A DNA stretch of 61,387 nt from a virus (IMGVR_UViG_3300027320_000012:1-61387); one strand, 5' to 3'. Numbered from the stretch's first letter, positions 1-61,387 are shown. Numbers and translations are program-made. The notes: generated by a model from the letters alone, not told the origin.

Positions 1-2
1 GT

Positions 3-581
3 AGTGATTTGGAGAAATTGGACGGAGGACTGAACTTTGGAATCCGAAAGCGTGGTCTATTGGACGACGTCGCGGAAGCGTTGGAGTGGGAAAGACTTTA
101 TCGCGATTACTCTTCTTTCACGTTGGAGGACTTTGTCGAAGAAGCCCGCAAGACGGGCGCGACCGCACGTAGTGATTTGAAGAAATTGGACAGAAAGCTG
201 TATGAAGCGGCTTGCGCGCGTAATATATTGGACGACGTCGCGGAAGCGTTGGAGTGGAAGTACCGACATTTTGATCGTTCTGCTCTTTTGTGGTGCGTCT
301 ACCAATACACCGAATACAGTTTTGTCTACACAGGAATTACCAAAGACATGGAGTGCCGGGATTCTCAGCACTGTATCAACGGAAAAAGTCTTGTTTACGT
401 TCACATGGATGACCCAGAATTGACCGTCCTTCACGAAGACTTGACTATGCAAGAGGCAGAATATTTGGAGAAGGCCGAAATTGAAGCCACTGTGGATGCT
501 GGACTGTTCGTGTTGAACAAAATTCATAATCCACAATGGCTTGGAACCAGATTTTCTTGGGAAAAAGAAAAAACCCATTGA
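3..581 (+). CDS. GIY-YIG-type nuclease domain protein with N-terminal repeats (5' partial)
   Basis: The reading frame is open to the left edge of the window, so the protein is truncated at its N-terminus; the first in-window start would be TTG at 9. Two copies of a roughly 60-residue repeat are visible, each ending in LDDVAEALEW. They resemble the short helical repeats (SDLKKLD..LYEAA..) that precede GIY-YIG domains in many phage proteins. The C-terminal 100 residues contain a divergent GIY-YIG core (VYQY...FVYTGITKDME.RDSQH). Family members are homing-type or free-standing nucleases. Catalytic competence cannot be judged because the conserved Arg and Glu are not certain. The stop codon overlaps the -35 element of the next promoter. 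Confidence 0.6.
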   Translation, partial: SDLEKLDGGLNFGIRKRGLLDDVAEALEWERLYRDYSSFTLEDFVEEARKTGATARSDLKKLDRKLYEAACARNILDDVAEALEWKYRHFDRSALLWCVYQYTEYSFVYTGITKDMECRDSQHCINGKSLVYVHMDDPELTVLHEDLTMQEAEYLEKAEIEATVDAGLFVLNKIHNPQWLGTRFSWEKEKTH

Positions 582-606
582 CAAGCCGTTGACGGCACGC
601 TAAAAA
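578..606 (+). promoter_or_regulatory. sigma70-like promoter upstream of the exonuclease gene
   Basis: TTGACA (578-583), a 17-bp spacer and TAAAAA (601-606). It overlaps the end of the GIY-YIG gene and lies 24 bp before the exonuclease start, so it could begin the replication operon independently. Confidence 0.5.
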
Positions 607-629
607 GGCACATCTTAGAAAGACCTGAC

Positions 630-1253
630 ATGATACCACTGTTTTTTGATACCGAGACCACCGGACTGACTGTCCCCGGAAAGGACCCGACCCACCCGTC
701 GCAGCCTATGCCGGTGCAGCTTGGTATGAAGTTGGACGCAGCCGACCGCAAAGAAGTCGGAGCAGCCAACTATCTCATAAAGACCGAAGGGTGGATCGTA
801 AACCCGCAAGCCGCAAAGATCACGGGCATCGACAACGCTTTGGCGGATACGTATGGCGTCGATCTCATATCGGGCATGGAAATGTTCTTCGACTACGTCG
901 CCGCATGCGACGTCATGGTCGCGCACAACGCGCGCTTCGATATCACGGTCATGCGCCGCGCGACAGCGGTGTACTGCGCCAAGACGAACCACGCACTCTT
1001 CGATCCCTTTGAGGGCAAGAAGGTAATCTGCACAATGCTTTCGGCGATGAACATCGTCAAGGCGAAACCAAAGAGAAACGGACAATGGAAGTGGCCCAAG
1101 CTAGAAGAATGCACGAAGCATTTCTTCGGCTACAAGTCGGAGGGTGCACACGACGCCCTCGTTGACGTCCGTGACACCGCAAAAGTTTTCTATCACCTTG
1201 TAGACACAGGAGTCTTCGATGAAGAACCACAAAGAACCCGCAACATTCGATGA
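630..1253 (+). CDS. DnaQ-like 3'-5' exonuclease (DEDDh)
   Basis: Predicted single-strand 3'-5' exonuclease of the DnaQ/epsilon superfamily, likely proofreading or DNA-degrading. All DEDDh motifs are visible: Exo I FDTETTGL (D7, E9), Exo II AHNARFD (D104) and Exo III HDALVDVRDT (H174, D179), which places it in the two-metal DEDDh subgroup. At 207 residues it is a free-standing domain. The ATG lies 24 bp after a TTGACA/TAAAAA promoter. The gene overlaps the next small gene by 35 bp, as expected of translationally coupled early phage genes. No polymerase is visible nearby, so its partner is unknown. Confidence 0.85.
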   Translation: MIPLFFDTETTGLTVPGKDPTHPSQPMPVQLGMKLDAADRKEVGAANYLIKTEGWIVNPQAAKITGIDNALADTYGVDLISGMEMFFDYVAACDVMVAHNARFDITVMRRATAVYCAKTNHALFDPFEGKKVICTMLSAMNIVKAKPKRNGQWKWPKLEECTKHFFGYKSEGAHDALVDVRDTAKVFYHLVDTGVFDEEPQRTRNIR

Positions 1254-1461
1254 TCCGCTCGTACTGAGCCGCGTTGCCCCGTACGTCGGTGACGTGTCGA
1301 AGACAGGCGCAACACTGGTTGCTGAATTGTCTGAGAAGATCAATCAGGTCAGTGTAATTCGATCCATGCAGATCGGCTATATGTTGGCCTGCCAAGACTT
1401 CGCACTTCCGGTCCCCGACTTCAAGGACCCGGCGGAATCCCTTCTCAACGTCAAGGTGTAA
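1219..1461 (+). CDS. small conserved-looking protein of unknown function
   Basis: An 80-residue protein overlapping the exonuclease gene by 35 bp in another frame, with a good ribosome binding site (AGGAG, about 7 nt before the ATG). It ends two bases before the next gene. It has no recognisable domain, transmembrane segment or cysteine motif. Tight packing and the ribosome binding site argue that it is real; position suggests a role beside DNA processing, which is only inference. Confidence 0.6.
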   Translation: MKNHKEPATFDDPLVLSRVAPYVGDVSKTGATLVAELSEKINQVSVIRSMQIGYMLACQDFALPVPDFKDPAESLLNVKV

Positions 1462-1463
1462 AT

Positions 1464-2639
1464 GTGCCAACATATTTTGAAGAACTGATCGCCGAAGGCG
1501 TCCCTGACAAGCTACCGGCTGATGGGTTTACGTTCGAAGACGTGTTCGATGAACACATCGCGAACAACCAGAAGACGTGGAAGCAAAGTCGTGACCTGAC
1601 GGTCGGGGCTTCGGAATGCTTCGGCTGCATCCGCAAGACTTTCTTCGGAAAGCGCGGCACTGAATTCGGTATCGAACCGGACGCGGACTACGAGGAATCG
1701 TGGGGCGCGATGGAGCGCGGGAACATCATCGAGAACAGCTACATCGTCCCGGCTATTGAGGTGGGATTGAAGCGCCGTGGGCTCGAATTGATCATGGCGG
1801 GCGACGGTCAGGACACCCTGATCGAAGGCATTCACTCTGCCACGCTCGACGGACTTATCATTCCGGCGGACCCCGCTATCGGAAAGTTTCTGCCGCGCGA
1901 CTTCCTTGCCTACTACGGCATCGACGACATCGGCGAACAGGATAGCATTGTCCTCGAAATGAAGTCGTTCGACCCGCGCTTGGCGTTGACGCACGAGAAG
2001 GCACAGCACCACGGTCAGGTTCAAATGCAGATGGGAATGATCCGTGAGAACACGGAATACAAGCCCAAGCTTGCCGTCCTGATCTACGTCAACGCGTCTT
2101 GGCTCGACGACATTCGCATCTTCGTTATTGAGTACGACGACTCGATGTATCGCATCGGGCGCGAACGCAACGACAAGGTATTTGGCGTCGATGATGCTGG
2201 CCTGTTTGCCCCCGAAGGCAAGGTCGATGGCATGTGCCAATATTGCAAATTCCAAGGCGCGTGTAACGACGTCCAAGCAAAGCGCGTACCCAACGCACGC
2301 AAGGCCCTGACCAAAAAAGAAATCGATGATCAGGACAAAGAATTGCTTGACGAGCTTCGTCCGTTTGTGCTAAAACGTGACGACGTAAAGCAACAGATCA
2401 AAGAACTCGAAACATCGTTGGAGGAATACAACGAAGCGATCCGACAGGAACTGATCAAGCACGGCACAAGCCGCGCGGTCGCCGATGACTTCAAGGCAAC
2501 CTACACGTTCCAGAAAGGCCGCAAGGCACTCTCAAAAGCAAAGATTGAAGAGGCGGGGCTCGATCCAGAAGATTTCATGGAAGAGGGCAACGGCTTTGAA
2601 AAGCTGACGGTAACCGTCAGTAATCCAGACGCCCGCTGA
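1464..2639 (+). CDS. Cas4/RecB-like PD-(D/E)XK nuclease with Fe-S-type cysteine cluster
   Basis: Predicted exonuclease of the PD-(D/E)XK superfamily, 391 residues, GTG start preceded by AAGGTG. The active site is readable as LDG (D129) followed by VLEMKS (E165, K167). A cysteine pair near the N-terminus (C52, C55) and C258-x2-C261-x5-C267 after the nuclease core match the split cysteine layout that binds a 4Fe-4S cluster in Cas4 and AddB nucleases. A roughly 120-residue C-terminal extension is probably coiled coil. Between a DnaQ-like exonuclease and an SSB-like protein it fits a phage recombination or DNA-resection role. The TGA stop sits in the loop of a repeated hairpin (2632-2645). Confidence 0.75.
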   Translation: MPTYFEELIAEGVPDKLPADGFTFEDVFDEHIANNQKTWKQSRDLTVGASECFGCIRKTFFGKRGTEFGIEPDADYEESWGAMERGNIIENSYIVPAIEVGLKRRGLELIMAGDGQDTLIEGIHSATLDGLIIPADPAIGKFLPRDFLAYYGIDDIGEQDSIVLEMKSFDPRLALTHEKAQHHGQVQMQMGMIRENTEYKPKLAVLIYVNASWLDDIRIFVIEYDDSMYRIGRERNDKVFGVDDAGLFAPEGKVDGMCQYCKFQGACNDVQAKRVPNARKALTKKEIDDQDKELLDELRPFVLKRDDVKQQIKELETSLEEYNEAIRQELIKHGTSRAVADDFKATYTFQKGRKALSKAKIEEAGLDPEDFMEEGNGFEKLTVTVSNPDAR

Positions 2640-2645
2640 CGCGGG
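2632..2645. repeat. CGCTGACGCG hairpin repeat, copy 1
   Basis: CCCGC-TGAC-GCGGG, a 5-bp stem with a TGAC loop. The loop contains the TGA stop of the nuclease gene. It is one of eight copies of the decamer CGCTGACGCG in the window. Confidence 0.6.
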
Positions 2646-2727
2646 GGTGGCAGCACGATTGCGCGTGGTCATGCTGTCCAATTAAATCACGCTCAAACCA
2701 GAAACCATATCACAAGGAAAAAAAGAT

Positions 2728-3594
2728 ATGACAGCACTCGTAGACCGCTCTAAGAACAGCACTGCTGTTGCAAACACGAACGTGGGCGACCCGTTCGGCG
2801 CAGGCACCGAGAATATGCCCGGTGCAACCACCTACATGAAATTCAAAGGCGCAAGCGGGCAATTCCTCGCAGGCTCCGACGAGGAAGAAATTGATCACGG
2901 CTCCCAATACGCCGCGAACATTTTCGACTCGATGTGGATTTGGACGTTCTGGTGGGACGGCAAGGTGATCGAAACCGAAGAGCACCTTCTGCGTGAAAAC
3001 CCGATGGCGTACGATCACATGCCGGACTACCTGCCGGATGATGACGACATCGACATGACGCTCGACGAAATCAAGAAGATGCAGAAAGAAGACCCTGCAA
3101 ACTTCCGTGATGGTTGGAGCGTTCAAGCCTCTATCGGCCTGCGCCCGGTTGATGGTACGGACGAAGAGTTCACCCTCCGCCTCGGTGGTTCGGTTGCTCT
3201 GCGCGCGTTCCACGCACTCCGCCGCGCATACAGCCGCCAGTACAAGCTCCGCGAAGGGTTGATCCCCGTTGTTGAGTTGGCTGCTGATGGCTACAAGTCG
3301 AAGATTGCGGGGGTCGGACGCCGCTATGCGCCGACTATCAAGATCATCGATTGGGCTTCGGAAGAAGACCTGATGGCGGCGGCTGGCGAAGACGAAGGGG
3401 ACTATGGCGACATGGACCCGACGCCGGAGCCGGAGAAGAAGAAGGCGGCACCAAAGCAGATCGAATCTGCCAAGGAAGTCGAAGAAGATGAGGTCCCGGA
3501 AACCGACGAGGCTGACGAAGCCGAAGTGGTGGAAGAGACCCAAGCTCCTGCCGGACGCCGTGGCGCACGCGGACGCAAGTTTGGCAACAAGTAA
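2728..3594 (+). CDS. putative single-stranded-DNA-binding protein of phage type
   Basis: 288 residues. The N-terminal two thirds (about 35-225) read as a compact beta-rich domain with YMKFKGASGQF..GSDEEEI and a later APTIKIIDW, a pattern I associate with phage proteins encoded beside recombination nucleases. The tail from about 230 is strongly acidic and low-complexity (runs of E, D, P, K) and ends in a basic GRRGARGRKFGNK. An acidic disordered tail is typical of SSB-like proteins that recruit partners. It sits between the Cas4-like nuclease and the helicase. Function is inferred from context and tail composition, not from a definitive motif. Confidence 0.45.
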   Translation: MTALVDRSKNSTAVANTNVGDPFGAGTENMPGATTYMKFKGASGQFLAGSDEEEIDHGSQYAANIFDSMWIWTFWWDGKVIETEEHLLRENPMAYDHMPDYLPDDDDIDMTLDEIKKMQKEDPANFRDGWSVQASIGLRPVDGTDEEFTLRLGGSVALRAFHALRRAYSRQYKLREGLIPVVELAADGYKSKIAGVGRRYAPTIKIIDWASEEDLMAAAGEDEGDYGDMDPTPEPEKKKAAPKQIESAKEVEEDEVPETDEADEAEVVEETQAPAGRRGARGRKFGNK

Positions 3595-3622
3595 GGCTTG
3601 ACCTAGTCGGCCTAAAATGTAA

Positions 3623-3650
3623 GGGTGCTCGTGATAAAACACGGGCACCC
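3623..3650 (+). terminator. intergenic hairpin between SSB-like and helicase genes
   Basis: GGGTGC-T-CGTG, loop ATAAAA, CACG-G-GCACCC: a 10-bp stem with facing single mismatches. No U-run follows, so it may be an mRNA-stabilising or attenuating structure rather than a full terminator. Confidence 0.45.
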
Positions 3651-3664
3651 GCATTGGAGCAATT

Positions 3665-5098
3665 ATGAGTATCACACCAACAAATCATCAATGGGAAGCG
3701 ATCCAGCAAACTGCTGAGTGGTATTCTGATGCTGCCAAGTCGTTTCAGTTTTCCCCGCCCCCGGCTGAGGATGATCACGTTGCGTGGCAGACCTATACCC
3801 CTCAACGGCTGACCCCCGGAATTGATCCCGGACAGGCGTTTGTGTTCGCTGGATACGCCGGTTCCGGCAAGTCCACATGTGTCGCCGCCCTGATCGAAGA
3901 GCTTGGCCTAAAGCAGGACGAGGTCATGTACATGGCCCCGACCGGAAAAGCTGCCAAGGTTCTCACAGGCAAGCTGCGCGACTCCGGCTGGTACGTTCCA
4001 GCCACGACAATCCACAAAGCAATCTACATGCCCCAGACCCAGAAGTCGCAGGAGATCAAGGATAACCTTGACCGTGCGGATCAGGAGTGGGAGTACCGCA
4101 TTCTGGAAGCCGCGAAGGGCAACGAAGGCGCGCGCGTCATGTTTGCCAATCTGAACAACCACGATCTGCAAGTCCTGATGAACAGACTTGAGAACGAGCT
4201 TTCTGACGCGATGAGCGACGAAGGCTTGTCCTTCACTCTGAAAGATCGTAAACACCTTCCAGAACGCACAAAGCTTATTGTTGTGGACGAGGCGTCCATG
4301 GTCGGCACATTCATTGCTGACGACCTAGCTGCGTTCAACATTCCGATCCTCGCCATTGGCGACCCCGGACAGTTGCCGCCCATCGACAGCGACCACGGTT
4401 TCGACATGGACACACCCGACGTGTTCCTCACAGAAATCCACCGCCAAGCCGCTGAGAACCCGATCATCCAGTTGGCAACCATGGCGCGCCAAGGCGAATA
4501 CATCAAGCCCGGAAAGTACGGCGACAACGCCCGTGTGATCCGCCGCCGCGACGACGACGTCACGTTGGACATGGACAGTGAGGCCATGGTTCTGTGCGGA
4601 ACGCACAAGAAACGCTTCGCCATCACCGGGGAAATCAGAAAGGCCCTCGGCATCACGTCTACCGGCCCGGTCAAGGATGAGCCCATCCTCGTGCAGCGAA
4701 ATTCGCGTGAGTACCCGTCGCTGGTAAACGGCAGCATCCTGACCTGTATGGAAGACGTCGGTGACCTTGAAAACGGTGCCGCGTCCATGGAAATGCGTGT
4801 TCAGAACCCCGACCACGACAACATCGAATACACGCTCAAGTGCCCGCAGGCGCTGTTCGAAGAGCATCACTTCAAGAAGCGTGGAGCTTACAGCGGAAAC
4901 ACCAAGGCGGTGTACCATGCCAAGGCTACACAAGAACACCTTGATTGGGGTCACGTGCTGACCGTACACAAGTCTCAAGGCTCTGAGTGGGATGAGGTTG
5001 TGGTTCACGACGAAAGCGGCGTGTTCCGCAGCGATTCCAACCGCTGGCTTTACACGGGAATTACCCGAGCAAAAGAAAAACTAACGATAGTGGTGTGA
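3665..5098 (+). CDS. SF1B DNA helicase, RecD2/Dda-like
   Basis: 477-residue ATP-dependent helicase. Motif I is GYAGSGKST (63-71), motif II is IVVDEASMVG (near 205-214) and motif III is GDPGQLPP (near 238). The C-terminal UvrD_C_2-type segment carries VHKSQGSEWDEV (near 434) and the terminal YTGITRAKEKL. These match the RecD/TraA/Dda group that unwinds DNA 5'-3'. At this size it lacks the large N-terminal part of cellular RecD2 and resembles T4 Dda. It probably remodels replication or recombination intermediates together with the neighbouring nuclease and SSB-like protein. Confidence 0.88.
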   Translation: MSITPTNHQWEAIQQTAEWYSDAAKSFQFSPPPAEDDHVAWQTYTPQRLTPGIDPGQAFVFAGYAGSGKSTCVAALIEELGLKQDEVMYMAPTGKAAKVLTGKLRDSGWYVPATTIHKAIYMPQTQKSQEIKDNLDRADQEWEYRILEAAKGNEGARVMFANLNNHDLQVLMNRLENELSDAMSDEGLSFTLKDRKHLPERTKLIVVDEASMVGTFIADDLAAFNIPILAIGDPGQLPPIDSDHGFDMDTPDVFLTEIHRQAAENPIIQLATMARQGEYIKPGKYGDNARVIRRRDDDVTLDMDSEAMVLCGTHKKRFAITGEIRKALGITSTGPVKDEPILVQRNSREYPSLVNGSILTCMEDVGDLENGAASMEMRVQNPDHDNIEYTLKCPQALFEEHHFKKRGAYSGNTKAVYHAKATQEHLDWGHVLTVHKSQGSEWDEVVVHDESGVFRSDSNRWLYTGITRAKEKLTIVV

Positions 5099-5124
5099 CG
5101 TGAAAACAATTAAAGGACAAGACA

Positions 5125-6105
5125 ATGCCTAACCCGAAAATTCTCATCATTGGTCACGCCCGCCACGGCAAGGACACTGTTGCAGAAATGCTACGCGACG
5201 AGCACGATTACAACTTCGTGTCCTCGTCTGAATTCGTTGGTCGCGAGATCATCTGGGAACAGTGGGGCAAGGACCGATATGCCTCGTTCGAGGAAATGTT
5301 CGAAGATCGCGTCAACCACCGAAAGCTGTGGGCTGACATGATCACTGACTACAACACCCCCGACAAGACGAAGACCGCCACAACGATGCTGTCTCGTGGT
5401 CACGACATGTACGTAGGCATGCGCCGCCGCGCCGAACTGGAAGCCTGTGTCGCTGCCGGGGTCTTTGACATTATTCTTTGGGTTGACCGCAGTCAGCACC
5501 TGCCCGACGAAAAGTTTGAGAGCATGGAAATGCTGATCACCGATGCCGATCACGTCATTGACAACAACGGCACTCTGGAAGATTTGCGAGACGGTGTTGC
5601 AGAATTCGCCTATCGTGTTCTGGGTAAGACCAAGGACACGAAGCTGGAAGTGCTCAATCTTCTCCAACACCTCAAAGAAGAAATCAGCACTGACGCCGAC
5701 ACACAAGTATCCGCTGTCATAACGACGTCGTGGGGCAAGGTCCTTACAGCCGGTGCGAACTGCCACACCCACGGCCTCGATCCAACCGCAGAGAACAGCA
5801 CCCGACCGGTGAAGTACGACTACATCGAGCATGCGGAGCGTAACGCAATCTTTGCGGCGGCGATGCAGGGCACATCGCTGCAAAGTGCTGAAATTTACAT
5901 CGAAGGTTTTCCGTGTGTCGAATGCGCCCGCGCAATCGTTCAAAGCGGAATCCGAAAGCTGTACCACGGCTCGACCGATGGTTTTGATCCTGTCAAGTAC
6001 AAGTTTGACCTCGCGCGAGAGATTCTCGAAGTCGCGGAAGTCGAGCTTGAGGATTGGAGCGGATGGCTTGACGCCAAGAACACTCCACCAGCAGATGTAT
6101 CGTAA
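5125..6105 (+). CDS. bifunctional deoxynucleoside monophosphate kinase-dCMP deaminase fusion
   Basis: One 326-residue chain carrying two nucleotide enzymes. Residues 5-165 form a P-loop kinase (ILIIGHARHGKDTVAE) of the dNMP/adenylate-kinase-like fold. Residues about 195-300 form a zinc-dependent dCMP deaminase, with H236 and E238 in HAERNA and C264/C267 in PCVEC. The deaminase converts dCMP to dUMP, feeding ThyX and complementing the dUTPase further along the operon. The kinase half would phosphorylate dNMPs, but its substrate cannot be read from sequence. Such domains are usually separate proteins. The gene overlaps the next by 11 bp. Confidence 0.8.
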   Translation: MPNPKILIIGHARHGKDTVAEMLRDEHDYNFVSSSEFVGREIIWEQWGKDRYASFEEMFEDRVNHRKLWADMITDYNTPDKTKTATTMLSRGHDMYVGMRRRAELEACVAAGVFDIILWVDRSQHLPDEKFESMEMLITDADHVIDNNGTLEDLRDGVAEFAYRVLGKTKDTKLEVLNLLQHLKEEISTDADTQVSAVITTSWGKVLTAGANCHTHGLDPTAENSTRPVKYDYIEHAERNAIFAAAMQGTSLQSAEIYIEGFPCVECARAIVQSGIRKLYHGSTDGFDPVKYKFDLAREILEVAEVELEDWSGWLDAKNTPPADVS

Positions 6106-6562
6106 CGACACCATCACTGCGGCGGAGATCGCCGAAGCTCTTAAACATGGTCGCCACAAGAAAGACCTGACCTTCGAAGAACTCCGCCTGTCTTCCGGCT
6201 TTGCCTTGCAGAGCCGTGTAGACCTGTGGGCTCTTAACGTAGCGCCGTCCGCCGGTAACGCTGCGGACGCCTACGAGATCAAGGTGTCCCGTTCCGACTT
6301 CCGCAGAGACAGCCACAAGAAACAACGGGGCGCGCGTCTATTCTCCGACCGCTTCTGGTACGTCGCTCCGGTGGGTGTTATCCCGCATGAAGACGTTCCT
6401 GATTGGGCTGGACTAATAGAATGCGAGTGGTATGCGAACGGAAAGCATAAGCCCTACCTACGCCTGCGTGAGGTGATCTCCGCCCCGAAGCGAGATAAGG
6501 ATGGCCCAACGTGGGGACTCGTGGTATCATTGCTTCGTCACGCTATGAAAGGGGGAAAGTAA
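6095..6562 (+). CDS. MmcB-like PD-(D/E)XK family DNA repair nuclease
   Basis: 155 residues if translation starts at the ATG at 6095; the frame is open further upstream but there it would lie inside the deaminase domain. The segment YEIKVSRSDFRRD, followed by SDRFWYVAPVGVIP..DVPDWAGLIE, resembles MmcB, an alphaproteobacterial putative endonuclease of the SOS mutagenesis cassette; EIK is the likely E-x-K active-site element. In a phage it may process damaged or host DNA. The start overlaps the previous stop, suggesting coupled translation. Confidence 0.65.
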   Translation: MYRNDTITAAEIAEALKHGRHKKDLTFEELRLSSGFALQSRVDLWALNVAPSAGNAADAYEIKVSRSDFRRDSHKKQRGARLFSDRFWYVAPVGVIPHEDVPDWAGLIECEWYANGKHKPYLRLREVISAPKRDKDGPTWGLVVSLLRHAMKGGK

Positions 6563-6802
6563 ATGGCTAAAGAACCGCGCGTTGTGGCAACATTGCGCAA
6601 TTGGCGCAAGCACGTATGCGACAAAAACGGGACCTTTGTGTTCTGGGGTCACGTCTACGATGACCTCACAAACCGTTTTCCGAACGGGCACTTTATTCAC
6701 ACTGCCCGTGTGGAGAAAGTCGAAGGCGACCTTGTCTACACAGCGAACAGCATATACAAACTTGACGGTGACGAAGTAGGCCCATCAATCGAGTATACAT
6801 GA
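6563..6802 (+). CDS. small protein of unknown function
   Basis: 79 residues; the ATG immediately follows the previous stop and has a strong ribosome binding site (GAAAGGGGG). Basic N-terminus (MAKEPRVVATLRNWRKH) and a compact mixed remainder containing FVFWGHVYDD and VYTANSIYKLDGDE, which reads like a small beta-barrel. No family recognised. It ends the first early operon before the promoter at 6872. Confidence 0.6.
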   Translation: MAKEPRVVATLRNWRKHVCDKNGTFVFWGHVYDDLTNRFPNGHFIHTARVEKVEGDLVYTANSIYKLDGDEVGPSIEYT

Positions 6803-6871
6803 TCGGCAACCAACATCGGCAAAGCGGACAAAATAGTGGACATCGTTAGTGGCAAAGTTCATCATTTGTTC

Positions 6872-6901
6872 TTGACAAGTGTATGTGCCAAAACGTAAAA
6901 T
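6872..6901 (+). promoter_or_regulatory. sigma70-like promoter for the thyX operon
   Basis: TTGACA (6872-6877), an 18-bp spacer, TAAAAT (6896-6901). The spacer contains ATGTGCCAAA, also found in the spacer of the promoter at 26425-26453. It lies in the only real gap (6803-6957) of this part of the early arm. Confidence 0.6.
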
Positions 6902-6957
6902 CAAAGTCACATTAGTGGCAATAAACCGGACATTAAACCGGCAAGAAGGACCCGACT

Positions 6958-7935
6958 ATGACCATCGAAGCAAAGATTATCGCCGACAGCGTCAGCCCCT
7001 ACGGCCCGCGCATCACCACGTTCCAGTTGAAGTACCCGCGCTTCATCCACGCCGAATTCATGACCCACCGCATGTTCAGCCGAAACGCGTCATCCAGCCG
7101 CGCGATCCCGGTAGAGAAACAGATCGACATGATCCGCGAAGACACGGCGATGCCGTCGCATTGGGGCAAGAACCAAAGCGGCATGCAGGCAGAGTTGGAA
7201 AGCTCCGACTCGGTAACGATCCCGGAAACCATCTGTACGACAGAGGGCAAAGAGATATTCCCCAAAGAGTACACAAACGAAGCGGCGTGGTGTGAAGCCC
7301 GTGACCGCGCAATAGAAGTCGCCAGAGGCTTTGTGAAAGCCGGGTACCACAAGCAAATCGTCAACCGCATTCTTGAACCGTTCAGCCACATCAGCGTTGT
7401 CTGCACGGCGACAAATTACGAGAACTTCTTCTGGCTCCGTCGCCATAAGGACGCGCAGCCCGAGATCAAAATCCTCGCGGACAAGATGTTCGACGTGATG
7501 ACGAACTCCATGCCGGTCAAACTTTCCGAGTATGATTGGCACCTGCCGTACATCACAGACGATGAGCGCGACGGGATTGAAGTCGTAAATCTTGGGGATG
7601 GAAACATCGGGGAGCAGGCGCATTTTACCACCGACGAACTCATCAAGATGAGCGTCGCCCGCTGCGCGCGTGTGTCTTATTTGACACACGACGGCGAGAC
7701 GCCAGACTACAAGAAGGACCTCGCACTGTACGAGCGCCTTGTTGGTTCTTCTCCGCTACACGCGTCCCCTGCCGAACACCAAGCAAAGCCTGACGGGCTT
7801 ATCTTTGTAGGCGAAGGGCTCAAGGATTGGGAGAACAGACATCTTCACGGTAACTTTACCGGGTTCCAGCAATTCCGCAAGATGCTTCCGGGGGAGGCAG
7901 TGAGCGATTGGGCCGGGCTGAATAGCTTCGACTGA
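6958..7935 (+). CDS. thyX: FAD-dependent thymidylate synthase ThyX
   Basis: Converts dUMP to dTMP using methylenetetrahydrofolate, FAD and NADPH. The signature region is THRMFSRNASSSRA, matching the ThyX motif R-H-R-x7-S with Thr in place of the first Arg. Downstream are ARCARVSYLTHDG and SPLHASPAEHQA, both typical of the family. At 325 residues it is longer than the usual 220-250-residue enzyme, with extra sequence between the two halves. It follows its own promoter and lies in a pathway with dCMP deaminase, RNR and dUTPase. The stop overlaps the next start (TGATG). Confidence 0.9.
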   Translation: MTIEAKIIADSVSPYGPRITTFQLKYPRFIHAEFMTHRMFSRNASSSRAIPVEKQIDMIREDTAMPSHWGKNQSGMQAELESSDSVTIPETICTTEGKEIFPKEYTNEAAWCEARDRAIEVARGFVKAGYHKQIVNRILEPFSHISVVCTATNYENFFWLRRHKDAQPEIKILADKMFDVMTNSMPVKLSEYDWHLPYITDDERDGIEVVNLGDGNIGEQAHFTTDELIKMSVARCARVSYLTHDGETPDYKKDLALYERLVGSSPLHASPAEHQAKPDGLIFVGEGLKDWENRHLHGNFTGFQQFRKMLPGEAVSDWAGLNSFD

Positions 7936-8189
7936 TGAAAGTTGTAATCACAATCGAGGATAAGGGAGTCCAGACAGTTTCCTACAATATGGAAACGGTG
8001 CTGCCTGAGTCCGAACTCGAACAGAACATGATCACCCCGGCATCTGTAATTGCTCTTGCCGTCAAGGCCATGTTTAACAATGGGATGCTCGCTGAGGCGG
8101 GCTCCCACGCATTGGCAGAAGCCGCAAAAGGCGTCTCCCCAGAAGAGAGCATCAGCAAAAAATATGACCAATCAAACCCCAACTCGTGA
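7935..8189 (+). CDS. small protein of unknown function, coupled to thyX
   Basis: 84 residues, start codon overlapping the thyX stop by one base. Short beta-rich N-terminus (MKVVITIEDKGVQTVSYNME) followed by an Ala-rich helical stretch. No domain recognised. It overlaps the following HTH gene by 26 bp. Confidence 0.6.
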   Translation: MKVVITIEDKGVQTVSYNMETVLPESELEQNMITPASVIALAVKAMFNNGMLAEAGSHALAEAAKGVSPEESISKKYDQSNPNS

Positions 8190-8526
8190 ACACCTGATAT
8201 TCCTCCGAGAAAAGGAAGGTCTTACACGAGAGCAGATCGCGAAGCATTACGAAGTCAGCCTGACTACCGTACGCCGATGGATCAAAGAAATGAAGGTGCC
8301 GCGCCCGACAAAACAGGCGCGCCAACAGCAGCACAAAAACCTGTCACGACTTGGTGAAATCATCGCCGATGCAGACGACGGTCTAACGGTCATGGATCAC
8401 GCCAAAGCAATCCTTGGGGACCGTCTCACAGAACGACGCGGTCAGGGTTATTTTGTTGACGAACGTCCTGTAAATAGTCGCCGAGTCATCGAAGCGGCGG
8501 GACTAAAATTCGCAGACGAAATGTAG
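8164..8526 (+). CDS. helix-turn-helix protein, probable DNA-binding regulator
   Basis: 120 residues from the ATG at 8164; the frame extends upstream but that would bury it in the previous gene. Residues about 10-45 read as a helix-turn-helix: LREKEGLTREQIAKHYEVSL then TTVRRWIKEM, like the resolvase/transposase-type HTH. The C-terminal half (LTVMDHAKAILGDRLTERR..GYFVDERPVNSRRVIEAAGL) resembles a second small DNA-associated module. Sitting just before the RNR promoter and structured leader, it could regulate that unit, which is inference from position. Confidence 0.6.
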   Translation: MTNQTPTREHLIFLREKEGLTREQIAKHYEVSLTTVRRWIKEMKVPRPTKQARQQQHKNLSRLGEIIADADDGLTVMDHAKAILGDRLTERRGQGYFVDERPVNSRRVIEAAGLKFADEM

Positions 8527-8562
8527 TATTTTCGACCCGGTGGCTCTTGACATGAAATTGTT

Positions 8563-8591
8563 TTGACAGAGCCTTCGGGTTGTACTACGAT
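8563..8591 (+). promoter_or_regulatory. sigma70-like promoter for the RNR operon
   Basis: TTGACA (8563-8568), a 17-bp spacer, TACGAT (8586-8591). It leaves a 5' leader of roughly 100 nt before the RNR start at 8699. Confidence 0.65.
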
Positions 8592-8601
8592 GACCAAATC
8601 C

Positions 8602-8672
8602 GCCCTTCACAAGGGCTCGCACCACAACCTATAGTGCCAACAGCACGCATTCTCATGTCTGCGTGATGGCAC
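8602..8672 (+). promoter_or_regulatory. structured 5' leader of the RNR mRNA (two hairpins)
   Basis: Hairpin 1 is GCCCTT-CAC-AAGGGC (8602-8616). Hairpin 2 (8634-8672) has two stacked stems: GTGCCA pairs with TGGCAC, and inside it CACGCA pairs with TGCGTG around a 10-nt loop. The ribosome binding site AGGAG (8685-8689) follows. Because the downstream enzyme needs adenosylcobalamin, a cobalamin-sensing element was considered, but the known core is not recognisable. Confidence 0.5.
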
Positions 8673-8698
8673 CCTTTGTCCGTCAGGAGTAGACAAGA

Positions 8699-11674
8699 AT
8701 GACCGAGCAGAGCGCCCGAGCGCAGATCGTTGAACGCCGCACATACCTCCGCCCCCTTGATAAGAATGGCACTGTCTTCGAAACCCCAGAACAAGCATGG
8801 CGACGTGTTATTGAGCACCAGCACTGGCTTTGGGAACGCGCTAAGGGTGAACCGCTCGACCTGATGGAACTTGCCGAGCTTGAAGAGCTTTACACGCTAT
8901 TCATGGATCGCAAGGTTACCGTATCCGGGCGCACCCGCTGGCTTGGTGGAACAGACGTCGCAAAAGCGCGCGAAGCATCCCAATTTAACCCCCTCCCCCG
9001 TGATAGTTCTTTCATCAGCACCGCAGGAACCGTGTCGTTCGAAGAGTGCGAGGACGGGGACAAGTTTACCGTTATGACCCACACGGGCTCTTGGAAAGAC
9101 GCAACAGTTATGTATGCGGGTGAGCGCGATGTGGTAGAAATCGATCTTATACGTGGGCGCGGTAAAAAGACGATCCGTTCCAGTGTTGACCACACTTGGA
9201 TTCTACGTGACGGTGACCGTGTTATGGCTGATAAATTGGCGTGCGGGGACCAACTATTCGCCGCCCCGGAAGATTCATTCCACGATTGGTCCTATGAAGA
9301 GGCTGACACCGATGAACAGCATTGGTGGGCGTGTGGTTTTGTGTATGGAGACGGGGCTATCGCGTACTCTGGCGGCTCAGAAACATCACGTGTGCGTCTG
9401 TGCGGTAGCAAGGGAGAGTACCTACCAAGATTCACTTCGCTTGGCTTTGGGCACAGCTACCCACCATCCTGCGATGGCGATCCCATAGTATACACGGGGA
9501 AGTATCTCAAAACACTGCCTGACGATGATACGGAACTTCGCCTTATCAAAGCATTTCTACACGGATATTTCACCGCAGACGCGAGCAGAAAATGGCAGCG
9601 CGGAGTCACCAAATTTACTGGAATTTTCTGTGGCGACCCGGATGCGGCGAGCTTTGTGGCAAAGTATGCCCCGGTGTTTGGCCTTTACATCATCAGAGAA
9701 GAGCCGCAATCGGTGCCCACCAACTACGGTACCCGCGAAGGCACCTATCTGTCTTTCACTACCTCCACCAAGCAACTTCTGTGGAAGGTGAAGGAAGTTC
9801 GAGCGGCCCCACCGGAAGAATGCTGGTGTCTTACAGTACACGACGACGACCACTCTTTTGTCATGCCGGATTCCATTGTTTCTGGTAACTGTGCATTTGG
9901 CGAAGTCCAGACTGTGCATGACGTGGTCGATACCATCTGGCTCTTGCTGCAAGGCTGCGGCGTCGGGTTCCGTGGCAACGTTGGTGTCCTTAACGGATTC
10001 ACGCAGCACATCGACGAGATCGAAATCATTCGCTCCGAGAAAAAGCTTCCGGTCGGAGAAGACGGTAAGCCGGTGTCTGATCCATCTTTGAAGGGCAACC
10101 CAAAGAACAAAGAAACGTTCGACAAAGCGACGGGCGTTTGGACGATTGTCGTCGGCGACAGCGCCGAAGCGTGGGCAAAATTCTTCGGCAAGATCATGGC
10201 GTTCAAAGGCCGCGCGAAAAAGATGATCGTGGACTTTAGCGAAATCCGTCCGGCTGGTTACCGCCTGTCTGGTTATGGCTGGATTTCATCCGGCGACGAA
10301 CAGATAGCACTGGCTACCAATGGCATCTTCGATGTGATGAATCGTGCTGCCGGGAAGCTGTTGTCAGCTATGGATATTCTTGACGTCGAGAACTGGCTTG
10401 GAACAATCCTGTCCTCCCGCCGCTCCGCAGAGATCGCCCTGTATCCGTACGGCGAGCCTGAGTGGGAAGACTTCGCTATGGCGAAGAAGGACCACAACGA
10501 GAACGGTATGTGGCATCGCGGAATGTCAAACAACTCTCTCTTGTTTTATCAAAAGCCGACACGCCGCCAGTTGAACAAAATCTTCAAGATGATGGAGCGC
10601 GCTGGCGGGTCCGAGCCCGGCTTCATTAACGCCTTGGCGGCACTGGACCGCGCGCCTTACTTCAAGGGCGTCAACCCTTGCGCAGAAATCCTTCTTGGGG
10701 ACAAGTCGTTCTGTAACCTTGTCGAGACGGCTGTGTCGCGCTTCAACGGGGACGAGCACGGCCTGCACCGCGCACATTACCTTGTGGCACGCGCCAACTA
10801 CCGCCAGACCTGTGTGAACCTAGACGACGGCGTCCTACAGCGCACGTGGCACGAACTGAATGAATTCCTACGTCTCTGCGGCGTTGGCGTCACTGGTATT
10901 GTGGCATGGGAATTCTGGCGCGACCCAGAAGCGTGGGAAGAGCTTCGCGAAGTGGCGCACCGTGGCTGCGACGATATGGCAGACGAACTGTCCCTGCCGC
11001 GCGCCGTCCTCAAGACGACTGTGAAGCCGTCTGGTACGCAGTCCAAGGTGTTTGGCCTCGTTGGTGATGAAGTGCCGGAAGGCGCGCACCTACCGCTCGC
11101 TCGCTACATCATCAACCGCATCAACTTCTCGGCACACGATCCGATGCTGGCGGCGATGATCGACGCGGGCTACCGCACGGAACCAAACCCGTACGACAGC
11201 ACGGCGACCCTCGTTCAAATTCCTGTGGATTACTCCAACATCGAAGGCTTCGAGAAGGTCACGGTCACGAAGAAGAACGGTTACACCGTTGATGTTGAAG
11301 TCAACATGGAACCGGCTATCGACCAGCTTTATCGCTACAAGATTCTGCAAGAACACTACGTCGATCACAACTGCTCGATCACGATCTACTACAGCCCGGA
11401 CGAAGTACCGGCGATGGTTGATTGGCTGATGGACAATTGGGACAGCTACGTCGGTGTGTCGTTCCTCTACCGCCCTGATCCTGTTGCGATGGTGGTGGAC
11501 CCAGAATCCGTAGCCAAATCAGCCGGTTATCCGTACCTCCCTCAAACTCCTGTGGATGAAGAAACATTCCGAGAGTATGCAAACAGCTTGAAGCCTGTAG
11601 ACTTTACAGGTACGGATATGGAACAGATGTTGGACGATATGGAATGTGCAACAGGCGCGTGCCCGATACGATGA
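8699..11674 (+). CDS. adenosylcobalamin-dependent (class II) ribonucleoside-triphosphate reductase, interrupted by an intein
   Basis: A 991-residue precursor. Removing the 300-residue intein (98-397) leaves about 691 residues, close to the monomeric Lactobacillus-type RTPR. Catalytic residues map well: the first extein residue after the intein, C398 (QFN/CAF), is the redox-active substrate-reducing Cys; C661 and E663 in NPCAEILLG are the radical Cys and general base; C672, eleven residues on, is the redox partner; and C983/C988 in the C-terminal ECATGACPIR are the shuttle pair. It also carries a PSGTQS element. The enzyme makes dNTPs from NTPs using vitamin B12, without oxygen or an iron subunit. 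The stop overlaps the glutaredoxin start (ATGA). Confidence 0.92.
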   Translation: MTEQSARAQIVERRTYLRPLDKNGTVFETPEQAWRRVIEHQHWLWERAKGEPLDLMELAELEELYTLFMDRKVTVSGRTRWLGGTDVAKAREASQFNPLPRDSSFISTAGTVSFEECEDGDKFTVMTHTGSWKDATVMYAGERDVVEIDLIRGRGKKTIRSSVDHTWILRDGDRVMADKLACGDQLFAAPEDSFHDWSYEEADTDEQHWWACGFVYGDGAIAYSGGSETSRVRLCGSKGEYLPRFTSLGFGHSYPPSCDGDPIVYTGKYLKTLPDDDTELRLIKAFLHGYFTADASRKWQRGVTKFTGIFCGDPDAASFVAKYAPVFGLYIIREEPQSVPTNYGTREGTYLSFTTSTKQLLWKVKEVRAAPPEECWCLTVHDDDHSFVMPDSIVSGNCAFGEVQTVHDVVDTIWLLLQGCGVGFRGNVGVLNGFTQHIDEIEIIRSEKKLPVGEDGKPVSDPSLKGNPKNKETFDKATGVWTIVVGDSAEAWAKFFGKIMAFKGRAKKMIVDFSEIRPAGYRLSGYGWISSGDEQIALATNGIFDVMNRAAGKLLSAMDILDVENWLGTILSSRRSAEIALYPYGEPEWEDFAMAKKDHNENGMWHRGMSNNSLLFYQKPTRRQLNKIFKMMERAGGSEPGFINALAALDRAPYFKGVNPCAEILLGDKSFCNLVETAVSRFNGDEHGLHRAHYLVARANYRQTCVNLDDGVLQRTWHELNEFLRLCGVGVTGIVAWEFWRDPEAWEELREVAHRGCDDMADELSLPRAVLKTTVKPSGTQSKVFGLVGDEVPEGAHLPLARYIINRINFSAHDPMLAAMIDAGYRTEPNPYDSTATLVQIPVDYSNIEGFEKVTVTKKNGYTVDVEVNMEPAIDQLYRYKILQEHYVDHNCSITIYYSPDEVPAMVDWLMDNWDSYVGVSFLYRPDPVAMVVDPESVAKSAGYPYLPQTPVDEETFREYANSLKPVDFTGTDMEQMLDDMECATGACPIR
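8990..9889 (+). mobile_element. intein with LAGLIDADG homing endonuclease, inserted at the RNR active-site cysteine
   Basis: Codes for residues 98-397 of the RNR precursor. The N-terminal splicing half reads SSFISTAGTVSFEE...GSWKDA, with block B around SSVDHTW (H165, W167). The endonuclease core carries two LAGLIDADG-like motifs, ACGFVYGDGAI (212-222) and HGYFTADAS (288-296). Block F is CWCLTV (C377) and the intein ends IVSGN with +1 Cys. Residue 1 is Pro, not Cys/Ser, and the penultimate residue is Gly instead of the usual His. Pro1 with W two residues after the block B His and Cys in block F is the pattern of class 3 inteins. Confidence 0.88.
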
Positions 11675-11910
11675 TCCAATCCTCGTTCATGATACACACA
11701 CAGGCGGGGCGCTCGTGCCCTTGGTGTGAGAAAGCTGCGGAAGCCCTTGACAACGCGGGGCTTCCGTATATGATACGACCACTTGCACGACCGCAGTTGC
11801 TTGAGGTTGCAGAACGCGCTAAAATGTCAACTGTTCCGATCATTTATCACGGCGTCACGCTGGTTGGAGGGTATGAAGAGTTGATCAAGTACCTAGACGC
11901 CCGAACCTAG
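11671..11910 (+). CDS. glutaredoxin-like thiol-disulfide carrier
   Basis: 79 residues, start overlapping the RNR stop (ATGA). The redox motif SCPWC lies near residues 15-19 after a short beta strand (FMIHTQAGR), and the cis-Pro/GSH-side elements STVPIIYHG and LVGGYEELIKYL follow in the usual order. It would re-reduce the C-terminal cysteine pair of the RNR, which explains the translational coupling. Confidence 0.85.
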   Translation: MIQSSFMIHTQAGRSCPWCEKAAEALDNAGLPYMIRPLARPQLLEVAERAKMSTVPIIYHGVTLVGGYEELIKYLDART

Positions 11911-11923
11911 CTAGGAGAAGAAC

Positions 11924-12025
11924 ATGGAAGGACTTATTGGACTCGTCGTCGTTGCGGGCGTCGTTTACTACATCGGCGGCAAGCGCGGCTGGTGGAAGTT
12001 GTTCTGGGTCAAAGACGGCGAGTAA
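11924..12025 (+). CDS. 33-residue single-span membrane protein
   Basis: A very short gene with a clear ribosome binding site (AGGAGAAG, 7 nt spacing). One hydrophobic helix (LIGLVVVAGVVYYIGG) is followed by a basic, Trp-rich end (KRGWWKLFWVKDGE). Probably inner-membrane; function unknown. Its fit between glutaredoxin and dUTPase suggests it is real. Confidence 0.5.
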   Translation: MEGLIGLVVVAGVVYYIGGKRGWWKLFWVKDGE

Positions 12026-12054
12026 TCGCCGACCAGTACACACACAGAAAACGG

Positions 12055-12068
12055 CCCGCTGACGCGGG
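12055..12068. repeat. CGCTGACGCG hairpin repeat, copy 2
   Basis: CCCGC-TGAC-GCGGG in the gap before the dUTPase gene, identical to the hairpin at 2632-2645. Confidence 0.6.
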
Positions 12069-12101
12069 GCGTGTCATACTAGACCCCCGAAAAGGAACAC
12101 T

Positions 12102-12599
12102 ATGTCCGACGAAAATGTTGAACTGAATGCAGGCTTGTTCGCGCAAGAACGTCGCGCGCCTATCATTCATATCCCGATCAAACTTCTATCCCGCAATGCG
12201 CAGATGCCTCACTACGGCAGCAGCGACGCGGCAGGTATGGACCTGTACGCTGATGTGGGAGACCTTGGAGTCGTCCAAATAAATCCCGGTGAGCGCAAGC
12301 TCATCAAGACAGGAATCGCAATGGCGATCCCGCCGGGTTATTACGGAAGAGTGGCCCCGCGTAGCGGGCTCGCAATGAAGAACGGTATTGATATCATGGC
12401 GGGGGTTATTGATGGAGACTACCGTGGAGAAGTCGGCGCAATTCTTATCAACTTCGGCAGTGCCGCTTTCAACGTCCACACTGGCGACCGTATCGCACAG
12501 CTTATCCTTGAACGATATGCACCAGCCTACACGTATAAGGTGGGAGTCCTTCCCGGAACGAAACGCGGAACTGGTGGGTTCGGATCGACTGGAAAGTGA
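12102..12599 (+). CDS. dut: dUTPase (deoxyuridine 5'-triphosphate nucleotidohydrolase)
   Basis: 165 residues. It hydrolyses dUTP to dUMP and pyrophosphate, preventing uracil incorporation and supplying ThyX. The five trimeric-dUTPase motifs are present in order: DAAGMDLYA (I), PRSGLA (II), GVIDGDYRGE (III), GDRIAQLI (IV) and the Gly-rich tail RGTGGFGSTG (V). There is an N-terminal extension of about 40 residues. It is the last gene of the + arm and is followed by a hairpin. Confidence 0.93.
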   Translation: MSDENVELNAGLFAQERRAPIIHIPIKLLSRNAQMPHYGSSDAAGMDLYADVGDLGVVQINPGERKLIKTGIAMAIPPGYYGRVAPRSGLAMKNGIDIMAGVIDGDYRGEVGAILINFGSAAFNVHTGDRIAQLILERYAPAYTYKVGVLPGTKRGTGGFGSTGK

Positions 12600-12600
12600 C

Positions 12601-12617
12601 TGGTTCCAAAAGAACCA
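12601..12617 (+). terminator. hairpin after dUTPase, candidate end of the + operon
   Basis: TGGTTC-CAAAA-GAACCA, a 6-bp stem one base after the dut stop. No strong U-run. Lies just before the point where the two transcription arms meet. Confidence 0.45.
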
Positions 12618-12656
12618 TATGATGGAGTGGAACTGATGCCGTTCATGCGTAAAGAT

Positions 12657-12676
12657 GGCGGGTTCGAATACCCGCC
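12657..12676 (-). terminator. hairpin at the convergence of the two arms
   Basis: GGCGGGT-TCGAAT-ACCCGCC, a perfect 7-bp stem, 18 bp beyond the spanin stop on the - strand and followed there by a weak U-rich stretch (ATCTTTA). Likely shared or - strand terminator. Confidence 0.5.
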
Positions 12677-12693
12677 CAACCACAAGTTCGGCG

Positions 12694-13020
12694 TCAGTCC
12701 GCTTCCACGACTTTCGCAGCGTTCTCCGCAGCCTGACGTTGCGCCTCTGCGTTATGGCTGTCAATGGTGCGTACAACGGCTCTCAGGTCACTCTTACACT
12801 CCGCGTGCGCACCGTACACGTCAGGCAACCACGCAGCAACATCACGTTGTGAGGCTGTATCTGGGTTAGGCGGTGCAGGAATGTTTGCGCAAGAACGGTT
12901 CTGCGCCGGGATTGTGACTTCCGTCATTTGTGGTAGGACTTCGAGCTTGATGTCCTTTTCGCCGCAGCTACTCAGAAAGAGCGCGAAGAGTATCACCAAG
13001 AACAGGCGAGATTTCCCCAT
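12694..13020 (-). CDS. Rz1-like outer-membrane spanin lipoprotein
   Basis: 108 residues from the ATG at 13020. The N-terminus is a lipoprotein signal (KSRLFLVILFALFLSSC) with lipobox LSSC, followed by a Pro-containing stretch (PAPPNPD) and a helical, charged C-terminus. Position, lipobox and a 53-bp overlap with the upstream coiled-coil membrane protein fit the outer-membrane half of a two-component spanin. It fuses inner and outer membranes in the last step of lysis. Confidence 0.75.
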   Translation of the reverse strand: MGKSRLFLVILFALFLSSCGEKDIKLEVLPQMTEVTIPAQNRSCANIPAPPNPDTASQRDVAAWLPDVYGAHAECKSDLRAVVRTIDSHNAEAQRQAAENAAKVVEAD

Positions 13021-13312
13021 CTGCTTCTTCTCCCGCTGTGAGAGCTTTGTCACGAATGTCACGAAGCTCTGAGTTACGTAGTACGAGCGCTTGACGCTCT
13101 TCTTCGGCGATGATCAGCGCGTTCTGAATCTGCGCCTTCTCACTTTCAAGATTGGATATACGGGCGTCTCGAATTTCGAGTTGCGCCTCTTGACGTACAA
13201 TCGTCGCAGCATTATCCATGGCTTCGTCAACGAACTGGAATCCTTCGCCCGCCAGATAGATGAAACCAAACGCGAGTGCGATGTACAGGTAGCTTTTTAT
13301 TGAGCCAACCAT
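12968..13312 (-). CDS. Rz-like inner-membrane spanin
   Basis: 114 residues: an N-terminal transmembrane helix (YLYIALAFGFIYLAGEGF) then a long heptad-rich periplasmic coiled coil (QEAQLEIRDARISNLESEKAQIQNA and on). This is the standard i-spanin topology. The 3' end overlaps the start of the lipoprotein partner, an embedded Rz/Rz1-type arrangement. Confidence 0.75.
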   Translation of the reverse strand: MVGSIKSYLYIALAFGFIYLAGEGFQFVDEAMDNAATIVRQEAQLEIRDARISNLESEKAQIQNALIIAEEERQALVLRNSELRDIRDKALTAGEEADGEISPVLGDTLRALSE

Positions 13313-13314
13313 TA

Positions 13315-13608
13315 TCAGCCTTTCGGTTGTGTCGAGAACAGCTTGCCGATGCCGCCGTTGTAATCGATCACAGAACCGGAGACGTAGGCAAGGACAGTCG
13401 CTGACGCAATACCTAGCACACCTCTGACGTACAAGTCAAGAAGTGGCGATGCAGCAGCAGGGTACAGCCACCAACCTACCATGGTGACGAGGAACGCGGA
13501 GATCAAGCAGAACGCGGTCACCCACGCAATGTACTTGAAGCGGCGACCACGGTCAACCGGTTCTTTAGGCTTCTGGTCGGCCCCAATGTTTGCGTTCGGA
13601 TCGGACAC
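13315..13608 (-). CDS. putative holin or holin-accessory membrane protein
   Basis: 97 residues with a charged N-terminus and two predicted transmembrane helices (WVTAFCLISAFLVTMVGWWLY and a second around GVLGIASATVLAYVSGSV). Size, topology and position between endolysin and spanins fit a two-span holin, which would set lysis timing by permeabilising the inner membrane. No holin family was recognised by sequence, so this rests on context. Confidence 0.55.
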   Translation of the reverse strand: MSDPNANIGADQKPKEPVDRGRRFKYIAWVTAFCLISAFLVTMVGWWLYPAAASPLLDLYVRGVLGIASATVLAYVSGSVIDYNGGIGKLFSTQPKG

Positions 13609-13903
13609 GTTTCAAATACGCCTCAGTTCTGTTCAGTGAATTATGGCAATGGTCCTTCTCGAACAACCAAAAGAACGCGTCTATGCCACGGTGAGCTTGC
13701 TTCCAGAAACCAGAACAGCCTGCACCGTATCTAACGCGCAGGCCTACACAAGCAGAAAAAGTCGGACCCCATGTGCCACCGTGGGAAACATAAAACAACC
13801 AGCGGGACGGCCAAGCAATTATGTCTAGCCAAGCCATGCCTTCGTAACGGGCTCTAACTACCGTCGCACCAATCAAAACTGTAATCAGAGCGCCGGTTAT
13901 CAC
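13565..13903 (-). CDS. small membrane protein of the lysis region, unknown
   Basis: 112 residues overlapping the holin candidate by 44 bp. One hydrophobic N-terminal helix (MITGALITVLIGATVV), then an aromatic-rich region with GMAWLDIIAWPSRW and SHGGTWGPTFSACVG, ending basic. It could be a second holin/antiholin component or an unrelated membrane protein. No family recognised. Confidence 0.5.
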   Translation of the reverse strand: MITGALITVLIGATVVRARYEGMAWLDIIAWPSRWLFYVSHGGTWGPTFSACVGLRVRYGAGCSGFWKQAHRGIDAFFWLFEKDHCHNSLNRTEAYLKRVRSERKHWGRPEA

Positions 13904-13914
13904 TCCATTCTCCG

Positions 13915-14733
13915 TCAGCTACGACGAAGGTATGCTCCGTGAACCCATCCGTCGTCATCACCGTTGATATCGACACGCTTCCAGCTTCCGTCAGTATCAA
14001 CAACCTTGACAACGTCTCCACGACTAACGCTTGCCTTCGTTCCAAAATTAGTCCCCGGTCCCCAACGTACGTTGAGGGACGAGGCGGTTACTTCGTACAT
14101 GTCGGCGTCGAGGTCTCGGTGCGGTGCCTTGAACAACAGACGCTTGAAGTCTTCCATCGGGAACGACGGGCCGGGGTCGGTCTTCCACCCACGGGTATCG
14201 ATCTGTTCGTGCGAGACGATATCGAGAATGTTGTATTCGTCGATCATGTCTTCGGTGACGGCCTTCACAGCGTCAAGCTGTGCTTTCGGATATGCGGGCC
14301 AGAAGAATTCTCCCCCACCCACACGCGCGTTCTTTGCGACAACACCGGCAGAACCTTTTGGCACACTGGCGACGACACGTCCTTCGGAATCGCGGCGAAC
14401 CCATTGTGAGCCTTCATCACGCAACCAACCGACGTTTACGATCTCGATGCCGATGGCGTGACTGTTGAGCCCGCTGTATCCCATGTGCTTAGACGGGCCT
14501 GCGTGCCACGTCTTGATGTTGAACGGGGCGTGCTGGTATACGGTACCATCTTGTGCGATAGTCAGGTGCGCGCTGACGCGTGACGCTGCCGACTGGAAAG
14601 TGCGGATAGCGCTCTCAGCCGTTGCACCAGCGGTGTAGTGCATGACGATAAACTTTGGCGCGATAAGCCCGCCGATGTTAGGCGTGGGCTTTTCGATTGC
14701 GTACTTGACGCGGTCGTTGGTGATCTCGTTCAT
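13915..14733 (-). CDS. endolysin: N-acetylmuramoyl-L-alanine amidase with SH3-like domain
   Basis: 272 residues, no signal peptide, so release probably depends on the holin. Residues 20-190 form an Amidase_2/PGRP domain: VMHYTAGATA (zinc His near 32), a second zinc-site His in TWHAGPSKHMGYSGLNSHAIGIE, and SHEQIDTRGWKTDPGP carrying the last zinc-site element. The C-terminal 60 residues are an SH3b-like wall-binding module (SSLNVRWGPGTNFGTKASVSRGDVV). It cleaves the amide bond between MurNAc and the stem peptide. The gene has its own promoter upstream. Confidence 0.9.
   Translation of the reverse strand: MNEITNDRVKYAIEKPTPNIGGLIAPKFIVMHYTAGATAESAIRTFQSAASRVSAHLTIAQDGTVYQHAPFNIKTWHAGPSKHMGYSGLNSHAIGIEIVNVGWLRDEGSQWVRRDSEGRVVASVPKGSAGVVAKNARVGGGEFFWPAYPKAQLDAVKAVTEDMIDEYNILDIVSHEQIDTRGWKTDPGPSFPMEDFKRLLFKAPHRDLDADMYEVTASSLNVRWGPGTNFGTKASVSRGDVVKVVDTDGSWKRVDINGDDDGWVHGAYLRRS
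14570..14583. repeat. CGCTGACGCG hairpin repeat, copy 8
   Basis: CGCGC-TGAC-GCGTG inside the endolysin gene, with one G-T wobble in the stem. Confidence 0.4.
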
Positions 14734-14754
14734 ATCGGGTACCTCTTGCGGTGG

Positions 14755-14783
14755 AGTATAGCGCAGATTTCTAAACCAGTCCA
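14755..14783 (-). promoter_or_regulatory. promoter for the lysis genes
   Basis: On the - strand: TGGACT (-35, 14778-14783), a 17-bp spacer, TATACT (-10, 14755-14760), about 22 nt before the endolysin start. A hairpin CGGTGG-ATTAAA-CCACCG lies just upstream and could end transcription from the fibre genes. Confidence 0.5.
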
Positions 14784-14854
14784 GAAGCGGTGGTTTAATC
14801 CACCGATACTTTCAGAATTCGTTTATGGTCCAAGTAGCCCCCCGATGTGTGGTG

Positions 14855-15724
14855 TCAATACCCTAAAAAGTACAACAATATCGTGCCGGACCCCCCCGCA
14901 CCTCCGGGGTCTCCATCACTGGTTGCGGAACTGGTGGCTATACCACCACCACCCCCACCACCCGTAGCGGCAAGACCGGGTTGCCCCGGCCCGAAAGCAG
15001 TATAGCCACCAGTTCCGTCCCCCGCGTCACCCCCACCACCAACACCCCCATCGCCTTGCTGTACATTATTAGAATCTCTGTTACCGCCACCACCACCACC
15101 ACCAAAATATCCGCCATCACCGTATGCAGAGAATCGTGACGAAAGGTATCCACTCCCTCCATCAGCGCCCGCGCCCACACCGGCACCCCCCGCTTGAGTA
15201 GCACCACCACCGCCACCACCTGCTCTAGTTACCGTCGCGGAGCCCCCCGGAAAAGATAACGATGAGCCTGCGGCACCCGGAGTACCCGTAAGATAACTAC
15301 CGTTAAAGTAGACAGAAGAACCTCCTCCAGAGCCTCCCGGACGACCGTCGGCATTCGCGAATGTGGTGTTATCGTGCCCTCCCCCACCACCACCACCTTC
15401 GGCGGTGTAGATGTCGAACGTGGTATCTATTCCGTCGTTGCCGGGTTTACCCCCAGAACCCGCCCCACCAGCGCCAACAGCGTAAGACAAAGACGCTCCG
15501 GGAGTCACCGCTATATTAGTTAGGTTAAGGACCTGCCCCGCGCCCCCACCCCCGCCTCTGGTGCCGCCTTGGCCGCCGCCCCCGACTAGCATGACATCAA
15601 TCAGTTCTACTACACCAGCGGGTACTATCCATGACCCTGACCCGGATAGCTGAACAAAAATTGGAATTTTCCCCTTCGCCGACGCCGCAATCCCAGACAT
15701 CGCATTAAATATGCCTGTTGTCAT
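14855..15724 (-). CDS. glycine-rich tail-fibre adhesin
   Basis: 289 residues. A short N-terminal attachment part and a small beta region (GSGSWIVPAGVVELIDVMLVGGGG) lead into long polyglycine-type segments separated by short loops. This is the glycine-rich layout of T4 gp38-like and related phage adhesins, in which polyglycine helices form a sandwich and the loops contact the host receptor. The start overlaps the stop of the upstream fibre gene by four bases. It likely caps the fibre made by that gene. Confidence 0.65.
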   Translation of the reverse strand: MTTGIFNAMSGIAASAKGKIPIFVQLSGSGSWIVPAGVVELIDVMLVGGGGQGGTRGGGGGAGQVLNLTNIAVTPGASLSYAVGAGGAGSGGKPGNDGIDTTFDIYTAEGGGGGGGHDNTTFANADGRPGGSGGGSSVYFNGSYLTGTPGAAGSSLSFPGGSATVTRAGGGGGGATQAGGAGVGAGADGGSGYLSSRFSAYGDGGYFGGGGGGGNRDSNNVQQGDGGVGGGGDAGDGTGGYTAFGPGQPGLAATGGGGGGGIATSSATSDGDPGGAGGSGTILLYFLGY

Positions 15725-18000
15725 GTCGTTGTACGCCCGCTTACATAGTAGTTATCGACGTTGAACTTGTCGGGGATCACCACCACGTGAGCATACTGCC
15801 CGTCCGTAATTAGACCTGACGCCGATTTTAATGTGACACCAGCGCCTGCGGTAATTGTCACTGCTCCCGCAGCAGTATCCTGAACAAGCACCATCGGCTC
15901 TGTGCCTATATTACCGGAGTTTATTGTGTAGGTTGCCGCCGCCGCGTTCTTGAAGTACACGGTTCTGTTACCGTAGAAGTCAGAGTTTGGCGCAACACGG
16001 GCGGTCGTGGTTTCCTCAATGGGAAAGTGCGCATTGAGACCAGTGATGATCTCAGTTTGAGGACCTGCGTCGTAGCCAACACAGCGCAGCTTGACAATCT
16101 CGCCAGCAAGGACGTTTGCAGAGTTGTAGAACAGGCCCACTTCCGTGATGTTCGTCATCGTGTTTTCGGTTGCGGTACCGGCGAACACTTCCACCCAATC
16201 CAGACCGTCCGTAGAGAACTGCATGGACGTCGTGCCTGCCGTGTTGGTCAGGCGCATGTAGAACGTGCCCTGACGCGGGAAGTCGTTGTACACGCGGCCA
16301 ATGGCGTCGGTAGCGGCAGTCGATCCAAACGTGGTGTTGGTGTTGTAGAAATCGTGACGGAATTGTCCCGCTTCGTCAATCAAGAATACAGAACGATCCT
16401 GATCCGCAGTGTTCCCGTAGAAGACGCCGATCTCTGCATCTGCATCGTTAGGCAAACGCCCGCGCAATGCAAACACCACATCGAAATCTGATCCACCAGT
16501 GATACCGGTCGCGGTCCCCGCAAAGCCTACGCCCTGCGCACCAACGGTCTCGATCTCCCAAGTCTCAGTACCAGCATCGTAAGCGTTCGTTGTTGGAGCG
16601 CCGCTGTTCAGTGCTGTGAACAGGTTGCCCGGTGCCGACCATCCGGCGAAGCCAAGTGAACGGCCCCCGGTCACAAAAGTATCCGCTGACGCGGACACAG
16701 CTTCGATGGCGAAGAAGGTATCGAGACCCGCCGTTATATTGCGCGCGGTTACGCTTGTTACCTGCACCTCGAAGTAATCTCCGGGGGTAACCGAAAGAAC
16801 AGCCGATTGAACGTTAAGGGATTCTACACCAGTTGTGTCGTTATCAGCACGACCACCACCACGCACCGCCGCGCCATTTTTGAAGATGGTCAGAACGGCT
16901 TCGTCAGCGGCAGTAGCGAACAAAGCGTTTGCTGTAACTCTTACGCGGGACACTCCCGCAGGAACAGTAAGTCTGGACGGGTTGCCCCCGCCTATATCTG
17001 ACCACGCACCGAAGTCGTAATCAGAAGCTTCCCAAGTGAGTATCTCAGGAGTCGCTGCGGCTAGAGCCTCATCTGTGGTGCGATACACCATCGCCCCTCT
17101 GAAACCTCGTGCCGGAGCCACGTCAAACTCAAGACGTGCTACACCTGCGCTTGGGTTAGACACGGTCACCGCGTCCCCAAAGATGTCAAAGGTTGAGAGG
17201 TCTGTGAGCAACGGAACGCTGTTCACCGTAACAGCCGCACCCAACAAGGTGACGTCCGCCGTACCAGCGTTGTTCACCGCTGTAATGTTGTTACCAATAA
17301 AGTTGATAGCGGACGCTGCGGTCGTCACAGCGACGCCCTCTTCCTCGACGTTTACGCCGGGGATATTTACTGCCGCGCTGCTGCCGGTCGGGGTGACCGC
17401 AACACCACCACCAGTGAAGTTGACCACTGTGGTGTCTGTTGTTTGCGAAACAGCATCATCTTGAACGGCAAATCCAGAAAGTGTGACATTTACGCCACCA
17501 CCGCTTAGCGTCGCAGTAACCCCATTACCAATGAAGTTCACGAACGTAGGGTCGGTTACAACGTTTGCACCTTCCTCTTGGAAGATGCGGGCAGGGACGA
17601 AACGAGAGACAAGGACGATGTCGGTACCGTCCGCAAGAACCAGCGCCGAAGAGCTTGCACCCACTAGCACAGTACCACCAGCACCATGCGTTACAGTGAC
17701 GTCACCCGTGCCATTGTTTGACACGATGAAGAAGCGATTGACTGTGATGATCGGGGCCGATCCAACCGTTGTCGGTATCGTCAGGTTGCGCGGGACTGCG
17801 TGCCCCGAGCATCTAAATGCCACGTTTCGGGTAAGCTGCGACTCGGTGAGCGCGACGTTACCTGCGGTCATATCCACGGCTAGAATTCTGTTGATCGCGT
17901 TGTCAATCGCGTTGAATCCGTCATTGTTGAGAAGATACTTTAGGGTATCGTTCTCAGCCATGAGAGGAATTTGTAGCTGTGGGGAATTGCCGTTCGGCAT
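15721..18000 (-). CDS. large tail fibre protein
   Basis: 759 residues. The N-terminus (MPNGNSPQLQIPLMAENDTLKYLLNNDGFNAIDNAINR) resembles the attachment segment of marine phage fibres. The middle holds a repeated NFIG/NFTG-containing motif (FVNFIGNGVTATLSGGGVNVTLSG, repeated at least three times), as expected of an elongated beta-structured shaft. The C-terminal half contains one or more lectin/jelly-roll-like domains (FAGWSAPGNLF...DFDVVFALRG). It probably binds the tail tip and carries the glycine-rich adhesin. It contains copy 5 of the repeated hairpin at 16682. Confidence 0.65.
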   Translation of the reverse strand: MPNGNSPQLQIPLMAENDTLKYLLNNDGFNAIDNAINRILAVDMTAGNVALTESQLTRNVAFRCSGHAVPRNLTIPTTVGSAPIITVNRFFIVSNNGTGDVTVTHGAGGTVLVGASSSALVLADGTDIVLVSRFVPARIFQEEGANVVTDPTFVNFIGNGVTATLSGGGVNVTLSGFAVQDDAVSQTTDTTVVNFTGGGVAVTPTGSSAAVNIPGVNVEEEGVAVTTAASAINFIGNNITAVNNAGTADVTLLGAAVTVNSVPLLTDLSTFDIFGDAVTVSNPSAGVARLEFDVAPARGFRGAMVYRTTDEALAAATPEILTWEASDYDFGAWSDIGGGNPSRLTVPAGVSRVRVTANALFATAADEAVLTIFKNGAAVRGGGRADNDTTGVESLNVQSAVLSVTPGDYFEVQVTSVTARNITAGLDTFFAIEAVSASADTFVTGGRSLGFAGWSAPGNLFTALNSGAPTTNAYDAGTETWEIETVGAQGVGFAGTATGITGGSDFDVVFALRGRLPNDADAEIGVFYGNTADQDRSVFLIDEAGQFRHDFYNTNTTFGSTAATDAIGRVYNDFPRQGTFYMRLTNTAGTTSMQFSTDGLDWVEVFAGTATENTMTNITEVGLFYNSANVLAGEIVKLRCVGYDAGPQTEIITGLNAHFPIEETTTARVAPNSDFYGNRTVYFKNAAAATYTINSGNIGTEPMVLVQDTAAGAVTITAGAGVTLKSASGLITDGQYAHVVVIPDKFNVDNYYVSGRTTT
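16682..16695. repeat. CGCTGACGCG hairpin repeat, copy 5
   Basis: TCCGC-TGAC-GCGGA inside the tail-fibre gene. The outer stem pair differs from copies 1 and 2 but still pairs. Confidence 0.5.
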
Positions 18001-18056
18001 GTGTCTCTCCTGCGGTGTGCCTTTTTGTACGGGATGCTGCCCGGAATGTCAAGGGA

Positions 18057-21000
18057 TTAAGGGGCGAGGGCCACGACGCGACCGAAGCCTCGCCCGACTT
18101 GTGTGGATAGTTGGTACACAGCGACGTTGATGTCATCTGCCAAGGTGTAACCCTCCGTAGCAAGCTCTACGCCAGCGAAGATCGCGGTAGGCTCGCTGAC
18201 GGTCTGCGAAGTAATGAAGGTGCCGGTGTCGATTGGATCAAACTCGGCAAGCGCGGTGGGCGTGTTTGGCAACAAGAATATCTGGTACTGTTCGTTGTCC
18301 TCGTTCAGCGGGACGTCTTCAATACCGGTACCCGCCATGTTCCACGCGCCCCCAAGACGAGAGCGGCGGTTCCAAAGCACGGTCAGGTCTGTTCCATCAT
18401 CGGTTCGGCGAACGTAGCTTGGGGCGTACGGCTTGAGGTCGTTACCTTCTATCTCTTCACCCACAACAGACGCTTCGGCGATTAGACCGCCACGAGATAC
18501 CGCCTTGAAGTAACGGGTCACGCCGATAGCCTCAAGACCGTAAATCTCCGGCTGGATAGCCGGGTCGGTCAATAGTATGAAGGTCGCGCCTTCGGTATGC
18601 TCGAATACTTGTTGATCGCTTCCGCGACGACCGCGTATCAATGTGTCGAATGTGTACGTGCCGTCCGCGTTAGCGGTGACGTTTTGGAATTGGATAATTT
18701 CCCCCATGTTAGCGCCGGGGCTGTACACGAGGCAACGGTTGGCTTCACCGGTCACAAGCTCGTCAAGTGTCTTGCTTGACAGGTCCCCGTTATCAACACC
18801 AAGAGCCACGGTGAACGTGTTTTCGTAATCAATCGAGTGCAAAGAGCGCGGTGCTCCAAGAGCGCCAGAAGTCACGGAGCCCCAAGTGACGTCGGCTGAG
18901 ACGGTGTCGAAGTTAGTGTATCCGATGCCGTCGTTTGACTGGTATAGGTCCGCGCTGTTGAAGGACGTAGTATCAGAGCCAACCGCAGCGTAGTAGCGCA
19001 AGGCGTTACGTGCCAAGTCGTGGTAGTCGTATAGCAGCGGGATGTCCAAGACGAACATCTTGGCGTAGGCCGGAGTCAAAATAGAGTTGGTCGGGATGGA
19101 GGAAGTCTCCACCGCGCTGTCAATCGTCTCTTCGTAAACCGGATCACCAGAGCGAGACGTGTTAGCTTCGATGGCGAAGTTCGCGCCGATGTCGATCTTC
19201 TCGATTCTGTCCGTCAGAATACGCCCGTCATTGAATCTAAACTGTACCACGTCGCCGGGGTCTATGTCAATGTGCGTCCACGGGTACGACGTCTTTCCTT
19301 GGTCACGGCTCAGCCAAGAGAAGAACAATATGCGTTCAGCGATACGGCGTCCTTGGCGTTCTGTTAGAACGAGAGGAAGCTCTATGTTTTCGACAGTTCT
19401 CGAATACATCACAGGCACCGGTTGGGACACACGGCGATAGTGGGATGATCCTTGTTGATAGTCTCTGTTCGGATCAGAGAAGATCATGGAAATTTCTGCC
19501 GGAAGATCGTACTCTGGTACACGCGCTTCCACGAACGGGACGTCCCCGGTCGGGCCGCGTGTCTTTCCTAGTTCGTTCTCTGTTATAGTTCTTATGGCCG
19601 TGCTTGCGCGGGGCTTGAACTTGATTTTCCAATCAGATTCAATGCCTTCAACGAAGTATGACTTGAACAGATTCTCAAGAACCTTACGGCCATTTGTCGG
19701 TCTCGCAATGGTGTATCCACGAACGTTGGCGACGCCAACAAGCTGTGAGACGTCGTATTCGTCTGGGAGCATGCCTACACGCTCGCACACGTCCGCCACG
19801 ATACCAGAGATATCGGTTGACAACTGCCCTTCCAAAAGCTGCCCAAAGTTAAATCTTACCGGAGCGTTGCCTATGAAGGTAACCAGCGTGGCGCTGTTTG
19901 GATCGTATACCTGACAATCGTTTGACACAGCCCCGGAGGCAACCCCGCTGTATACGGTAGATTCGCCGGAGAACAGGTTCGCTAGGATAAGGTCAGTACC
20001 ATTAGCCCACGCAACAAAGCCGCCAGCTAGGCCTGAACGCGAGAAGCCGCTATCGTAGTTTGGTGGTGTCACACTGAATGTAGAAGAGCCTTGAAGGTAC
20101 GGGTCCGCACCTGTCCCGGCGGCGTTAGGGTCGTAGCGATACACAGTACCGCCACCACCACTGTTTTGGACTAGAACGTACACCAAAGATGTCGTCGCGT
20201 CGTATATCACGGCACTAAGGGCACCACCCGCAAGTCCTACGGTGTCCATGATTACGCGTTTTTGCGTGGGCGGGTTAACTGCGTCACCAGAGAGAGTAAA
20301 AACAGTCGATGACGACTGGTTGCTGAACTTTAGTCCGATCTTATGAACGCGGACGTCAGTTCCGTCAGTGCTCGCCCAATACACTGTGGTGTCTCCCGGC
20401 GATCCTCCGCCGTAGACCATAGGTCCATCGCCCAGACCTACGCTTGCCGTGTACCCGTTATTGAATATTCTTGTTGTTCCTGTGTCGAGGAATCCAATAC
20501 CGCCGCTTGTATTGCAGTAAGCAACAAGGGAGCGGGAGCCGTTAATACCCGCCTTCGTCCCGAAAGTCATGGTTTCCGTACCAGAAATGGCGAAAGCATC
20601 GGTGTTGGTGATGGTGAGCGAATTGTTCGAAAGCTTCACCGGACGGTCTGGGTTAGCGGCGACGCCTGCGCGAGCAATCCAATCACCATTAGAGTCCGCA
20701 CACAGAATACGTTCTATGGTGAGGCCGCTTTGTGCCGCAGGCACGTTCGCTGTCTCTGTGTTTGATACGAGACTGAAACGACGTACCTGCGTACCGGCGC
20801 TGATAATAGCCATCACGCGTGCGTAAGGGTCAATAGCCATCGCGTCGGTCGGGGCTCCCGCAACAGGAGAAGTCTCCGCAAAGGCGGTCTGGTCAATCGT
20901 ATCGTTAGGATTGACGGTTTGATCCGTCTGCCACACGATCTCCGCCGAGATGTTCGGGATGCGGTTACCGAAATCTTCCAGAGGAACATCGTCAAAAACT

Positions 21001-21755
21001 ATGTACGCCACCTCCTTGTAAGAAGGGGTGAACTGGTAGTCATAGGGCGTGCCTCCCCCGGCAACGACGTCGTCGCGAAGAGTTGTCAAGTAGGATGCGT
21101 ATAGTTGTGAACGGGCGTCAGACTCGCCGCTAAGCTGCCCGATCAATTCATTCATCGTTGTGAATTCAGACTGTGGCTGGTTGCCCTCGTTGACGTCAGC
21201 AATACCTTGCAAACGGCGGTTGATAGATTCCGCAATTAGCGGATCGATTGTGCCGGAGTTTATTTCGGGGTTATTTACGCCTCTACGAAATCGGAAGTTG
21301 TACTTATTATTCTTCTTGTCGTCGCCGCTGCCGGTGCCGTCATAGATAAGCTTACCGTCCGCCCATATCTTTCGGACGGCTTCGGCGGGTCCCTTCCCGA
21401 ATGCAATTGCGAACGATGCGTAGTACGAGTAGGTTGTGGACGTGCCTCCGCCTCCGCCTCCGCCTTTACCGCCGCCCTGCTTTTCGACAGTCTTGATTTC
21501 CTTCAATCCACCCGACCAGAACACGTTTCCTGTAGAACGAGTCGTGCCGTAGTTTTCTGGTATGATTTTACCGACCGTGGACGCTTGTACGTCCGTATCG
21601 CCAAGACGCGGGCCTTCAACATTCGGGCCCTCCGGCGCAAAGATGAATCCGCCAATAGCAGAACCAATCGCGAAGCCAATAGCCGCCACGCTAAAGAAGG
21701 AGCCGATTACGGCTCCAACAATGCCCAAGGCTAGGCGACCAAAACTGCTAGACAT
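18057..21755 (-). CDS. tail tip / host-specificity protein, GTA gp15-like
   Basis: 1,232 residues. The N-terminus has a hydrophobic Gly/Ala-rich stretch (IVGAVIGSFFSVAAIGFAIGSAIGG), then GPRLGDTDVQASTVGKIIPENYGTTRSTGNVFW, typical of the N-terminal hub region of GTA-type and J-like tail tip proteins, followed by a polyglycine linker. A later block (SDISGIVADVCERVGM...LKIKFK-like hub fold) matches the baseplate-hub (Phage-tail_3-type) domain. It sits after NlpC/P60 and DUF2163 genes exactly as in the Rhodobacter gene transfer agent. Predicted to form the tip that binds the host and closes the tube. Confidence 0.8.
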   Translation of the reverse strand: MSSSFGRLALGIVGAVIGSFFSVAAIGFAIGSAIGGFIFAPEGPNVEGPRLGDTDVQASTVGKIIPENYGTTRSTGNVFWSGGLKEIKTVEKQGGGKGGGGGGGTSTTYSYYASFAIAFGKGPAEAVRKIWADGKLIYDGTGSGDDKKNNKYNFRFRRGVNNPEINSGTIDPLIAESINRRLQGIADVNEGNQPQSEFTTMNELIGQLSGESDARSQLYASYLTTLRDDVVAGGGTPYDYQFTPSYKEVAYIVFDDVPLEDFGNRIPNISAEIVWQTDQTVNPNDTIDQTAFAETSPVAGAPTDAMAIDPYARVMAIISAGTQVRRFSLVSNTETANVPAAQSGLTIERILCADSNGDWIARAGVAANPDRPVKLSNNSLTITNTDAFAISGTETMTFGTKAGINGSRSLVAYCNTSGGIGFLDTGTTRIFNNGYTASVGLGDGPMVYGGGSPGDTTVYWASTDGTDVRVHKIGLKFSNQSSSTVFTLSGDAVNPPTQKRVIMDTVGLAGGALSAVIYDATTSLVYVLVQNSGGGGTVYRYDPNAAGTGADPYLQGSSTFSVTPPNYDSGFSRSGLAGGFVAWANGTDLILANLFSGESTVYSGVASGAVSNDCQVYDPNSATLVTFIGNAPVRFNFGQLLEGQLSTDISGIVADVCERVGMLPDEYDVSQLVGVANVRGYTIARPTNGRKVLENLFKSYFVEGIESDWKIKFKPRASTAIRTITENELGKTRGPTGDVPFVEARVPEYDLPAEISMIFSDPNRDYQQGSSHYRRVSQPVPVMYSRTVENIELPLVLTERQGRRIAERILFFSWLSRDQGKTSYPWTHIDIDPGDVVQFRFNDGRILTDRIEKIDIGANFAIEANTSRSGDPVYEETIDSAVETSSIPTNSILTPAYAKMFVLDIPLLYDYHDLARNALRYYAAVGSDTTSFNSADLYQSNDGIGYTNFDTVSADVTWGSVTSGALGAPRSLHSIDYENTFTVALGVDNGDLSSKTLDELVTGEANRCLVYSPGANMGEIIQFQNVTANADGTYTFDTLIRGRRGSDQQVFEHTEGATFILLTDPAIQPEIYGLEAIGVTRYFKAVSRGGLIAEASVVGEEIEGNDLKPYAPSYVRRTDDGTDLTVLWNRRSRLGGAWNMAGTGIEDVPLNEDNEQYQIFLLPNTPTALAEFDPIDTGTFITSQTVSEPTAIFAGVELATEGYTLADDINVAVYQLSTQVGRGFGRVVALAP

Positions 21756-22188
21756 AGTCTACCCCACGGAAAAGACGGATATCAACCAAGCGACTCTCAA
21801 GGGATTGGCTACCCTCAGAGTAGTATTGTTCGTGAACGCGACGCTTGGGAAAGGCTTCTGAGTGAATTACGGTCACTGCGCCTGTATCCGAATCTACCGC
21901 AAAAATGCCTGTATGGCAAGGCATGGTGGTGTCGTTAAAGATGCCTATCGCCCCATTAACAGGGACCACCGGTCTGACGGGATCAGTGTACAGGCGTATC
22001 TGTTGAAGGAACGCGGGGCCGGGGTCTCTTCGGTAACCTTTCAGGTCCTCACCTTCGAGACCAAATTCCCATATCGTGCGCATCAAAAGTCCTGCGCAAT
22101 CAATACCTCTTTCGGTACGTCCTTGGTGAACCCACTTTGTTCCAAGCCAAGAGCGGGCGTACTTCACTACATCATCGGGTGTTGTCAT
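21748..22188 (-). CDS. NlpC/P60-family tail peptidase, GTA gp14-like
   Basis: 146 residues. Catalytic Cys in GIDCAGLLMRT (near residue 30) and His in PCHTGIFAV identify the NlpC/P60 cysteine peptidase fold; the sequence starts with YARSWLGTKWVHQGR as in the GTA tail peptidase. It likely cuts peptidoglycan stem peptides so the tail can pass the wall. It overlaps the tip protein gene by 8 bp and abuts the DUF2163 gene. Confidence 0.85.
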   Translation of the reverse strand: MTTPDDVVKYARSWLGTKWVHQGRTERGIDCAGLLMRTIWEFGLEGEDLKGYRRDPGPAFLQQIRLYTDPVRPVVPVNGAIGIFNDTTMPCHTGIFAVDSDTGAVTVIHSEAFPKRRVHEQYYSEGSQSLESRLVDIRLFRGVDYV

Positions 22189-24467
22189 TATTTCGCATCC
22201 GGGTAACGGAAAAGCTCATCTTGTCCGGGGATGTCAGGGAACCCGAAGAAGTTGATTATGTTTCTGAAAATAGCCGCGCAACTGATTCTTGATTTGTCAC
22301 AGCCGGGGTAGATCAGGAACTCACTTCCTATGTCAATATTGTCGGGAACAGACAAGAACAGGGAAACTTCCCCGGTTGACTGAACCCACGATTTCACTTC
22401 CATGGCGACGCCTGCGTTATCGCCAGTAACAAATATTACTGTACCTCCTTGGAACCATCCATCGACGGCACGGGGCTCCGTGATCGACGCGTTGAAAACT
22501 CTAGGGCCACCACCGTTGGTTACGACACCAGAGCGAAGATATGCGTTTCGTGCTGTAAATGTCGCACCACCATCTGCTGCGGTGGACCCGGCACCACCGA
22601 GGTAAGTCGCGGGGTAAGTCGCGGCGGTTGTGCCAGCGCTTGTGCATTCCCAATAGACATTGTTCAAAGTTGATGGCAAGAATGCTGGATCAACCTGTGC
22701 CGTGTCAAGCATCTTGGCGCGAAGCTCGTCGAACCAAGCACCGGCTACGCCTTGAGAATCTAGGTCAATACGCAATACGCGTGCTTGTGTCGGCACCTCT
22801 ATAGGTCCGGTGTCGAACGGCACCCAAGTGGTACCAACATCAGTGAAGCCGGAATTATACCCGGTGGCTACGCCTGTGCCATTGAATGGCGCTTTTGAGG
22901 TGACGAACGTGGTAGTGCCTGCGCCGGTACCGTAGTTGGTGGCGTCATTTCCGGTCTGGTCGTTTATCGTGCCATCGTCAAACGAGAACCAACGTAGAAG
23001 GTTTGCGTCAGGTGTCACGGGATCGCCCTTCGTGATCAGGACAATCTCTTCATATGGTATCGCCTCATCGTATATACGAACGTCGTCAAGGTATCCGTTA
23101 TCAAATGGTGTCAAGCCAGTGCCGAAAGGGATTACCTCGTCGTTGTTTGCGAACAGGTCCTCAAAATAGAATGGGCCATTCCATGCAGTGGTGTCCGAAG
23201 ACATCAATTCAAAGTTGATGTAAATGCGAACGGTGGTTCCTTCGCGTTGAACGATGACGTGATTCCACACACCTGTGTTGACTCTGGTGAGATCGGACGC
23301 CAAGTTGGGGCTGCTTATTACGGTGTCTAGGTCGTTGTCAGTAACGTAGTTGGATTGCAAGAGTATGGCGCGATCTGAATAAACGATCTGTGATCCTGTA
23401 TTCAACGTCAACACGCTGTTTTCCCCGACACCCCCCGCCATAATGCCGCCGTACGATGTGTCGTCTGGATTGATCCAGAACATGACCGTAAAGTCGCCCG
23501 GTATGTTGAACGTGCTGGCGTAGCGTTGACGTACTGTGGTACGCGCGGCACTTCCTCGCGTGCAGGTGTTGCCGTCTTCATCTAGGAAAGTCACACGGAC
23601 GCGTCCGTCACCGCCATCGTTTTTGCGGTAGCCTTCTAGGCGGAAGGTTGCATCGCCGTTTGTGACCACGGACAACGGTAGGTCGGAAGCACCTTCGAAA
23701 TCAATAAATTGCGATGTCGTGCCGTCACCGGCTCCGCCAACAAGAGACGCCGGGGCTGAGAATGCACCACCCACTGCGGTGGTCATCGGGTTGGCCCCAG
23801 AATCATACCAGTTCAAAGACGTCGCGAAACTACCGGCGCTCAGTGTGCTGAACGATGGGTCTTGAATTGTAAAGTCGTATCGAAGTCCAAGCTCTTCGTC
23901 ACTCTGCGCGGCAAGAACAACATCGCCCAAAGCGTAGGCTCTGCTGCGCTGTACTTGGTCCGGTCGAATGACGATACCGCAGGATGGTTCGCCAAGGTCG
24001 TACAAGCACGTGACACTGAAAATGTCCATGTAGTTGTAGGCAAGGCGCTGCATGAGGCCGCGAAGCTCGACTTGAAAAGTCTCGTTCGGCAGGGTCTGCA
24101 CCTCACCGAAAAAACCACGACGAAGTTTAATCTTTCCAGGAATGGCGTCAGACCAAGCTGTCATGAACACGCTGACGCGTGCGTTGTCGAACAGGCCGTT
24201 GCGCAGGTCTTGAGCAGGCAGGGCCAGTTCATTTGCCAAGCCAACAACTTCTAGGTTGTCAACGGATAGTGTTGAAGAGGTCTCGATTGCTGTGCGCTTG
24301 TACGCACCAATGGAGCTATAGGTAGAGCCTTCGATGATCAGGTCTTCGTCGGAATCAGTGAACAGATAGATGCGACCGTCCGCGCGCTCAATTTCCCAAC
24401 ACGTAGCGAGCCCGGTTACTTCCTGATCAAGGTGGTCTCTAAGGACCTGTGTTTCTACCGTCTTCAT
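22188..24467 (-). CDS. DUF2163 tail protein (GTA gp13-like) with inserted lectin-like (LamG) domain
   Basis: 759 residues, about 2.5 times the usual GTA gp13 length. Residues 1-200 are a clear DUF2163 domain (YSSIGAYKRTAIETSSTLSVDNLEV). The C-terminal end is the usual gp13 ending (FLIYPGCDKSRISC, NFFGFPDIPGQDEL). Between them lies a long insertion, including a concanavalin/LamG-like fold at about 330-480 (FTVMFWINPDDTSY...NTGVWNHVIVQREGTTVRIYIN). The insertion adds a probable carbohydrate-binding module to the tail hub. Position between DUF2460 and NlpC/P60 genes is as in GTA. Confidence 0.8.
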   Translation of the reverse strand: MKTVETQVLRDHLDQEVTGLATCWEIERADGRIYLFTDSDEDLIIEGSTYSSIGAYKRTAIETSSTLSVDNLEVVGLANELALPAQDLRNGLFDNARVSVFMTAWSDAIPGKIKLRRGFFGEVQTLPNETFQVELRGLMQRLAYNYMDIFSVTCLYDLGEPSCGIVIRPDQVQRSRAYALGDVVLAAQSDEELGLRYDFTIQDPSFSTLSAGSFATSLNWYDSGANPMTTAVGGAFSAPASLVGGAGDGTTSQFIDFEGASDLPLSVVTNGDATFRLEGYRKNDGGDGRVRVTFLDEDGNTCTRGSAARTTVRQRYASTFNIPGDFTVMFWINPDDTSYGGIMAGGVGENSVLTLNTGSQIVYSDRAILLQSNYVTDNDLDTVISSPNLASDLTRVNTGVWNHVIVQREGTTVRIYINFELMSSDTTAWNGPFYFEDLFANNDEVIPFGTGLTPFDNGYLDDVRIYDEAIPYEEIVLITKGDPVTPDANLLRWFSFDDGTINDQTGNDATNYGTGAGTTTFVTSKAPFNGTGVATGYNSGFTDVGTTWVPFDTGPIEVPTQARVLRIDLDSQGVAGAWFDELRAKMLDTAQVDPAFLPSTLNNVYWECTSAGTTAATYPATYLGGAGSTAADGGATFTARNAYLRSGVVTNGGGPRVFNASITEPRAVDGWFQGGTVIFVTGDNAGVAMEVKSWVQSTGEVSLFLSVPDNIDIGSEFLIYPGCDKSRISCAAIFRNIINFFGFPDIPGQDELFRYPDAK
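24168..24181. repeat. CGCTGACGCG hairpin repeat, copy 7
   Basis: CACGC-TGAC-GCGTG within the DUF2163 gene; both outer pairs differ from copy 1 yet remain complementary. Confidence 0.45.
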
Positions 24468-25375
24468 ACCAAAATCTCGATTAGGGGTACCGTCAGGCTA
24501 AGCTGGCGGAATTCGTCAAAGCTGATCTCCAACTCGTCTGTGTCGAAGCGTACAGGAACATCGAACTCTCCATATTCCACGCGGACGATAGCTCCCAACG
24601 GTGGTGGAACGTCAAACGATATCAAGCCGAGTGATTCGTTGACGTATACTTCTCCGTCCATTAGTTGGATAACGTCATCAACAGTCACTTGCATGTCTTG
24701 ACCGTTAGACGATACTTTCAGAGGCTTCTTGATCGGGCGGTCGTAAATGGTGTTGCCTGATTGGTATCTCTTGAATAGTTGGAATACCGAAGTAGTTCCG
24801 TCGCCTAGACCAATGTTCTGGCCCACAATTTGATAATCGTTCCAGTCCTTGAAACGAAAACCTATTGCCTTGCCCTTTGCCGTGTAGAAGAAATCTTCAA
24901 CAAGCTTTATCTCGTCCGGCGGTGTCGTGTCGAAGGATACATCATAACGCGCACGCAGGCGATCCCACTCAGCGTTAACTGAGACGATCCCGGAATCAAA
25001 ATCAACAACGTTTGTGCTAAAGCCCGGCCCACCTGACGATCCAAAAGATATACAATCGGGAAAGCGCTCTTCCATAAAGTCGTAGTCGATGACGAAGTTC
25101 GGTGTCGCGGGGAACAAGGGCCAGTATATGATGTATCCATTGGCCTTGAATACGGCCCCGTATATACCGGGCCACAGAAACTGGTATCCATTGTATTTGA
25201 TAGCCGTCGCGGGGTTCGCGTAAAGTTGATACCCCTTGAACGTAACGACACCGGACAGTTCGTTTGAGTTTTTCCCAAGGATCACGAACCCGCGCGCCAT
25301 GATAGCAGAGGCCGCAGCATCAGATGCTGCTGACGTCAAGACGTAACCGAGTGCTTTTCCTACATCTGCGGTCAT
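24464..25375 (-). CDS. DUF2460 tail protein (GTA gp12-like), second copy
   Basis: 303 residues. Residues about 100-303 match DUF2460: FPDCISFGSSGGPGFSTNVVDFDSG, FRFKDWNDYQIVGQNIGLGDG and the terminal SFDVPPPLGAIVRVEYGEFDVPVRFDTDELEI. The first 90 residues are an extra N-terminal module with an Ala-rich start and aromatic repeats (GYQFLWPGIYG, GYIIYWPLF). It overlaps the DUF2163 gene by four bases. GTA gp12 is the distal tail protein-like hub subunit, so this probably forms a ring at the tube end. Its paralogue lies at 26455. Confidence 0.8.
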   Translation of the reverse strand: MTADVGKALGYVLTSAASDAAASAIMARGFVILGKNSNELSGVVTFKGYQLYANPATAIKYNGYQFLWPGIYGAVFKANGYIIYWPLFPATPNFVIDYDFMEERFPDCISFGSSGGPGFSTNVVDFDSGIVSVNAEWDRLRARYDVSFDTTPPDEIKLVEDFFYTAKGKAIGFRFKDWNDYQIVGQNIGLGDGTTSVFQLFKRYQSGNTIYDRPIKKPLKVSSNGQDMQVTVDDVIQLMDGEVYVNESLGLISFDVPPPLGAIVRVEYGEFDVPVRFDTDELEISFDEFRQLSLTVPLIEILV

Positions 25376-25377
25376 GA

Positions 25378-26400
25378 TCAGACCGTCAGCAGGCCGACTT
25401 CCAGACCATCAAAGTCCGCCTGAACCCATGGCGCGAGTGTCGCCGGGTTCTGCGTGAACACGTGTATGTAATCGTTCGGCGCTAGGTTGTTTGCGCCGAG
25501 GCTTGACCCTTGATAGTCAATGGCGTTTATACGTACGAATGGTTGGAAATCCGATACGACGCCACCCAAGTCAGTCTGTACGACTTGGTTCGCAACAAAA
25601 GCGTAAATGATCTTGTCGGACGTGTCGAATGTCGGGGTCGTCAGAATCCAACTCTCTCGCTGCCCTGCCGCTGTGGAATAGATAAGATCGTTTGAGTCGT
25701 AACCCGGCTCATCGAGGTTTGTGTAGTTATTTGCGAACTGATTATAGAATCCCGAAGCTGCTGGTACCATAGTCACAAGTTCCATACCAACAGTAGGCAC
25801 AGCGTCGGTAATGATGATATCTTGATAGTTACAGGTATCTTTGTAGGCTCGTGTCTGCAACGCTTGCACAAGAAGACGCCCAGGAAGAGGCCAACCCGTT
25901 GCGTCTGTTACGACTCGTGTTTCACGAAGCTGCTGGTTCAGATAAAAGTCAACTGTGAGTGTATCATTTGCGTCGGTAACGGTAGATACGCGCACGCGGA
26001 AATCGAACTCGACGAATTCCTGATTGGAGAAAGTATATTTAAATGAACCCGCCGAAACGTCTCCAGAAACCGCCGAAGTGGCCCATCTTGTTACGAATTC
26101 GAAATTGCTGGAAACGCTGCCGCCGTCGCGGACGCCTGTCAGGAACTCCCCCCCAATGCCGTAGATATTGATGAACGTAAGCGATGTCCCCCCGCTGTCT
26201 AAGTAATCGTCGCGTGCCATCAAAATGTGGAACCACATGTCGTTGGATTCTTCGCCAGACAGCAATTGACGAAACATAGTGTCGCCATAATTCAATTGCA
26301 CGGACCCACGATGTTTATTATCGGTACTGCCGAGCGTATTAAGGGTATTTGTGTATAGGGCGTGCTCGCCTTCGGCGGCGGCTACAAGTACAGCGGGCAT
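25378..26400 (-). CDS. tail-associated structural protein, lectin-like
   Basis: 340 residues between the two DUF2460 genes. Beta-rich throughout (VEFDFRVRVSTVTDANDTLTVDFYLN) with the strand order of a concanavalin-like sandwich in the first 200 residues. The C-terminal 130 residues resemble those of the two fibre paralogues at 59552 and 60512: a segment with VDTS/FDTS..IIYAFVANQVVQTD and an ending with WVQADFDGLEVGL. It likely decorates the tail tip. It has its own promoter 25 bp upstream. Confidence 0.5.
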   Translation of the reverse strand: MPAVLVAAAEGEHALYTNTLNTLGSTDNKHRGSVQLNYGDTMFRQLLSGEESNDMWFHILMARDDYLDSGGTSLTFINIYGIGGEFLTGVRDGGSVSSNFEFVTRWATSAVSGDVSAGSFKYTFSNQEFVEFDFRVRVSTVTDANDTLTVDFYLNQQLRETRVVTDATGWPLPGRLLVQALQTRAYKDTCNYQDIIITDAVPTVGMELVTMVPAASGFYNQFANNYTNLDEPGYDSNDLIYSTAAGQRESWILTTPTFDTSDKIIYAFVANQVVQTDLGGVVSDFQPFVRINAIDYQGSSLGANNLAPNDYIHVFTQNPATLAPWVQADFDGLEVGLLTV

Positions 26401-26424
26401 GGCTTTCCTCTTTCGGTTTGTGTC

Positions 26425-26453
26425 AAACTATCATTTGGCACATGTAGTGTCAA
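26425..26453 (-). promoter_or_regulatory. promoter between the two DUF2460 genes
   Basis: On the - strand: TTGACA (26448-26453), 17-bp spacer, TAGTTT (26425-26430). The spacer carries ATGTGCCAAA, as in the promoter at 6872. It precedes a GAAAGAGG ribosome binding site. Confidence 0.6.
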
Positions 26454-26454
26454 G

Positions 26455-27831
26455 TTATACAGGATAGTCGGCGGCAGGTACCGGGACATTTCCAATTCCG
26501 GGGTATCGGGTTCTTCCGTAGGTGATTCGAACAGAGTCGATACCGCCTTGGTATGACCCTTGATTCGCTCCGTAAGATGCGAAGCCGCCTATGGTTACCG
26601 GGGCGGCTGTATTGTTCAAGGTTCCGGGGCTCTGCGATGTGAGCACCGTCTCTCCTTGAATGCGCATAACGATCAGGCCGGAGCTAAGGCGAGATATCGC
26701 CACATGCTGCCACGTGTCGTCTTCAAACTCGACCCAAGGATAATTCAGGACGTCCGTCTCCGTGGTCCCGTCCAAAGACACCCCAAAGCGAAGACGTTTC
26801 TGCGCTGGCTCATATCGAAGAAGCCAAGAAAGGTCTGAGCCGCCTGTTACCCACTTACCTATGATCGGCTGGTACAACTCACCAGTGCTAGGGCGCGTCA
26901 GGTATAGCTCCACATCGAACGGTGCGTTGGGGTTTGAAAAATCAAAACGCGTTCCCGGTACACTCGTGTATCCGGTTGCGCCTGATACCAACGAACCAAG
27001 TCCAGAGGCTGATGTCGCTGTTGTCAGGGTGGCGGGCGCTGTTATCGTTACCGATTCATTGTAACGGGAATCGTCTTCGGTGGTGGCGAGATTAGCTGTG
27101 TCATTGAACTTCAACAGCAGGCGTGTGCTGGAATAGTACGGATCATCAGCGGTGTACAAAGTAAAGGTCGCTGCGTCTGGTGAGGGGACCGTGCCGTACG
27201 TAAATGTATCTCTGATTCCGATCAGCGGCAGCTTCGACAGGTTGTTGTTATTGTACCCGTCGATGACCACCTGCAAGCTGTCCACATCGAAGCGCACCGG
27301 TTCATCGAACTCAAGTGTCGCCGCTTTGATCGGGATGCCTTCGCCGGGTCCCTGTCCATTCTTGAATACGATCTCGCCACTATTGTAGTCGATGTTGAAG
27401 TCAACACCTTCTACCAGAGGAAAGCCGCCAATGGTCACACCTGATACCGAGCCCGGAACGATCTTGTACAGTCTCTTGTACGACTGCGTCGCCGGAACCC
27501 CGTACGTTCTAATCATCGGAAGGCGGGTAGATATCCCGTCTCCGACTGCGATGTTACCATTTAGAATCTGGTAGTTAGCCCAATTCTTATAACGGAAGCC
27601 GCGCAGTTTGCCCTGACGGGCATTGAAGAATTCGATGACTTCGAACATCTGCGCATCGGTTTTGATGCCGTACGCGACGTTAAATTCCATGATCGGAGAT
27701 TTCCAATCAACGTTACGCTTCTCATACCCACGATACGTCTCGAAGACCTGAGTCTTAAAGGTAGGACCGCCGGACGATCCATAGCTTACGTTCGTTGGGA
27801 AACGAACTTCATCAAATATTACTGCTGCCAT
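26455..27831 (-). CDS. DUF2460 tail protein fused to a LamG-like domain
   Basis: 458 residues. Residues 1-205 are DUF2460 (FPTNVSYGSSGGPTFKTQVF, FRYKNWANYQILNGNIAVGDG). Residues about 230-458 form a concanavalin A/LamG-like domain (LLLKFNDTANLATTEDDSRY, WVEFEDDTWQHVAISRLSSGLIVMRIQGE, GGIDSVRITYGRTRY). The core is a paralogue of the gene at 24464, so the GTA gp12-type gene has been duplicated and one copy has gained an adhesin. It is the first gene after the tape measure. Confidence 0.8.
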   Translation of the reverse strand: MAAVIFDEVRFPTNVSYGSSGGPTFKTQVFETYRGYEKRNVDWKSPIMEFNVAYGIKTDAQMFEVIEFFNARQGKLRGFRYKNWANYQILNGNIAVGDGISTRLPMIRTYGVPATQSYKRLYKIVPGSVSGVTIGGFPLVEGVDFNIDYNSGEIVFKNGQGPGEGIPIKAATLEFDEPVRFDVDSLQVVIDGYNNNNLSKLPLIGIRDTFTYGTVPSPDAATFTLYTADDPYYSSTRLLLKFNDTANLATTEDDSRYNESVTITAPATLTTATSASGLGSLVSGATGYTSVPGTRFDFSNPNAPFDVELYLTRPSTGELYQPIIGKWVTGGSDLSWLLRYEPAQKRLRFGVSLDGTTETDVLNYPWVEFEDDTWQHVAISRLSSGLIVMRIQGETVLTSQSPGTLNNTAAPVTIGGFASYGANQGSYQGGIDSVRITYGRTRYPGIGNVPVPAADYPV

Positions 27832-27862
27832 GGCGCTTGCGTATCACCTTTTGTCACACCCG

Positions 27863-30800
27863 TCAACGGTTTTTTGACAACGCGCGTTGTCCTGACGAGG
27901 CCGCGTCAGCGGCGATCTGCGATTGAGACTTGCGGAAGCTGTCCGCGTCCGGTGTCGTGATGTTGAAGGTCTGGTTAATGACTTGACCGCCTCCACCACT
28001 CGCGCCTCCACCTTCGATTGGAATCTTACGCCCGCCTGTGAGCGGCACAACGGCTTCGTTGTTGTGGAGAATTGCCGGAACACCGCCGGTAACGTTGGGA
28101 GAGCCCATCGCGTACTTAGGTGCTTGGCGGAACGCTGTCGCTGGTGCCATGACGGATGGAATAGCTGGACCACCGCCGCCGGTAACACCACCGCCAGAAC
28201 CAAACAGTGCGGGCAGGATCATGCCGAACAGTCCGCCGAGACCTCCGCCACCACCACCACCGCCAAATAGGCCGCTGAAAATTTGTGAGAAGAACCCTCC
28301 GCCGGTCTGCGAACCTTGCTCAATAGCGGTTTGAAAGAAGGGCGCTCCACCGGCGGAACCAGCAGACACAGCCGTGCCCATCGCGGTTGCTGCTGTGGTA
28401 CCGCCTGTGACGATGGACGTGTTCATCGCCGTCCCTGCGGAAGTACCCGCCGTTGTAACACTTGAATTGATCGCTGTTCCTGCCGACGCTCCACCAGAAG
28501 CGACACCCGCCGAAAGCTGGCCTGACGCTGTGCTCATTGCTTGCTGGATAGCTGCCGCAGCTTGTTGTCCACCGTTGATCATCGCTTGGCTGATAGCCTG
28601 ACCAGCCGCCTTACCGTCAAAACCCGCAGCGAGTGGGTCGCCTTCGGGCTGACCAATAGAGCTATTGCCGAACATTCCAGACAGTATGCCGCCGAGGCCG
28701 AAACCACCTTCGCCTTGACCGGATATGTTCCCACCGAGCATCGCCGTCAATTCCTTGACCGCCATGTCAGAGATAATGTCTGCCGCCGTGGACAGGATAG
28801 AAGCGCCAAGCTCTTCGAAGCTGAACTTTCCTGTCTGGATGAACTTAGATATTTGATCGCCAAGGGACTCAAACACCTGTGTTTCAATCGCCTGCCCGGC
28901 TTCGCGCCACGAGGCGACGTTATTCATCCAGTCATTGACCGGGTCGTTAGCCATTTCCGTTAGGGCTTTGTTTAGACGCTCTGCTGCTTCGATCTGCGCA
29001 ATAAACGCCATCGTTTGTTCATCGGTCATCACGACGCCGTTGGCGAAGGCTTCGCCAAGCATGTCCGCAGCTTCTTTTGATTTGGTCAGGCCGCTTGCCA
29101 AAATCTTGTTGGCCTGATTTTCGGCTTGGATGCTGAGCAGGTATTCGTCGCGGGCTTCCATCAACTCTTGGAGTGCTGTAAGCTCTTCTTTGGAGCGACT
29201 ACCGCCGCCACCGCCCTTTCTTCCGCTGCCTCTGTTAGACTCCGCCGCACGTGTGGCCGCTTCTCCCGCTGCAATGATGCGCGCGCGGTTCGCTTCCGCC
29301 GTTGCAAGTTCCCCGGTTAGGTCGGAGACGATGCCAACAGGTACATCGCCAAACGAGGACTTTGCCGTATCAATAGTGGTTCGCAGATTTGAAATCTGTG
29401 CGTCAACGTCAGCAACGGCACGTGAGGTACGTCCGAAGTTAAGGTCTTGAGCAATCGCTTTATCGACCCCTTCCATACCTTCGATCTTGACGCGAAGCTC
29501 CGCGTCTGCCACAAAATCATTAGCGGTTGTTGCAATCGCTGCGTTGATTCCTTGTGCGTCGGCAAGAGCCTTGGCGTATCCGTTGATCTGTGTTGCGGCT
29601 GCGGCTGCTGCGTTGCCTGCCGCACCGAAGCCTCCGGCGGCACCGTTAGCTGCGGCGCGGGCGGCGTCTGCGGCTGCTTCCGCTTCTTCTAGTGCATCAG
29701 ATAGTACGATAGAATCGTCCGCCGCTTGAATGGCACGATCTGCCATTTCACTCAAGCCGCCTGTCATTCCTTGGACCGGTGCAACCGCAGCCTCTATACG
29801 CGGCTTCAATTCCGCCATGCGTGTAGAAAACTGTGCAGCCGTTATCTCACCTGTCTGGAACTGCCCTACCAGTGTGCCAAAATCATCAAGCAACCCGTCC
29901 GTTACCGTAGGGATAGTAGACAAGGCGCGCTCAAGTTCGGCAATGGAATCTGTAAGATTACTTGCTGATGTGCTTTCCAGAAGCTCACGTATCTTCGGGT
30001 TGATCTCTACGGAACCTATGTCCGCGTATCCTTCGCGCAGCGCGCGCACTGTGTTTAGGGATACTTCCAGAGCCGCGTTAGTCTCGATTATTGCCTCGAC
30101 CTGTCCGCCACTGGTGCTATCAAGCTCTTTCTGTGTTGCCGCAATTTGTCGGATAATTTGTGCGGCGGGGAGCAATGCGTCTTCGAGTCGGCGCGCTTCC
30201 GCTTCTGGGATAGATGCGCGAACTTCGAGCATCTTCTCTTTCATTTCATCCGTGACTTCAACCAGACGCTTCATCGACGTCTCAGGATTCATCAACTCAG
30301 TATTCAGATCGCGAATGGCTTGAATGTCTCGGCGTACAGAATCTGCCAAACCAGAATCGCTGGTTATCGCGGAGAAAGCCCCACGGGTCGTTATTTGAGC
30401 GTTCTCGTCTTCTCGAAGTGAGGCCAGAAGAGCTTGCGCATTCTTCATTTCTTCGACTTGATTCAGAATCGCTTCCGCAGGAGACTGCTCAGTAGCATCG
30501 CGCACGCGGTCGAAGAAACGGAAGGTCGAGCTTTCCATGTCTCGAATAGCGCCGGTATAGTCTGCTGCGGCGTCTTCGACGCTTCCGGCAAAGGCGTTGA
30601 ACAGCATCGGCGCAAAGGCCAGCGCAGAGACCGCAATACCGAGGGGTCCACCGAGGAACCCGAGCGCGCGTCCCGCAAGACCTAGCGTGGCTCCAAGACG
30701 CCCACCAGCGACCGTAGCGCCGGTCATCGCCGCCTGCATCGTTGTTACTTGCTTCGCCGTAAGGCCTGCTGCCGCTCCTGCCTGCACCATTTGTGCAGAC

Positions 30801-32974
30801 GCCACTTGTGCGCCTGCGCCAAGACCTCTGAACGCGGACACTGCGATCAACATTTGTTGACCGCCCGTAGCGATGGCTCCCGCCATGCGCGCAAACTGCG
30901 CAATAACAATACCGCCGATGACATTCTTAGCCACCGTGCCGACCATTTCTATGTTCTGAATTAGCCATTGAATAGCGTCGCCGCCGATGCGGGCCGCGTC
31001 TGCCAGTCCTTTACCAATAGCCTTTGCAGCTTCTTTCGATTCGTTGGAATTAAGGAGACCAGCAAGGTCTCTAAATTGAATCGACAACTCGTCTAGGAAA
31101 CCCGAGTTAGCCATGATTTCGAGAAGCAACGTGAACGAGTTTTGAAGACGGCCCAAGTTAGCACCGGCACGGTTGAACGTGCGGTCGAGTTGGGAGCCAA
31201 ACGTCTTGTCAAGTTCAGCGGCAAACTTAGGCAGAACTTCCGAAGAAATAAGCTCACCAGCCTTCAACATCTTCTGCAACTCGGCTACAGATACGCCAAC
31301 AGACTTAGCCATCAAAGATACCGCGCCCGGAAGTCTTTCACCCAACTGTCTACGCAATTCTTCGGCACTGATAACGCCTTTTGACATCATCTGCTCAAGT
31401 GCAAGGAAGGCTAGTTTCTGGTCTTCGGTTCCGCGTCCGAGAACCGCCATAGCGGTAGACACGGACTCAAAGATCATTCTGGTCTGTTCGCCAGAAACTC
31501 CGGCGATGTCTGACGACACCGCAAACTTAGAAAACGCTTCGCGAGACGCGCTCAAGTTGGTACCCAACTTTGCCGCGATGCTGTTAATGAAGTCGAGGTC
31601 TCCCGCCGCCGCTTGTGCGCTGCCGGATGCCACTTCCATGGTGATGTTAAATTGTTGTAGAGCGTCACCGGCTTCGAATACCGACTTAGTGAACGTGCCG
31701 ATTGTGATCGAACCGAGTGCGGTGCGGAACAATGATGCCGCTTGGAACCCGCCACTAAACGCATTCTCAAGCCCGCGCATGCCTCCTGTCGCGGATCGGA
31801 ATGAGTTGTTTGCAGCGTTCGCTGCTGATGCTGCCGAACGCATATCACGTTCTAGGCGGCGTATCGCAGACGAGGCGTCCGCCTGCGCGCGCGCCATGTT
31901 TCTGGAAGAGTTGGCTGCTCGTGTCTGGGAGCCTTCGACAGCCGCTAGGTTCACCTTCAACTTGGAGGTGGTGTCCGCAAATTGCGACATTGCTGTGCGC
32001 ATTTGATTCGTGGTACCAATACCACCAGCCATGTTTGAACGCAGGCGGATTAGAGCCTGATTCAGCGTTGCGATTCCTGTGGTGTCACCAACCGCTCTCA
32101 GGCGATTTGTTAGCGCGGCAACCGCTTGTTCTGCTGTGCGCATATTCCCCGCAGCCATGAGGGCAGCACGTCCACGCTCCGTGGATGCTGCGGAAGCCTC
32201 GCGGGCCGCGCGTGCGCTGTCTCGTTGCTTGGCGCTGAGTGTTGTAAGGGAGGTTTGAGCACCAGTTATAGCGCTTCGCATTGTGTTCTGCGCGCGCGCA
32301 AAATCGGATGCCGATTGCGCCCCCGAACTTGCTTGGCGTTGAAAGTCGCGGAACGCGCGGCCTAGCTCGTTGATGTTCTGGAACCCGCCGATCTTCATGA
32401 ACTGCGTGGTCAGTCTTTCAACGGACAAGCGCGTCGTTTCTACCGCGCGCTGTATTCTTTCCTGATCTGCGACTGCTGAGCTTGCCCCGCCACCACCACG
32501 TGGTGCCACAGCCGCCGGGGAGCCGCCAGCCCCCGCACGAGAGGCCGCAGCGGCTGCTGCGCCTGACAGGGAGGCCTGACGACCTAGAGCGGTGTTGAGG
32601 CGCGTTACAGAGGCTGTGAGAGCGTCCGACTGTCCGCGTGCCGTGGCATAGGAAGAGGACAGCGACTGCATCTGGGATGCAAGATTGCTGGCACTGCGGC
32701 TTGTGTTAGCCGTGGATCGGATGGCTTGAGAAGCTAGTCGTGAGTACGACTCAAGGTTGCGGAGCGCTGTGCGGTCCACAATGTTCAGCTTTACGCGGGA
32801 CCCGCGAGAAGCGTCTGCTAGATTTTTCTTGAGACGGGTGAAGGCCCCGCTGCTGTCTCGGTCGAGATCGCGGACAGCCTTCTTTATAGAATTGATAGCG
32901 GCCACGAACTCACGTGCGCCAGCGCGAGCCGCCGCAGCGTTGATCTTCAATCTGAGTTCGTGGGTTTCTGCCAT
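27863..32974 (-). CDS. tail tape measure protein
   Basis: 1,703 residues, the longest gene. Residues about 410-600 form the tape-measure N-terminal domain (FTKSVFEAGDALQQFNITME to LRRQLGERLPGAVSLMAKSVG). Long Ala/Ser-rich helices precede and follow it, and a hydrophobic stretch (near 660-770) may enter the host membrane. The C-terminus has a lambda-H-like segment (SLGDQISKFIQTGKFSFEELGASILSTA) and polyglycine linkers. It sets tail length. By the usual 0.15 nm per residue rule the tail would be near 250 nm. Confidence 0.9.
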   Translation of the reverse strand: MAETHELRLKINAAAARAGAREFVAAINSIKKAVRDLDRDSSGAFTRLKKNLADASRGSRVKLNIVDRTALRNLESYSRLASQAIRSTANTSRSASNLASQMQSLSSSYATARGQSDALTASVTRLNTALGRQASLSGAAAAAASRAGAGGSPAAVAPRGGGGASSAVADQERIQRAVETTRLSVERLTTQFMKIGGFQNINELGRAFRDFQRQASSGAQSASDFARAQNTMRSAITGAQTSLTTLSAKQRDSARAAREASAASTERGRAALMAAGNMRTAEQAVAALTNRLRAVGDTTGIATLNQALIRLRSNMAGGIGTTNQMRTAMSQFADTTSKLKVNLAAVEGSQTRAANSSRNMARAQADASSAIRRLERDMRSAASAANAANNSFRSATGGMRGLENAFSGGFQAASLFRTALGSITIGTFTKSVFEAGDALQQFNITMEVASGSAQAAAGDLDFINSIAAKLGTNLSASREAFSKFAVSSDIAGVSGEQTRMIFESVSTAMAVLGRGTEDQKLAFLALEQMMSKGVISAEELRRQLGERLPGAVSLMAKSVGVSVAELQKMLKAGELISSEVLPKFAAELDKTFGSQLDRTFNRAGANLGRLQNSFTLLLEIMANSGFLDELSIQFRDLAGLLNSNESKEAAKAIGKGLADAARIGGDAIQWLIQNIEMVGTVAKNVIGGIVIAQFARMAGAIATGGQQMLIAVSAFRGLGAGAQVASAQMVQAGAAAGLTAKQVTTMQAAMTGATVAGGRLGATLGLAGRALGFLGGPLGIAVSALAFAPMLFNAFAGSVEDAAADYTGAIRDMESSTFRFFDRVRDATEQSPAEAILNQVEEMKNAQALLASLREDENAQITTRGAFSAITSDSGLADSVRRDIQAIRDLNTELMNPETSMKRLVEVTDEMKEKMLEVRASIPEAEARRLEDALLPAAQIIRQIAATQKELDSTSGGQVEAIIETNAALEVSLNTVRALREGYADIGSVEINPKIRELLESTSASNLTDSIAELERALSTIPTVTDGLLDDFGTLVGQFQTGEITAAQFSTRMAELKPRIEAAVAPVQGMTGGLSEMADRAIQAADDSIVLSDALEEAEAAADAARAAANGAAGGFGAAGNAAAAAATQINGYAKALADAQGINAAIATTANDFVADAELRVKIEGMEGVDKAIAQDLNFGRTSRAVADVDAQISNLRTTIDTAKSSFGDVPVGIVSDLTGELATAEANRARIIAAGEAATRAAESNRGSGRKGGGGGSRSKEELTALQELMEARDEYLLSIQAENQANKILASGLTKSKEAADMLGEAFANGVVMTDEQTMAFIAQIEAAERLNKALTEMANDPVNDWMNNVASWREAGQAIETQVFESLGDQISKFIQTGKFSFEELGASILSTAADIISDMAVKELTAMLGGNISGQGEGGFGLGGILSGMFGNSSIGQPEGDPLAAGFDGKAAGQAISQAMINGGQQAAAAIQQAMSTASGQLSAGVASGGASAGTAINSSVTTAGTSAGTAMNTSIVTGGTTAATAMGTAVSAGSAGGAPFFQTAIEQGSQTGGGFFSQIFSGLFGGGGGGGGLGGLFGMILPALFGSGGGVTGGGGPAIPSVMAPATAFRQAPKYAMGSPNVTGGVPAILHNNEAVVPLTGGRKIPIEGGGASGGGGQVINQTFNITTPDADSFRKSQSQIAADAASSGQRALSKNR
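27900..27913. repeat. CGCTGACGCG hairpin repeat, copy 4
   Basis: GCCGC-GTCA-GCGGC near the 3' end of the tape-measure gene. It lies in a 21-bp stretch (27893-27913) identical to 53048-53068. Confidence 0.55.
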
Positions 32975-32976
32975 GT

Positions 32977-33869
32977 CTATCTACGCGGTGGCGGGCGGCG
33001 ATTAAGTCCGCCACGCTGTGATGTCGTTTCCGACTTCTTACGCTGCTTCTCGATCTCTTTGGCCTGCTTGTCGTAAAAATCTTTTAGATATTCACGATCA
33101 AGAAGCGGAACGAATTGTAGCATCTGTTCAAGGTATTCACGCTCGCGACGATTCGTCAGCGTCGCGTACGCGTTCATTGCCTCTACGGTGATCGGGACGG
33201 GGCCGCTTGCGCCGACTCCGCGACGTTCTGACAGAAAACAGAATGCGGACCAAACCCATATGACATCAGGAAAAAGGGTTGGGGCCGGTTCCTGCGGCTT
33301 CTCTGGTTCCTTGGAAAGCTTGTTACTTCCTTCGGCACGGAGCTTGGCGAGCCATGCTTCCTTACCGGCTTTCTTTGGGTCGCTATTTTCCAGAGACCAA
33401 CGCAGGAACTCTGTTAGTTTTTTGCTGCGTCCTTGTCAGCCTTTTCGCGAAAAGTCTCGCGCTCGTTGGCTGCTTGATAGACGAACTCACGGAAATCTTT
33501 GATCCCCATAAGCTGGTACGATGTTTCCTTTGAGTAAGGAATGTCGTCGCCGGTCTCAGCGTCGCGAAGGCCTTCCCAATCAATCAGCACGGCTTCCGCC
33601 AACTGACGACGAAGAATTTCGTTCGACTGATCGCTGGTCAGGTCTCCGGGCTTGCGGAGCTTGCCTTCACCGTACGTCTCGCGCACGATCTTTTCGAAAG
33701 CCTTCAACACAGCATCGGAGCGCAGGCGGCGAATTTTGATTTTCAATCCATAGAAATCATTTACGTCTAGCCACGTGCCGTCTTCTTCAAGACGCTCGTC
33801 GGTAGCAAAAATGGCATGGAGGTTGGTTTTTAGTACAGCGGGCTTCGCTGTCTTAGTGTCATCAGACAT
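32977..33869 (-). CDS. tail assembly chaperone GT fusion made by -1 ribosomal frameshift
   Basis: The product starts with the G chaperone frame (33869 to 33417) and shifts -1 at the slippery heptamer A-AAA-AAC (33423-33417), one codon before the G stop. The -1 frame is open from CTA at 33417 to the stop at 32977, adding 146 residues for a product of about 297. The added part reads LTEFLRWSLENS..., LFPDVIWVWSAFCFLSERRGVGASGPVPITVEAMNAYA, as in lambda-type T domains, and ends basic. GT recruits the tube protein to the tape measure, and the shift sets the G:GT ratio. Confidence 0.85.
33414..33869 (-). CDS. tail assembly chaperone G
   Basis: 151 residues, the unshifted product. The sequence (FYGLKIKIRRLRSDAVLKAFEKIVRETYG) resembles tail chaperones of alphaproteobacterial siphoviruses. 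It lies between the tube protein and tape-measure genes, the invariant place for G/GT. The stop follows the A-AAA-AAC slippery site immediately. Confidence 0.85.
   Translation of the reverse strand: MSDDTKTAKPAVLKTNLHAIFATDERLEEDGTWLDVNDFYGLKIKIRRLRSDAVLKAFEKIVRETYGEGKLRKPGDLTSDQSNEILRRQLAEAVLIDWEGLRDAETGDDIPYSKETSYQLMGIKDFREFVYQAANERETFREKADKDAAKN
33417..33423 (-). promoter_or_regulatory. -1 frameshift slippery site
   Basis: A-AAA-AAC in the correct phase for the G reading frame (gcA AAA AAC), directly followed by TAA. This is one of the classic -1 slippery heptamers. Confidence 0.85.
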
Positions 33870-33893
33870 ATTGTCCTCGTCGGGTTAAGGGTG

Positions 33894-33927
33894 CGGGCGG
33901 ATCGGCCCCGACAACCGATCACGCCCG
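33894..33927 (-). promoter_or_regulatory. strong leader hairpin before the chaperone genes
   Basis: CGGGCG and GATCGG pair with CCGATC and CGCCCG around a 9-nt loop with one bulged base: a 12-bp stem 25 nt before the G start. It may stabilise or attenuate the message after the tube gene. Confidence 0.5.
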
Positions 33928-33975
33928 CGCGCCATGGCGATCTCGGAAATCCAAGATGTCGGGGGGGTAGTTAAA

Positions 33976-33996
33976 TGGGGCGACAATGTCGCCCCA
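33976..33996 (-). terminator. terminator-like hairpin after the tail tube gene
   Basis: TGGGGCGAC-ATT-GTCGCCCCA on the - strand, 9-bp perfect stem, 13 bp past the tube gene stop and followed by TTTAACT. Probably a partial terminator giving more tube protein than tape measure. Confidence 0.65.
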
Positions 33997-34008
33997 TAAA
34001 AAGTCACA

Positions 34009-35787
34009 TTAAACCGCAGCGTTCGGAGAGAAGCGGTCTACCATAAGCATCGTGTTCGTGGTCGCGTCGCGGAACGCGGTGAATTCGATGTTCTCAAACA
34101 CGTCTTGGTCGATACCACCCGGCGCGATTTCGTCTTGCGACAACTTGAACGCTGGAATGTTGAAGTAGTATACCGAACCTTCGGCGTCTGTGATCGTGAA
34201 TTCGAGAGACACGGTGTCGTGATCAATGAAGTCAGTGAACAGTTCTTGCGTTTCGAAGAACACAGTCATCGAGCCGGTCAGGTTGAAGCGACCAGTACCG
34301 ATGCCTTGTGGGAACTTAGAACCAACGCAGTTCTGCATACGGAGGCTCGCTTCACCAGTGATGGAAAGCGACTGAATGCAGGCTGCAAGTGGCGAGCCGT
34401 CCTTGACAAGGTTACCGACGTCTGTCGTCGCGTTGACCACATCACCCGGCTGTGCAGCCAGTGTTGTGTACGGTGCATTACCCAGAACCGAAGTTTGGAC
34501 AAGCGCCGTTTCACGACCTTCAAAGCCGATTGTACCTGTGACGATAGCGCCGGTAGCGATCTCAAGAGAGAACGTGCCTGCAACCATTCCGTCTTGGACC
34601 ATAAACTGGCTGACGTCTTGGAACGCGGTTTCGATAGTGAAGTAACGCTGAGCGATGTCAGTGACAACGCCGGGGTTCTTCAAGTGCGAGCCCTTGATGG
34701 TGATGTTTCCGCCCGCTGCCACGACCGGTGGGGTCGGCGACAGAGAAAGAAGGTCGTCAGCGAGTGCTGTGATCGTGTAGAACGAAGATGCACCGGCAAC
34801 GCCGCCAGCAAAGTCTACAACAGTAACGTTTACATCGTCAACAGTTTCGACGAGCGATCCGCCGGTAGCGTTGAGGTTAGTAACGGTAACAGTACCGGCT
34901 GCGTTCACCGCAACGACGTTCACAGGGCTCAGTGTACGATAACGCAGTGCGTTGACAGCCGCCGCAAAAGCATCACCGTCTGTGGTCGCCGTACCGACGA
35001 GTGTGAAGTCTGTACCAGAAACGAGAACGGCGGTGTTGGTGCCGTCGTTGACAGTGATGGTTGTCGTCGCAGCGCCTGCGGCAAATGTGACGGTACCCGT
35101 CTCGCGTGCGTCAACTGCGTCAACGTAAATCTTCTGACCGATCTGGAACTGGCCTGCTGCAATAGCTGCTGCAAACGGGTCAGTCGCGTTTCCGTCGAGG
35201 CCGGAGGCACCGAGAGAAATAGCTGTATTGTTCAGAACGACAACGTCGTTAGCGTCGTATACGCGCGCGCGCACCGTACCGGTTTCTGCTACAAGCGACG
35301 TCTCAACGATGGTGATCGTTGTGTTGCCTGCGCCGAATGCGGCGGATGCGATGGTGAAGTATCCGTTGTTTGCCGGGTCAACCCAACCAGCAAGCTTGAT
35401 GACACGACCATTGGTAAGGTAACCCGTGTAGTCCGCACCGGAAATGACGATAGTGCTCGCGCCGGTTACGGAAAGCACGATGCCTTCCCAGAAGTCCATA
35501 GTCATCGGGCGTTCCCACTGCGAGAGTAGGAAAGCTGCAAGGAATTCATCTTGCGGTCCCGAGGACCATTCAAAGTTAATGTCTCCGCCCGAAGAAGCCG
35601 AAACTTCAACGATATCGGAAACCATGCGGTCGGCACGTAGTTCGTCGGAAACAACAGTTTCCTTGTTCGCTGTAAGCGAAGACGAGGTGAGGCGCACTTC
35701 ACGCGCCGTGCCGGACGCGGGGGTCACACCGAAGGTGGATTCTTCGATGTAACGAATCTGTGCGCGGTTTGCGTCAGCAAAGGACAA
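34009..35787 (-). CDS. major tail (tube) protein, enlarged
   Basis: 592 residues, beginning ANRAQIRYIEESTFGVTPASGTAREVRLTSSSLTANKETVVSDELRADR, the hallmark of alphaproteobacterial phage and GTA-like tail tube proteins. About 300 residues is usual, so this one is roughly double. The middle (about 110-300) looks like repeated beta/Ig-like modules (VLNNTAISLGA, TVTVTNLNATGG) that would decorate the tube surface. The family resumes near the C-terminus (QNCVGSKFPQGIGTGRFNLTGSMTVFFE). It has its own promoter and a strong hairpin downstream, consistent with high expression. Confidence 0.8.
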   Translation of the reverse strand: MSFADANRAQIRYIEESTFGVTPASGTAREVRLTSSSLTANKETVVSDELRADRMVSDIVEVSASSGGDINFEWSSGPQDEFLAAFLLSQWERPMTMDFWEGIVLSVTGASTIVISGADYTGYLTNGRVIKLAGWVDPANNGYFTIASAAFGAGNTTITIVETSLVAETGTVRARVYDANDVVVLNNTAISLGASGLDGNATDPFAAAIAAGQFQIGQKIYVDAVDARETGTVTFAAGAATTTITVNDGTNTAVLVSGTDFTLVGTATTDGDAFAAAVNALRYRTLSPVNVVAVNAAGTVTVTNLNATGGSLVETVDDVNVTVVDFAGGVAGASSFYTITALADDLLSLSPTPPVVAAGGNITIKGSHLKNPGVVTDIAQRYFTIETAFQDVSQFMVQDGMVAGTFSLEIATGAIVTGTIGFEGRETALVQTSVLGNAPYTTLAAQPGDVVNATTDVGNLVKDGSPLAACIQSLSITGEASLRMQNCVGSKFPQGIGTGRFNLTGSMTVFFETQELFTDFIDHDTVSLEFTITDAEGSVYYFNIPAFKLSQDEIAPGGIDQDVFENIEFTAFRDATTNTMLMVDRFSPNAAV

Positions 35788-35834
35788 AGGACGGTCTCCC
35801 TAATTTGCATAGGGTGGCACCGCCGCCCCGAGTT

Positions 35835-35846
35835 ATCTCATGAGAT
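35835..35846. promoter_or_regulatory. 12-bp perfect palindrome upstream of the tail tube gene
   Basis: ATCTCATGAGAT lies between the promoter (35878-35906) and the tube gene start (35787). A candidate operator. Confidence 0.3.
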
Positions 35847-35877
35847 TGGGGACATTCAGAGTCACCCATGTGCTTGC

Positions 35878-35906
35878 ACCCTACCCAAATATGGACTGAA
35901 AGTCAA
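35878..35906 (-). promoter_or_regulatory. promoter for the major tail protein
   Basis: On the - strand: TTGACT (35901-35906), 17-bp spacer, TAGGGT (35878-35883), with a roughly 85-nt leader. Confidence 0.4.
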
Positions 35907-35958
35907 GGAGTCTGCGGCAAACGGGCCACACTAAAGCATCAATCAATTCGTGTCAATA

Positions 35959-36378
35959 TTATTCCGTGAAGTCGTATCGGTAGGGGATACGCATCATATA
36001 CTTGAACTTGCCGCCAATCTGTCCACGGGAAACCGCAGAATAGTCCTTAAAAGTAACGGTCCCCTCGTTGGCTACGGCACTGACTTGACGCTTGAAAAGT
36101 CTCCCCGCGTACACCGCAATATTTTGTGCTGTTCCGGGGCCTACATCTACAGGAGAAAATGCGTCCACCTGAATTACACCGACGTTGCGAGACTTGGCGT
36201 TTATGCCTGTGTTGATCGGCATGGTTTCTTCCGACGCCATGATGTGGATTACAGCGTATACCGTGCTGTCATTCTCTGGTGCGTCAGCGTTGTCAAAGAA
36301 GATCGGAACAGCCGGATAATCGGCTTCCATTGCCAGCTTCCAAAGCTCTTCAACGTATGAGGAAAATAGAGGGGTCAT
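35959..36378 (-). CDS. tail terminator protein
   Basis: 139 residues starting MTPLFSSYVEELWKLAMEADYPAVPIFFDN, then a beta-rich body (NVGVIQVDAFSPVDVG, GTVTFKDYSAVSRGQIGGKFKYMMRIPYRYDF). Size, fold pattern and position between the gp10-like and tube genes match tail terminators (lambda U / DUF4128 type), which cap the finished tail and attach it to the head. It overlaps the upstream gene by four bases. Confidence 0.65.
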   Translation of the reverse strand: MTPLFSSYVEELWKLAMEADYPAVPIFFDNADAPENDSTVYAVIHIMASEETMPINTGINAKSRNVGVIQVDAFSPVDVGPGTAQNIAVYAGRLFKRQVSAVANEGTVTFKDYSAVSRGQIGGKFKYMMRIPYRYDFTE

Positions 36379-36857
36379 AGTTTGTCACTATCCAAGAATG
36401 TCAAAAGCTCCTGCAAAGTAACGGCGAACATGCCTTGCGGTGAGCGCGGTGTCAGGGGCGAACGCGGTAGCTCCCCGGCTTCAAGTCCCCCGATGTGTGG
36501 GGCGGTGTTGGTGATCCAAAACACGTTGAACGGATCGCTGTAGTCAACAGAGGCCAGTGTTCCCATGGCGACAGCTTCTGCGCCGCCTCTAAGTGCCTCA
36601 GCCCCGAGTGCCAACTTGTTTGTCGGCTCAACCGGGTTTGGTTTGGAACCCGCTGCGCCGCTGTATGCGGAACCGGCGGATGCCACGTAACTGCGCACAG
36701 CTTGTCCTGTATGCACCGGGGTGCGGCGGATCAGGCGGATCATTGCCGCCTTCATCAAGCGCTGCATGCGCAAACGCCACTTCTTCTCGAAGCGGTCGTA
36801 TGATTGGTCCAATCTGCGCTGAAACTCTAGCGGATTGGCGACGATTGATTCCGACAC
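36375..36857 (-). CDS. HK97 gp10-like tail completion protein
   Basis: 160 residues. A basic helical N-terminus (EKKWRLRMQRLMKAAMIRLIRR) precedes TPVHTGQAVRSYVAS, the TPVDTG-type element of HK97 gp10-like proteins, and a later NTAPHIGGLEAGE. These act at the head-tail interface. The one-base gap upstream and the overlap downstream show operon packing. Confidence 0.7.
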   Translation of the reverse strand: MSESIVANPLEFQRRLDQSYDRFEKKWRLRMQRLMKAAMIRLIRRTPVHTGQAVRSYVASAGSAYSGAAGSKPNPVEPTNKLALGAEALRGGAEAVAMGTLASVDYSDPFNVFWITNTAPHIGGLEAGELPRSPLTPRSPQGMFAVTLQELLTFLDSDKL

Positions 36858-36858
36858 G

Positions 36859-37236
36859 TTACACCTTTCGGACGTGCAGAATGTACAAGCTCTCTCCGGG
36901 GACCCCCATCAAACGCTCGACATTGTACGTCGCGCCCTTGTCGTCTATGATCTGGTCCTGCGTCTTCGGATCAACGGGTATGTCCAGCTTGGCGATGATC
37001 GCTTTCAAGTCCGTAGCGGAAACGACTTCGTCGTCCATTTCGTCAATTTTGAACTTCGCCAACACCATTGGAATATTGGTGTGATTGGTGTCCACGGTAG
37101 AATACGTTCGTGTATCGGTGTCGTAGGATCGCGCGCCTTTCTCCACGTAGACACAGAACGGAGCAAGACCATCGTCTTGTCCGAGGATTTGCATTACCCC
37201 CTGCACCTGTTGTTCGAGAAGGCTCTTGAATCCCAT
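36859..37236 (-). CDS. head-tail connector (stopper-like) protein
   Basis: 125 residues, mixed alpha/beta with a C-terminal VERLMGVPGESLYILHVRKV strand pair reminiscent of head-closure (SPP1 gp16-like) stoppers. No definitive motif; the call rests on its size and on its place between the adaptor and the gp10-like gene. Confidence 0.5.
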   Translation of the reverse strand: MGFKSLLEQQVQGVMQILGQDDGLAPFCVYVEKGARSYDTDTRTYSTVDTNHTNIPMVLAKFKIDEMDDEVVSATDLKAIIAKLDIPVDPKTQDQIIDDKGATYNVERLMGVPGESLYILHVRKV

Positions 37237-37782
37237 TTATCGTACCGCCGGAACGAAGCGACGCTTGCCAACGATAGGGTTGCCCAAAGCGCGCAGAAGA
37301 AAACGTATGTTGATCGGGAGTAGGTCGGAGCCGGATTGGGAGTCAGCGGAGCCTGTGTCGAAGAATTCAACTTCAACAACATCGGCCTTGACACGCTTGA
37401 TGCCTTCCGGCAAGTTGGAACTCTGTCCACCAGAAGCTGCGGCTTGGTTGTTGATCAGCCATATAGCTGTCTCAGCGACTGCCTGTTTCAATTGGTCCGG
37501 GATGGTGTTCTGATCGATCAGACAGCCGTCGCGATCATATACACCGCAGCGAGGCCAGCGCAAGCCGCTGGTCTTTACGGTCTTGTCGCCCTTCCAATCC
37601 ATGTAATCGTCGAGCCAGTTCGAGGCCCAGATGGCGTAGTCGTCTTGCTCTTGTGCGGCGAGCGCAGTCCAAGCAGCCGTCGAGGTCGGGTTGACCTCGA
37701 TGATTGTTGCGATCTCCGCTGCTGTTACGTAGGAGTTGGCGGTAGCGATTCCGCTGCCGTCCTCCAATACGAGTATTGCCAT
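37237..37782 (-). CDS. head-tail adaptor, DnaT-like fold
   Basis: 181 residues. It opens MAILVLEDGSGIATANSYVTAAE and continues NWLDDYMDWKGDKTVKTSGLRWPRCGVYDRDG then AVAETAIWLINN. This is the conserved pattern of phage proteins annotated as putative DnaT-like ssDNA binding but located in head-tail connector clusters. Given the context, a connector/adaptor ring subunit is the more likely role. Confidence 0.65.
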   Translation of the reverse strand: MAILVLEDGSGIATANSYVTAAEIATIIEVNPTSTAAWTALAAQEQDDYAIWASNWLDDYMDWKGDKTVKTSGLRWPRCGVYDRDGCLIDQNTIPDQLKQAVAETAIWLINNQAAASGGQSSNLPEGIKRVKADVVEVEFFDTGSADSQSGSDLLPINIRFLLRALGNPIVGKRRFVPAVR

Positions 37783-37783
37783 T

Positions 37784-38611
37784 TTACGACACCTTTAGAA
37801 AGCTTGGGGCGTGTTGCTCGCCAAATCCGTTGCCTTCTTGCTTACCACAATTCGCCGTTTCAGACAAGCGCACGCGGTTGAAAGCCTTGACCCATTGGGC
37901 CGCTTGGCGTGAACGCACGACGTCTTCTTCGGTGAATTCAACGACACCAACACTCTGCATAAACGGCAGCTTAGCCATTTCTACAACGTAAGCCAGACCG
38001 CTGTCCGGGATGCGCGCCTGATTGATATCGCCACACACCGCCATGTTGAGGTTGTCGCCTTGGCGTGTCAGTGTGATGTAAAGGTCGTCCATGTCGAGGT
38101 TCTCTGCCTCGTCGATGATGCACGCTGCGTCGCTGAATGTGCGTCCCTGCATGAATTCATATGGGACTTCTTCGATCATCTTCTCGCGGCGGAAACGATC
38201 AAACTCGGACGGGGACATCGAATCTTTGATCCCCTCCATGATCGGGATCAACCACGGCGCTGTTTTGTCTTCAAGTGTTCCGGGAAGGAACCCGTTCTGG
38301 TGCTTCTTCTTCGCCACATTAGGGCGGGCGAGGTAAAGCTTTTTGATCTGCCCGGAAGCAAGCATACCGCCGTATACGCGCGAGGGGATGTAGGTCTTGC
38401 CGACACCCGCAGGGCCACATGAGAACGTTAGTTCGTTCTCCGTGAGGCTGGTAATGTAGAGGGACTGATTATAGGTTCGGGCTTCGATGGGCTTTGGATT
38501 GCGCTTGGTAGCGCGGACCATCTTATCCGCTTTTCTCTTGGCGCGTCGTGTCGCCTTTGAGCTAAGTTCCTCTGTTGGTTTTGCTTCTACAAGAAGAGCC
38601 TCGTCTGCCAT
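37784..38611 (-). CDS. PhoH-like ATPase
   Basis: 275 residues. Walker A is CGPAGVGKTY (near 65-74), Walker B CIIDEAENLD (near 165), and there is a sensor-like AVCGDINQARIPDSGLAYV, all typical of PhoH. The N-terminal 45 residues are basic (KATRRAKRKADKMVRATKR). PhoH proteins are common in marine phages and thought to act as RNA-associated ATPases or helicases, but the phage role is unproven. Unusually it lies inside the head-tail structural cluster. Confidence 0.88.
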   Translation of the reverse strand: MADEALLVEAKPTEELSSKATRRAKRKADKMVRATKRNPKPIEARTYNQSLYITSLTENELTFSCGPAGVGKTYIPSRVYGGMLASGQIKKLYLARPNVAKKKHQNGFLPGTLEDKTAPWLIPIMEGIKDSMSPSEFDRFRREKMIEEVPYEFMQGRTFSDAACIIDEAENLDMDDLYITLTRQGDNLNMAVCGDINQARIPDSGLAYVVEMAKLPFMQSVGVVEFTEEDVVRSRQAAQWVKAFNRVRLSETANCGKQEGNGFGEQHAPSFLKVS

Positions 38612-38634
38612 ATCAATGCAGTCTCCGCTAAGGC

Positions 38635-38690
38635 CCGCTCACGGCACACCGGTACGGATCACAGCCGTGTGGGCCGTGTTATGCGAGCGG
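38635..38690 (-). terminator. intergenic stem-loop upstream of phoH-like gene
   Basis: CCGCTC at 38635-38640 pairs with GAGCGG at 38685-38690; inside, CACGGC can pair with either of two GCCGTG copies. This gives alternative folds, as in attenuators. No U-run. Confidence 0.4.
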
Positions 38691-38707
38691 TTGGTTGATC
38701 ATAGAGA

Positions 38708-39127
38708 TTAAGGTGCTTCCACCGGAAAAAAGCCTACGATGATAGGCCAGAAGTTGATGACGGTAATCAAACCACCAATACCTGCGCCGATCAGCGCAAG
38801 ATTTCGTAGGATGCGTACAGGACCGGCCCAAGCAGATTGTTGAACAATCAAGTCGGTCTTACGGGCATCCCTCATTTCGTCAACGTCATTTCTAACGCTC
38901 CCAAGGTCCTCACGGATCGCCCTTAGATCGATCTGGACTTTGTCCACATCGCCTTGGGATCGATCAACTTTAGCGGAAAGGAGGTTCACACTATCGCGAA
39001 CAGAATCGATTGACCCGCGCAAGTTTTCGTCGCGCGTTTCCATCCCCTTGCGGAGATCACGAAGTTCACTGAGTATAAATGCAAGCCCCAAGCCGCCGCC
39101 AGTGGCTTGATCAAGTTCGTTAGACAT
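38708..39127 (-). CDS. coiled-coil protein with C-terminal membrane helix
   Basis: 139 residues. Residues 15-95 are a continuous heptad pattern (LRDLRKGMETRDENLRGSIDSVRDSV and on), followed by a single transmembrane helix (NLALIGAGIGGLITVINFWPIIVGFF). Similar coiled-coil/TM phage proteins are sometimes called holin-like or superinfection-related. No specific family recognised; membrane location is the secure inference. Confidence 0.6.
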   Translation of the reverse strand: MSNELDQATGGGLGLAFILSELRDLRKGMETRDENLRGSIDSVRDSVNLLSAKVDRSQGDVDKVQIDLRAIREDLGSVRNDVDEMRDARKTDLIVQQSAWAGPVRILRNLALIGAGIGGLITVINFWPIIVGFFPVEAP

Positions 39128-39137
39128 TATGCCTCCG

Positions 39138-39389
39138 TCAAGAGTCGTCGTCCGACGCCTTAGCGTCAGATGAAATCCAAAGCTCGAACGTATCTTCTAC
39201 GTCGTTATCGTCCAACACTTCTTCGACCGGCTCTGCCTTTTTGCGGCGGCTCTTTGTCTTTTCTTTGGGCTTGTCATCGACCGGTGGTTGTTGTGTCCAA
39301 CCATCTTCAAGCAACAGCTTATCAGCGCGGTCGCGAGACGCGACTTCGTACTTCTGACCATCGGGTGAGTAGACTGTGATGTACGCCAT
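39138..39389 (-). CDS. small acidic head-associated protein
   Basis: 83 residues. The N-terminus MAYITVYSPDGQKYEVASRDRADKLLLEDGWTQ is a short domain that recurs, diverged, in the protein at 46044 (VIYSPDGKEVHIDRLNAIDLIRTAGYVW). A Lys-rich then Asp/Glu-rich tail follows. Probably a minor capsid-cluster protein; function unknown. Confidence 0.5.
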   Translation of the reverse strand: MAYITVYSPDGQKYEVASRDRADKLLLEDGWTQQPPVDDKPKEKTKSRRKKAEPVEEVLDDNDVEDTFELWISSDAKASDDDS

Positions 39390-39458
39390 TGCGATACCTC
39401 GATCCTGTTATTCCTGAGAAAGGTACCACACTGTGCCGTAATTGTCACTAGGCGACGG

Positions 39459-40619
39459 TCAGCTTGCTGCCCAAATCTGCGGAATGATGCGGTTGGCGAT
39501 GTCTGCTTTGTCTTGGTCGGTGATCGTGCCAGCGGCGACAAGGTTTGTGACCGTTCCATCAAGCACAACGTCGCATCCGGGGCCGGAGTTGTCGATAACT
39601 TGCGCAACGCCTCGAACGAGGATTTGTCCCGCTGTGCATGATGCGTCAATGGTCACCTTACCCTGAGACACATCGACCGACATGGAGTTGCCCCCAGAGA
39701 AGTTCTGGATGACCATACCCCCGGACCAGTTACGAAATTGAATATCTCGCGTTGTCGCGTTACAATCAAGTACAAAAGTTACGTTTCCGGGAAACCCGGA
39801 AACACAGTTCATGAACGAAATATCGCTGATTCCAGCGGGTGATGCAGTCAGGGTTATGTTGCCGTTGACGACGCACTCAAAAGCCCCGCCTTCAAACTCC
39901 GTTATTGTTCCAAGAACACACTGACGCAAAATAGTATAACCAGTACCGAAGTCGCCCGTAACAGATAGGTTACTCAAGGAAAGAGAATCAGTGCTTCCGC
40001 CTTGAAGGACGACAACAGAATCTACAGTGTTCAGCCCCTCAATGGTGTACGTGTCTAGGTTCTCAGCTACCGGCATAACCAGCGTGTGGCGAAGTTTGAA
40101 ATTCTCCAAATTCAATCCATCAGCGATAGCGTCGGCGTCGGGCCAGTTACTGACTGGATCGGTTGTCGTTCCGCGTGGAAACTGTATTCCCGGAAGGCCA
40201 TTGATGGTGTCAATCCAAACGAATCCCGCAAACGATTGTTGGTTGATCTGGTCAGAGAATGTGAGACCGGCGGAGTTTGCTGAACGGATCGAGACTTGGT
40301 TCACGTTTGTGACGTCGCCGACGTTTGAGTTTGCGCCCACAAGGTTTACAGCGTACTGACCATCTTCAAAGGTTACGGTATAACCGTTGATGATCTCGAT
40401 GATTCGTGCGAGCGTAACGCCTCCAACCGTGATCGGCTGGACGTGGTTGTGGGTCGTCGGAAACGGCATTCCTTCCGGGTCGTCTTGAAGGTCGTTCAGG
40501 GTCTGGCGGAAGGCGTCGAGGTCGAGTTGGCGAATCTCTGTAGGGACCGACTGCACAAGAAGCATGTCGGCGCGTGGTACGTTTATTACCTGCGTTCCCC
40601 AATCAATTGTAATCGCCAT
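39459..40619 (-). CDS. head fibre / beta-helix structural protein
   Basis: 386 residues. The N-terminal 110 residues (MAITIDWGTQVINVPRADMLLVQ to GYTVTFEDGQYAVNLVGANSN) are a conserved attachment domain I associate with marine phage structural proteins. The rest shows short beta rungs (FVLDCNATTRDIQFRNWSGGMVIQNF) suggesting a right-handed beta-helix. A virion surface appendage is likely. Confidence 0.55.
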   Translation of the reverse strand: MAITIDWGTQVINVPRADMLLVQSVPTEIRQLDLDAFRQTLNDLQDDPEGMPFPTTHNHVQPITVGGVTLARIIEIINGYTVTFEDGQYAVNLVGANSNVGDVTNVNQVSIRSANSAGLTFSDQINQQSFAGFVWIDTINGLPGIQFPRGTTTDPVSNWPDADAIADGLNLENFKLRHTLVMPVAENLDTYTIEGLNTVDSVVVLQGGSTDSLSLSNLSVTGDFGTGYTILRQCVLGTITEFEGGAFECVVNGNITLTASPAGISDISFMNCVSGFPGNVTFVLDCNATTRDIQFRNWSGGMVIQNFSGGNSMSVDVSQGKVTIDASCTAGQILVRGVAQVIDNSGPGCDVVLDGTVTNLVAAGTITDQDKADIANRIIPQIWAAS

Positions 40620-40622
40620 GTT

Positions 40623-40883
40623 TTATCGCGCAGTCGCGCCGCTCCCTTGGTGCTGCATCAAGATAAGCTTCATCTTTAGCTCCCCGATCTCTGTCTGTAG
40701 AGTATGCACTGTTTTGGACAGGTCCGCAATGGTAGCGTGGTGCTTGGTCATATCGTCGCGCAATGAGCGGACAACCTCAGCTACCGCCTTGATGTTGCGT
40801 GTGTGGATATCGTCACCTGTTGCCTTTATGACACTAGGAGACGTGTCCGCGTCAGCGGATTCAAGTTTGATGTTGTCCGTCAT
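40623..40883 (-). CDS. small coiled-coil protein of the head-fibre cluster
   Basis: 86 residues, mostly a predicted coiled coil (AVAEVVRSLRDDMTKHHATIADLSKTVHTLQ). Its start overlaps the stop of the upstream fibre gene by one base. It may be a chaperone or a trimerising element for the neighbouring fibres. Its first 15 codons contain copy 6 of the repeated hairpin. Confidence 0.5.
   Translation of the reverse strand: MTDNIKLESADADTSPSVIKATGDDIHTRNIKAVAEVVRSLRDDMTKHHATIADLSKTVHTLQTEIGELKMKLILMQHQGSGATAR
40846..40859. repeat. CGCTGACGCG hairpin repeat, copy 6
   Basis: TCCGC-GTCA-GCGGA close to the start of the small coiled-coil gene; inverted orientation relative to copy 5 with the same stem. 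Confidence 0.45.
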
Positions 40884-42451
40884 TATTGATCCTGAACTTG
40901 GAATGCTGTTATTTCTAGGCCGTTGGCCGTGATCGTGCCGGACAATGGTGCTGTTTTATACAGGATTGGAGACGTACTTTTTCGGACACGTCCGGTTACG
41001 GGTTGGTTACCGAGGAAGGCGAAACCAGTGTTTTCCACAACGCCTGACCCGTTTGTAACCCCAGATAGGATGACGTCGCCAGCGGTCGCCGGTCCTCCTG
41101 TATCAGCGACGAGGTATACGCGCGCGCCGACGATGGGGCTGTTTGTTGCAGCGTCTCGGCTCGTGACGCGTACCGACACAGCGTTGACCACCGTCGTCGA
41201 TGCACCGGCACCGTTGCGTACAGTGGGCGTGCCGCCGCCGCCTGCAATGTTCAGGGTTACCGCGCCGCCTGAGTTATTGTATATTGCAGCAGAGTTTGTA
41301 CCGCCCGCCCCATAACCAGTGAACGTATTTCCAGTAAAGGTGTACGTTCCCGGAGTGGTGATTGTTATCGCGTGTCCAGCAGAGAACGTGAAGGAAGAGT
41401 TGGATATAAGGTTTGGGGCGTTGCTCTGGATATACCCAACGCCTGTGGCGGTGTTGGCGCTCGACACCGTGATACCAGACAGCGTCGCGCTGTTCTGGAT
41501 CAAGCTTGTTCCGTTGATGAGTGTCGTACCATTGAGAGTTGCTGTCGATCTCAAGGTAATGGTATCAGACCCGCGCCACACCCCCGATGTGTCGGTGAAT
41601 TCCGCGATGCCCGCCGCGTCGATGGTGAGACTCCAACGCGCGTTCGTGGGGTTAGCTGCGGATATGTTGGCTAGGTTCCAGCGGACGGTTGTGTTTGCCC
41701 CGCGAATCGCGAATTCAAAAAATCCTACCGCGACACGGCTGTCTGCAAAAACTGTAGAGAAAGCGCTGTCTTCGAACCACGAAGTCGCTGTGCCAGTCGC
41801 CGGGCCAATATAAATCTTTCCGCGACCGATGTTGGAACCGTTAAACGAAGACCACCATCCCCAAAAGTTTGTATTCTCAGCCGTGATGATTGAGGCAAAG
41901 TTGTTCGGTGTGCCGGAGGTACCGGCGTCAACTCGGACGCCGAAACCTGTCGTGAACTGGTCAATCTGTACGTTGTTAAAGTTACCCATGATCGACGTCA
42001 GCGTGTCGAAAGCGCCACCGACTTGGGTAACGTTCGTCAACTGCGCCGGGTTACCGCCAACGGTCCAACTACCGGCCAAAATGTTATCAAAGTTTCTTCC
42101 TGTATTTACAACGGCGGTAACGAAACCGCCCTTATAAAATGAACGCGGGTCCACGTTCCAACTCCCACGACTTGTACCGTTTCCAACCACAATGCGCAAC
42201 CCTCCCGTAGCGGAGATAGGGGTCTTTGTGTTGAACCACATGACAATGTGCTCGCCAAGTCTGCCGACGTTATAGTTGTACGGTCCACTGGCGATGGTTG
42301 TGGTGTAAATTTCGTTGAGACCGGTGGACGCCTTCAACCCAATAGAACCCGTGCCTTGCACAAAGTCATCGTCGGTTGAAATGTTGCCTTGGTTGAATCC
42401 CGTGATGGCGTCGGCAGTGTTTATAACTGTTCCAACAAGTGTTACTGCCAT
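40883..42451 (-). CDS. virion surface fibre with beta-helix and Ig-like ending
   Basis: 522 residues. The first 270 read as a lectin-like/jelly-roll domain, 290-420 as a repetitive beta-helix (TITLRSTATLNGTTLINGTSLIQNSATLSGITVSS), and the last 90 as a carboxypeptidase-regulatory/Ig-like fold (VRVTSRDAATNSPIVGARVYLVADTGG). Likely a capsid-attached fibre binding surfaces or glycans. No exact family recognised. Confidence 0.55.
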   Translation of the reverse strand: MAVTLVGTVINTADAITGFNQGNISTDDDFVQGTGSIGLKASTGLNEIYTTTIASGPYNYNVGRLGEHIVMWFNTKTPISATGGLRIVVGNGTSRGSWNVDPRSFYKGGFVTAVVNTGRNFDNILAGSWTVGGNPAQLTNVTQVGGAFDTLTSIMGNFNNVQIDQFTTGFGVRVDAGTSGTPNNFASIITAENTNFWGWWSSFNGSNIGRGKIYIGPATGTATSWFEDSAFSTVFADSRVAVGFFEFAIRGANTTVRWNLANISAANPTNARWSLTIDAAGIAEFTDTSGVWRGSDTITLRSTATLNGTTLINGTSLIQNSATLSGITVSSANTATGVGYIQSNAPNLISNSSFTFSAGHAITITTPGTYTFTGNTFTGYGAGGTNSAAIYNNSGGAVTLNIAGGGGTPTVRNGAGASTTVVNAVSVRVTSRDAATNSPIVGARVYLVADTGGPATAGDVILSGVTNGSGVVENTGFAFLGNQPVTGRVRKSTSPILYKTAPLSGTITANGLEITAFQVQDQ

Positions 42452-42876
42452 TTCATCACCTCATATCTGTGCGTCATAACCACTGTCGCGGCATGTACGG
42501 AATGAAACACGGTATTTCTCGCTGTCGGTATTGTCACCCCGGTTGGGGCTTTGTGACCATGTGCGTGTCCAAAGAAATACCAATCAGTTTTGTGGTCAAA
42601 GTCCCACAAACTTGTTGTTTCTTCAAACTCGTTGTACGCCCCTATGTACGTTATTCTGTCCCCTGACGCAAGGGCCAAAAACTCTTCTTCGGAAGAGACG
42701 ATTTGGATGCGGTAGTTCACAGGAAGTATCGGCACGAGGTCTGTTCGGTTGATGATCACCACATCGGTGATGTCCCCCGCAGCCAAAAAGGCGTAATTCC
42801 AAGCGTCTAAGAACCCTAGACGCCCGGAATAAACATCAGTGTCGAATTCTTCAAAGAAGAAGGCGACGCCCGCCAT
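42442..42876 (-). CDS. divergent SPOUT (TrmH-like) methyltransferase-fold protein, tentative
   Basis: 144 residues from the ATG at 42876. The C-terminal half follows the order of small TrmH-like SPOUT proteins: RITYIGAY..., then FFGHAHG at the FGxExG position, then VTIPTARN and HSVHAATVVMTHRYEV at the IPT...N...A...LVMYDR position. The catalytic-type Glu in motif 2 is Ala/His here, and the N-terminal motif 1 Arg is not evident, so it may be inactive or a structural derivative. It lies inside the head-fibre cluster, overlapping the next gene by 10 bp. The alternative is a structural protein with chance resemblance. Confidence 0.45.
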   Translation of the reverse strand: MAGVAFFFEEFDTDVYSGRLGFLDAWNYAFLAAGDITDVVIINRTDLVPILPVNYRIQIVSSEEEFLALASGDRITYIGAYNEFEETTSLWDFDHKTDWYFFGHAHGHKAPTGVTIPTARNTVFHSVHAATVVMTHRYEVMKWQ

Positions 42877-42877
42877 C

Positions 42878-44770
42878 TTACGCGTCAGACGTGCGGATCG
42901 CCGTTGTCGTTCCGCCCGCAGAACCAAGAGTACCTGTGGTTTCGAAGGTACGGATTGGTGTGCCGCCGCCGTCGCGAACGCGGATAAACAGGGAGCGGTT
43001 CGCTTGGTAAACACCAGTGAACGAAGCGCTCGTTCCAGCCGCAAGTTCATCGATGTAGCTGATGAACACGTTGTTCGCTGCTGCTGCCTCGTTGCCCAAG
43101 AAGTCTTCGTTGCCGCCAGAAGCGCCCACGTCAACTGTGAACGTCGATCCGGTGTAGGACGAGTACGCAATGCGGCGATAGATACCAGCATCATCAAGAA
43201 CGCGGATAGTACCAGAAGACGGTGTATCCAATGGGATTGCCGCGTCGATGACGATGGTCGCGACGTTGTCCGTAGCCAGCGTTGCGTTTAGGCCGAACTG
43301 GTCAACCTGCAAGATGCCGCCTGCTTCCGGCCCAACAAGGACGCGGTCTTCGCCGGACACAAGGCCGTTAACCGTGAACGTAACATTGTTCGGCGGTGTA
43401 CGCGGTGTGTTCGTAAGGTCGAATAGAAGGTCCGAAGCGGTAAGGTCTGCGGCTTCAATGCCGATACCGTACGCACCAATGATCGCCGATCCAGTAGACT
43501 GACCGATGAAGGCTGGAGAGATTGAGCGAGTTGTAACCGCGCCGTTAACGAGCATAAGTGCCGTGTGCAGGCCGTCTTGGTAAAGAACGGTGTTATCGGC
43601 TGGAACTGTTCCCTTGATAAGCTGGATATACATAGCACCAGTGGTACCGTCATCGCTGACCGCGAGGATTGTTCCGACGCCACCGCCGGTCGCTTGACCA
43701 GTCGGAGCACCGTTTACCAGCGCCGTGGTGCCGGATGTCAATCCGGTGATAACGTCGTTATCAGCGGGTGTTCCAGACTGCATCGCAACAACAAGTGTAC
43801 CATCTACACCGTTGTCGTCCAAGGACAGCACGCGACCAATGCCCGCGCCGATTGTTACGGCTTCGCCAACAACAAAGCTTGAGACAGCTTCTGTATCGTA
43901 TGTGACAAAGAGGCCCCAAGCGTAGTCTTGGTTGGTTGCCGGGTTTCCGCCGGTCTCGCCGTCGTAGGCAAAGGAGTGTGTCACGCCACGGAAGAGTTCG
44001 CCGTTCATACCGTGGATAGTTTCCGCCGTCGCGCGGCGTTGAATCCACTTGGTGCGCTCGTATAGGTCGTTGATGGACTGCGTTCCGAGGTTCCACTCAG
44101 AGTAGTATTCCTCGGCAACAAGGTCGCCAGTAACATCGATCAGGCGAAGACCTTCGGTGTTCGTGATAGAGGTCCATGTAGCAATCGTACCAGCAGCCGT
44201 CTGGTTGTTAAGGTCAGACGATGTAAAGATAGCGGCAGTAGCGTTACCAAGACCAGCGGTCAGAGAGAATTCGGCGTAGGTGTCGCCGAGTTCACGCGCT
44301 TGTACGCGAAGACGTGAACCGTCGATGTTTGCGCCGTTTTCGCGCGTCTTGATCATCAGACGAAGAAGAATGTTTGCGCCCGCATCCGTGTTGAGGCCCG
44401 TGCCCCAATAGTTCGTCAGCAGTGCGTTGTTCTGGACGATTTGAAGGTTGGTTCCAGCCGGAACCGCGCCCACGACAACGAGACCCGAATAGACAGTGTC
44501 ACCACCGGCTTGGGTGATGGAACCGTCATAAAGGGATTGCGCGGCTGTGTCATCAATGTTATATCCATTGATGAGTGTGATAATGTTGTCAGTCGAACGA
44601 TCAGACGGGGTCTGGTCGGTGATGTCGAGAAGATCGTCGCCGGACGATACAGCGTCATCAGCAAGGTCTTGCAAGAATCGGTGAAGCTCGATTACAGTGT
44701 AAGTCGGCCCACCTCCGGTGTAGCGAATGTCACCGTTAGCTGCGACAGAGAAGTCGTCTGCAATTGCCAT
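42878..44770 (-). CDS. large virion structural protein (head decoration/fibre)
   Basis: 630 residues. N-terminus MAIADDFSVAANGDIRYTGGGPTYTVIELHRFLQDLADDA, a motif I associate with big marine phage structural proteins located just before other fibres. The middle has several VGxxVTI..G.GRV/GTI..V.DDG repeat modules (GEAVTIGAGIGRVLSLDDNG, TGGGVGTILAVSDDG). The end carries SASFTGVYQANRSLFIRVRDGGGTPIRTFETTG. Predicted virion surface protein; exact role unknown. Confidence 0.6.
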   Translation of the reverse strand: MAIADDFSVAANGDIRYTGGGPTYTVIELHRFLQDLADDAVSSGDDLLDITDQTPSDRSTDNIITLINGYNIDDTAAQSLYDGSITQAGGDTVYSGLVVVGAVPAGTNLQIVQNNALLTNYWGTGLNTDAGANILLRLMIKTRENGANIDGSRLRVQARELGDTYAEFSLTAGLGNATAAIFTSSDLNNQTAAGTIATWTSITNTEGLRLIDVTGDLVAEEYYSEWNLGTQSINDLYERTKWIQRRATAETIHGMNGELFRGVTHSFAYDGETGGNPATNQDYAWGLFVTYDTEAVSSFVVGEAVTIGAGIGRVLSLDDNGVDGTLVVAMQSGTPADNDVITGLTSGTTALVNGAPTGQATGGGVGTILAVSDDGTTGAMYIQLIKGTVPADNTVLYQDGLHTALMLVNGAVTTRSISPAFIGQSTGSAIIGAYGIGIEAADLTASDLLFDLTNTPRTPPNNVTFTVNGLVSGEDRVLVGPEAGGILQVDQFGLNATLATDNVATIVIDAAIPLDTPSSGTIRVLDDAGIYRRIAYSSYTGSTFTVDVGASGGNEDFLGNEAAAANNVFISYIDELAAGTSASFTGVYQANRSLFIRVRDGGGTPIRTFETTGTLGSAGGTTTAIRTSDA

Positions 44771-44781
44771 GTTGTTTTACC

Positions 44782-45327
44782 TCAGATTATTTTGGTGACG
44801 GTGACACCCGTCAGTTTGTCGTTTCCGTCATAGGACAGGTCTTTGATGATCCCATGATAACTATCTGTAACCTTTGTCAGAAGAGCCCCGGTGTATTCCA
44901 ACACCTTGTCGTCGCCTTCTTCCTTTGTCACGCGTGTTAGTTGATCGCCCGTATACTCAAGAACGATGTCGTCGAGACGGATATACTTTACCGGTGTCTC
45001 GCTGTGCTGGTAGTTGTTTATCAGCGGTTCAGACGCTTCTGCGCCACCTGCCCAGATTGTACCCCAAAATGGCTCCGTTGGCGAGGAAAACGCGCCTTCG
45101 GTCGCGAACAAATCGGAGACCGGTGTGCTTGCCCCTTCGGCTACCGTCGCCAGAGGGTGTGACGTGCGCCCGCTGAAAGATACAACTGATGCGCCTTCTG
45201 CGATCATGCCCATGGCCTGATCTGATTGTAGGGACGCCGTGAATAGTGGCGTTGCTGTTATTCCGAGGCGGAGGGAACCGGAACGAAGTCCAATGGAACC
45301 TCCCCCGACTCCTACACATTCCGCCAT
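44782..45327 (-). CDS. structural protein of the head cluster, unknown
   Basis: 181 residues. The Gly-rich start (MAECVGVGGGSIGLRSGSLRLG) is followed by low-complexity Ala/Ser segments. The C-terminal 60 residues contain three YTGDQLTRV/YTGALLTKV/YDGNDKLTGV repeats, like short beta hairpins of Rhs-type or fibre proteins. No family recognised. Confidence 0.5.
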   Translation of the reverse strand: MAECVGVGGGSIGLRSGSLRLGITATPLFTASLQSDQAMGMIAEGASVVSFSGRTSHPLATVAEGASTPVSDLFATEGAFSSPTEPFWGTIWAGGAEASEPLINNYQHSETPVKYIRLDDIVLEYTGDQLTRVTKEEGDDKVLEYTGALLTKVTDSYHGIIKDLSYDGNDKLTGVTVTKII

Positions 45328-45330
45328 AGG

Positions 45331-45738
45331 TTATCTCACTCTGAATTGAAGGGTGCCGACACCGAAGCTCAGCGTATCCCCGACAGGGCCGTTACGTGGG
45401 GCCACAAGGTCCCCTTCGAAAAGCATTTCACCGCTGACCGTATCAAACACGGCAGCGGCTACAATCGTCCCCCAAGACGTCCCGGTGACGGTTGGAAAGA
45501 TGATGGCGTTTGAGTTCTGGACAAGGGTGCCGACGTTTTCTGTGTGGACCGGCGCTGTCAGGGTTATGGTCTGACGCGCGTAGCCGTTAAGACCAGAGGG
45601 TTCAGCAATATTGGAGCCGTTGTCGCTGAGAGAGACGGTGCTCAGAGCAAGCTCAAGCGATGCCGGTGCCGTGGGCATTGCTGTCCCACGGAACCAGTTC
45701 GCTAGTGCTGTCTGTACGTATGTGCTATGTCCTGCCAT
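45331..45738 (-). CDS. small virion protein, jelly-roll-like
   Basis: 135 residues. The layout YVQTALANWFRGTAMPTAPASLELALSTV...GYARQTITLTAP matches a common phage family with (N/D)WLFRG...P..YLALST followed by Y.R..v. These are usually found among head-decoration or fibre genes. Function unknown. Confidence 0.5.
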   Translation of the reverse strand: MAGHSTYVQTALANWFRGTAMPTAPASLELALSTVSLSDNGSNIAEPSGLNGYARQTITLTAPVHTENVGTLVQNSNAIIFPTVTGTSWGTIVAAAVFDTVSGEMLFEGDLVAPRNGPVGDTLSFGVGTLQFRVR

Positions 45739-45740
45739 GA

Positions 45741-46034
45741 TCAGCCCATGTTCTGGTCAGTGAAGGTGAGGACACCCGCTGTCTCGCCAGTTGCGGCAAT
45801 GACAGAGACTGTTTCACCAACGTTCACTCGGACATACTCGCAGCCGCTCATGACCAACATTGCGTTGGTCTGAGTTGCTACAGTACCCGCACGCGACACC
45901 AGAACATGGAACGCGCGGTTGCATCCGATACGGACGATTGTTGGGCTTGCGTTGGAAGGATCGAACGCCACAGCGGTAATCGCATCGATTGCTGACTGTG
46001 TAGTTGGACCGGCTTGTGCTATTGAAGACGACAT
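45741..46034 (-). CDS. small structural protein, unknown
   Basis: 97 residues, beta-rich, with a central RIGCNRAFHVLVSRAGTVATQTNAMLVMSGCEYVRVNVGE. The two cysteines could be paired. A compact beta-sandwich decoration-type protein is plausible; no family recognised. Confidence 0.5.
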   Translation of the reverse strand: MSSSIAQAGPTTQSAIDAITAVAFDPSNASPTIVRIGCNRAFHVLVSRAGTVATQTNAMLVMSGCEYVRVNVGETVSVIAATGETAGVLTFTDQNMG

Positions 46035-46043
46035 ATGGACCTC

Positions 46044-46637
46044 TTAGGTTGTGGTCTGCGTTGCCTCTTCAAGTTCCACGATCTTCGCGATAGCGGTTTC
46101 CTTGGAGGCGCGGTGGTGAATCTTTTCGCCAAAGCGCTCGTCTGCGATCTGCTTTAGAGCTTCCAGAGAGAACCCATCAAGATACTTCGAAAGGTTTGCC
46201 TCGCCTGATACGCGCATAGCTTCACCAGTCAGCGATTCGTCTTCCGGGGCTTCTTCGGCTTCGAGTGCGGCTTCCGCTTCAGCCAAGTCAGTCGCGGCTT
46301 CGATGACAGCTTGTGCTGCTTCTGCTTCCGTCACCTTGTGCTTGACCTCGTTCGGGTCCGCCCAAGTGTACGTCTTGTTCGCAACAAGCTCGCGAGCGTT
46401 CGCAGCACTTGTCTCAAGGGTCCCACCGTTCTTGTCGTAAATCACGACTACACTGGCAGTTGGGTCGGCAGGGCCGTCTGCTTCTGCGCGTGTGCGGCCT
46501 ACGTCTTCGCTCTTCCAAACGTATCCGGCGGTGCGGATAAGGTCGATTGCGTTGAGTCGGTCGATGTGGACTTCTTTGCCATCCGGCGAATAAATAACAG
46601 TATTCGGGGTGGCGCTATGATTTTTTGGTCCAGCCAT
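46044..46637 (-). CDS. capsid-cluster protein with two short repeat domains
   Basis: 197 residues. The first repeat, VIYSPDGKEVHIDRLNAIDLIRTAGYVW, and the second, VVIYDKNGGTLETSAANARELVANKTYTW, share the layout of the domain at 39138. A charged helical middle (TEAEAAQAVIEAATDLAEAEAALEAEE) and a helical end follow. A role in head completion or as an internal head protein is a guess. Confidence 0.5.
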   Translation of the reverse strand: MAGPKNHSATPNTVIYSPDGKEVHIDRLNAIDLIRTAGYVWKSEDVGRTRAEADGPADPTASVVVIYDKNGGTLETSAANARELVANKTYTWADPNEVKHKVTEAEAAQAVIEAATDLAEAEAALEAEEAPEDESLTGEAMRVSGEANLSKYLDGFSLEALKQIADERFGEKIHHRASKETAIAKIVELEEATQTTT

Positions 46638-46679
46638 TAGTCGGGTACTCCGGTCTGGTGGTTTCGGGGATATGATCTG

Positions 46680-46706
46680 AAAAAGGCGGCGGTGTTAGCC
46701 GCCGCC
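46680..46706 (-). terminator. intrinsic terminator after the capsid decoration gene
   Basis: On the - strand: GGCGGCGG-CTAACA-CCGCCGCC followed by TTTTT. Perfect 8-bp GC stem with U-run, 26 bp past the gene stop. The clearest intrinsic terminator in the window. Confidence 0.9.
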
Positions 46707-46732
46707 TGCTTTCTTACTTATGCGGTTTGGGC

Positions 46733-47170
46733 TTACGCGCCAGAACCGTATGCAACCCATGCTGCGAACTCGACCGAAGGCGTGGTGCCTGCGACGGTAA
46801 GGTTCAGGGCAAGCTCTTCGCGGTCTGCGGAAAGCTTTTCGAGGGTGTGACCATCGAGCTTGATGACATACTGGCCTGTGCCAACAACTGCGAGAGCACC
46901 GGCAGTGACTGCGTTTCCGCCGCCTGCTGCTGTAACTTCGACGTCGAAGGTGTAGGTTTCGTCTGCCTGAGCAGTGTCAAGCGCAGTGACGACGATTACG
47001 ACGTCATAGAATTCTGCGCCAAGCTTGTTCTTCTGGTCGCCTTCGCTGGCATTGACCATCTTGTCGAGAGCGAAAGTGCCGATCTCGCCAGTTGCCGTGA
47101 CCGCAGCGGAACCCGGAGCACGGAACGCTGTGTCAGCGTCGTAGGTGTAGTTAACTTCGGAACGTGCCAT
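46733..47170 (-). CDS. capsid decoration / minor head protein
   Basis: 145 residues directly after the major capsid gene. Beta-rich and acidic, with GEIGTFALDKMVNASEGDQKNK and YTFDVEVTAAGGGNAVTAGALAVVGTGQYVIKLDG. Location and size suit a decoration protein that stabilises the shell. It is bracketed by a long hairpin before it and an intrinsic terminator after it, so MCP and this gene form a highly expressed unit. Confidence 0.55.
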   Translation of the reverse strand: MARSEVNYTYDADTAFRAPGSAAVTATGEIGTFALDKMVNASEGDQKNKLGAEFYDVVIVVTALDTAQADETYTFDVEVTAAGGGNAVTAGALAVVGTGQYVIKLDGHTLEKLSADREELALNLTVAGTTPSVEFAAWVAYGSGA

Positions 47171-47212
47171 TTCTGGTTTTTCTCCTGTGGGATTAAGGTC
47201 TTTGTAACCTAT

Positions 47213-47251
47213 CTGAGGGGGTTGGTAGAGGGGGCTCTAAAACCCCCTCAG
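47213..47251 (-). terminator. long stem-loop between major capsid and decoration genes
   Basis: An 11-bp perfect stem (47213-47223 with 47241-47251) encloses a second 5-bp stem TAGAG-GGGG-CTCTA. It begins 5 bp after the capsid stop. No U-run on the - strand, so partial termination or mRNA protection is likelier. Confidence 0.6.
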
Positions 47252-47256
47252 TGGGA

Positions 47257-48183
47257 TTACTTAGTGACCGCTGCGTTTGCTACGCCACGGAGACGTGCTG
47301 CGGCGCGCCCGTGCATGACGGCCATACCAACAAGCCATTCTACGCGAGTACGCATGACAGGTTGCGTTTGAAGTTCGCCAAGGTCGCGGACTTCCATGAT
47401 GCCGTTTTGGAGGCCAATTACGCCTTCATCGGACATGTTGACGCAGTAGATGGAGGTTGCCGTTGCAGTTGCACCGGTTCCGCCAACTTCGTTGAACGCA
47501 ACAATTTGGTCGCCGTTTGCGTCGTAGTCGATGACTACAATCGGAAGACCGTCGAACATTGTGACGCGCTTGCCGAACTCGTCTTCGGTGTACTGAATGT
47601 AGCCACCAATCTGCGGGTCAGTTGCTGCTGCGGAGAGCAGGTTACGCATCTTCTTCGACATGATGAGGTGGGTGGGGTCATCCACTTGGTCAATCAGGTC
47701 GCGGAGGTTGCTGATCTTGAGCGGGTCACCACCATCGGTCGTGCCGTTGTCAAGAAGCTGGTCGCCCGTGATACGGACGCGAAGGCCGTCGAACTCACGC
47801 GGATCAGCGGTGGAGTCACCATTGATCATCTTCGCGCCGATGGTGAGGGACAGTGCCTTCACCTTGCGAAGCTCGTGCTGACCACGGACGTCTTCCGAAG
47901 TCATCTTGAGAGTTGCGAGGTCAACGTCGAGGTCGCCACCAGAAATGCGCAAACGCTCAGTTTCTGGGTTGATGATGCCAGCGGAAGGCGTGTAACCCTC
48001 ACCAACACCACGGAATGCGACTCCCGGCAGGGAACCTTCCATGTTATATACGTATGCGCCGCCGTCAACATTGACGAATTGCGTGACGCGGAGAAGATCG
48101 CTGGTGCGTGCAAAGTGCTCGATGATTGTCGAGCGCAGTACCTCACCAGAAGCGATCTTAGAGGCTTCAAACAGAGTGATCAC
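47257..48183 (-). CDS. major capsid protein
   Basis: 308 residues, GTG start with ribosome binding site AGGAGA. Starts MITLFEASKIASGEVLRSTIIEHFARTSDLLRVTQF. Features of an HK97-fold shell protein of about this size: VDVDLATLKMTSEDVRGQHELRKVKALSL (spine/backbone helix), LIMSKKMRNLLSAAATDPQIGGYIQYTEDEFGKRVTMFDGLPIVVID, and the C-terminal RTRVEWLVGMAVMHGRAAARLRGVANAAV (P-domain). It follows the scaffold gene, with a structured leader between them. Confidence 0.88.
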   Translation of the reverse strand: MITLFEASKIASGEVLRSTIIEHFARTSDLLRVTQFVNVDGGAYVYNMEGSLPGVAFRGVGEGYTPSAGIINPETERLRISGGDLDVDLATLKMTSEDVRGQHELRKVKALSLTIGAKMINGDSTADPREFDGLRVRITGDQLLDNGTTDGGDPLKISNLRDLIDQVDDPTHLIMSKKMRNLLSAAATDPQIGGYIQYTEDEFGKRVTMFDGLPIVVIDYDANGDQIVAFNEVGGTGATATATSIYCVNMSDEGVIGLQNGIMEVRDLGELQTQPVMRTRVEWLVGMAVMHGRAAARLRGVANAAVTK

Positions 48184-48378
48184 TTTCGTGTCTCCTACTT
48201 TCGGTTAAGCTTGCTTCAAGTTTTTTTCACGGGCTGTGAAGCAGACTCACCGAGTCTGAGCATGATCCCTCAACTCAGCCCAAAGAAGCTAAGGGTATTT
48301 GAAATCTCACCGCGCGCCGCGTGGCTTGATCAGTTAATGGGCGGGGTCGGGGCGCGTACGCCCCAACGTCGTTTTTTT
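48184..48378 (-). promoter_or_regulatory. structured untranslated leader of the major capsid gene
   Basis: 195 bp without a gene. It contains CAGACTC-ACC-GAGTCTG (48242-48258), a TTCAC/GTGAA hairpin (about 48226-48240) and, next to the scaffold stop, GGGGCG-CGTA-CGCCCC (about 48350-48365) beside a run of nine T on the + strand. These suit mRNA processing or stabilisation of the capsid message; no clear promoter was found. Confidence 0.45.
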
Positions 48379-49185
48379 TTATCCAGTGCCGTGCTTGCGC
48401 GCGTACTTCATGCGTTCGGCTGGCTTCATCTTTGCCAACTCAGCAGCGTTCATGCGGCCCGGAGCAGTGTCCGTGTTGCCGCTTGCGCCGCCGCCTTTCG
48501 AACCCTTGAAGAGGAAGTCTTTCTCTTCGCGCTGTTCAAGCAGCCACTCTTTGATCGACTTTGCCGTGACGCCGTCAGAACCGTAGATGATCGTGCCATC
48601 CTTGGACTTCGGTGTGATCTTGCCGTCATCTTCGACGCGGAACGTCTTCAATGCGTCTGGCAGGATCATCTGCACCGCTTTATCGATCATGGCGACATCG
48701 GGGTCCGATGCCACCAAGCGAATTGCGTTCTCAACCATCATGGCGTTTGCGCTTTGTTCTGCGCGGACACGTGCGTCGCGGTGTGCGTCGCGGTCCTTAG
48801 CCATTTCGGCAAGCTGCGTCTTGAAGCTCGTCGTGACTTCCGTCACACGTGCCGCAGAAGCTTCTTCCAAAGAAGTGTCTTCAACGAGCTTACCGTCTTC
48901 AACCTTCTTCTTCACCGCTCGCAAGCCTTCGAGGGTCTTGGCAAAATCGGACAGCTTGCCCGTTTCCAAGTCCGGTACCTGAACACCGGTAACGCCTTCG
49001 TACTGCGCAATTGCCGCTGTAAGAGCATCGCGCTCTTTCGACAAAGCGATGTTGTTGTCGCGGAATTCTTTAACCTTTTCCGCATTGGTCACGTTAACGA
49101 CGTACTTGCCGCCTTCCGCTTCCTTGGCTCCATCACGAAGGTCCTCCGGGACCTCCGAAAGACTGTTATAAGAAATAGTTGCCAT
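48379..49185 (-). CDS. capsid scaffold protein
   Basis: 268 residues from the ATG at 49185 (a GTG six bases upstream is possible). Highly charged, helical: KVKEFRDNNIALSKERDALTAAIAQYEGV, LEGLRAVKKKVEDGKL, SFKTQLAEMAKDRDAHRDARVRAEQS. The end is Gly-rich then basic (KGGGASGNTDTAPGRMNAAELAKMKPAERMKYARKHGTG). Coiled-coil nature and the position between portal and capsid genes define it as scaffold. No protease motif is visible, so the shell protease, if any, is elsewhere. Confidence 0.75.
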   Translation of the reverse strand: MATISYNSLSEVPEDLRDGAKEAEGGKYVVNVTNAEKVKEFRDNNIALSKERDALTAAIAQYEGVTGVQVPDLETGKLSDFAKTLEGLRAVKKKVEDGKLVEDTSLEEASAARVTEVTTSFKTQLAEMAKDRDAHRDARVRAEQSANAMMVENAIRLVASDPDVAMIDKAVQMILPDALKTFRVEDDGKITPKSKDGTIIYGSDGVTAKSIKEWLLEQREEKDFLFKGSKGGGASGNTDTAPGRMNAAELAKMKPAERMKYARKHGTG

Positions 49186-49330
49186 TTTCACTTTTCCCGC
49201 ACGCCGTGTGGGACCCTGTTAAGTTAACCATGACGCCGCCATGGGCGGAAGCGGGGAGCTTCCTATCGTATGTGCCTTTTCGTCTGCAATTTGTCACAAG
49301 GACTATGAGAGAAAAGAACCGATGATTGAA

Positions 49331-49359
49331 GTAGTAACCGATTGTGACTTAAATGTCAA
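49331..49359 (-). promoter_or_regulatory. promoter for the scaffold-capsid operon
   Basis: On the - strand: TTGACA (49354-49359), 17-bp spacer, TACTAC (49331-49336), leaving a leader of roughly 140 nt before the scaffold gene. Confidence 0.5.
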
Positions 49360-49400
49360 GGTCAAGCGTAAAAACGGGTCACACGGGAGATTATTTTTTA

Positions 49401-49616
49401 TCAGAAACTTTCGGGGTTATCGAACAGCGCTTCTGGGTCGTCCTCGATGCCGTATTTCATTTCTTTTATCGACTGTGCTGTCTCCGGCCCAACTAGAACT
49501 TTCAACTCTTCAAAGGTCAGCACGCCTTGTTGAAATTCTTCGACGGCGTCCAGCGCATCATCGTCTAGCTCATCATAGTCAGCAAAATCAGGGTTTATTC
49601 CAGTTATCTTCTTCAT
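49401..49616 (-). CDS. small acidic protein of the portal-scaffold gap
   Basis: 71 residues from the ATG at 49616, one base after the previous stop (TGACATG). Acidic and helical: MKKITGINPDFADYDELDDDALDAVEEFQQGVLTFEEL. No family recognised. Its acidic nature and place between portal and scaffold could suit a small head-assembly factor. Confidence 0.55.
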   Translation of the reverse strand: MKKITGINPDFADYDELDDDALDAVEEFQQGVLTFEELKVLVGPETAQSIKEMKYGIEDDPEALFDNPESF

Positions 49617-49617
49617 G

Positions 49618-49842
49618 TCAGCACGTCGTAGCCCCGAGGCCGGTCGGACAATCGGCATGGTTGCATACGTATCCGGTCACGCCTTCAAGGGAGATACCGC
49701 ACTTACTACAGTGAGGCGGCTTAACCGGAAAGGAAAGGTCAGGGAGCGTCGGTTGTGTGGCCGTTCCGTCCCCTGAAATTTTTTCGAGAAGAGAAATAAT
49801 TCTGTCAAGCTTTCTCAGAATTTCAATGAACGTATCATCCAT
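49618..49842 (-). CDS. small zinc-ribbon protein with coiled-coil start
   Basis: 74 residues from the ATG at 49842. The N-terminal 25 residues are a leucine-rich helix (MDDTFIEILRKLDRIISLLEKI). The C-terminal half holds CSKCGISLEGVTGYVCNHADC, a four-cysteine zinc ribbon. It overlaps the portal stop by 8 bp. Function unknown; zinc ribbons beside portal genes occur in several phages. Confidence 0.65.
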   Translation of the reverse strand: MDDTFIEILRKLDRIISLLEKISGDGTATQPTLPDLSFPVKPPHCSKCGISLEGVTGYVCNHADCPTGLGATTC

Positions 49843-51511
49843 TGGACGATGCTCCATCCTCTTCTTCGTCCTCTTCTTCCTGTGCCTGTTCCTGCATAGC
49901 GCGGGCGTCGCGGGCTTGTTGAGGTACGCCGGGGTTAGCCGGGTCATCTGGATTGGCGGGTACCGCTTTCATCTGCTCTTGCATGACTTTGTATTCGTGG
50001 AACGACTTGGCGTCCGGGAAGTCTTTCATGCGCGCGAGCACGTCCACCATGTTCGGGAACTGCTTGCTGTCGTTGAGCATCTTTTTGTATTCGTCGCCAT
50101 CCATCCATTCCGGGATGACATCGAACTTGCGTAGGTAGTCGTAAACGACTTCGAGAGGTATAACGCCGTCAGCGTACATTTGATGCACAGCACGGAATTC
50201 GCGTGCGCCTGCATCCTTCATAACGAAGTCGCGGTTGATCTCAAAGTTGATTGAAGCAACCGTAGCAAGAGAAGCGTTGTTCCAGTCTGCCCACCACATC
50301 AAGGTCTGTGTGACGCCTTCATCGACGGTATCAGAAATGTTAAGCAATAGGGTCTGCTCATTACGCTCTTGCATCAAGAGGCTGTTGTCGCTCTCTGCCG
50401 CGCCGCGCGAAGAGCCCGGCATCATGCGTCCGCCTATGGAAGCAATCTGGCCTTCTTTACTGCGCAGCGCATTTTCGAGGTGTTGTAGTCCGCGACCGTT
50501 GAATTCAAGAAGGTTCGCCTGTTCGCCCTCACCAAGAATCCAGACAATGTCCGGTCCAACTTGGTATTCACCCGGATCGGTACCGTCGTTTTGCTGCACA
50601 GTAAAGACCGGCGATCCTGTGTAGAACAGGGCCTGCTCAAGCTGTGCGTAAGACATGTAGTGGGAATAGTTCAGCGTGACGATGTCGAGGATCGGCGGGC
50701 GCTGCACATCTGGGTAGTTCGTGAATGGGCCAATAATCTGAAACGGAATGTAATCCAAGAACTCGCCGCGAACAGTCGGCATGACAACGGCATCAGGTGC
50801 CTGATCGATGTCAGGTATCTGATTGATGGAATCAGCGCTGTCGCTGTAGAGGTACTGCACGTATACGTGCGTATCTTCCTCTTCGTTGTATTCGAGGACG
50901 AGTACGCGGAAGCGTGAGCGGTACTCGTAAGGAGACCAGTGTGAATCTCGGTCGTAGTAAATCTCGCGTAGCGTAACTTTCGACAGGACCCACTTGCCGT
51001 CAATCTCAGACATCTGCCAGTCGAGAATGTTCTCTGCCGTGTAGCAGGCAATATAGGGATCGCCTCTGCCGTCTGGTGAAGCGTCAACAAGCATGCCAAA
51101 GCGCCCGACCGCCAATACCTCTTTAACGATGGTCTTGGTGAGCAGGTGGAGGGACATGCCCTCTTTGGTGATGTGCTTGGAGGCTTCTCTAAGCTTCTTG
51201 TTCTTATCGATCCCGGCAACCTTTGGCGTGCGGCGAAACACCGTGCCATAAAGCGCGTTCAGGGTGCGAGAAGTCATGTTGTAGAAAACAGCACGCTTCA
51301 AGTAAGAACGGTATTGCTTTTCGTCGTGTGTCACTTGGCGCGGCAGGTACTTCTCACCTTTGCGCTTGACTTCGATCTCGCCGATCTCAGCGTCACGGAT
51401 CATTTCCCAATGCGGTGACCAGTACGTGTAGTCTGGGTGAAGCACGGGAGACGCGCGGTACGGGACTGCGATCTGGGATCGTGTGATTGGGTTTGGTACG
51501 TTGCTGCTCAT
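49835..51511 (-). CDS. portal protein (DUF4055-type)
   Basis: 558 residues from the ATG at 51511. The sequence MSSNVPNPITRSQIAVPYRASPVLHPDYTYWSPHWEMIRDAEIG with LNALYGTVFRRTPKV, LLTKTIVKEVLAVGRFGMLVDAS, YTAENILDWQ and GGRMMPGSSRGAAESDNSLLMQE is the DUF4055 portal pattern. The C-terminus is acidic (EEEDEEEDGASS). It forms the dodecameric DNA channel and is the first morphogenesis gene of the head operon. The large terminase normally found upstream is missing; tRNA genes are there instead. Confidence 0.85.
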   Translation of the reverse strand: MSSNVPNPITRSQIAVPYRASPVLHPDYTYWSPHWEMIRDAEIGEIEVKRKGEKYLPRQVTHDEKQYRSYLKRAVFYNMTSRTLNALYGTVFRRTPKVAGIDKNKKLREASKHITKEGMSLHLLTKTIVKEVLAVGRFGMLVDASPDGRGDPYIACYTAENILDWQMSEIDGKWVLSKVTLREIYYDRDSHWSPYEYRSRFRVLVLEYNEEEDTHVYVQYLYSDSADSINQIPDIDQAPDAVVMPTVRGEFLDYIPFQIIGPFTNYPDVQRPPILDIVTLNYSHYMSYAQLEQALFYTGSPVFTVQQNDGTDPGEYQVGPDIVWILGEGEQANLLEFNGRGLQHLENALRSKEGQIASIGGRMMPGSSRGAAESDNSLLMQERNEQTLLLNISDTVDEGVTQTLMWWADWNNASLATVASINFEINRDFVMKDAGAREFRAVHQMYADGVIPLEVVYDYLRKFDVIPEWMDGDEYKKMLNDSKQFPNMVDVLARMKDFPDAKSFHEYKVMQEQMKAVPANPDDPANPGVPQQARDARAMQEQAQEEEDEEEDGASSNG

Positions 51512-51519
51512 GTGACCAC

Positions 51520-51547
51520 AATGTATTGAGAAAAAGGCACATGTCAA
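51520..51547 (-). promoter_or_regulatory. promoter for the portal gene, nearly leaderless
   Basis: On the - strand: TTGACA (51542-51547), 16-bp spacer beginning TGTGCC, TACATT (51520-51525). Expected transcription start is within a few bases of the portal ATG at 51511, which has no obvious ribosome binding site. Confidence 0.45.
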
Positions 51548-51597
51548 GAAAAACCGATCTAACGGTCATTGCTAGTGTTCTGGACACGCGTTGTTTT

Positions 51598-51669
51598 TGG
51601 TCAGGGTAAAGGGGATCGAACCCTTTCAGCAGGCTTCCAAAGCCCACGCCGCCACCAGAACATACCCTG
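51598..51669 (-). tRNA. tRNA-Pro(TGG), short D-arm region
   Basis: Acceptor CAGGGTA/TACCCTG, anticodon loop TTTGGAA on a stem with wobble pairs, T-arm AAGGG-TTCGATC-CCCTT and encoded CCA. The segment between acceptor and anticodon stem is about three bases short and lacks a normal D-stem. Confidence 0.65.
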
Positions 51670-51705
51670 ATAGTGTTGGTGCCGGATTACTCCGACACGG
51701 AGTGT

Positions 51706-51783
51706 TGGTGCCGGTTAGGGGATTCGAACTCCTGACCTTCGTCTTACAAGGACGCTGCTCTGGCCTGACTGAGCTAAACCGGC
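51706..51783 (-). tRNA. tRNA-Thr(TGT)
   Basis: Acceptor GCCGGTT/AACCGGC, D-stem GCTC, anticodon loop CTTGTAA, T-arm AGGAG-TTCGAAT-CCCCT, discriminator A, CCA encoded. Canonical fold. Confidence 0.92.
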
Positions 51784-51810
51784 ATAAAATCCGGTTTAAC
51801 CCGGATTTTG

Positions 51811-52200
51811 TTAGACTGCTGTTGGTGTCGCAGACTTGAGATCACCCGCTGCGGACGCTCCGAAGTCGCTGATTGCGCGAAGTTCGACGTCGTACGATAC
51901 ATTGTCCGTGAGGCCAGATATCGTGAACGTTCCTGTTCCACCGCTGGATACCCACGCACCGCCGTCGAGACGATACTCGATATCGGTAATGGTACCGAAA
52001 GATGTCGGCAGTGAGCTAATGGTCACCAAAAGATCACCGGCTGTAGCCGGGTTGGTGAGTGTCCAATTGCCTACAGCGAATGCCGCAGACGCTAGGAAGA
52101 ACCCACCTTTGTATACCAACTGATTGAGCGCCGCCGAGACTGCGCTACGCAGTATCGGTTGGCTTTCAGTGGCTAGACGCGTTGCGGGTACTGTGAACAT
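51811..52200 (-). CDS. fibronectin-III-like structural protein
   Basis: 129 residues between two tRNA blocks. After a helical start (MFTVPATRLATESQPILRSAVSAALNQL) the rest is a fibronectin type III-like domain (GDLLVTISSLPTSFGTITDIEYRLDGGAWVSS...GTFTISGLTDNVSYDVELRAISDFG). Probably a virion-surface adhesive module. It overlaps its neighbour by one base. Confidence 0.6.
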   Translation of the reverse strand: MFTVPATRLATESQPILRSAVSAALNQLVYKGGFFLASAAFAVGNWTLTNPATAGDLLVTISSLPTSFGTITDIEYRLDGGAWVSSGGTGTFTISGLTDNVSYDVELRAISDFGASAAGDLKSATPTAV

Positions 52201-52493
52201 CAGTCGATCTTCGTGGATAGTTCAGCAATCGCTGCGTTGACGCTTGGGGTTGTAGCCCCGGACAGTGTGAAGAACACAGTGCAGGCCGGGAGCCATACAA
52301 CTTCTGCGCCTTCGGCAGTGTACGCCGCGCCTGTGATCGGTACGCCTGCAACAGGGCCGATGTTGGCCTTCAACTGCAAAGTGCCGCCACCAAACGTGCC
52401 GTTGACAGCAATAAGGTATTGCCCGCCTTCGACCTGTACGGACGCTGTGTTGCCGTCTGCGCTAAGGGCGACAGCAAGTGTCTTCGTGGTCAT
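52200..52493 (-). CDS. small beta-rich head/decoration protein
   Basis: 97 residues: MTTKTLAVALSADGNTASVQVEGGQYLIAVNGTFGGGTLQLKANIG and EVVWLPACTVFFTLSGATTPSVNAAI. This resembles the short jelly-roll proteins found with phage head fibres. It shares one base with the FN3 gene and is probably co-assembled with it. Confidence 0.5.
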   Translation of the reverse strand: MTTKTLAVALSADGNTASVQVEGGQYLIAVNGTFGGGTLQLKANIGPVAGVPITGAAYTAEGAEVVWLPACTVFFTLSGATTPSVNAAIAELSTKID

Positions 52494-52598
52494 TGTGTGT
52501 ACTCCATGGATGTTTGTTTTACCGGTGATGGCACCTTACCATGCAGAATTACATTATGCAAGACACAATGGTGCCGGAGGTCTCCGACACGAACGTGT

Positions 52599-52674
52599 TG
52601 GTGCTGGCGGCGGGGATCGAACTCGCGACCTCTCGCTTACGAGGCGAGCGCTCTACCGACTGAGCTACGCCAGC
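52599..52674 (-). tRNA. tRNA-Thr(CGT)
   Basis: Acceptor GCTGGCG/CGCCAGC, anticodon loop CTCGTAA on stem CTCGC/GCGAG, T-arm GCGAG-TTCGATC-CCCGC, CCA encoded. Canonical. Confidence 0.92.
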
Positions 52675-52678
52675 ATGT

Positions 52679-52752
52679 TGGTGCTCCCGGAAGGAATCGA
52701 ACCTTCGTGCGTCGGCTTAGAAGACCTTGCTTGGTATACCACCAGCGGGAGC
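52679..52752 (-). tRNA. tRNA-Arg(TCT)
   Basis: Acceptor GCTCCCG/CGGGAGC, anticodon loop CTTCTAA, T-arm GAAGG-TTCGATT-CCTTC, CCA encoded. The anticodon stem pairs poorly beyond three pairs and the D-arm is atypical. Confidence 0.65.
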
Positions 52753-52753
52753 G

Positions 52754-52894
52754 TTAGTATACGACCGTGTCTGCCACGATCTGTTCGATGTCGTAACGAC
52801 TGATCCCAATGTCCGCCAATTCGCGGTCGCTAAGTGAATACAGTTCGCGTCGTGTTTGGCGTCTCTTCGCCAGAAGTTCGAGGTACTTAAACAT
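52754..52894 (-). CDS. DUF1127 family small protein
   Basis: 46 residues from the ATG at 52894, chosen for its GGAAAG ribosome binding site and the family length of about 45-50. Motif order is exactly DUF1127: basic YLELLAKRRQTRRELYSLSDRELADIGISRYDIEQIV. In alphaproteobacteria such proteins (for example CcaF1 of Rhodobacter) bind RNA or affect RNA turnover and metabolism; the phage copy may mimic them. A GCGTAT/ATACGC hairpin lies just upstream (52911-52927). It ends one base before tRNA-Arg. Confidence 0.85.
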   Translation of the reverse strand: MFKYLELLAKRRQTRRELYSLSDRELADIGISRYDIEQIVADTVVY

Positions 52895-53029
52895 TGTCTT
52901 TCCAACTTTCGCGTATTTCATATACGCGTAAGTTAAAATAAATGCTGCAACTGCACAACCCCGGAAGGCTGCAATGCTGCTATGCAGCGAAATCATGGCG
53001 ATTTATTGCCCCCTAAAGCGGGGTTACGG

Positions 53030-53041
53030 GTCATATATGAC
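53030..53041. promoter_or_regulatory. 12-bp perfect palindrome upstream of the DUF1127 gene
   Basis: GTCATATATGAC, in the 53,000-53,075 gap. Possible operator or -10 region; no matching -35 element was found. Confidence 0.3.
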
Positions 53042-53053
53042 ACATTGTGACGA

Positions 53054-53069
53054 GGCCGCGTCAGCGGCC
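53054..53069. repeat. CGCTGACGCG hairpin repeat, copy 3
   Basis: GGCCGC-GTCA-GCGGCC just after the DUF458 gene stop; on the - strand the stem can extend to 8 bp with one wobble, so it may also act as a terminator. Confidence 0.55.
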
Positions 53070-53075
53070 CCGTTG

Positions 53076-53603
53076 TTAGCTTGCGAGACGTGTACCCGCA
53101 TGGGTACGCGCGACACGATCAAACTTACCGCGAACGCCGTGGTCTGCAACAAAGGATGCTGCGAAGGCGTCGGGCTTCGTCATGACCGGGCGACCAGTGA
53201 CACCGGTAAGGTATCCTACAGCCGCGCTGCGTGCCACGTTAGAGCCGTGCTTGGGGTCATCATTGATGTCCAAGTGGACTTCCACGTCGAACTCAAGGAG
53301 GTCTTCCTCAAGTTGTTGATACGCTTCCGCTGTGCGGTACGCTTCGTTCATCATTCGCATCATCGGACGACCCATCTTTTGGTCGTAGTCTTGCGCGCGG
53401 TCGGTGAAAGTGAACACCTTCGCTCCACGGCCAATACCTTCTTCGTCGATGCGGTGAATGACGACCGCTGTCGTGTAGGACGCATGCCAGATATCTTGCT
53501 TGTCACGGAAACGGTTTGAGTCGCAACCGATGTACACGCGAGATAGAGGCGATGCCGTCTTTAAGACTTCGCGGATTTGTTCGACCTTGCGTTCTGGTAG
53601 CAT
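53076..53603 (-). CDS. DUF458 (YkuK-like) RNase H-fold protein
   Basis: 175 residues. VYIGCDSNRF near the start supplies the first acidic residue of an RNase H-like fold. EVHLDINDDPKHGSNV and the terminal MTKPDAFAASFVADH match DUF458/YkuK proteins, predicted ribonuclease H-like nucleases of unknown substrate. It sits next to a Pth2-like gene inside the tRNA island, so an RNA substrate is plausible. Confidence 0.75.
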   Translation of the reverse strand: MLPERKVEQIREVLKTASPLSRVYIGCDSNRFRDKQDIWHASYTTAVVIHRIDEEGIGRGAKVFTFTDRAQDYDQKMGRPMMRMMNEAYRTAEAYQQLEEDLLEFDVEVHLDINDDPKHGSNVARSAAVGYLTGVTGRPVMTKPDAFAASFVADHGVRGKFDRVARTHAGTRLAS

Positions 53604-53636
53604 GTCGCTGCCTCCTTCTCTCTGCGGATCGGGCCT

Positions 53637-54038
53637 CTACGGGTGTAGTGGCAAGGTAGACAGGAACCATGGGCTCCCGTCCGGTGAAAACACATAAGCG
53701 CAGGTGTAGACCGGCAGCAAATGTGTAACCTTCCCATCCGTAACCGGATAGGTTGGATCGAGAACGATGTTGGCGGTGTATCCTGCCATTAGCGCGACAT
53801 CAACAAGTCGCAGCATGGTGGTTTCATCCGGTACGTCAAGCGTCAGCGTTGTTCCGAAACCTTGTTCGGTCTGCTTCTGCCATTCCATCAAGCCTTTCGG
53901 CATTTTTTCACCAGTTTGGAGGCGCTTCCACATGTCGTTGGAGAACACCATACCGGCATGGTGGCTATGGGCCATCCCTTTACCGGAGTTCATTGACGCG
54001 AGGTCTGTCCGCATCAGCACATACATTCTTGGGTCCAT
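53637..54038 (-). CDS. Pth2-like peptidyl-tRNA hydrolase
   Basis: 133 residues. MYVLMRTDLASMNSGKGMAHSHHAGMVF corresponds to the Pth2 motif (R-D-L-x-M-x-x-G-K-x-x-x-Q-x-x-H-A) with H-S-H-H-A in place of Q-x-x-H-A. Later TLTLDVPDETTMLRLVDVALMAGYTANIVLDPTYP matches the central Pth2 strand-helix. Pth2 enzymes release peptides from peptidyl-tRNA. The family is common in archaea and eukaryotes and occurs sporadically in phages. It may recycle the phage tRNAs encoded around it. Confidence 0.7.
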   Translation of the reverse strand: MDPRMYVLMRTDLASMNSGKGMAHSHHAGMVFSNDMWKRLQTGEKMPKGLMEWQKQTEQGFGTTLTLDVPDETTMLRLVDVALMAGYTANIVLDPTYPVTDGKVTHLLPVYTCAYVFSPDGSPWFLSTLPLHP

Positions 54039-54047
54039 CGGGTCCTC

Positions 54048-54239
54048 CTATCCATACTTGTCCTTGAGTGTCTCATACAGCTTGCGCTCTTCGCGTTCAC
54101 GCATCGCCTTTACGGCGCGAATTGCATCCTGCGTGTCCGCTTTGAAACACGCATCCTTTGGACAGTATACGTCGCCGGGTATCCCGTCAAGCATGTCCCC
54201 GCCGCAGCGGGGACATTTTAGGTTGTTCTCGTCAGTCAT
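54048..54239 (-). CDS. small zinc-ribbon protein
   Basis: 63 residues from the ATG at 54239. CPRCGGDMLDGIPGDVYCPKDAC forms a four-cysteine zinc ribbon, followed by a charged helix (RAVKAMREREERKLYETLKDKYG). Function unknown; it may bind nucleic acid. Overlaps the upstream gene by 8 bp. Confidence 0.6.
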   Translation of the reverse strand: MTDENNLKCPRCGGDMLDGIPGDVYCPKDACFKADTQDAIRAVKAMREREERKLYETLKDKYG

Positions 54240-54390
54240 CGAAGACTGCCTTTCGAAGCTCCACGACATCGACGTTGTAATCAAACGCGATGTCCTCCAT
54301 GACTTTATCGTCCAGCGATCCAAGACGTTCATAAGCGCGGGCTTCGAAAACAGCGTCTTGGAAAGTGTCAGCTTTTACAGCAAGTGTCAT
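54232..54390 (-). CDS. small acidic helical protein
   Basis: 52 residues from the ATG at 54390 (ribosome binding site GGAAG). Sequence MTLAVKADTFQDAVFEARAYERLGSLDDKVMEDIAFDYNVDVVELRKAVFDD suggests three helices. No family recognised. It starts 18 bp past the 3' end of tRNA-Ser(GCT). Confidence 0.5.
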   Translation of the reverse strand: MTLAVKADTFQDAVFEARAYERLGSLDDKVMEDIAFDYNVDVVELRKAVFDD

Positions 54391-54408
54391 AGGTACTTCC
54401 TTATTTTT

Positions 54409-54494
54409 TGGCGGAAGGCAGAGGGCACGATCCTCAGAGCTAAGCTCCGTACTGGTTAGCAACCAGCCCCGCACACCCGTACGGTTTACCTTCC
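54409..54494 (-). tRNA. tRNA-Ser(GCT), long variable arm, A54 T-loop
   Basis: Acceptor GGAAGGT/GCCTTCC, anticodon loop TTGCTAA, long variable arm, discriminator G, CCA encoded. The T-loop reads ATCGTGC, not TTCGANN: positions 54 and 58 are exchanged. Confidence 0.85.
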
Positions 54495-54500
54495 AATTGA

Positions 54501-54755
54501 TTACCAATAGTAGACGTGAGGCTTGCGAGCAACAGGCCACGCGATATCGTCAGGGTCTGCGCCCTTTACGATAAGTTGCTCAAGGCGCTTTACTTCGCGG
54601 CGCTTTGGGCGGTGGTGAAAGACGATGTGGTGAGAGGTCGGTGTGTTTTGGTACCAGCGCCATTCAAGTCCGCGCTTTTTCATTTCTCTGGATACATCGT
54701 TGCAGCTACCGGCGCTTGCTAGAGCGCGTGGTCGCTTTCTTTTGTGGTTTGCCAT
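54501..54755 (-). CDS. small basic protein, RNA-binding-like
   Basis: 84 residues from the ATG at 54755 with ribosome binding site AGGAG. Very basic start (MANHKRKRPRALASAGSCNDVSREMKKRGLEWRWYQNTPTSHHIVFHHRPKRREVKRL). The layout (basic helix, WRWYQNTPTSHHIVF strands) suggests a small nucleic-acid-binding fold. No family recognised. Lies between tRNA genes. Confidence 0.5.
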   Translation of the reverse strand: MANHKRKRPRALASAGSCNDVSREMKKRGLEWRWYQNTPTSHHIVFHHRPKRREVKRLEQLIVKGADPDDIAWPVARKPHVYYW

Positions 54756-54801
54756 ATTAGGTCTCCTGTGAATACCTACATAGCTAAACTCCTTTCTGTT
54801 A

Positions 54802-54875
54802 TGGTGCCCCCGAAGAGAATCGAACTCTTGTATCTGCCTTACCACGGCAGCGCTCTACCATTGAGCTACAGGGGC
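54802..54875 (-). tRNA. tRNA-Thr(GGT)
   Basis: Acceptor GCCCCTG/CGGGGGC with one wobble, anticodon loop GTGGTAA on CTGCC/GGCAG, T-arm AGAG-TTCGATT-CTCT, CCA encoded. The first ten bases overlap the end of the DUF1289 gene. Confidence 0.92.
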
Positions 54876-55051
54876 GGGATCATTGGCTTGCCGCCGCGAC
54901 GGCGTTCAGCAATAAGGTCAAGCGTGTGTCGCTTGTCCTTTTCCGGCATTTTTAGCCATTTCTGAATTTCGTCTAGGGTGCGTCCACAGCCCACGCAAAG
55001 CATGGATTTGGGATCGATACGGCATGTTTTGACGCAAGGGGACGCGACCAT
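54866..55051 (-). CDS. DUF1289 family small cysteine protein
   Basis: 61 residues from the ATG at 55051 (GAGG seven bases upstream). SPCVKTCRIDPKSMLCVGCGRTLDEIQKWLKMPEKDKRHTLDLIAERR is the DUF1289 pattern: C-x3-C...C-x2-C and a W-x3 helix. Family members are widespread in proteobacteria, probably bind a metal, and are of unknown function. The TAG stop is supplied by positions 8-10 of the adjoining tRNA-Thr(GGT) gene. Confidence 0.8.
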   Translation of the reverse strand: MVASPCVKTCRIDPKSMLCVGCGRTLDEIQKWLKMPEKDKRHTLDLIAERRRGGKPMIPPL

Positions 55052-55066
55052 TACGGGCCTCATGTT

Positions 55067-55155
55067 TGGCAAGGGTGGAGGGACTCGAACCCACTAATCT
55101 CTCACGAGAACTTGTTTTGGAGACAAGCCCGACTCTCCAACGTCGGCGCACCCCT
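55067..55155 (-). tRNA. tRNA-Trp(CCA) with extended variable arm
   Basis: Acceptor AGGGGTG/CACCCTT, discriminator G as expected for Trp, anticodon loop CTCCAAA on CTTGT/ACAAG, CCA encoded. The variable region is about 16 nt and can form TCTC-GTGA-GAGA, which is not normal for Trp. One T-stem mismatch. Confidence 0.8.
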
Positions 55156-55171
55156 ACATGTGATACATCTA

Positions 55172-55199
55172 TGAGTACCACGATTCTGACAGATGTCAA
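55172..55199 (-). promoter_or_regulatory. promoter within the tRNA island
   Basis: On the - strand: TTGACA (55194-55199), 16-bp spacer, TACTCA (55172-55177), about 17 bp before tRNA-Trp. Would drive tRNA-Trp and the genes below it. Confidence 0.45.
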
Positions 55200-55205
55200 G
55201 AATTT

Positions 55206-55281
55206 TGGTGTGCCGGGTGGGATTCGAACCCACGTCACAAGGATTAAAAGCCCCCTGCTCTGACCACTGAGCTACCGGCGC
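55206..55281 (-). tRNA. tRNA-Lys(TTT)
   Basis: Acceptor GCGCCGG/CCGGCAC (one mismatch), anticodon loop CTTTTAA, T-arm GTGGG-TTCGAAT-CCCAC, CCA encoded. Confidence 0.88.
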
Positions 55282-55321
55282 ACATTACAGGCAAAAAAGC
55301 CTGTATTCGTAAAAAACAGGT

Positions 55322-55397
55322 TGGTTGGGAAGGCAGGACTCGAACCTGCACTCACTTGAATCAAAGTCAAGGGCTTTACCAATTAAGCTACTTCCCA
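55322..55397 (-). tRNA. tRNA-Gln(TTG)
   Basis: Acceptor TGGGAAG/CTTCCCA, anticodon loop CTTTGAT on CTTGA/TCAAG, T-arm GCAGG-TTCGAGT-CCTGC, CCA encoded. Confidence 0.9.
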
Positions 55398-55401
55398 ATA
55401 T

Positions 55402-55478
55402 TGGCTGGAGAGGTAGGATTCGAACCCACGATCTACCCTTTATGAGAGGGCAGCTTTAGACCGCTAAGCTACAAGAGC
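55402..55478 (-). pseudogene. chimeric tRNA(CAT) with unpaired acceptor
   Basis: Body identical to the tRNA at 55572-55648 (anticodon loop CTCATAA), but the 3' acceptor half reads CTCTCCA, which cannot pair with the 5' half GCTCTTG. Likely non-functional product of the local tandem duplication, though CCA is still encoded. Confidence 0.7.
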
Positions 55479-55520
55479 ATGTTGGCGGAAGGCTGAGGGC
55501 ACGATCCCCAGAGCAATGCT
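55413..55520. repeat. 108-bp direct repeat, unit 1
   Basis: Identical to 55583-55690, 170 bp away. It spans most of a tRNA(CAT) and the first third (as read on the + strand) of a tRNA-Ser. Confidence 0.9.
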
Positions 55521-55568
55521 CCGTACCGCTTTCAAAGCGGGCCTGCACACCCGTGCAGTTAACCTTCC
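55483..55568 (-). tRNA. tRNA-Ser(TGA), long variable arm, A54 T-loop
   Basis: Acceptor GGAAGGT/GCCTTCC, anticodon loop TTTGAAA on CCGC/GCGG, variable arm GGAGC-ATT-GCTCT, discriminator G, CCA encoded. T-loop ATCGTGC on TGGGG/CCTCA. Confidence 0.85.
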
Positions 55569-55571
55569 AAT

Positions 55572-55648
55572 TGGTGCTCCCGGTAGGATTCGAACCCACG
55601 ATCTACCCTTTATGAGAGGGCAGCTTTAGACCGCTAAGCTACAAGAGC
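55572..55648 (-). tRNA. tRNA(CAT), Met elongator or Ile2
   Basis: Acceptor GCTCTTG/CGGGAGC (wobbles), anticodon loop CTCATAA on GCCCT/AGGGT, T-arm GTGGG-TTCGAAT-CCTAC, CCA encoded. Not initiator-like. Whether C34 becomes lysidine (Ile) cannot be told from the DNA. Confidence 0.85.
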
Positions 55649-55690
55649 ATGTTGGCGGAAGGCTGAGGGCACGATCCCCAGAGCAATGCT
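55583..55690. repeat. 108-bp direct repeat, unit 2
   Basis: Identical to 55413-55520. After it the two downstream tRNA-Ser sequences diverge in the anticodon arm (TGA versus CGA). Confidence 0.9.
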
Positions 55691-55738
55691 ACGTACGCAT
55701 TTCGAATGCGTCTCGCACACCTGTACGGTTAACCTTCC
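55653..55738 (-). tRNA. tRNA-Ser(CGA), long variable arm, A54 T-loop
   Basis: Acceptor GGAAGGT/GCCTTCC, anticodon CGA within ATTCGAAAT on CGCA/TGCG, long variable arm, T-loop ATCGTGC, discriminator G, CCA encoded. Confidence 0.85.
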
Positions 55739-55743
55739 ATGTC

Positions 55744-55821
55744 TGGTGCGCCGGATGGGATTCGAACCCACAAAACCCACTGTTTGAGAGTGGTACGCTA
55801 TTCCATTTACGTCGCCAGCGC
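55744..55821 (-). tRNA. tRNA-Leu(CAA) with short variable loop
   Basis: Acceptor GCGCTGG/CCGGCGC, anticodon loop CTCAAAC on CCACT/AGTGG, T-arm GTGGG-TTCGAAT-CCCAT, CCA encoded. The variable loop is only GTTTT, unlike class II tRNA-Leu. Confidence 0.82.
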
Positions 55822-55826
55822 GTGTT

Positions 55827-55904
55827 TGGTACCCCTGATAGGATTCGAACCTACAAAACCCACCTTCTAAGGGTGGTACGCTATTCCATTTACGTCGCAA
55901 GGGC
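55827..55904 (-). tRNA. tRNA-Leu(TAG) with short variable loop
   Basis: Acceptor GCCCTTG/CAGGGGT, anticodon loop CTTAGAA on CCACC/GGTGG, T-arm GTAGG-TTCGAAT-CCTAT, CCA encoded. Shares D-arm and GTTTT variable loop with the adjoining Leu(CAA), so the two are probably duplicates. Confidence 0.82.
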
Positions 55905-55910
55905 ATATTC

Positions 55911-55996
55911 TGGTGTGCTCGGAGGGACTCGAACCCTCACGCCCGTTAGGGCACTACCCCCTCAAGATAGCGTGTCTGCCATTCCACCACGAGCAC
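55911..55996 (-). tRNA. tRNA-Leu(GAG), class II
   Basis: Acceptor GTGCTCG/CGAGCAC, anticodon loop TTGAGGG on CTATC/GGTAG, long variable arm GCCC-TAAC-GGGC, T-arm GAGGG-TTCGAGT-CCCTC, CCA encoded. Confidence 0.9.
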
Positions 55997-56002
55997 GTGT
56001 AT

Positions 56003-56076
56003 TGGTAGTTCCGTAGGGTATCGAACCCCATAGTCACGCTAATCAGGCGTGCGCCTCACCTTTTGGCCTCGGAACT
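56003..56076 (-). tRNA. tRNA-Ile(GAT)
   Basis: Acceptor AGTTCCG/CGGAACT, anticodon loop CTGATTA on CACGC/GCGTG, T-loop TTCGATA, CCA encoded. Confidence 0.9.
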
Positions 56077-56083
56077 AGAAACT

Positions 56084-56157
56084 TGGAGCGGATGGAGGGG
56101 AACGATCCCTCTTCACTTGATTGGCAACCAAGTGCATTACCTTTATGCTACACCCGC
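56084..56157 (-). tRNA. tRNA-Gly(GCC), A54 T-loop
   Basis: Acceptor GCGGGTG/CATCCGC, anticodon loop TTGCCAA on CTTGG/TCAAG, T-arm GAGGG-ATCGTTC-CCCTC (A54 and T58), discriminator T, CCA encoded. Confidence 0.88.
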
Positions 56158-56230
56158 AAATAGACGCTTTTTATCAGGAGACCTCCATGTCCCCCCACCT
56201 GCTCGAAGACAGGCGGTGCGTAACCGATAT

Positions 56231-56307
56231 TGGAGCGGGTAGAGGGATTCGAACCCTTCACCTGTTGGTTGGAAACCAAATATGCTGCCGTTAAACACCA
56301 TACCCGC
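56231..56307 (-). tRNA. tRNA-Gly(TCC)
   Basis: Acceptor GCGGGTA/TACCCGC, anticodon loop TTTCCAA on TTTGG/CCAAC, T-loop TTCGAAT, discriminator T, CCA encoded. Confidence 0.9.
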
Positions 56308-56376
56308 TTACTCTATGTTCATCCACTGCTGGACCATGCTCGGCGTAATCGCTTTGTCATGGTACTTGTTCAACAA
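56308..56376 (-). pseudogene. possible gene remnant
   Basis: A 22-codon frame (LLNKYHDKAITPSMVQQWMNIE, stop TAA) directly before tRNA-Gly(TCC). It reads like the end of a real protein but lacks a start and ribosome binding site; the frame continues upstream without a start into a T-arm-like fragment. Confidence 0.25.
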
Positions 56377-56390
56377 CTTCTGAACGCGTA

Positions 56391-56405
56391 ACGGGATTTG
56401 AACCC
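56391..56405 (-). other. orphan tRNA T-arm fragment
   Basis: CGGG-TTCAAAT-CCCG, with a 4-bp stem and a perfect T-loop, just 3' of tRNA-Arg(ACG). No matching 5' half exists, so this looks like a tRNA relic. Confidence 0.5.
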
Positions 56406-56408
56406 GAT

Positions 56409-56485
56409 TGGTGCTCTCGACAGGACTCGAACCTGTAACCTCCTGCTTCGTAGGCAGGCGCTCTATCCAGTTGAGCTACGAAAGC
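56409..56485 (-). tRNA. tRNA-Arg(ACG)
   Basis: Acceptor GCTTTCG/CGAGAGC, D-stem GCTC/GAGC, anticodon loop CTACGAA on CCTGC/GCAGG, T-arm ACAGG-TTCGAGT-CCTGT, CCA encoded. A34 would be read as inosine if a host TadA acts on it. Confidence 0.93.
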
Positions 56486-56486
56486 G

Positions 56487-56879
56487 TTATCTGTTGTATC
56501 CGACGATTCGGTCTGGCTTGTCAAGATCAATCAACTCTACGTCGATAACCTCTGTGTCGCCGTCCGTCGCGATCTTCATCATGTTTGCTGTTCCGGTTCC
56601 GCCAGAGAAGGCGACGACCAGATCAGGACGTGAGAAGTCATACATCATCTTGTTGCGCTTGGTACCAGCCACCTTGTCGCCGTAGAAGCCCCAGAGAGCC
56701 TCACAGGCGACCGGTTGTACGCCGCGCTGCTTCGCCCAACGGTGGGACATTTGATCGGCTCCACGGGCGTCTCCGTGGACGAGGTAGGTGAAGTTGCGTT
56801 CTTGGTGCAGGCGATCAAGTACCGCCCACATTTCCTTTTCGCGGCGGTAATCGCGCCCGCCAGTGATTAGTACAATCAT
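56487..56879 (-). CDS. SLOG-fold protein, DUF2493 (YspA-like)
   Basis: 130 residues. MIVLITGGRDYRREKEMWAVLDRL and LVHGDARGADQMSHRWAKQRGV are the two nucleotide-binding elements of the DUF2493 branch of the SLOG superfamily, followed by RNKMMYDFSRPDLVVAFSGGTGTANMM. SLOG proteins bind or process nucleotide-derived ligands and are often found in conflict systems. In phages the role is unknown; an ADP-ribose-type or nucleotide-signal binding role is possible. Confidence 0.85.
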   Translation of the reverse strand: MIVLITGGRDYRREKEMWAVLDRLHQERNFTYLVHGDARGADQMSHRWAKQRGVQPVACEALWGFYGDKVAGTKRNKMMYDFSRPDLVVAFSGGTGTANMMKIATDGDTEVIDVELIDLDKPDRIVGYNR

Positions 56880-56895
56880 GGCGGTCTCCTAAATT

Positions 56896-56969
56896 TGGCG
56901 CGGGTGACGGGGATCGAACCCGCCTCAAGGCGTAGACAGCGCCTTCTCGTCCCAGACGAGTACACCCGC
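56896..56969 (-). tRNA. tRNA-Asp(GTC)
   Basis: Acceptor GCGGGTG/CACCCGC, anticodon loop CTGTCTA on AGGCG/CGCCT, T-loop TTCGATC, discriminator G as usual for Asp, CCA encoded. Confidence 0.9.
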
Positions 56970-56971
56970 AT

Positions 56972-57289
56972 TTATGCGTCTTCGGGGATGTCCCCTAGAT
57001 CGCCGACACCGAAGTGTCGATAAAAATTCTTCAAGTCTTCTGCTGGATGGCACCATATGTACCAATTCAGCTTAGGTTGTTTCTCGCCCATGATGTCGGC
57101 AAGCATGGTTTCCGCATTCAAGCGGATGATCGGATCGTCTCGCAGGCGCATCACCTCGATGGCGCATGCTGTCTGCGTCTGAAACTCGACTTCGTTGTTC
57201 TCGATCCACACACATTCGTATGGAGGTATTGGAGCATTCGGTCCCGCCGATGTCAAGGCGCAAAATGCTAGAACTGCTACAAGTCCCAT
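56972..57289 (-). CDS. secreted or periplasmic small protein, unknown
   Basis: 105 residues with ribosome binding site AAGGAAG. The N-terminus MGLVAVLAFCALTSAGPNA is a signal peptide with a likely cleavage after TSA. The mature part has three cysteines (YECVWIE, TACAIEV, YIWCHPAEDL), two of which may pair. Exported phage proteins in accessory regions can block superinfection, but nothing specific is recognisable here. Confidence 0.6.
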   Translation of the reverse strand: MGLVAVLAFCALTSAGPNAPIPPYECVWIENNEVEFQTQTACAIEVMRLRDDPIIRLNAETMLADIMGEKQPKLNWYIWCHPAEDLKNFYRHFGVGDLGDIPEDA

Positions 57290-57308
57290 CAGACTTCCTT
57301 TTGTTTTT

Positions 57309-57386
57309 TGGTGTGCCGGGTGGGGTTCGAACCCACGTATGACAGGGATTAAGAGCCCCCCGCTAAACCAACTCAGCTACCGGCGC
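57309..57386 (-). tRNA. tRNA-Lys(CTT)
   Basis: Acceptor GCGCCGG/CCGGCAC, anticodon loop CTCTTAA, T-arm GTGGG-TTCGAAC-CCCAC, CCA encoded. Shares acceptor and T-arm with tRNA-Lys(TTT). Confidence 0.88.
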
Positions 57387-57395
57387 ATAAAGTAA

Positions 57396-57490
57396 GGACG
57401 AGGTTCGGCGCTGCTTCCCCTCGTCCCCTGTTCGACCATCAACACGCGTCACGTGTCGCGCTAGGTCTCACCTTTGGACGCCGGGTGGCG
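57396..57490. ncRNA. candidate structured non-coding RNA
   Basis: Three consecutive hairpins in a 126-bp gap: GGACGAGG pairs with CCTCGTCC around a 15-nt loop (57396-57426), ACACG-CGTCA-CGTGT (57442-57456) and CGCC-GGGT-GGCG (57479-57490). Strand and function are unknown. Confidence 0.35.
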
Positions 57491-57512
57491 AATCTCGTCA
57501 GTTCGTTTCATA

Positions 57513-57845
57513 TCAGGCATCCTCTACAGGTACAAGCCAAAATCCGTTTTTTGTTACGGAAGGGCCTAGAATTTCCCAACCAAGCTTTTTGAGCTTTTTG
57601 CGGTTGGTCGTAAGTAGAACCCGAATACTGCCTATAGGGCTGGCAGGCATCGGAGCCTTGTGGTTCAAGTAGGCTGCACGGACCATTTCGTCCATGCTGA
57701 GCCCTCGTCGTTGTCTGCGCGATTCAATCAGCGCCGCGAGCATGCCGACAAACTTTCCATTCCAGTGTCCAAGCAGCCATTCAGGGCTCGTTCGGAATGT
57801 AGTAGGTTGGCCGCATGTTGGGCAATATGGGTGCTCTTTTTCCAT
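57513..57845 (-). CDS. winged-helix protein with N-terminal zinc knuckle, likely regulator
   Basis: 110 residues from the ATG at 57845. The first 12 residues hold CPTC. The C-terminal 60 residues (MVRAAYLNHKAPMPASPIGSIRVLLTTNRKKLKKLGWEILGPSVTKNGFWLVPVE) match the OmpR/PhoB-type winged helix, including the recognition helix RxxLLTTNRKKLKKLG and the wing NGFWLVPV. No receiver domain. The gene has its own promoter and a strong leader hairpin, so it may be autoregulated. Confidence 0.65.
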   Translation of the reverse strand: MEKEHPYCPTCGQPTTFRTSPEWLLGHWNGKFVGMLAALIESRRQRRGLSMDEMVRAAYLNHKAPMPASPIGSIRVLLTTNRKKLKKLGWEILGPSVTKNGFWLVPVEDA

Positions 57846-57863
57846 GCGTCTCTCTAAATTAAG

Positions 57864-57891
57864 GCGAGGGTTTTTACGGGCAGACCCTCGC
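57864..57891 (-). promoter_or_regulatory. leader hairpin of the winged-helix gene
   Basis: On the - strand: GCGAGGGT pairs with ACCCTCGC around a 12-nt loop, ending 18 nt before the start codon. Candidate translational operator. Confidence 0.5.
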
Positions 57892-57965
57892 AAACTGCCA
57901 CCGAAACGAAGAGTGGAGACCGGGTCAAACGGAGGCAAACCCCGATCTTTTCTTCTAACACCTCA

Positions 57966-57994
57966 TACTTAGGCTTTTCTGAGGCGGGTGTCAA
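57966..57994 (-). promoter_or_regulatory. promoter for the winged-helix gene
   Basis: On the - strand: TTGACA (57989-57994), 17-bp spacer, TAAGTA (57966-57971). Confidence 0.6.
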
Positions 57995-58015
57995 GCACTT
58001 TCGCGCTTTTAGGTT

Positions 58016-58099
58016 TGGCTCTGACGGTAGGGATCGAACCTACGCTATTGCTAGACTACCGGTTAACAGCCGGGTGCATTACCACTCTGCCACGTCAGA
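58016..58099 (-). tRNA. tRNA-Asn(GTT) with extended variable region
   Basis: Acceptor TCTGACG/CGTCAGA, anticodon loop CTGTTAA, T-arm GTAGG-TTCGATC-CCTAC, discriminator G, CCA encoded. The variable region is about 14 nt with CTA-GCAA-TAG, longer than a normal tRNA-Asn. Confidence 0.85.
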
Positions 58100-58106
58100 A
58101 CATTCT

Positions 58107-58180
58107 TGGTGGAGCACTCGGGAATCGAACCCGATGTCAGCCATCTTGCAAGGATAGCCCGCAACCCCATTGCGTGCCCC
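58107..58180 (-). tRNA. tRNA-Ala(TGC), short D-arm region
   Basis: Acceptor GGGGCAC/GTGCTCC, anticodon loop CTTGCAA on CTATC/GATGG, T-arm TCGGG-TTCGATT-CCCGA, CCA encoded. The D region is 16 nt, with GCAA-TGGGG-TTGC starting right after the acceptor. Confidence 0.75.
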
Positions 58181-58192
58181 ATATAGGGATAT

Positions 58193-58268
58193 TGGTGGAC
58201 CGTGTCGGGCTCGAACCGACGACCTGATGCTTGCAAAGCAACTGCTCTCCCAACTGAGCTAACAGCCC
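58193..58268 (-). tRNA. tRNA-Ala(TGC), canonical copy
   Basis: Acceptor GGGCTGT/ACGGTCC with wobbles, D-stem GCTC/GAGC, anticodon loop TTTGCAA on GTTGC/GCATC, T-arm GTCGG-TTCGAGC-CCGAC, CCA encoded. Confidence 0.9.
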
Positions 58269-58275
58269 GTAAACT

Positions 58276-58350
58276 TGGTGCGTGCTAGTGGGATTGAACC
58301 ACTGACCTTCTCCATGTCAAGGAGGTGCTCTACCGCTGAGCTAAGCGCGC
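58276..58350 (-). tRNA. tRNA-Val(GAC)
   Basis: Acceptor GCGCGCT/AGCACGC (one mismatch), anticodon loop TTGACAT on CCTCC/GGAGA, T-loop TTCAATC, CCA encoded. Confidence 0.88.
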
Positions 58351-58354
58351 ATAT

Positions 58355-58430
58355 TGGTACCCGGTACTGGAATCGAACCAGTTCTGTCAGGACGTGTAAA
58401 GACCCCGCTCTACCAGTGAGCTAACCGGGC
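58355..58430 (-). tRNA. tRNA-Val(TAC)
   Basis: Acceptor GCCCGGT/ACCGGGT, anticodon loop TTTACAC, T-arm ACTGG-TTCGATT-CCAGT, CCA encoded. One anticodon-stem mismatch. It lies directly against the stop of the next gene. Confidence 0.88.
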
Positions 58431-58805
58431 TCATTCGTCAGTGATCATACGCGCCAAGCGAAACTTGGTGCGTCCGATCCATCGATGAGCGTCTTTCATC
58501 AATCTCGTGTTTTCCATCATAGGTGATGTTTCATCGTCTTTCAAGTATCTACGTCCTCTTATGTCGTAAAACTTTCCATCGATGAGCGTGTACACGTGCC
58601 CGTCTACCTCGTCGTAGTAGGGCTCAGCCTGTGGGAAGGCTGCTTTAAGTATCTTGTAAAACTCGAAACAACCGCCCCGCATGTACAGGGCAACCGAATC
58701 TTGGAAGCTGTCCCGGATCGCCGTGATCAGATCACTGACGGGATCACGCCGCGTGCCCAGAAATCCACATGTCTCTCGGTCTTTTCTTTCGTGAACTTGT
58801 ACCAC
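58431..58805 (-). CDS. conserved-looking phage protein of unknown function
   Basis: 124 residues if the GTG at 58805 is used, overlapping the methyltransferase gene by 79 bp. An ATG at 58679 would give a shorter form, but the preceding LITAIRDSFQDSVALYMRGGCFEFYKIL looks like part of the domain. The core FEFYKILKAAFPQAEPYYDEVDGHVYTLIDGKFYDIRGRRYL has the alternating pattern of a small papain-like or transglutaminase-like fold with a Cys (GGC) and a His (GHV). That is suggestive only. Confidence 0.6.
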   Translation of the reverse strand: MVQVHERKDRETCGFLGTRRDPVSDLITAIRDSFQDSVALYMRGGCFEFYKILKAAFPQAEPYYDEVDGHVYTLIDGKFYDIRGRRYLKDDETSPMMENTRLMKDAHRWIGRTKFRLARMITDE

Positions 58806-59305
58806 GCGCAGTTATCCTTGCCTGATGTCCCGTTCTGCTCCCACGACACGCGACCAACGGACACGATATCTGTGCAGTATCTTTCCAGATATGGTCTGGC
58901 TTGTAGGGTGTGAGCCCAATCTGCGTCGAAGAGAAGCCATGTGGGGCGGAGATTGGCGAAGTGCTCGATCATCTTGTGCAAGATGTAATCCGACTTCTTG
59001 TCTCGGCTCCACGGCGGGTTCGTTATGATGTAGTCCACATCGACCATGTCGTACTCGGTCAGGTCGAACGCGTCCTTCAATCCTACTGGATATTGAAGCG
59101 GATCATCTTCTGGAAAGGCCACGTCAGTGGCCCCGGCGACTGTGCCGCCTATGTGCTTTAGATGTAGCACAAGGCGTCCGTCGCCCGCGCAAGGTTCCCA
59201 GAAATTGTAAATCTCTGGAAGATGTGGCGCGAGCGGTGTTACCGCCTCCAAGGGGGTCGGGTAATAGTCGCGTGCGCGCTTCTCAAATGATGATCTTTTT
59301 CCCAT
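58727..59305 (-). CDS. DNA adenine methyltransferase-like protein
   Basis: 192 residues. Motif I NFWEPCAGDGRLVLHL (SAM binding) and motif IV ITNPPW identify a class I N6-adenine methyltransferase. The N-terminus has the YYPTPLEAVTPL element seen in phage enzymes. The target recognition region is short. No restriction partner lies nearby, so an orphan protective or regulatory methylase is likely. A TTGACA promoter places the transcription start at or next to the ATG. Confidence 0.85.
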   Translation of the reverse strand: MGKRSSFEKRARDYYPTPLEAVTPLAPHLPEIYNFWEPCAGDGRLVLHLKHIGGTVAGATDVAFPEDDPLQYPVGLKDAFDLTEYDMVDVDYIITNPPWSRDKKSDYILHKMIEHFANLRPTWLLFDADWAHTLQARPYLERYCTDIVSVGRVSWEQNGTSGKDNCAWYKFTKEKTERHVDFWARGVIPSVI

Positions 59306-59311
59306 ATACGC

Positions 59312-59340
59312 CAGTTAGCATTTATGGGAAGCAGTGTCAA
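59312..59340 (-). promoter_or_regulatory. promoter for the methyltransferase gene, possibly leaderless
   Basis: On the - strand: TTGACA (59335-59340), 17-bp spacer, TAACTG (59312-59317). Expected start site falls near 59305, the first base of the start codon. Confidence 0.55.
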
Positions 59341-59537
59341 CCGTTAAGAACGATGTAGGCGTCAACGATCTTGCCTTCTTCGTCGGTGACGACGTGCTTA
59401 CGGGCCGTCCAGATTGTGATAGGCGCGCCGTCGTACGTGTTCACTTTGATCGGAAGCTCGTCAGCGCCCATATTCGAGAGCTTGTCTTTAAGCATCTTTC
59501 CTGTGAACATTTCCATTTCTTCGCTGTCCATTGACAT
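59337..59537 (-). CDS. small protein of unknown function
   Basis: 66 residues from the ATG at 59537 (ribosome binding site AAGGAGA). Met/Glu-rich helical start (MSMDSEEMEMFTGKMLKDKLSNMGADELP) then a beta-rich half (IKVNTYDGAPITIWTARKHVVTDEEGKIVDAYIVLNG). No family recognised. Its stop overlaps the -35 element of the methyltransferase promoter. Confidence 0.55.
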   Translation of the reverse strand: MSMDSEEMEMFTGKMLKDKLSNMGADELPIKVNTYDGAPITIWTARKHVVTDEEGKIVDAYIVLNG

Positions 59538-59551
59538 AGTGGTCTCCTTGG

Positions 59552-60511
59552 TTAAGTTCTTGCTCGCACGCCTGATTGAAGGCTTGGAAATTCGCTCGAT
59601 ACCCACCCAACAGTCGTGTCTGGGCTCGTTGGGTGTTCGGTTATGTAGTTTCGCTGGTCCAGCGCCACCGCGACGTCCGCGCTGTTCACGACCGTGTTGC
59701 TCTCCCACTCAAAAAAGTGATTGAAACTGGCAAGGCCGGTTGCTCCGCGCATAAGCGAACTCTGTTGGACCACCTTTTCCACGATAACCCCTGTCGGGAC
59801 ATCCTTGGTTCGCGCTATACCGAACGCGGCTTGCGCATCCAGTGTATCGGAGTATATCCCTGTGTTTTTTCGGTTATCGATCACTCCCGTTACAGGGCCT
59901 TCCCAATCACGCTTCTTTCCGTGAGAAATGGGGCTGTGTTGGCGTAGACGCCAACCTCGCGTGTCCTCATCTGCAATGACCATTTCGGACATATAGCAAG
60001 TGCCTGGGTCTAGATCGACGTTTACTGTGTTGAACGAAACCGGAACACCTCTGTCAACAGCGTTGGTGACTGTGACCGTAGCTCTTTGCATTCCGTCATA
60101 GTAGACGGTCAGGGTCAAATCTGTCGTGCCATTCTTGACAAACTCTAGGTCGATGGTATGCGGTAGGCTGTAACCAGCAACAGTAGACGCCAACCCCGAC
60201 GAATCTCCGTGTACATACCAATTATTCAACTGGTCTGTTATGTCCAAGGACATTACAAGATTGTTATCAGCGTCATAGAATCTAAAGATTCCGAAGTCAT
60301 CCCAACTGGTGGCATTTCGGCTTTGTAGAAAACGAAAGTGAACCCAAACCGTGCTTCCAACCGGCTCGGGCCATGATGCCGCGAGGCTTTCGTTTTTGTC
60401 CCAAAAGTATCCATTATCCAGACGTGTGATGTCCGTGATGCCGCCAAAATCCAAAAATAAACCATCGTTGTCAAAGTCGTTTACAGAATTTATGAACTTC
60501 AAAATTGCCAT
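59552..60511 (-). CDS. fibre/adhesin protein, lectin-like, paralogue A
   Basis: 319 residues. Residues 1-200 read as a concanavalin-type beta sandwich (STVWVHFRFLQSRNATSWDDFGIFRFYDADNNLVMSLDITDQ, VKNGTTDLTLTVYYDGMQRATVTVTNA). The rest holds DEDTRGWRLRQH and VVQQSSLMRGATGLASFNHFFEWE, ending TSPDTTVGWVSSEFPSLQSGVRA. The layout is shared with the next gene and, in part, with the tail protein at 25378. Likely a virion surface protein. Confidence 0.6.
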   Translation of the reverse strand: MAILKFINSVNDFDNDGLFLDFGGITDITRLDNGYFWDKNESLAASWPEPVGSTVWVHFRFLQSRNATSWDDFGIFRFYDADNNLVMSLDITDQLNNWYVHGDSSGLASTVAGYSLPHTIDLEFVKNGTTDLTLTVYYDGMQRATVTVTNAVDRGVPVSFNTVNVDLDPGTCYMSEMVIADEDTRGWRLRQHSPISHGKKRDWEGPVTGVIDNRKNTGIYSDTLDAQAAFGIARTKDVPTGVIVEKVVQQSSLMRGATGLASFNHFFEWESNTVVNSADVAVALDQRNYITEHPTSPDTTVGWVSSEFPSLQSGVRART

Positions 60512-61387
60512 TTAGGTTCTGCCTCTCACGCCTACTTGAAGCAACTGCATTTCCGTATCGGTCCACGCCACACCTGTGTCAGGGCTCGTTGGATATTCGG
60601 ATATGAACTCTTGGAGGGTTGTCCCTACCGCTACGTTGGCGTCGTGTATGACTGTTGGTCCTGTGTCGTATCTAAAGAAGTGGTTGAAATTAGCCAACCC
60701 CGCCGATCCTCTTATGAGGGTGCTTTGGACACACACACGGTCGATGGTCGCCAAGGTCGGTATATCCGCCAGATTAGACAGATCGTACGATACGCGGTCG
60801 TCGTTGGTGTTCGTGGTTATTCCTGTAGATTTTCTTACATCACCGGCTGGTACGTCCGCAGACCCGTCCCACTCGTCGAATGTGCTGTAGGCCGTTGTGC
60901 GGTGTTGGCGTAGACGCCATCCGCGCGTATCTTCGTCCGCAACCACGCCTTCGGACCACACAATCGTGCCCTGAGAGGAGATGTCTGTAAATGTCATGTG
61001 GAAACAAACCGGCACACCGTTGTCACGCGCATTCGCCACCGAAAGAGAGGTTACACGCTGCACACCATTTACCCAAACGTTCATCGTCAGGCTGGTGGTT
61101 CCATTTTTTATGAATTGGACGTCGTATGTTAGGGAAGAACCGGCTGTTGCTGCGTAGGACGCTACCGCCGTTGTATCGCCGTTAATGTTCCACCGTACGA
61201 CGCCATCGGTGATGTCCATACGCATGACTTGGTTTCCGTCAGCATCCAAAAATAGCGGTACTCCGAAGTCGTCCCAAACGCCGGACGTAGTCGTCTGACC
61301 GTGACGCCAGTGGAGCCACACCTCACTGCCCACCGGGGCAGGCCAAGAAGCTGATAGACCTCTGCCGGTACTGTAGGAAAATCCGTA
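60512..61387 (-). CDS. fibre/adhesin protein, paralogue B (5' partial)
   Basis: The frame runs off the right edge; 291 residues are in the window. It is colinear with paralogue A: ASWPAPVGSEVWLHWRH, WDDFGVPLFLDADGNQVMRMDITDG, IKNGTTSLTMNVWVNGVQRVTSL, VVADEDTRGWRLRQH, ANFNHFFRYD, ISEYPTSPDTGVAWTDTEMQLLQVGVRG. Tandem duplication with one base between the genes. Confidence 0.6.
   Translation of the reverse strand, partial: YGFSYSTGRGLSASWPAPVGSEVWLHWRHGQTTTSGVWDDFGVPLFLDADGNQVMRMDITDGVVRWNINGDTTAVASYAATAGSSLTYDVQFIKNGTTSLTMNVWVNGVQRVTSLSVANARDNGVPVCFHMTFTDISSQGTIVWSEGVVADEDTRGWRLRQHRTTAYSTFDEWDGSADVPAGDVRKSTGITTNTNDDRVSYDLSNLADIPTLATIDRVCVQSTLIRGSAGLANFNHFFRYDTGPTVIHDANVAVGTTLQEFISEYPTSPDTGVAWTDTEMQLLQVGVRGRT

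Follow-up and report, generated by a model that had tools for sequence, protein, structure and literature searches.

A proline-initial intein at the substrate-reducing cysteine of a viral class II ribonucleotide reductase, a candidate for block F-initiated splicing

A mobile intein, made up of a HINT splicing domain and a LAGLIDADG endonuclease and placed between an asparagine and the substrate-reducing cysteine of a ribonucleotide reductase (RNR), is the best explanation for an insert in the window, the 61,387-nt stretch of viral DNA analyzed here (IMGVR_UViG_3300027320_000012:1-61387). The intein begins with proline (Pro1). Taken as a whole, the evidence is best explained (probability about 0.6) by an ancestral intein with Cys1 and the Trp-Cys-Thr (W-C-T) triplet that gave rise to a Pro1 intein, in which splicing would be initiated by Cys280 of block F. 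The origin of class 3 inteins is disputed: they have been held to be monophyletic, descended from a single phage intein after the loss of its first residue (PMC3196547, PMC4031507); another study considered class 3 not directly derivable from class 1, a simple conversion having failed (PMC7664689). The family described here combines Cys1 and Pro1 members at one insertion site, with only three fully invariant positions differing, all of them in the splicing center, and it supplies matched natural precursors for testing a route in which W-C-T comes first and the loss of Cys1 second. Its sequences suggest a second route to class 3-type splicing with Cys1 plus W-C-T as the intermediate, and thereby how the rarer splicing mode can arise from the common one, in a setting where splicing is tied to the unmasking of an RNR active-site cysteine.

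The interrupted RNR gene

The host gene (Table 1) encodes a 991-residue protein that matches TIGR02505 at 471.6 bits (cut-off 340; E 4e-141); a Pfam search of the whole protein at a threshold of 0.001 assigned no family. The spliced protein aligns with the ribonucleoside-triphosphate reductase (RTPR) of L. leichmannii (1L1L; phmmer, E 4.5e-33), and this alignment places the +1 cysteine (Cys398 of the precursor) on Cys119, one of the two substrate-reducing thiols of that enzyme. With TIGR02505 above its cut-off and a Cys119 equivalent present, the extein is, by its sequence, an AdoCbl-dependent ribonucleoside-triphosphate reductase, that is, a monomeric RTPR/NrdJ-type class II RNR. The best tblastn matches of the C-extein to phage RTPRs are 52-56% identical. 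A preliminary description of this DNA had placed the insertion exactly at the catalytic cysteine, and the intein-free relatives bear this out. Removing the insert in silico restores SQFN-C(A/S)F, as found in the uninterrupted RTPR of Roseobacter phage CRP-113, and 13 of 13 related viral contigs carry an intein-free REASQFN^C(S/A)F (one is 90% identical in the N-extein). Because CRP-113 and all 13 contigs are free of the intein at this site, the limits of the insert are fixed exactly, and related phages differ in whether they carry it. Since the intein directly precedes the substrate-reducing cysteine, the unspliced RNR should be inactive. Active enzyme should thus be absent before splicing, with the RNR's own reductant cysteine serving as the +1 nucleophile; RNRs interrupted here by Cys1 relatives should behave likewise.

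The insert is in frame and covers residues 98-397 of the precursor. A direct check recovered every residue and both ends as first described: N97, P98, H165, W167, C377, S395, G396, N397, and C398. In intein numbering, used below, these include Pro1, His68, Trp70, Cys280, and Ser298-Gly299-Asn300, followed by the +1 cysteine. The register set by the empty sites and the structural superposition confirms that residue 1 is not a nucleophile, and W167, C377, and S395 fall, as had been proposed, at B:12 (two residues after the block B histidine), F:4, and G:5. The identification as an intein draws on several lines of evidence and not on a single motif: a weak TIGR01443 match of the C-terminal region (E 0.022), full-length homologues within other RNRs (E from 8e-37 to 4e-19), and the superposition of an AlphaFold2 model (pTM 0.89, mean pLDDT 91.6) on inteins of known structure. 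The best structural matches of this model are solved inteins. PI-PfuI (1dq3) ranks first by Z score (18.8, 275 residues aligned) and likewise combines a splicing domain with a LAGLIDADG endonuclease, although it is archaeal and only 16% identical; the class 3 intein Msm DnaBi1 (6bs8) reaches Z 16.9. The matches to PI-PfuI and PI-SceI span the whole model, in which residue 9 (intein residue 1) lies on residue 1 of the solved structures and residue 308 (Asn300) lies on, or adjacent to, their C-terminal residue. Asp121 and Asp197 of the LAGLIDADG domain are both conserved in the alignment, and the homing endonuclease may still be active.

Table 1. Features of the interrupted RNR gene and its 3' neighbor, in window coordinates
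Feature	Position	Strand	Basis
Intein-containing class II (AdoCbl-dependent, monomeric RTPR/NrdJ-type) RNR gene	8699..11674	+	TIGR02505 and 1L1L matches
N-extein, C-terminal end REASQFN	8699..8989	+	Alignment with CRP-113 RTPR and 13 contigs
Intein of 300 aa, Pro1 to Asn300	8990..9889	+	Residue check, empty sites, model, structural superposition
Intein residue 1, Pro (CCC); Cys in every Cys1 relative	8990..8992	+	Alignment
Block B:7, Ser65; Thr in 51/51 Cys1 RNR relatives	9182..9184	+	Alignment
Block B:10, His68, invariant	9191..9193	+	Residue check and alignment
Block B:12, Trp70, invariant	9197..9199	+	Residue check and alignment
LAGLIDADG homing-endonuclease domain, limits approximate	9263..9784	+	PF14528 E 0.0077 (under its cut-off), Asp121/Asp197, structural matches
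Block F:2, Cys278; invariant in Pro1 clade, absent in Cys1 RNR relatives	9821..9823	+	Alignment
Block F:4, Cys280, proposed first nucleophile; invariant in all relatives	9827..9829	+	Alignment
Block G, Ser298-Gly299-Asn300	9881..9889	+	Residue check
+1 Cys, Cys398 of the precursor, RTPR Cys119	9890..9892	+	phmmer alignment to 1L1L
C-extein	9890..11671	+	tblastn to phage RTPRs
Glutaredoxin/GST-N-like ORF that overlaps the 3' end of the RNR gene; real start possibly further downstream	11644..11910	+	PF00462 E 1.9e-5

Residue pattern among relatives

A block F intermediate, a W-C-T triplet, and a residue-1 nucleophile that is dispensable or absent define class 3 inteins (PMC5222942, PMC4031507); what has been described is that this class can dispense with residue 1, and not that residue 1 is always lacking (PMC5222942). 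In class 1, Thr B:7 spring-loads residue 1, and class 3 inteins generally do without this threonine (PMC6195587). A survey of 1,701 class 3 inteins gives 4.6% of known members as deviating from Thr at G:5 (PMC7891396). The window intein agrees with class 3 in Pro1, Trp70 at B:12, Cys280 at F:4, and Ser65 instead of Thr at B:7, and departs from it in having Ser298 instead of Thr at G:5. Pro1 separates it from class 1 (Cys1, Ser1, or Thr1), and the F:4 cysteine separates it from class 2 (Asp F:4). The loss of the class 1 Thr B:7 and the gain of a second cysteine at F:2 (CWC) are features beyond the preliminary description.

With alignment-based scans of IMG/VR, the set grew to 71 distinct full-length inteins, 65 with Cys1 and six with Pro1; single-sequence scans of viral_contigs and genome_contigs with the intein returned no match, and an alignment scan of genome_contigs found no intein relative. 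Phage genomes searched by tblastn contain full-length homologues (26-33% identity) in the class III RNR genes of Vibrio phage V6Aob, Morganella phage MP1, Klebsiella phage FBKp34, and two gut phages. The N^C junction at the RNR reductant cysteine is the site of nearly all close relatives, in class II RTPR-like as well as class III enzymes.

All 65 Cys1 inteins have Thr B:7, Trp B:12, and Cys F:4, and 64 have Thr G:5. The six Pro1 inteins (the window copy, L008, L009, L010, L040, and L102) all reside in SQFN-type RTPRs and retain Trp B:12 and Cys F:4. Position B:7 is Ser in three and Cys in three, so that the Asp usual there in class 3 is absent from the clade; G:5 is Ser in five and Thr in one, and F:2 is Cys in 6/6, against 0/51 Cys1 RNR members. 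Block F initiation is favored because all 71 counted inteins retain Cys F:4, whereas position 1 and B:7 vary jointly. When the count is restricted to the 51 Cys1 RNR-family alignment rows, 17 columns are invariant, and 14 of these are retained in all Pro1 members; the other three (A:1 Cys to Pro, B:7 Thr to Ser/Cys, G:5 Thr to Ser) are all splicing positions. This is the pattern expected if residue-1 chemistry were dropped and the block F cysteine kept, and on the tree it is a single event, an unreplicated correlation within the family.

The Pro1 intein is kept on six contigs, 49-75% identical to the window copy, with the frame open, the active-site residues intact, and the RNR extein likewise intact. 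Substitutions over the intein in this clade amount to pN 0.18-0.30 versus pS 0.76-0.84 (synonymous sites being saturated). As pN is far below the saturated pS, the Pro1 inteins have been maintained at the protein level, unlike what a dead insert would show. In class 1, removal of Cys1 normally abolishes splicing (PMC3196547), as an inactive or cleavage-only intein would have it, but with this conservation of sequence and frame such an outcome is very hard to credit.

Descent and splicing mechanism

The term "class 3 variant" had been proposed for this intein. Pro1, Trp B:12, and Cys F:4 agree with it, whereas the nearest kin are Cys1 RNR inteins: the Pro1 splicing domains score 114-150 bits against profile models of seven random Cys1 RNR inteins and 29-55 bits against models of seven class 3 inteins. 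The term is at best a statement on mechanism and not on descent. Some of the arguments for it also fall away. Trp B:12 and Thr G:5 were ruled out as class markers here, since the W-C-T triplet occurs in the Cys1 relatives and HxW (L032, L024) and TGN occur in Ser1/Asp F:4 inteins at the radical-cysteine site of RNR. A +1 cysteine is no peculiarity either: Bvi IcmO, called unique in this respect in 2016 (PMC5222942), is a class 3 intein with Cys+1, and the Phrappuccino terminase (TerL) intein looks like another. Gly in place of the penultimate His, likewise singled out, is common to the whole family at G:6. In its main lines the mechanistic reading is probably correct, though the reasons differ in part.

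In a tree of 67 full-length inteins, the Pro1 members form one clade (100/100), nested within a clade of 50 rows (99/97) whose other members are all Cys1 RNR inteins, with more Cys1 branches outside. They remain nested (95/85) when position 1 and the last three residues are masked and Ser1 and other deeper outgroups are added. An AU test of the alternative in which all Cys1 RNR rows are monophyletic and Pro1 is their sister did not reject it (p 0.147 and 0.179), and these values leave the exact depth of nesting unsettled. Cys1 is the simplest ancestral state because every outgroup in the full-length trees has Cys1 or Ser1, and we infer from the sequences a change from Cys1 to Pro1.

Compared with class 3 inteins (MP-Be DnaB, Dra Snf2, Msm DnaBi1/Mch DnaB1, Bvi IcmO), the window intein shares the non-nucleophilic residue 1, Trp B:12, Cys F:4, the missing Thr B:7, and the HINT fold of 6bs8; it differs in Ser G:5, Gly G:6, Ser/Cys instead of Asp at B:7, Cys F:2, and sequence kinship. 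With the Cys1 phage RNR inteins at the N^C site (class II RTPR-like, and class III NrdD of MP1, FBKp34, and V6Aob), it shares homology over its full length including the endonuclease, the same host residue, HxW, Cys F:4, and GN^C, whereas these have Cys1, Thr B:7, and Thr G:5 and lack Cys F:2. A third point of comparison is provided by Pro1 inteins in TerL (Caulobacter phage CcrKarma, Brevundimonas phage Bajun), which share Pro1-Leu2, the block F sequence C-x-C-L-T-V, and the missing Thr B:7, but differ in host gene, in Phe B:12, and in a V-(H/K)-N^S end, with low sequence similarity. C-x-C-L-T-V was present in 7/7 Pro1 TerL inteins examined. This likeness could point to true descent from the DnaB/TerL class 3 clade, or to a chimera with a splicing domain from there, and an AU test on the short splicing domain with the Pro1 RNR inteins forced together with TerL/helicase-type class 3 did not reject that grouping (p 0.358). 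However, with the active-site residues masked, the splicing domains of Pro1 RNR inteins (97/99) and of class 3 inteins (98/98) form separate clades, the class 3 set here being TerL/ATPase/RNAP inteins in place of the prototype Bethlehem DnaB. Both halves of the Pro1 splicing domain also score higher with Cys1 RNR models (N half 70-92 versus 7-25 bits; C half 38-67 versus 30-42), leaving a TerL-type transplant unsupported. Membership by descent in the DnaB/TerL clade has no support in the best trees and scores and appears improbable, although p 0.358 still allows kinship with class 3; the best reading is an origin in situ from a Cys1 intein that already had the triplet.

For the preferred explanation, the ancestor would be a Cys1 intein with Trp B:12, Cys F:4, and Thr G:5 already in place, and in the RTPR lineage Cys1 would have become Pro and Thr B:7, the helper residue of class 1, would have disappeared. 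In the Pro1 intein, Cys280 would attack the Asn97-Pro98 bond to give a branched thioester at block F, the N-extein would then be transferred to the +1 cysteine, and cyclization of Asn300 followed by an acyl shift would join the exteins into an RNR with its active-site cysteine. That splicing occurs, and in this order, we infer from the residue pattern and consider probable. A further comparison is with the split class 3 intein AceL NrdHF, taken here by its description: it has a proven class 3 mechanism that tolerates a non-standard triplet and a missing G:6 His in an RNR gene (PMC7891396), although AceL is split, sits in NrdHF, and has Met B:12 and Ala1. A point counter to the preferred explanation is Ser/Cys at B:7, unlike the Asp of DnaB class 3 inteins.

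Block F initiation may instead be older than the Pro1 clade. The whole RNR family, Cys1 members included, would then splice through block F, and Cys1 would be a redundant relic lost in the Pro1 clade; the W-C-T triplet of all Cys1 members and the dispensability, rather than constant absence, of residue 1 in class 3 (PMC5222942) fit such a history. It is nevertheless unlikely, given that none of the 51 Cys1 RNR members deviates from Cys1 or Thr B:7, which suggests that both are used, and that W and T are also found in Ser1/Asp F:4 inteins. Direct attack of the +1 cysteine on the Asn-Pro bond, bypassing a block F intermediate, would resemble class 2 inteins such as KlbA, with which a non-nucleophilic residue 1 and Cys+1 are shared (PMC4031507). 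Yet F:4 in class 2 is an Asp activator (PMC4031507), and here it is an invariant Cys; in Bvi IcmO, the natural Cys+1 is unable to replace Cys F:4 (PMC5222942). A class 2-like route thus seems improbable.

The cysteine at F:2 invites another interpretation, in which the clade-specific Cys278, and not the F:4 residue, is the new first nucleophile, or in which the CWC pair is a redox switch for splicing. Its distribution (every Pro1 RNR and Pro1 TerL intein examined, no Cys1 RNR member) agrees with a special role. The established class 3 nucleophile is nevertheless the F:4 cysteine, and position F:2 is Thr or Val in three class 3 inteins with Ala1 (L126-L128), which makes this interpretation about as doubtful as the class 2-like route. 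A redox role for F:2 is conceivable, as speculation, because a disulfide at the block F cysteine inhibits splicing of DnaBi1 (PMC6195587) and the ORF after the RNR gene is glutaredoxin-like; such a role would be compatible with initiation at Cys280, not opposed to it. The odds are about even that block F-initiated splicing arose a second time, in the RNR family and independently of the DnaB/TerL class 3 clade, with the Cys1 plus W-C-T members as a preserved intermediate and with Pro1 and C-x-C-L-T-V convergent with the Pro1 TerL inteins.

Other inteins and neighboring genes

Inteins also occupy a second position in RNRs, the NP^C motif with the radical cysteine (L032, L023, L024, L035). Those inteins have Ser1 (Cys1 in a Nodularia phage) with Asp F:4 and are of class 1 type, and the RNR genes of L023 and L024 are interrupted at both catalytic cysteines. 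A further group of relatives, in a different RNR type (L026-L029), have inserted at an NN^C site and end in TY-Gln^Cys or TF-Asn^Cys, Gln-ending C termini being unusual. The GyrB-like gene of Burkholderia phage BcepSauron (L037:1000-3588) contains an unannotated 179-residue Pro1 intein (PFVGET...PVYCLTV...SAN^C) with Ser B:7, Cys F:4, and Cys+1, a class 3-like candidate at the topoisomerase DPDxDG site. In the MobF gene of Skermanella rosea plasmid pSR-4 (L007:2498-3424), annotated only as a relaxase, a Cys1 intein with W-C-T is found at HYH^CFGCG, a primase zinc-finger-like site. Two RefSeq names look wrong, possibly through inteins (L034, L127): Pacc40 gp60 is named an anaerobic RNR (DNA methylase in GenBank), and the Phrappuccino terminase is named a DarB-like antirestriction protein.

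Elsewhere in the window, a 758-residue baseplate hub/tail assembly protein (22188-24467, minus strand; PF09931 and PF09356) was suspected of harboring a second intein; the segment that splits its usual two parts is instead an internal LamG-like domain (PF13385), possibly a host-binding insert. The RNR gene itself lies in a nucleotide-metabolism block (3665-12599) together with an SF1-type helicase, a dCMP deaminase with a dNMP-kinase-like part (5125-6105), ThyX (6958-7935), the glutaredoxin-like ORF, and a dUTPase.
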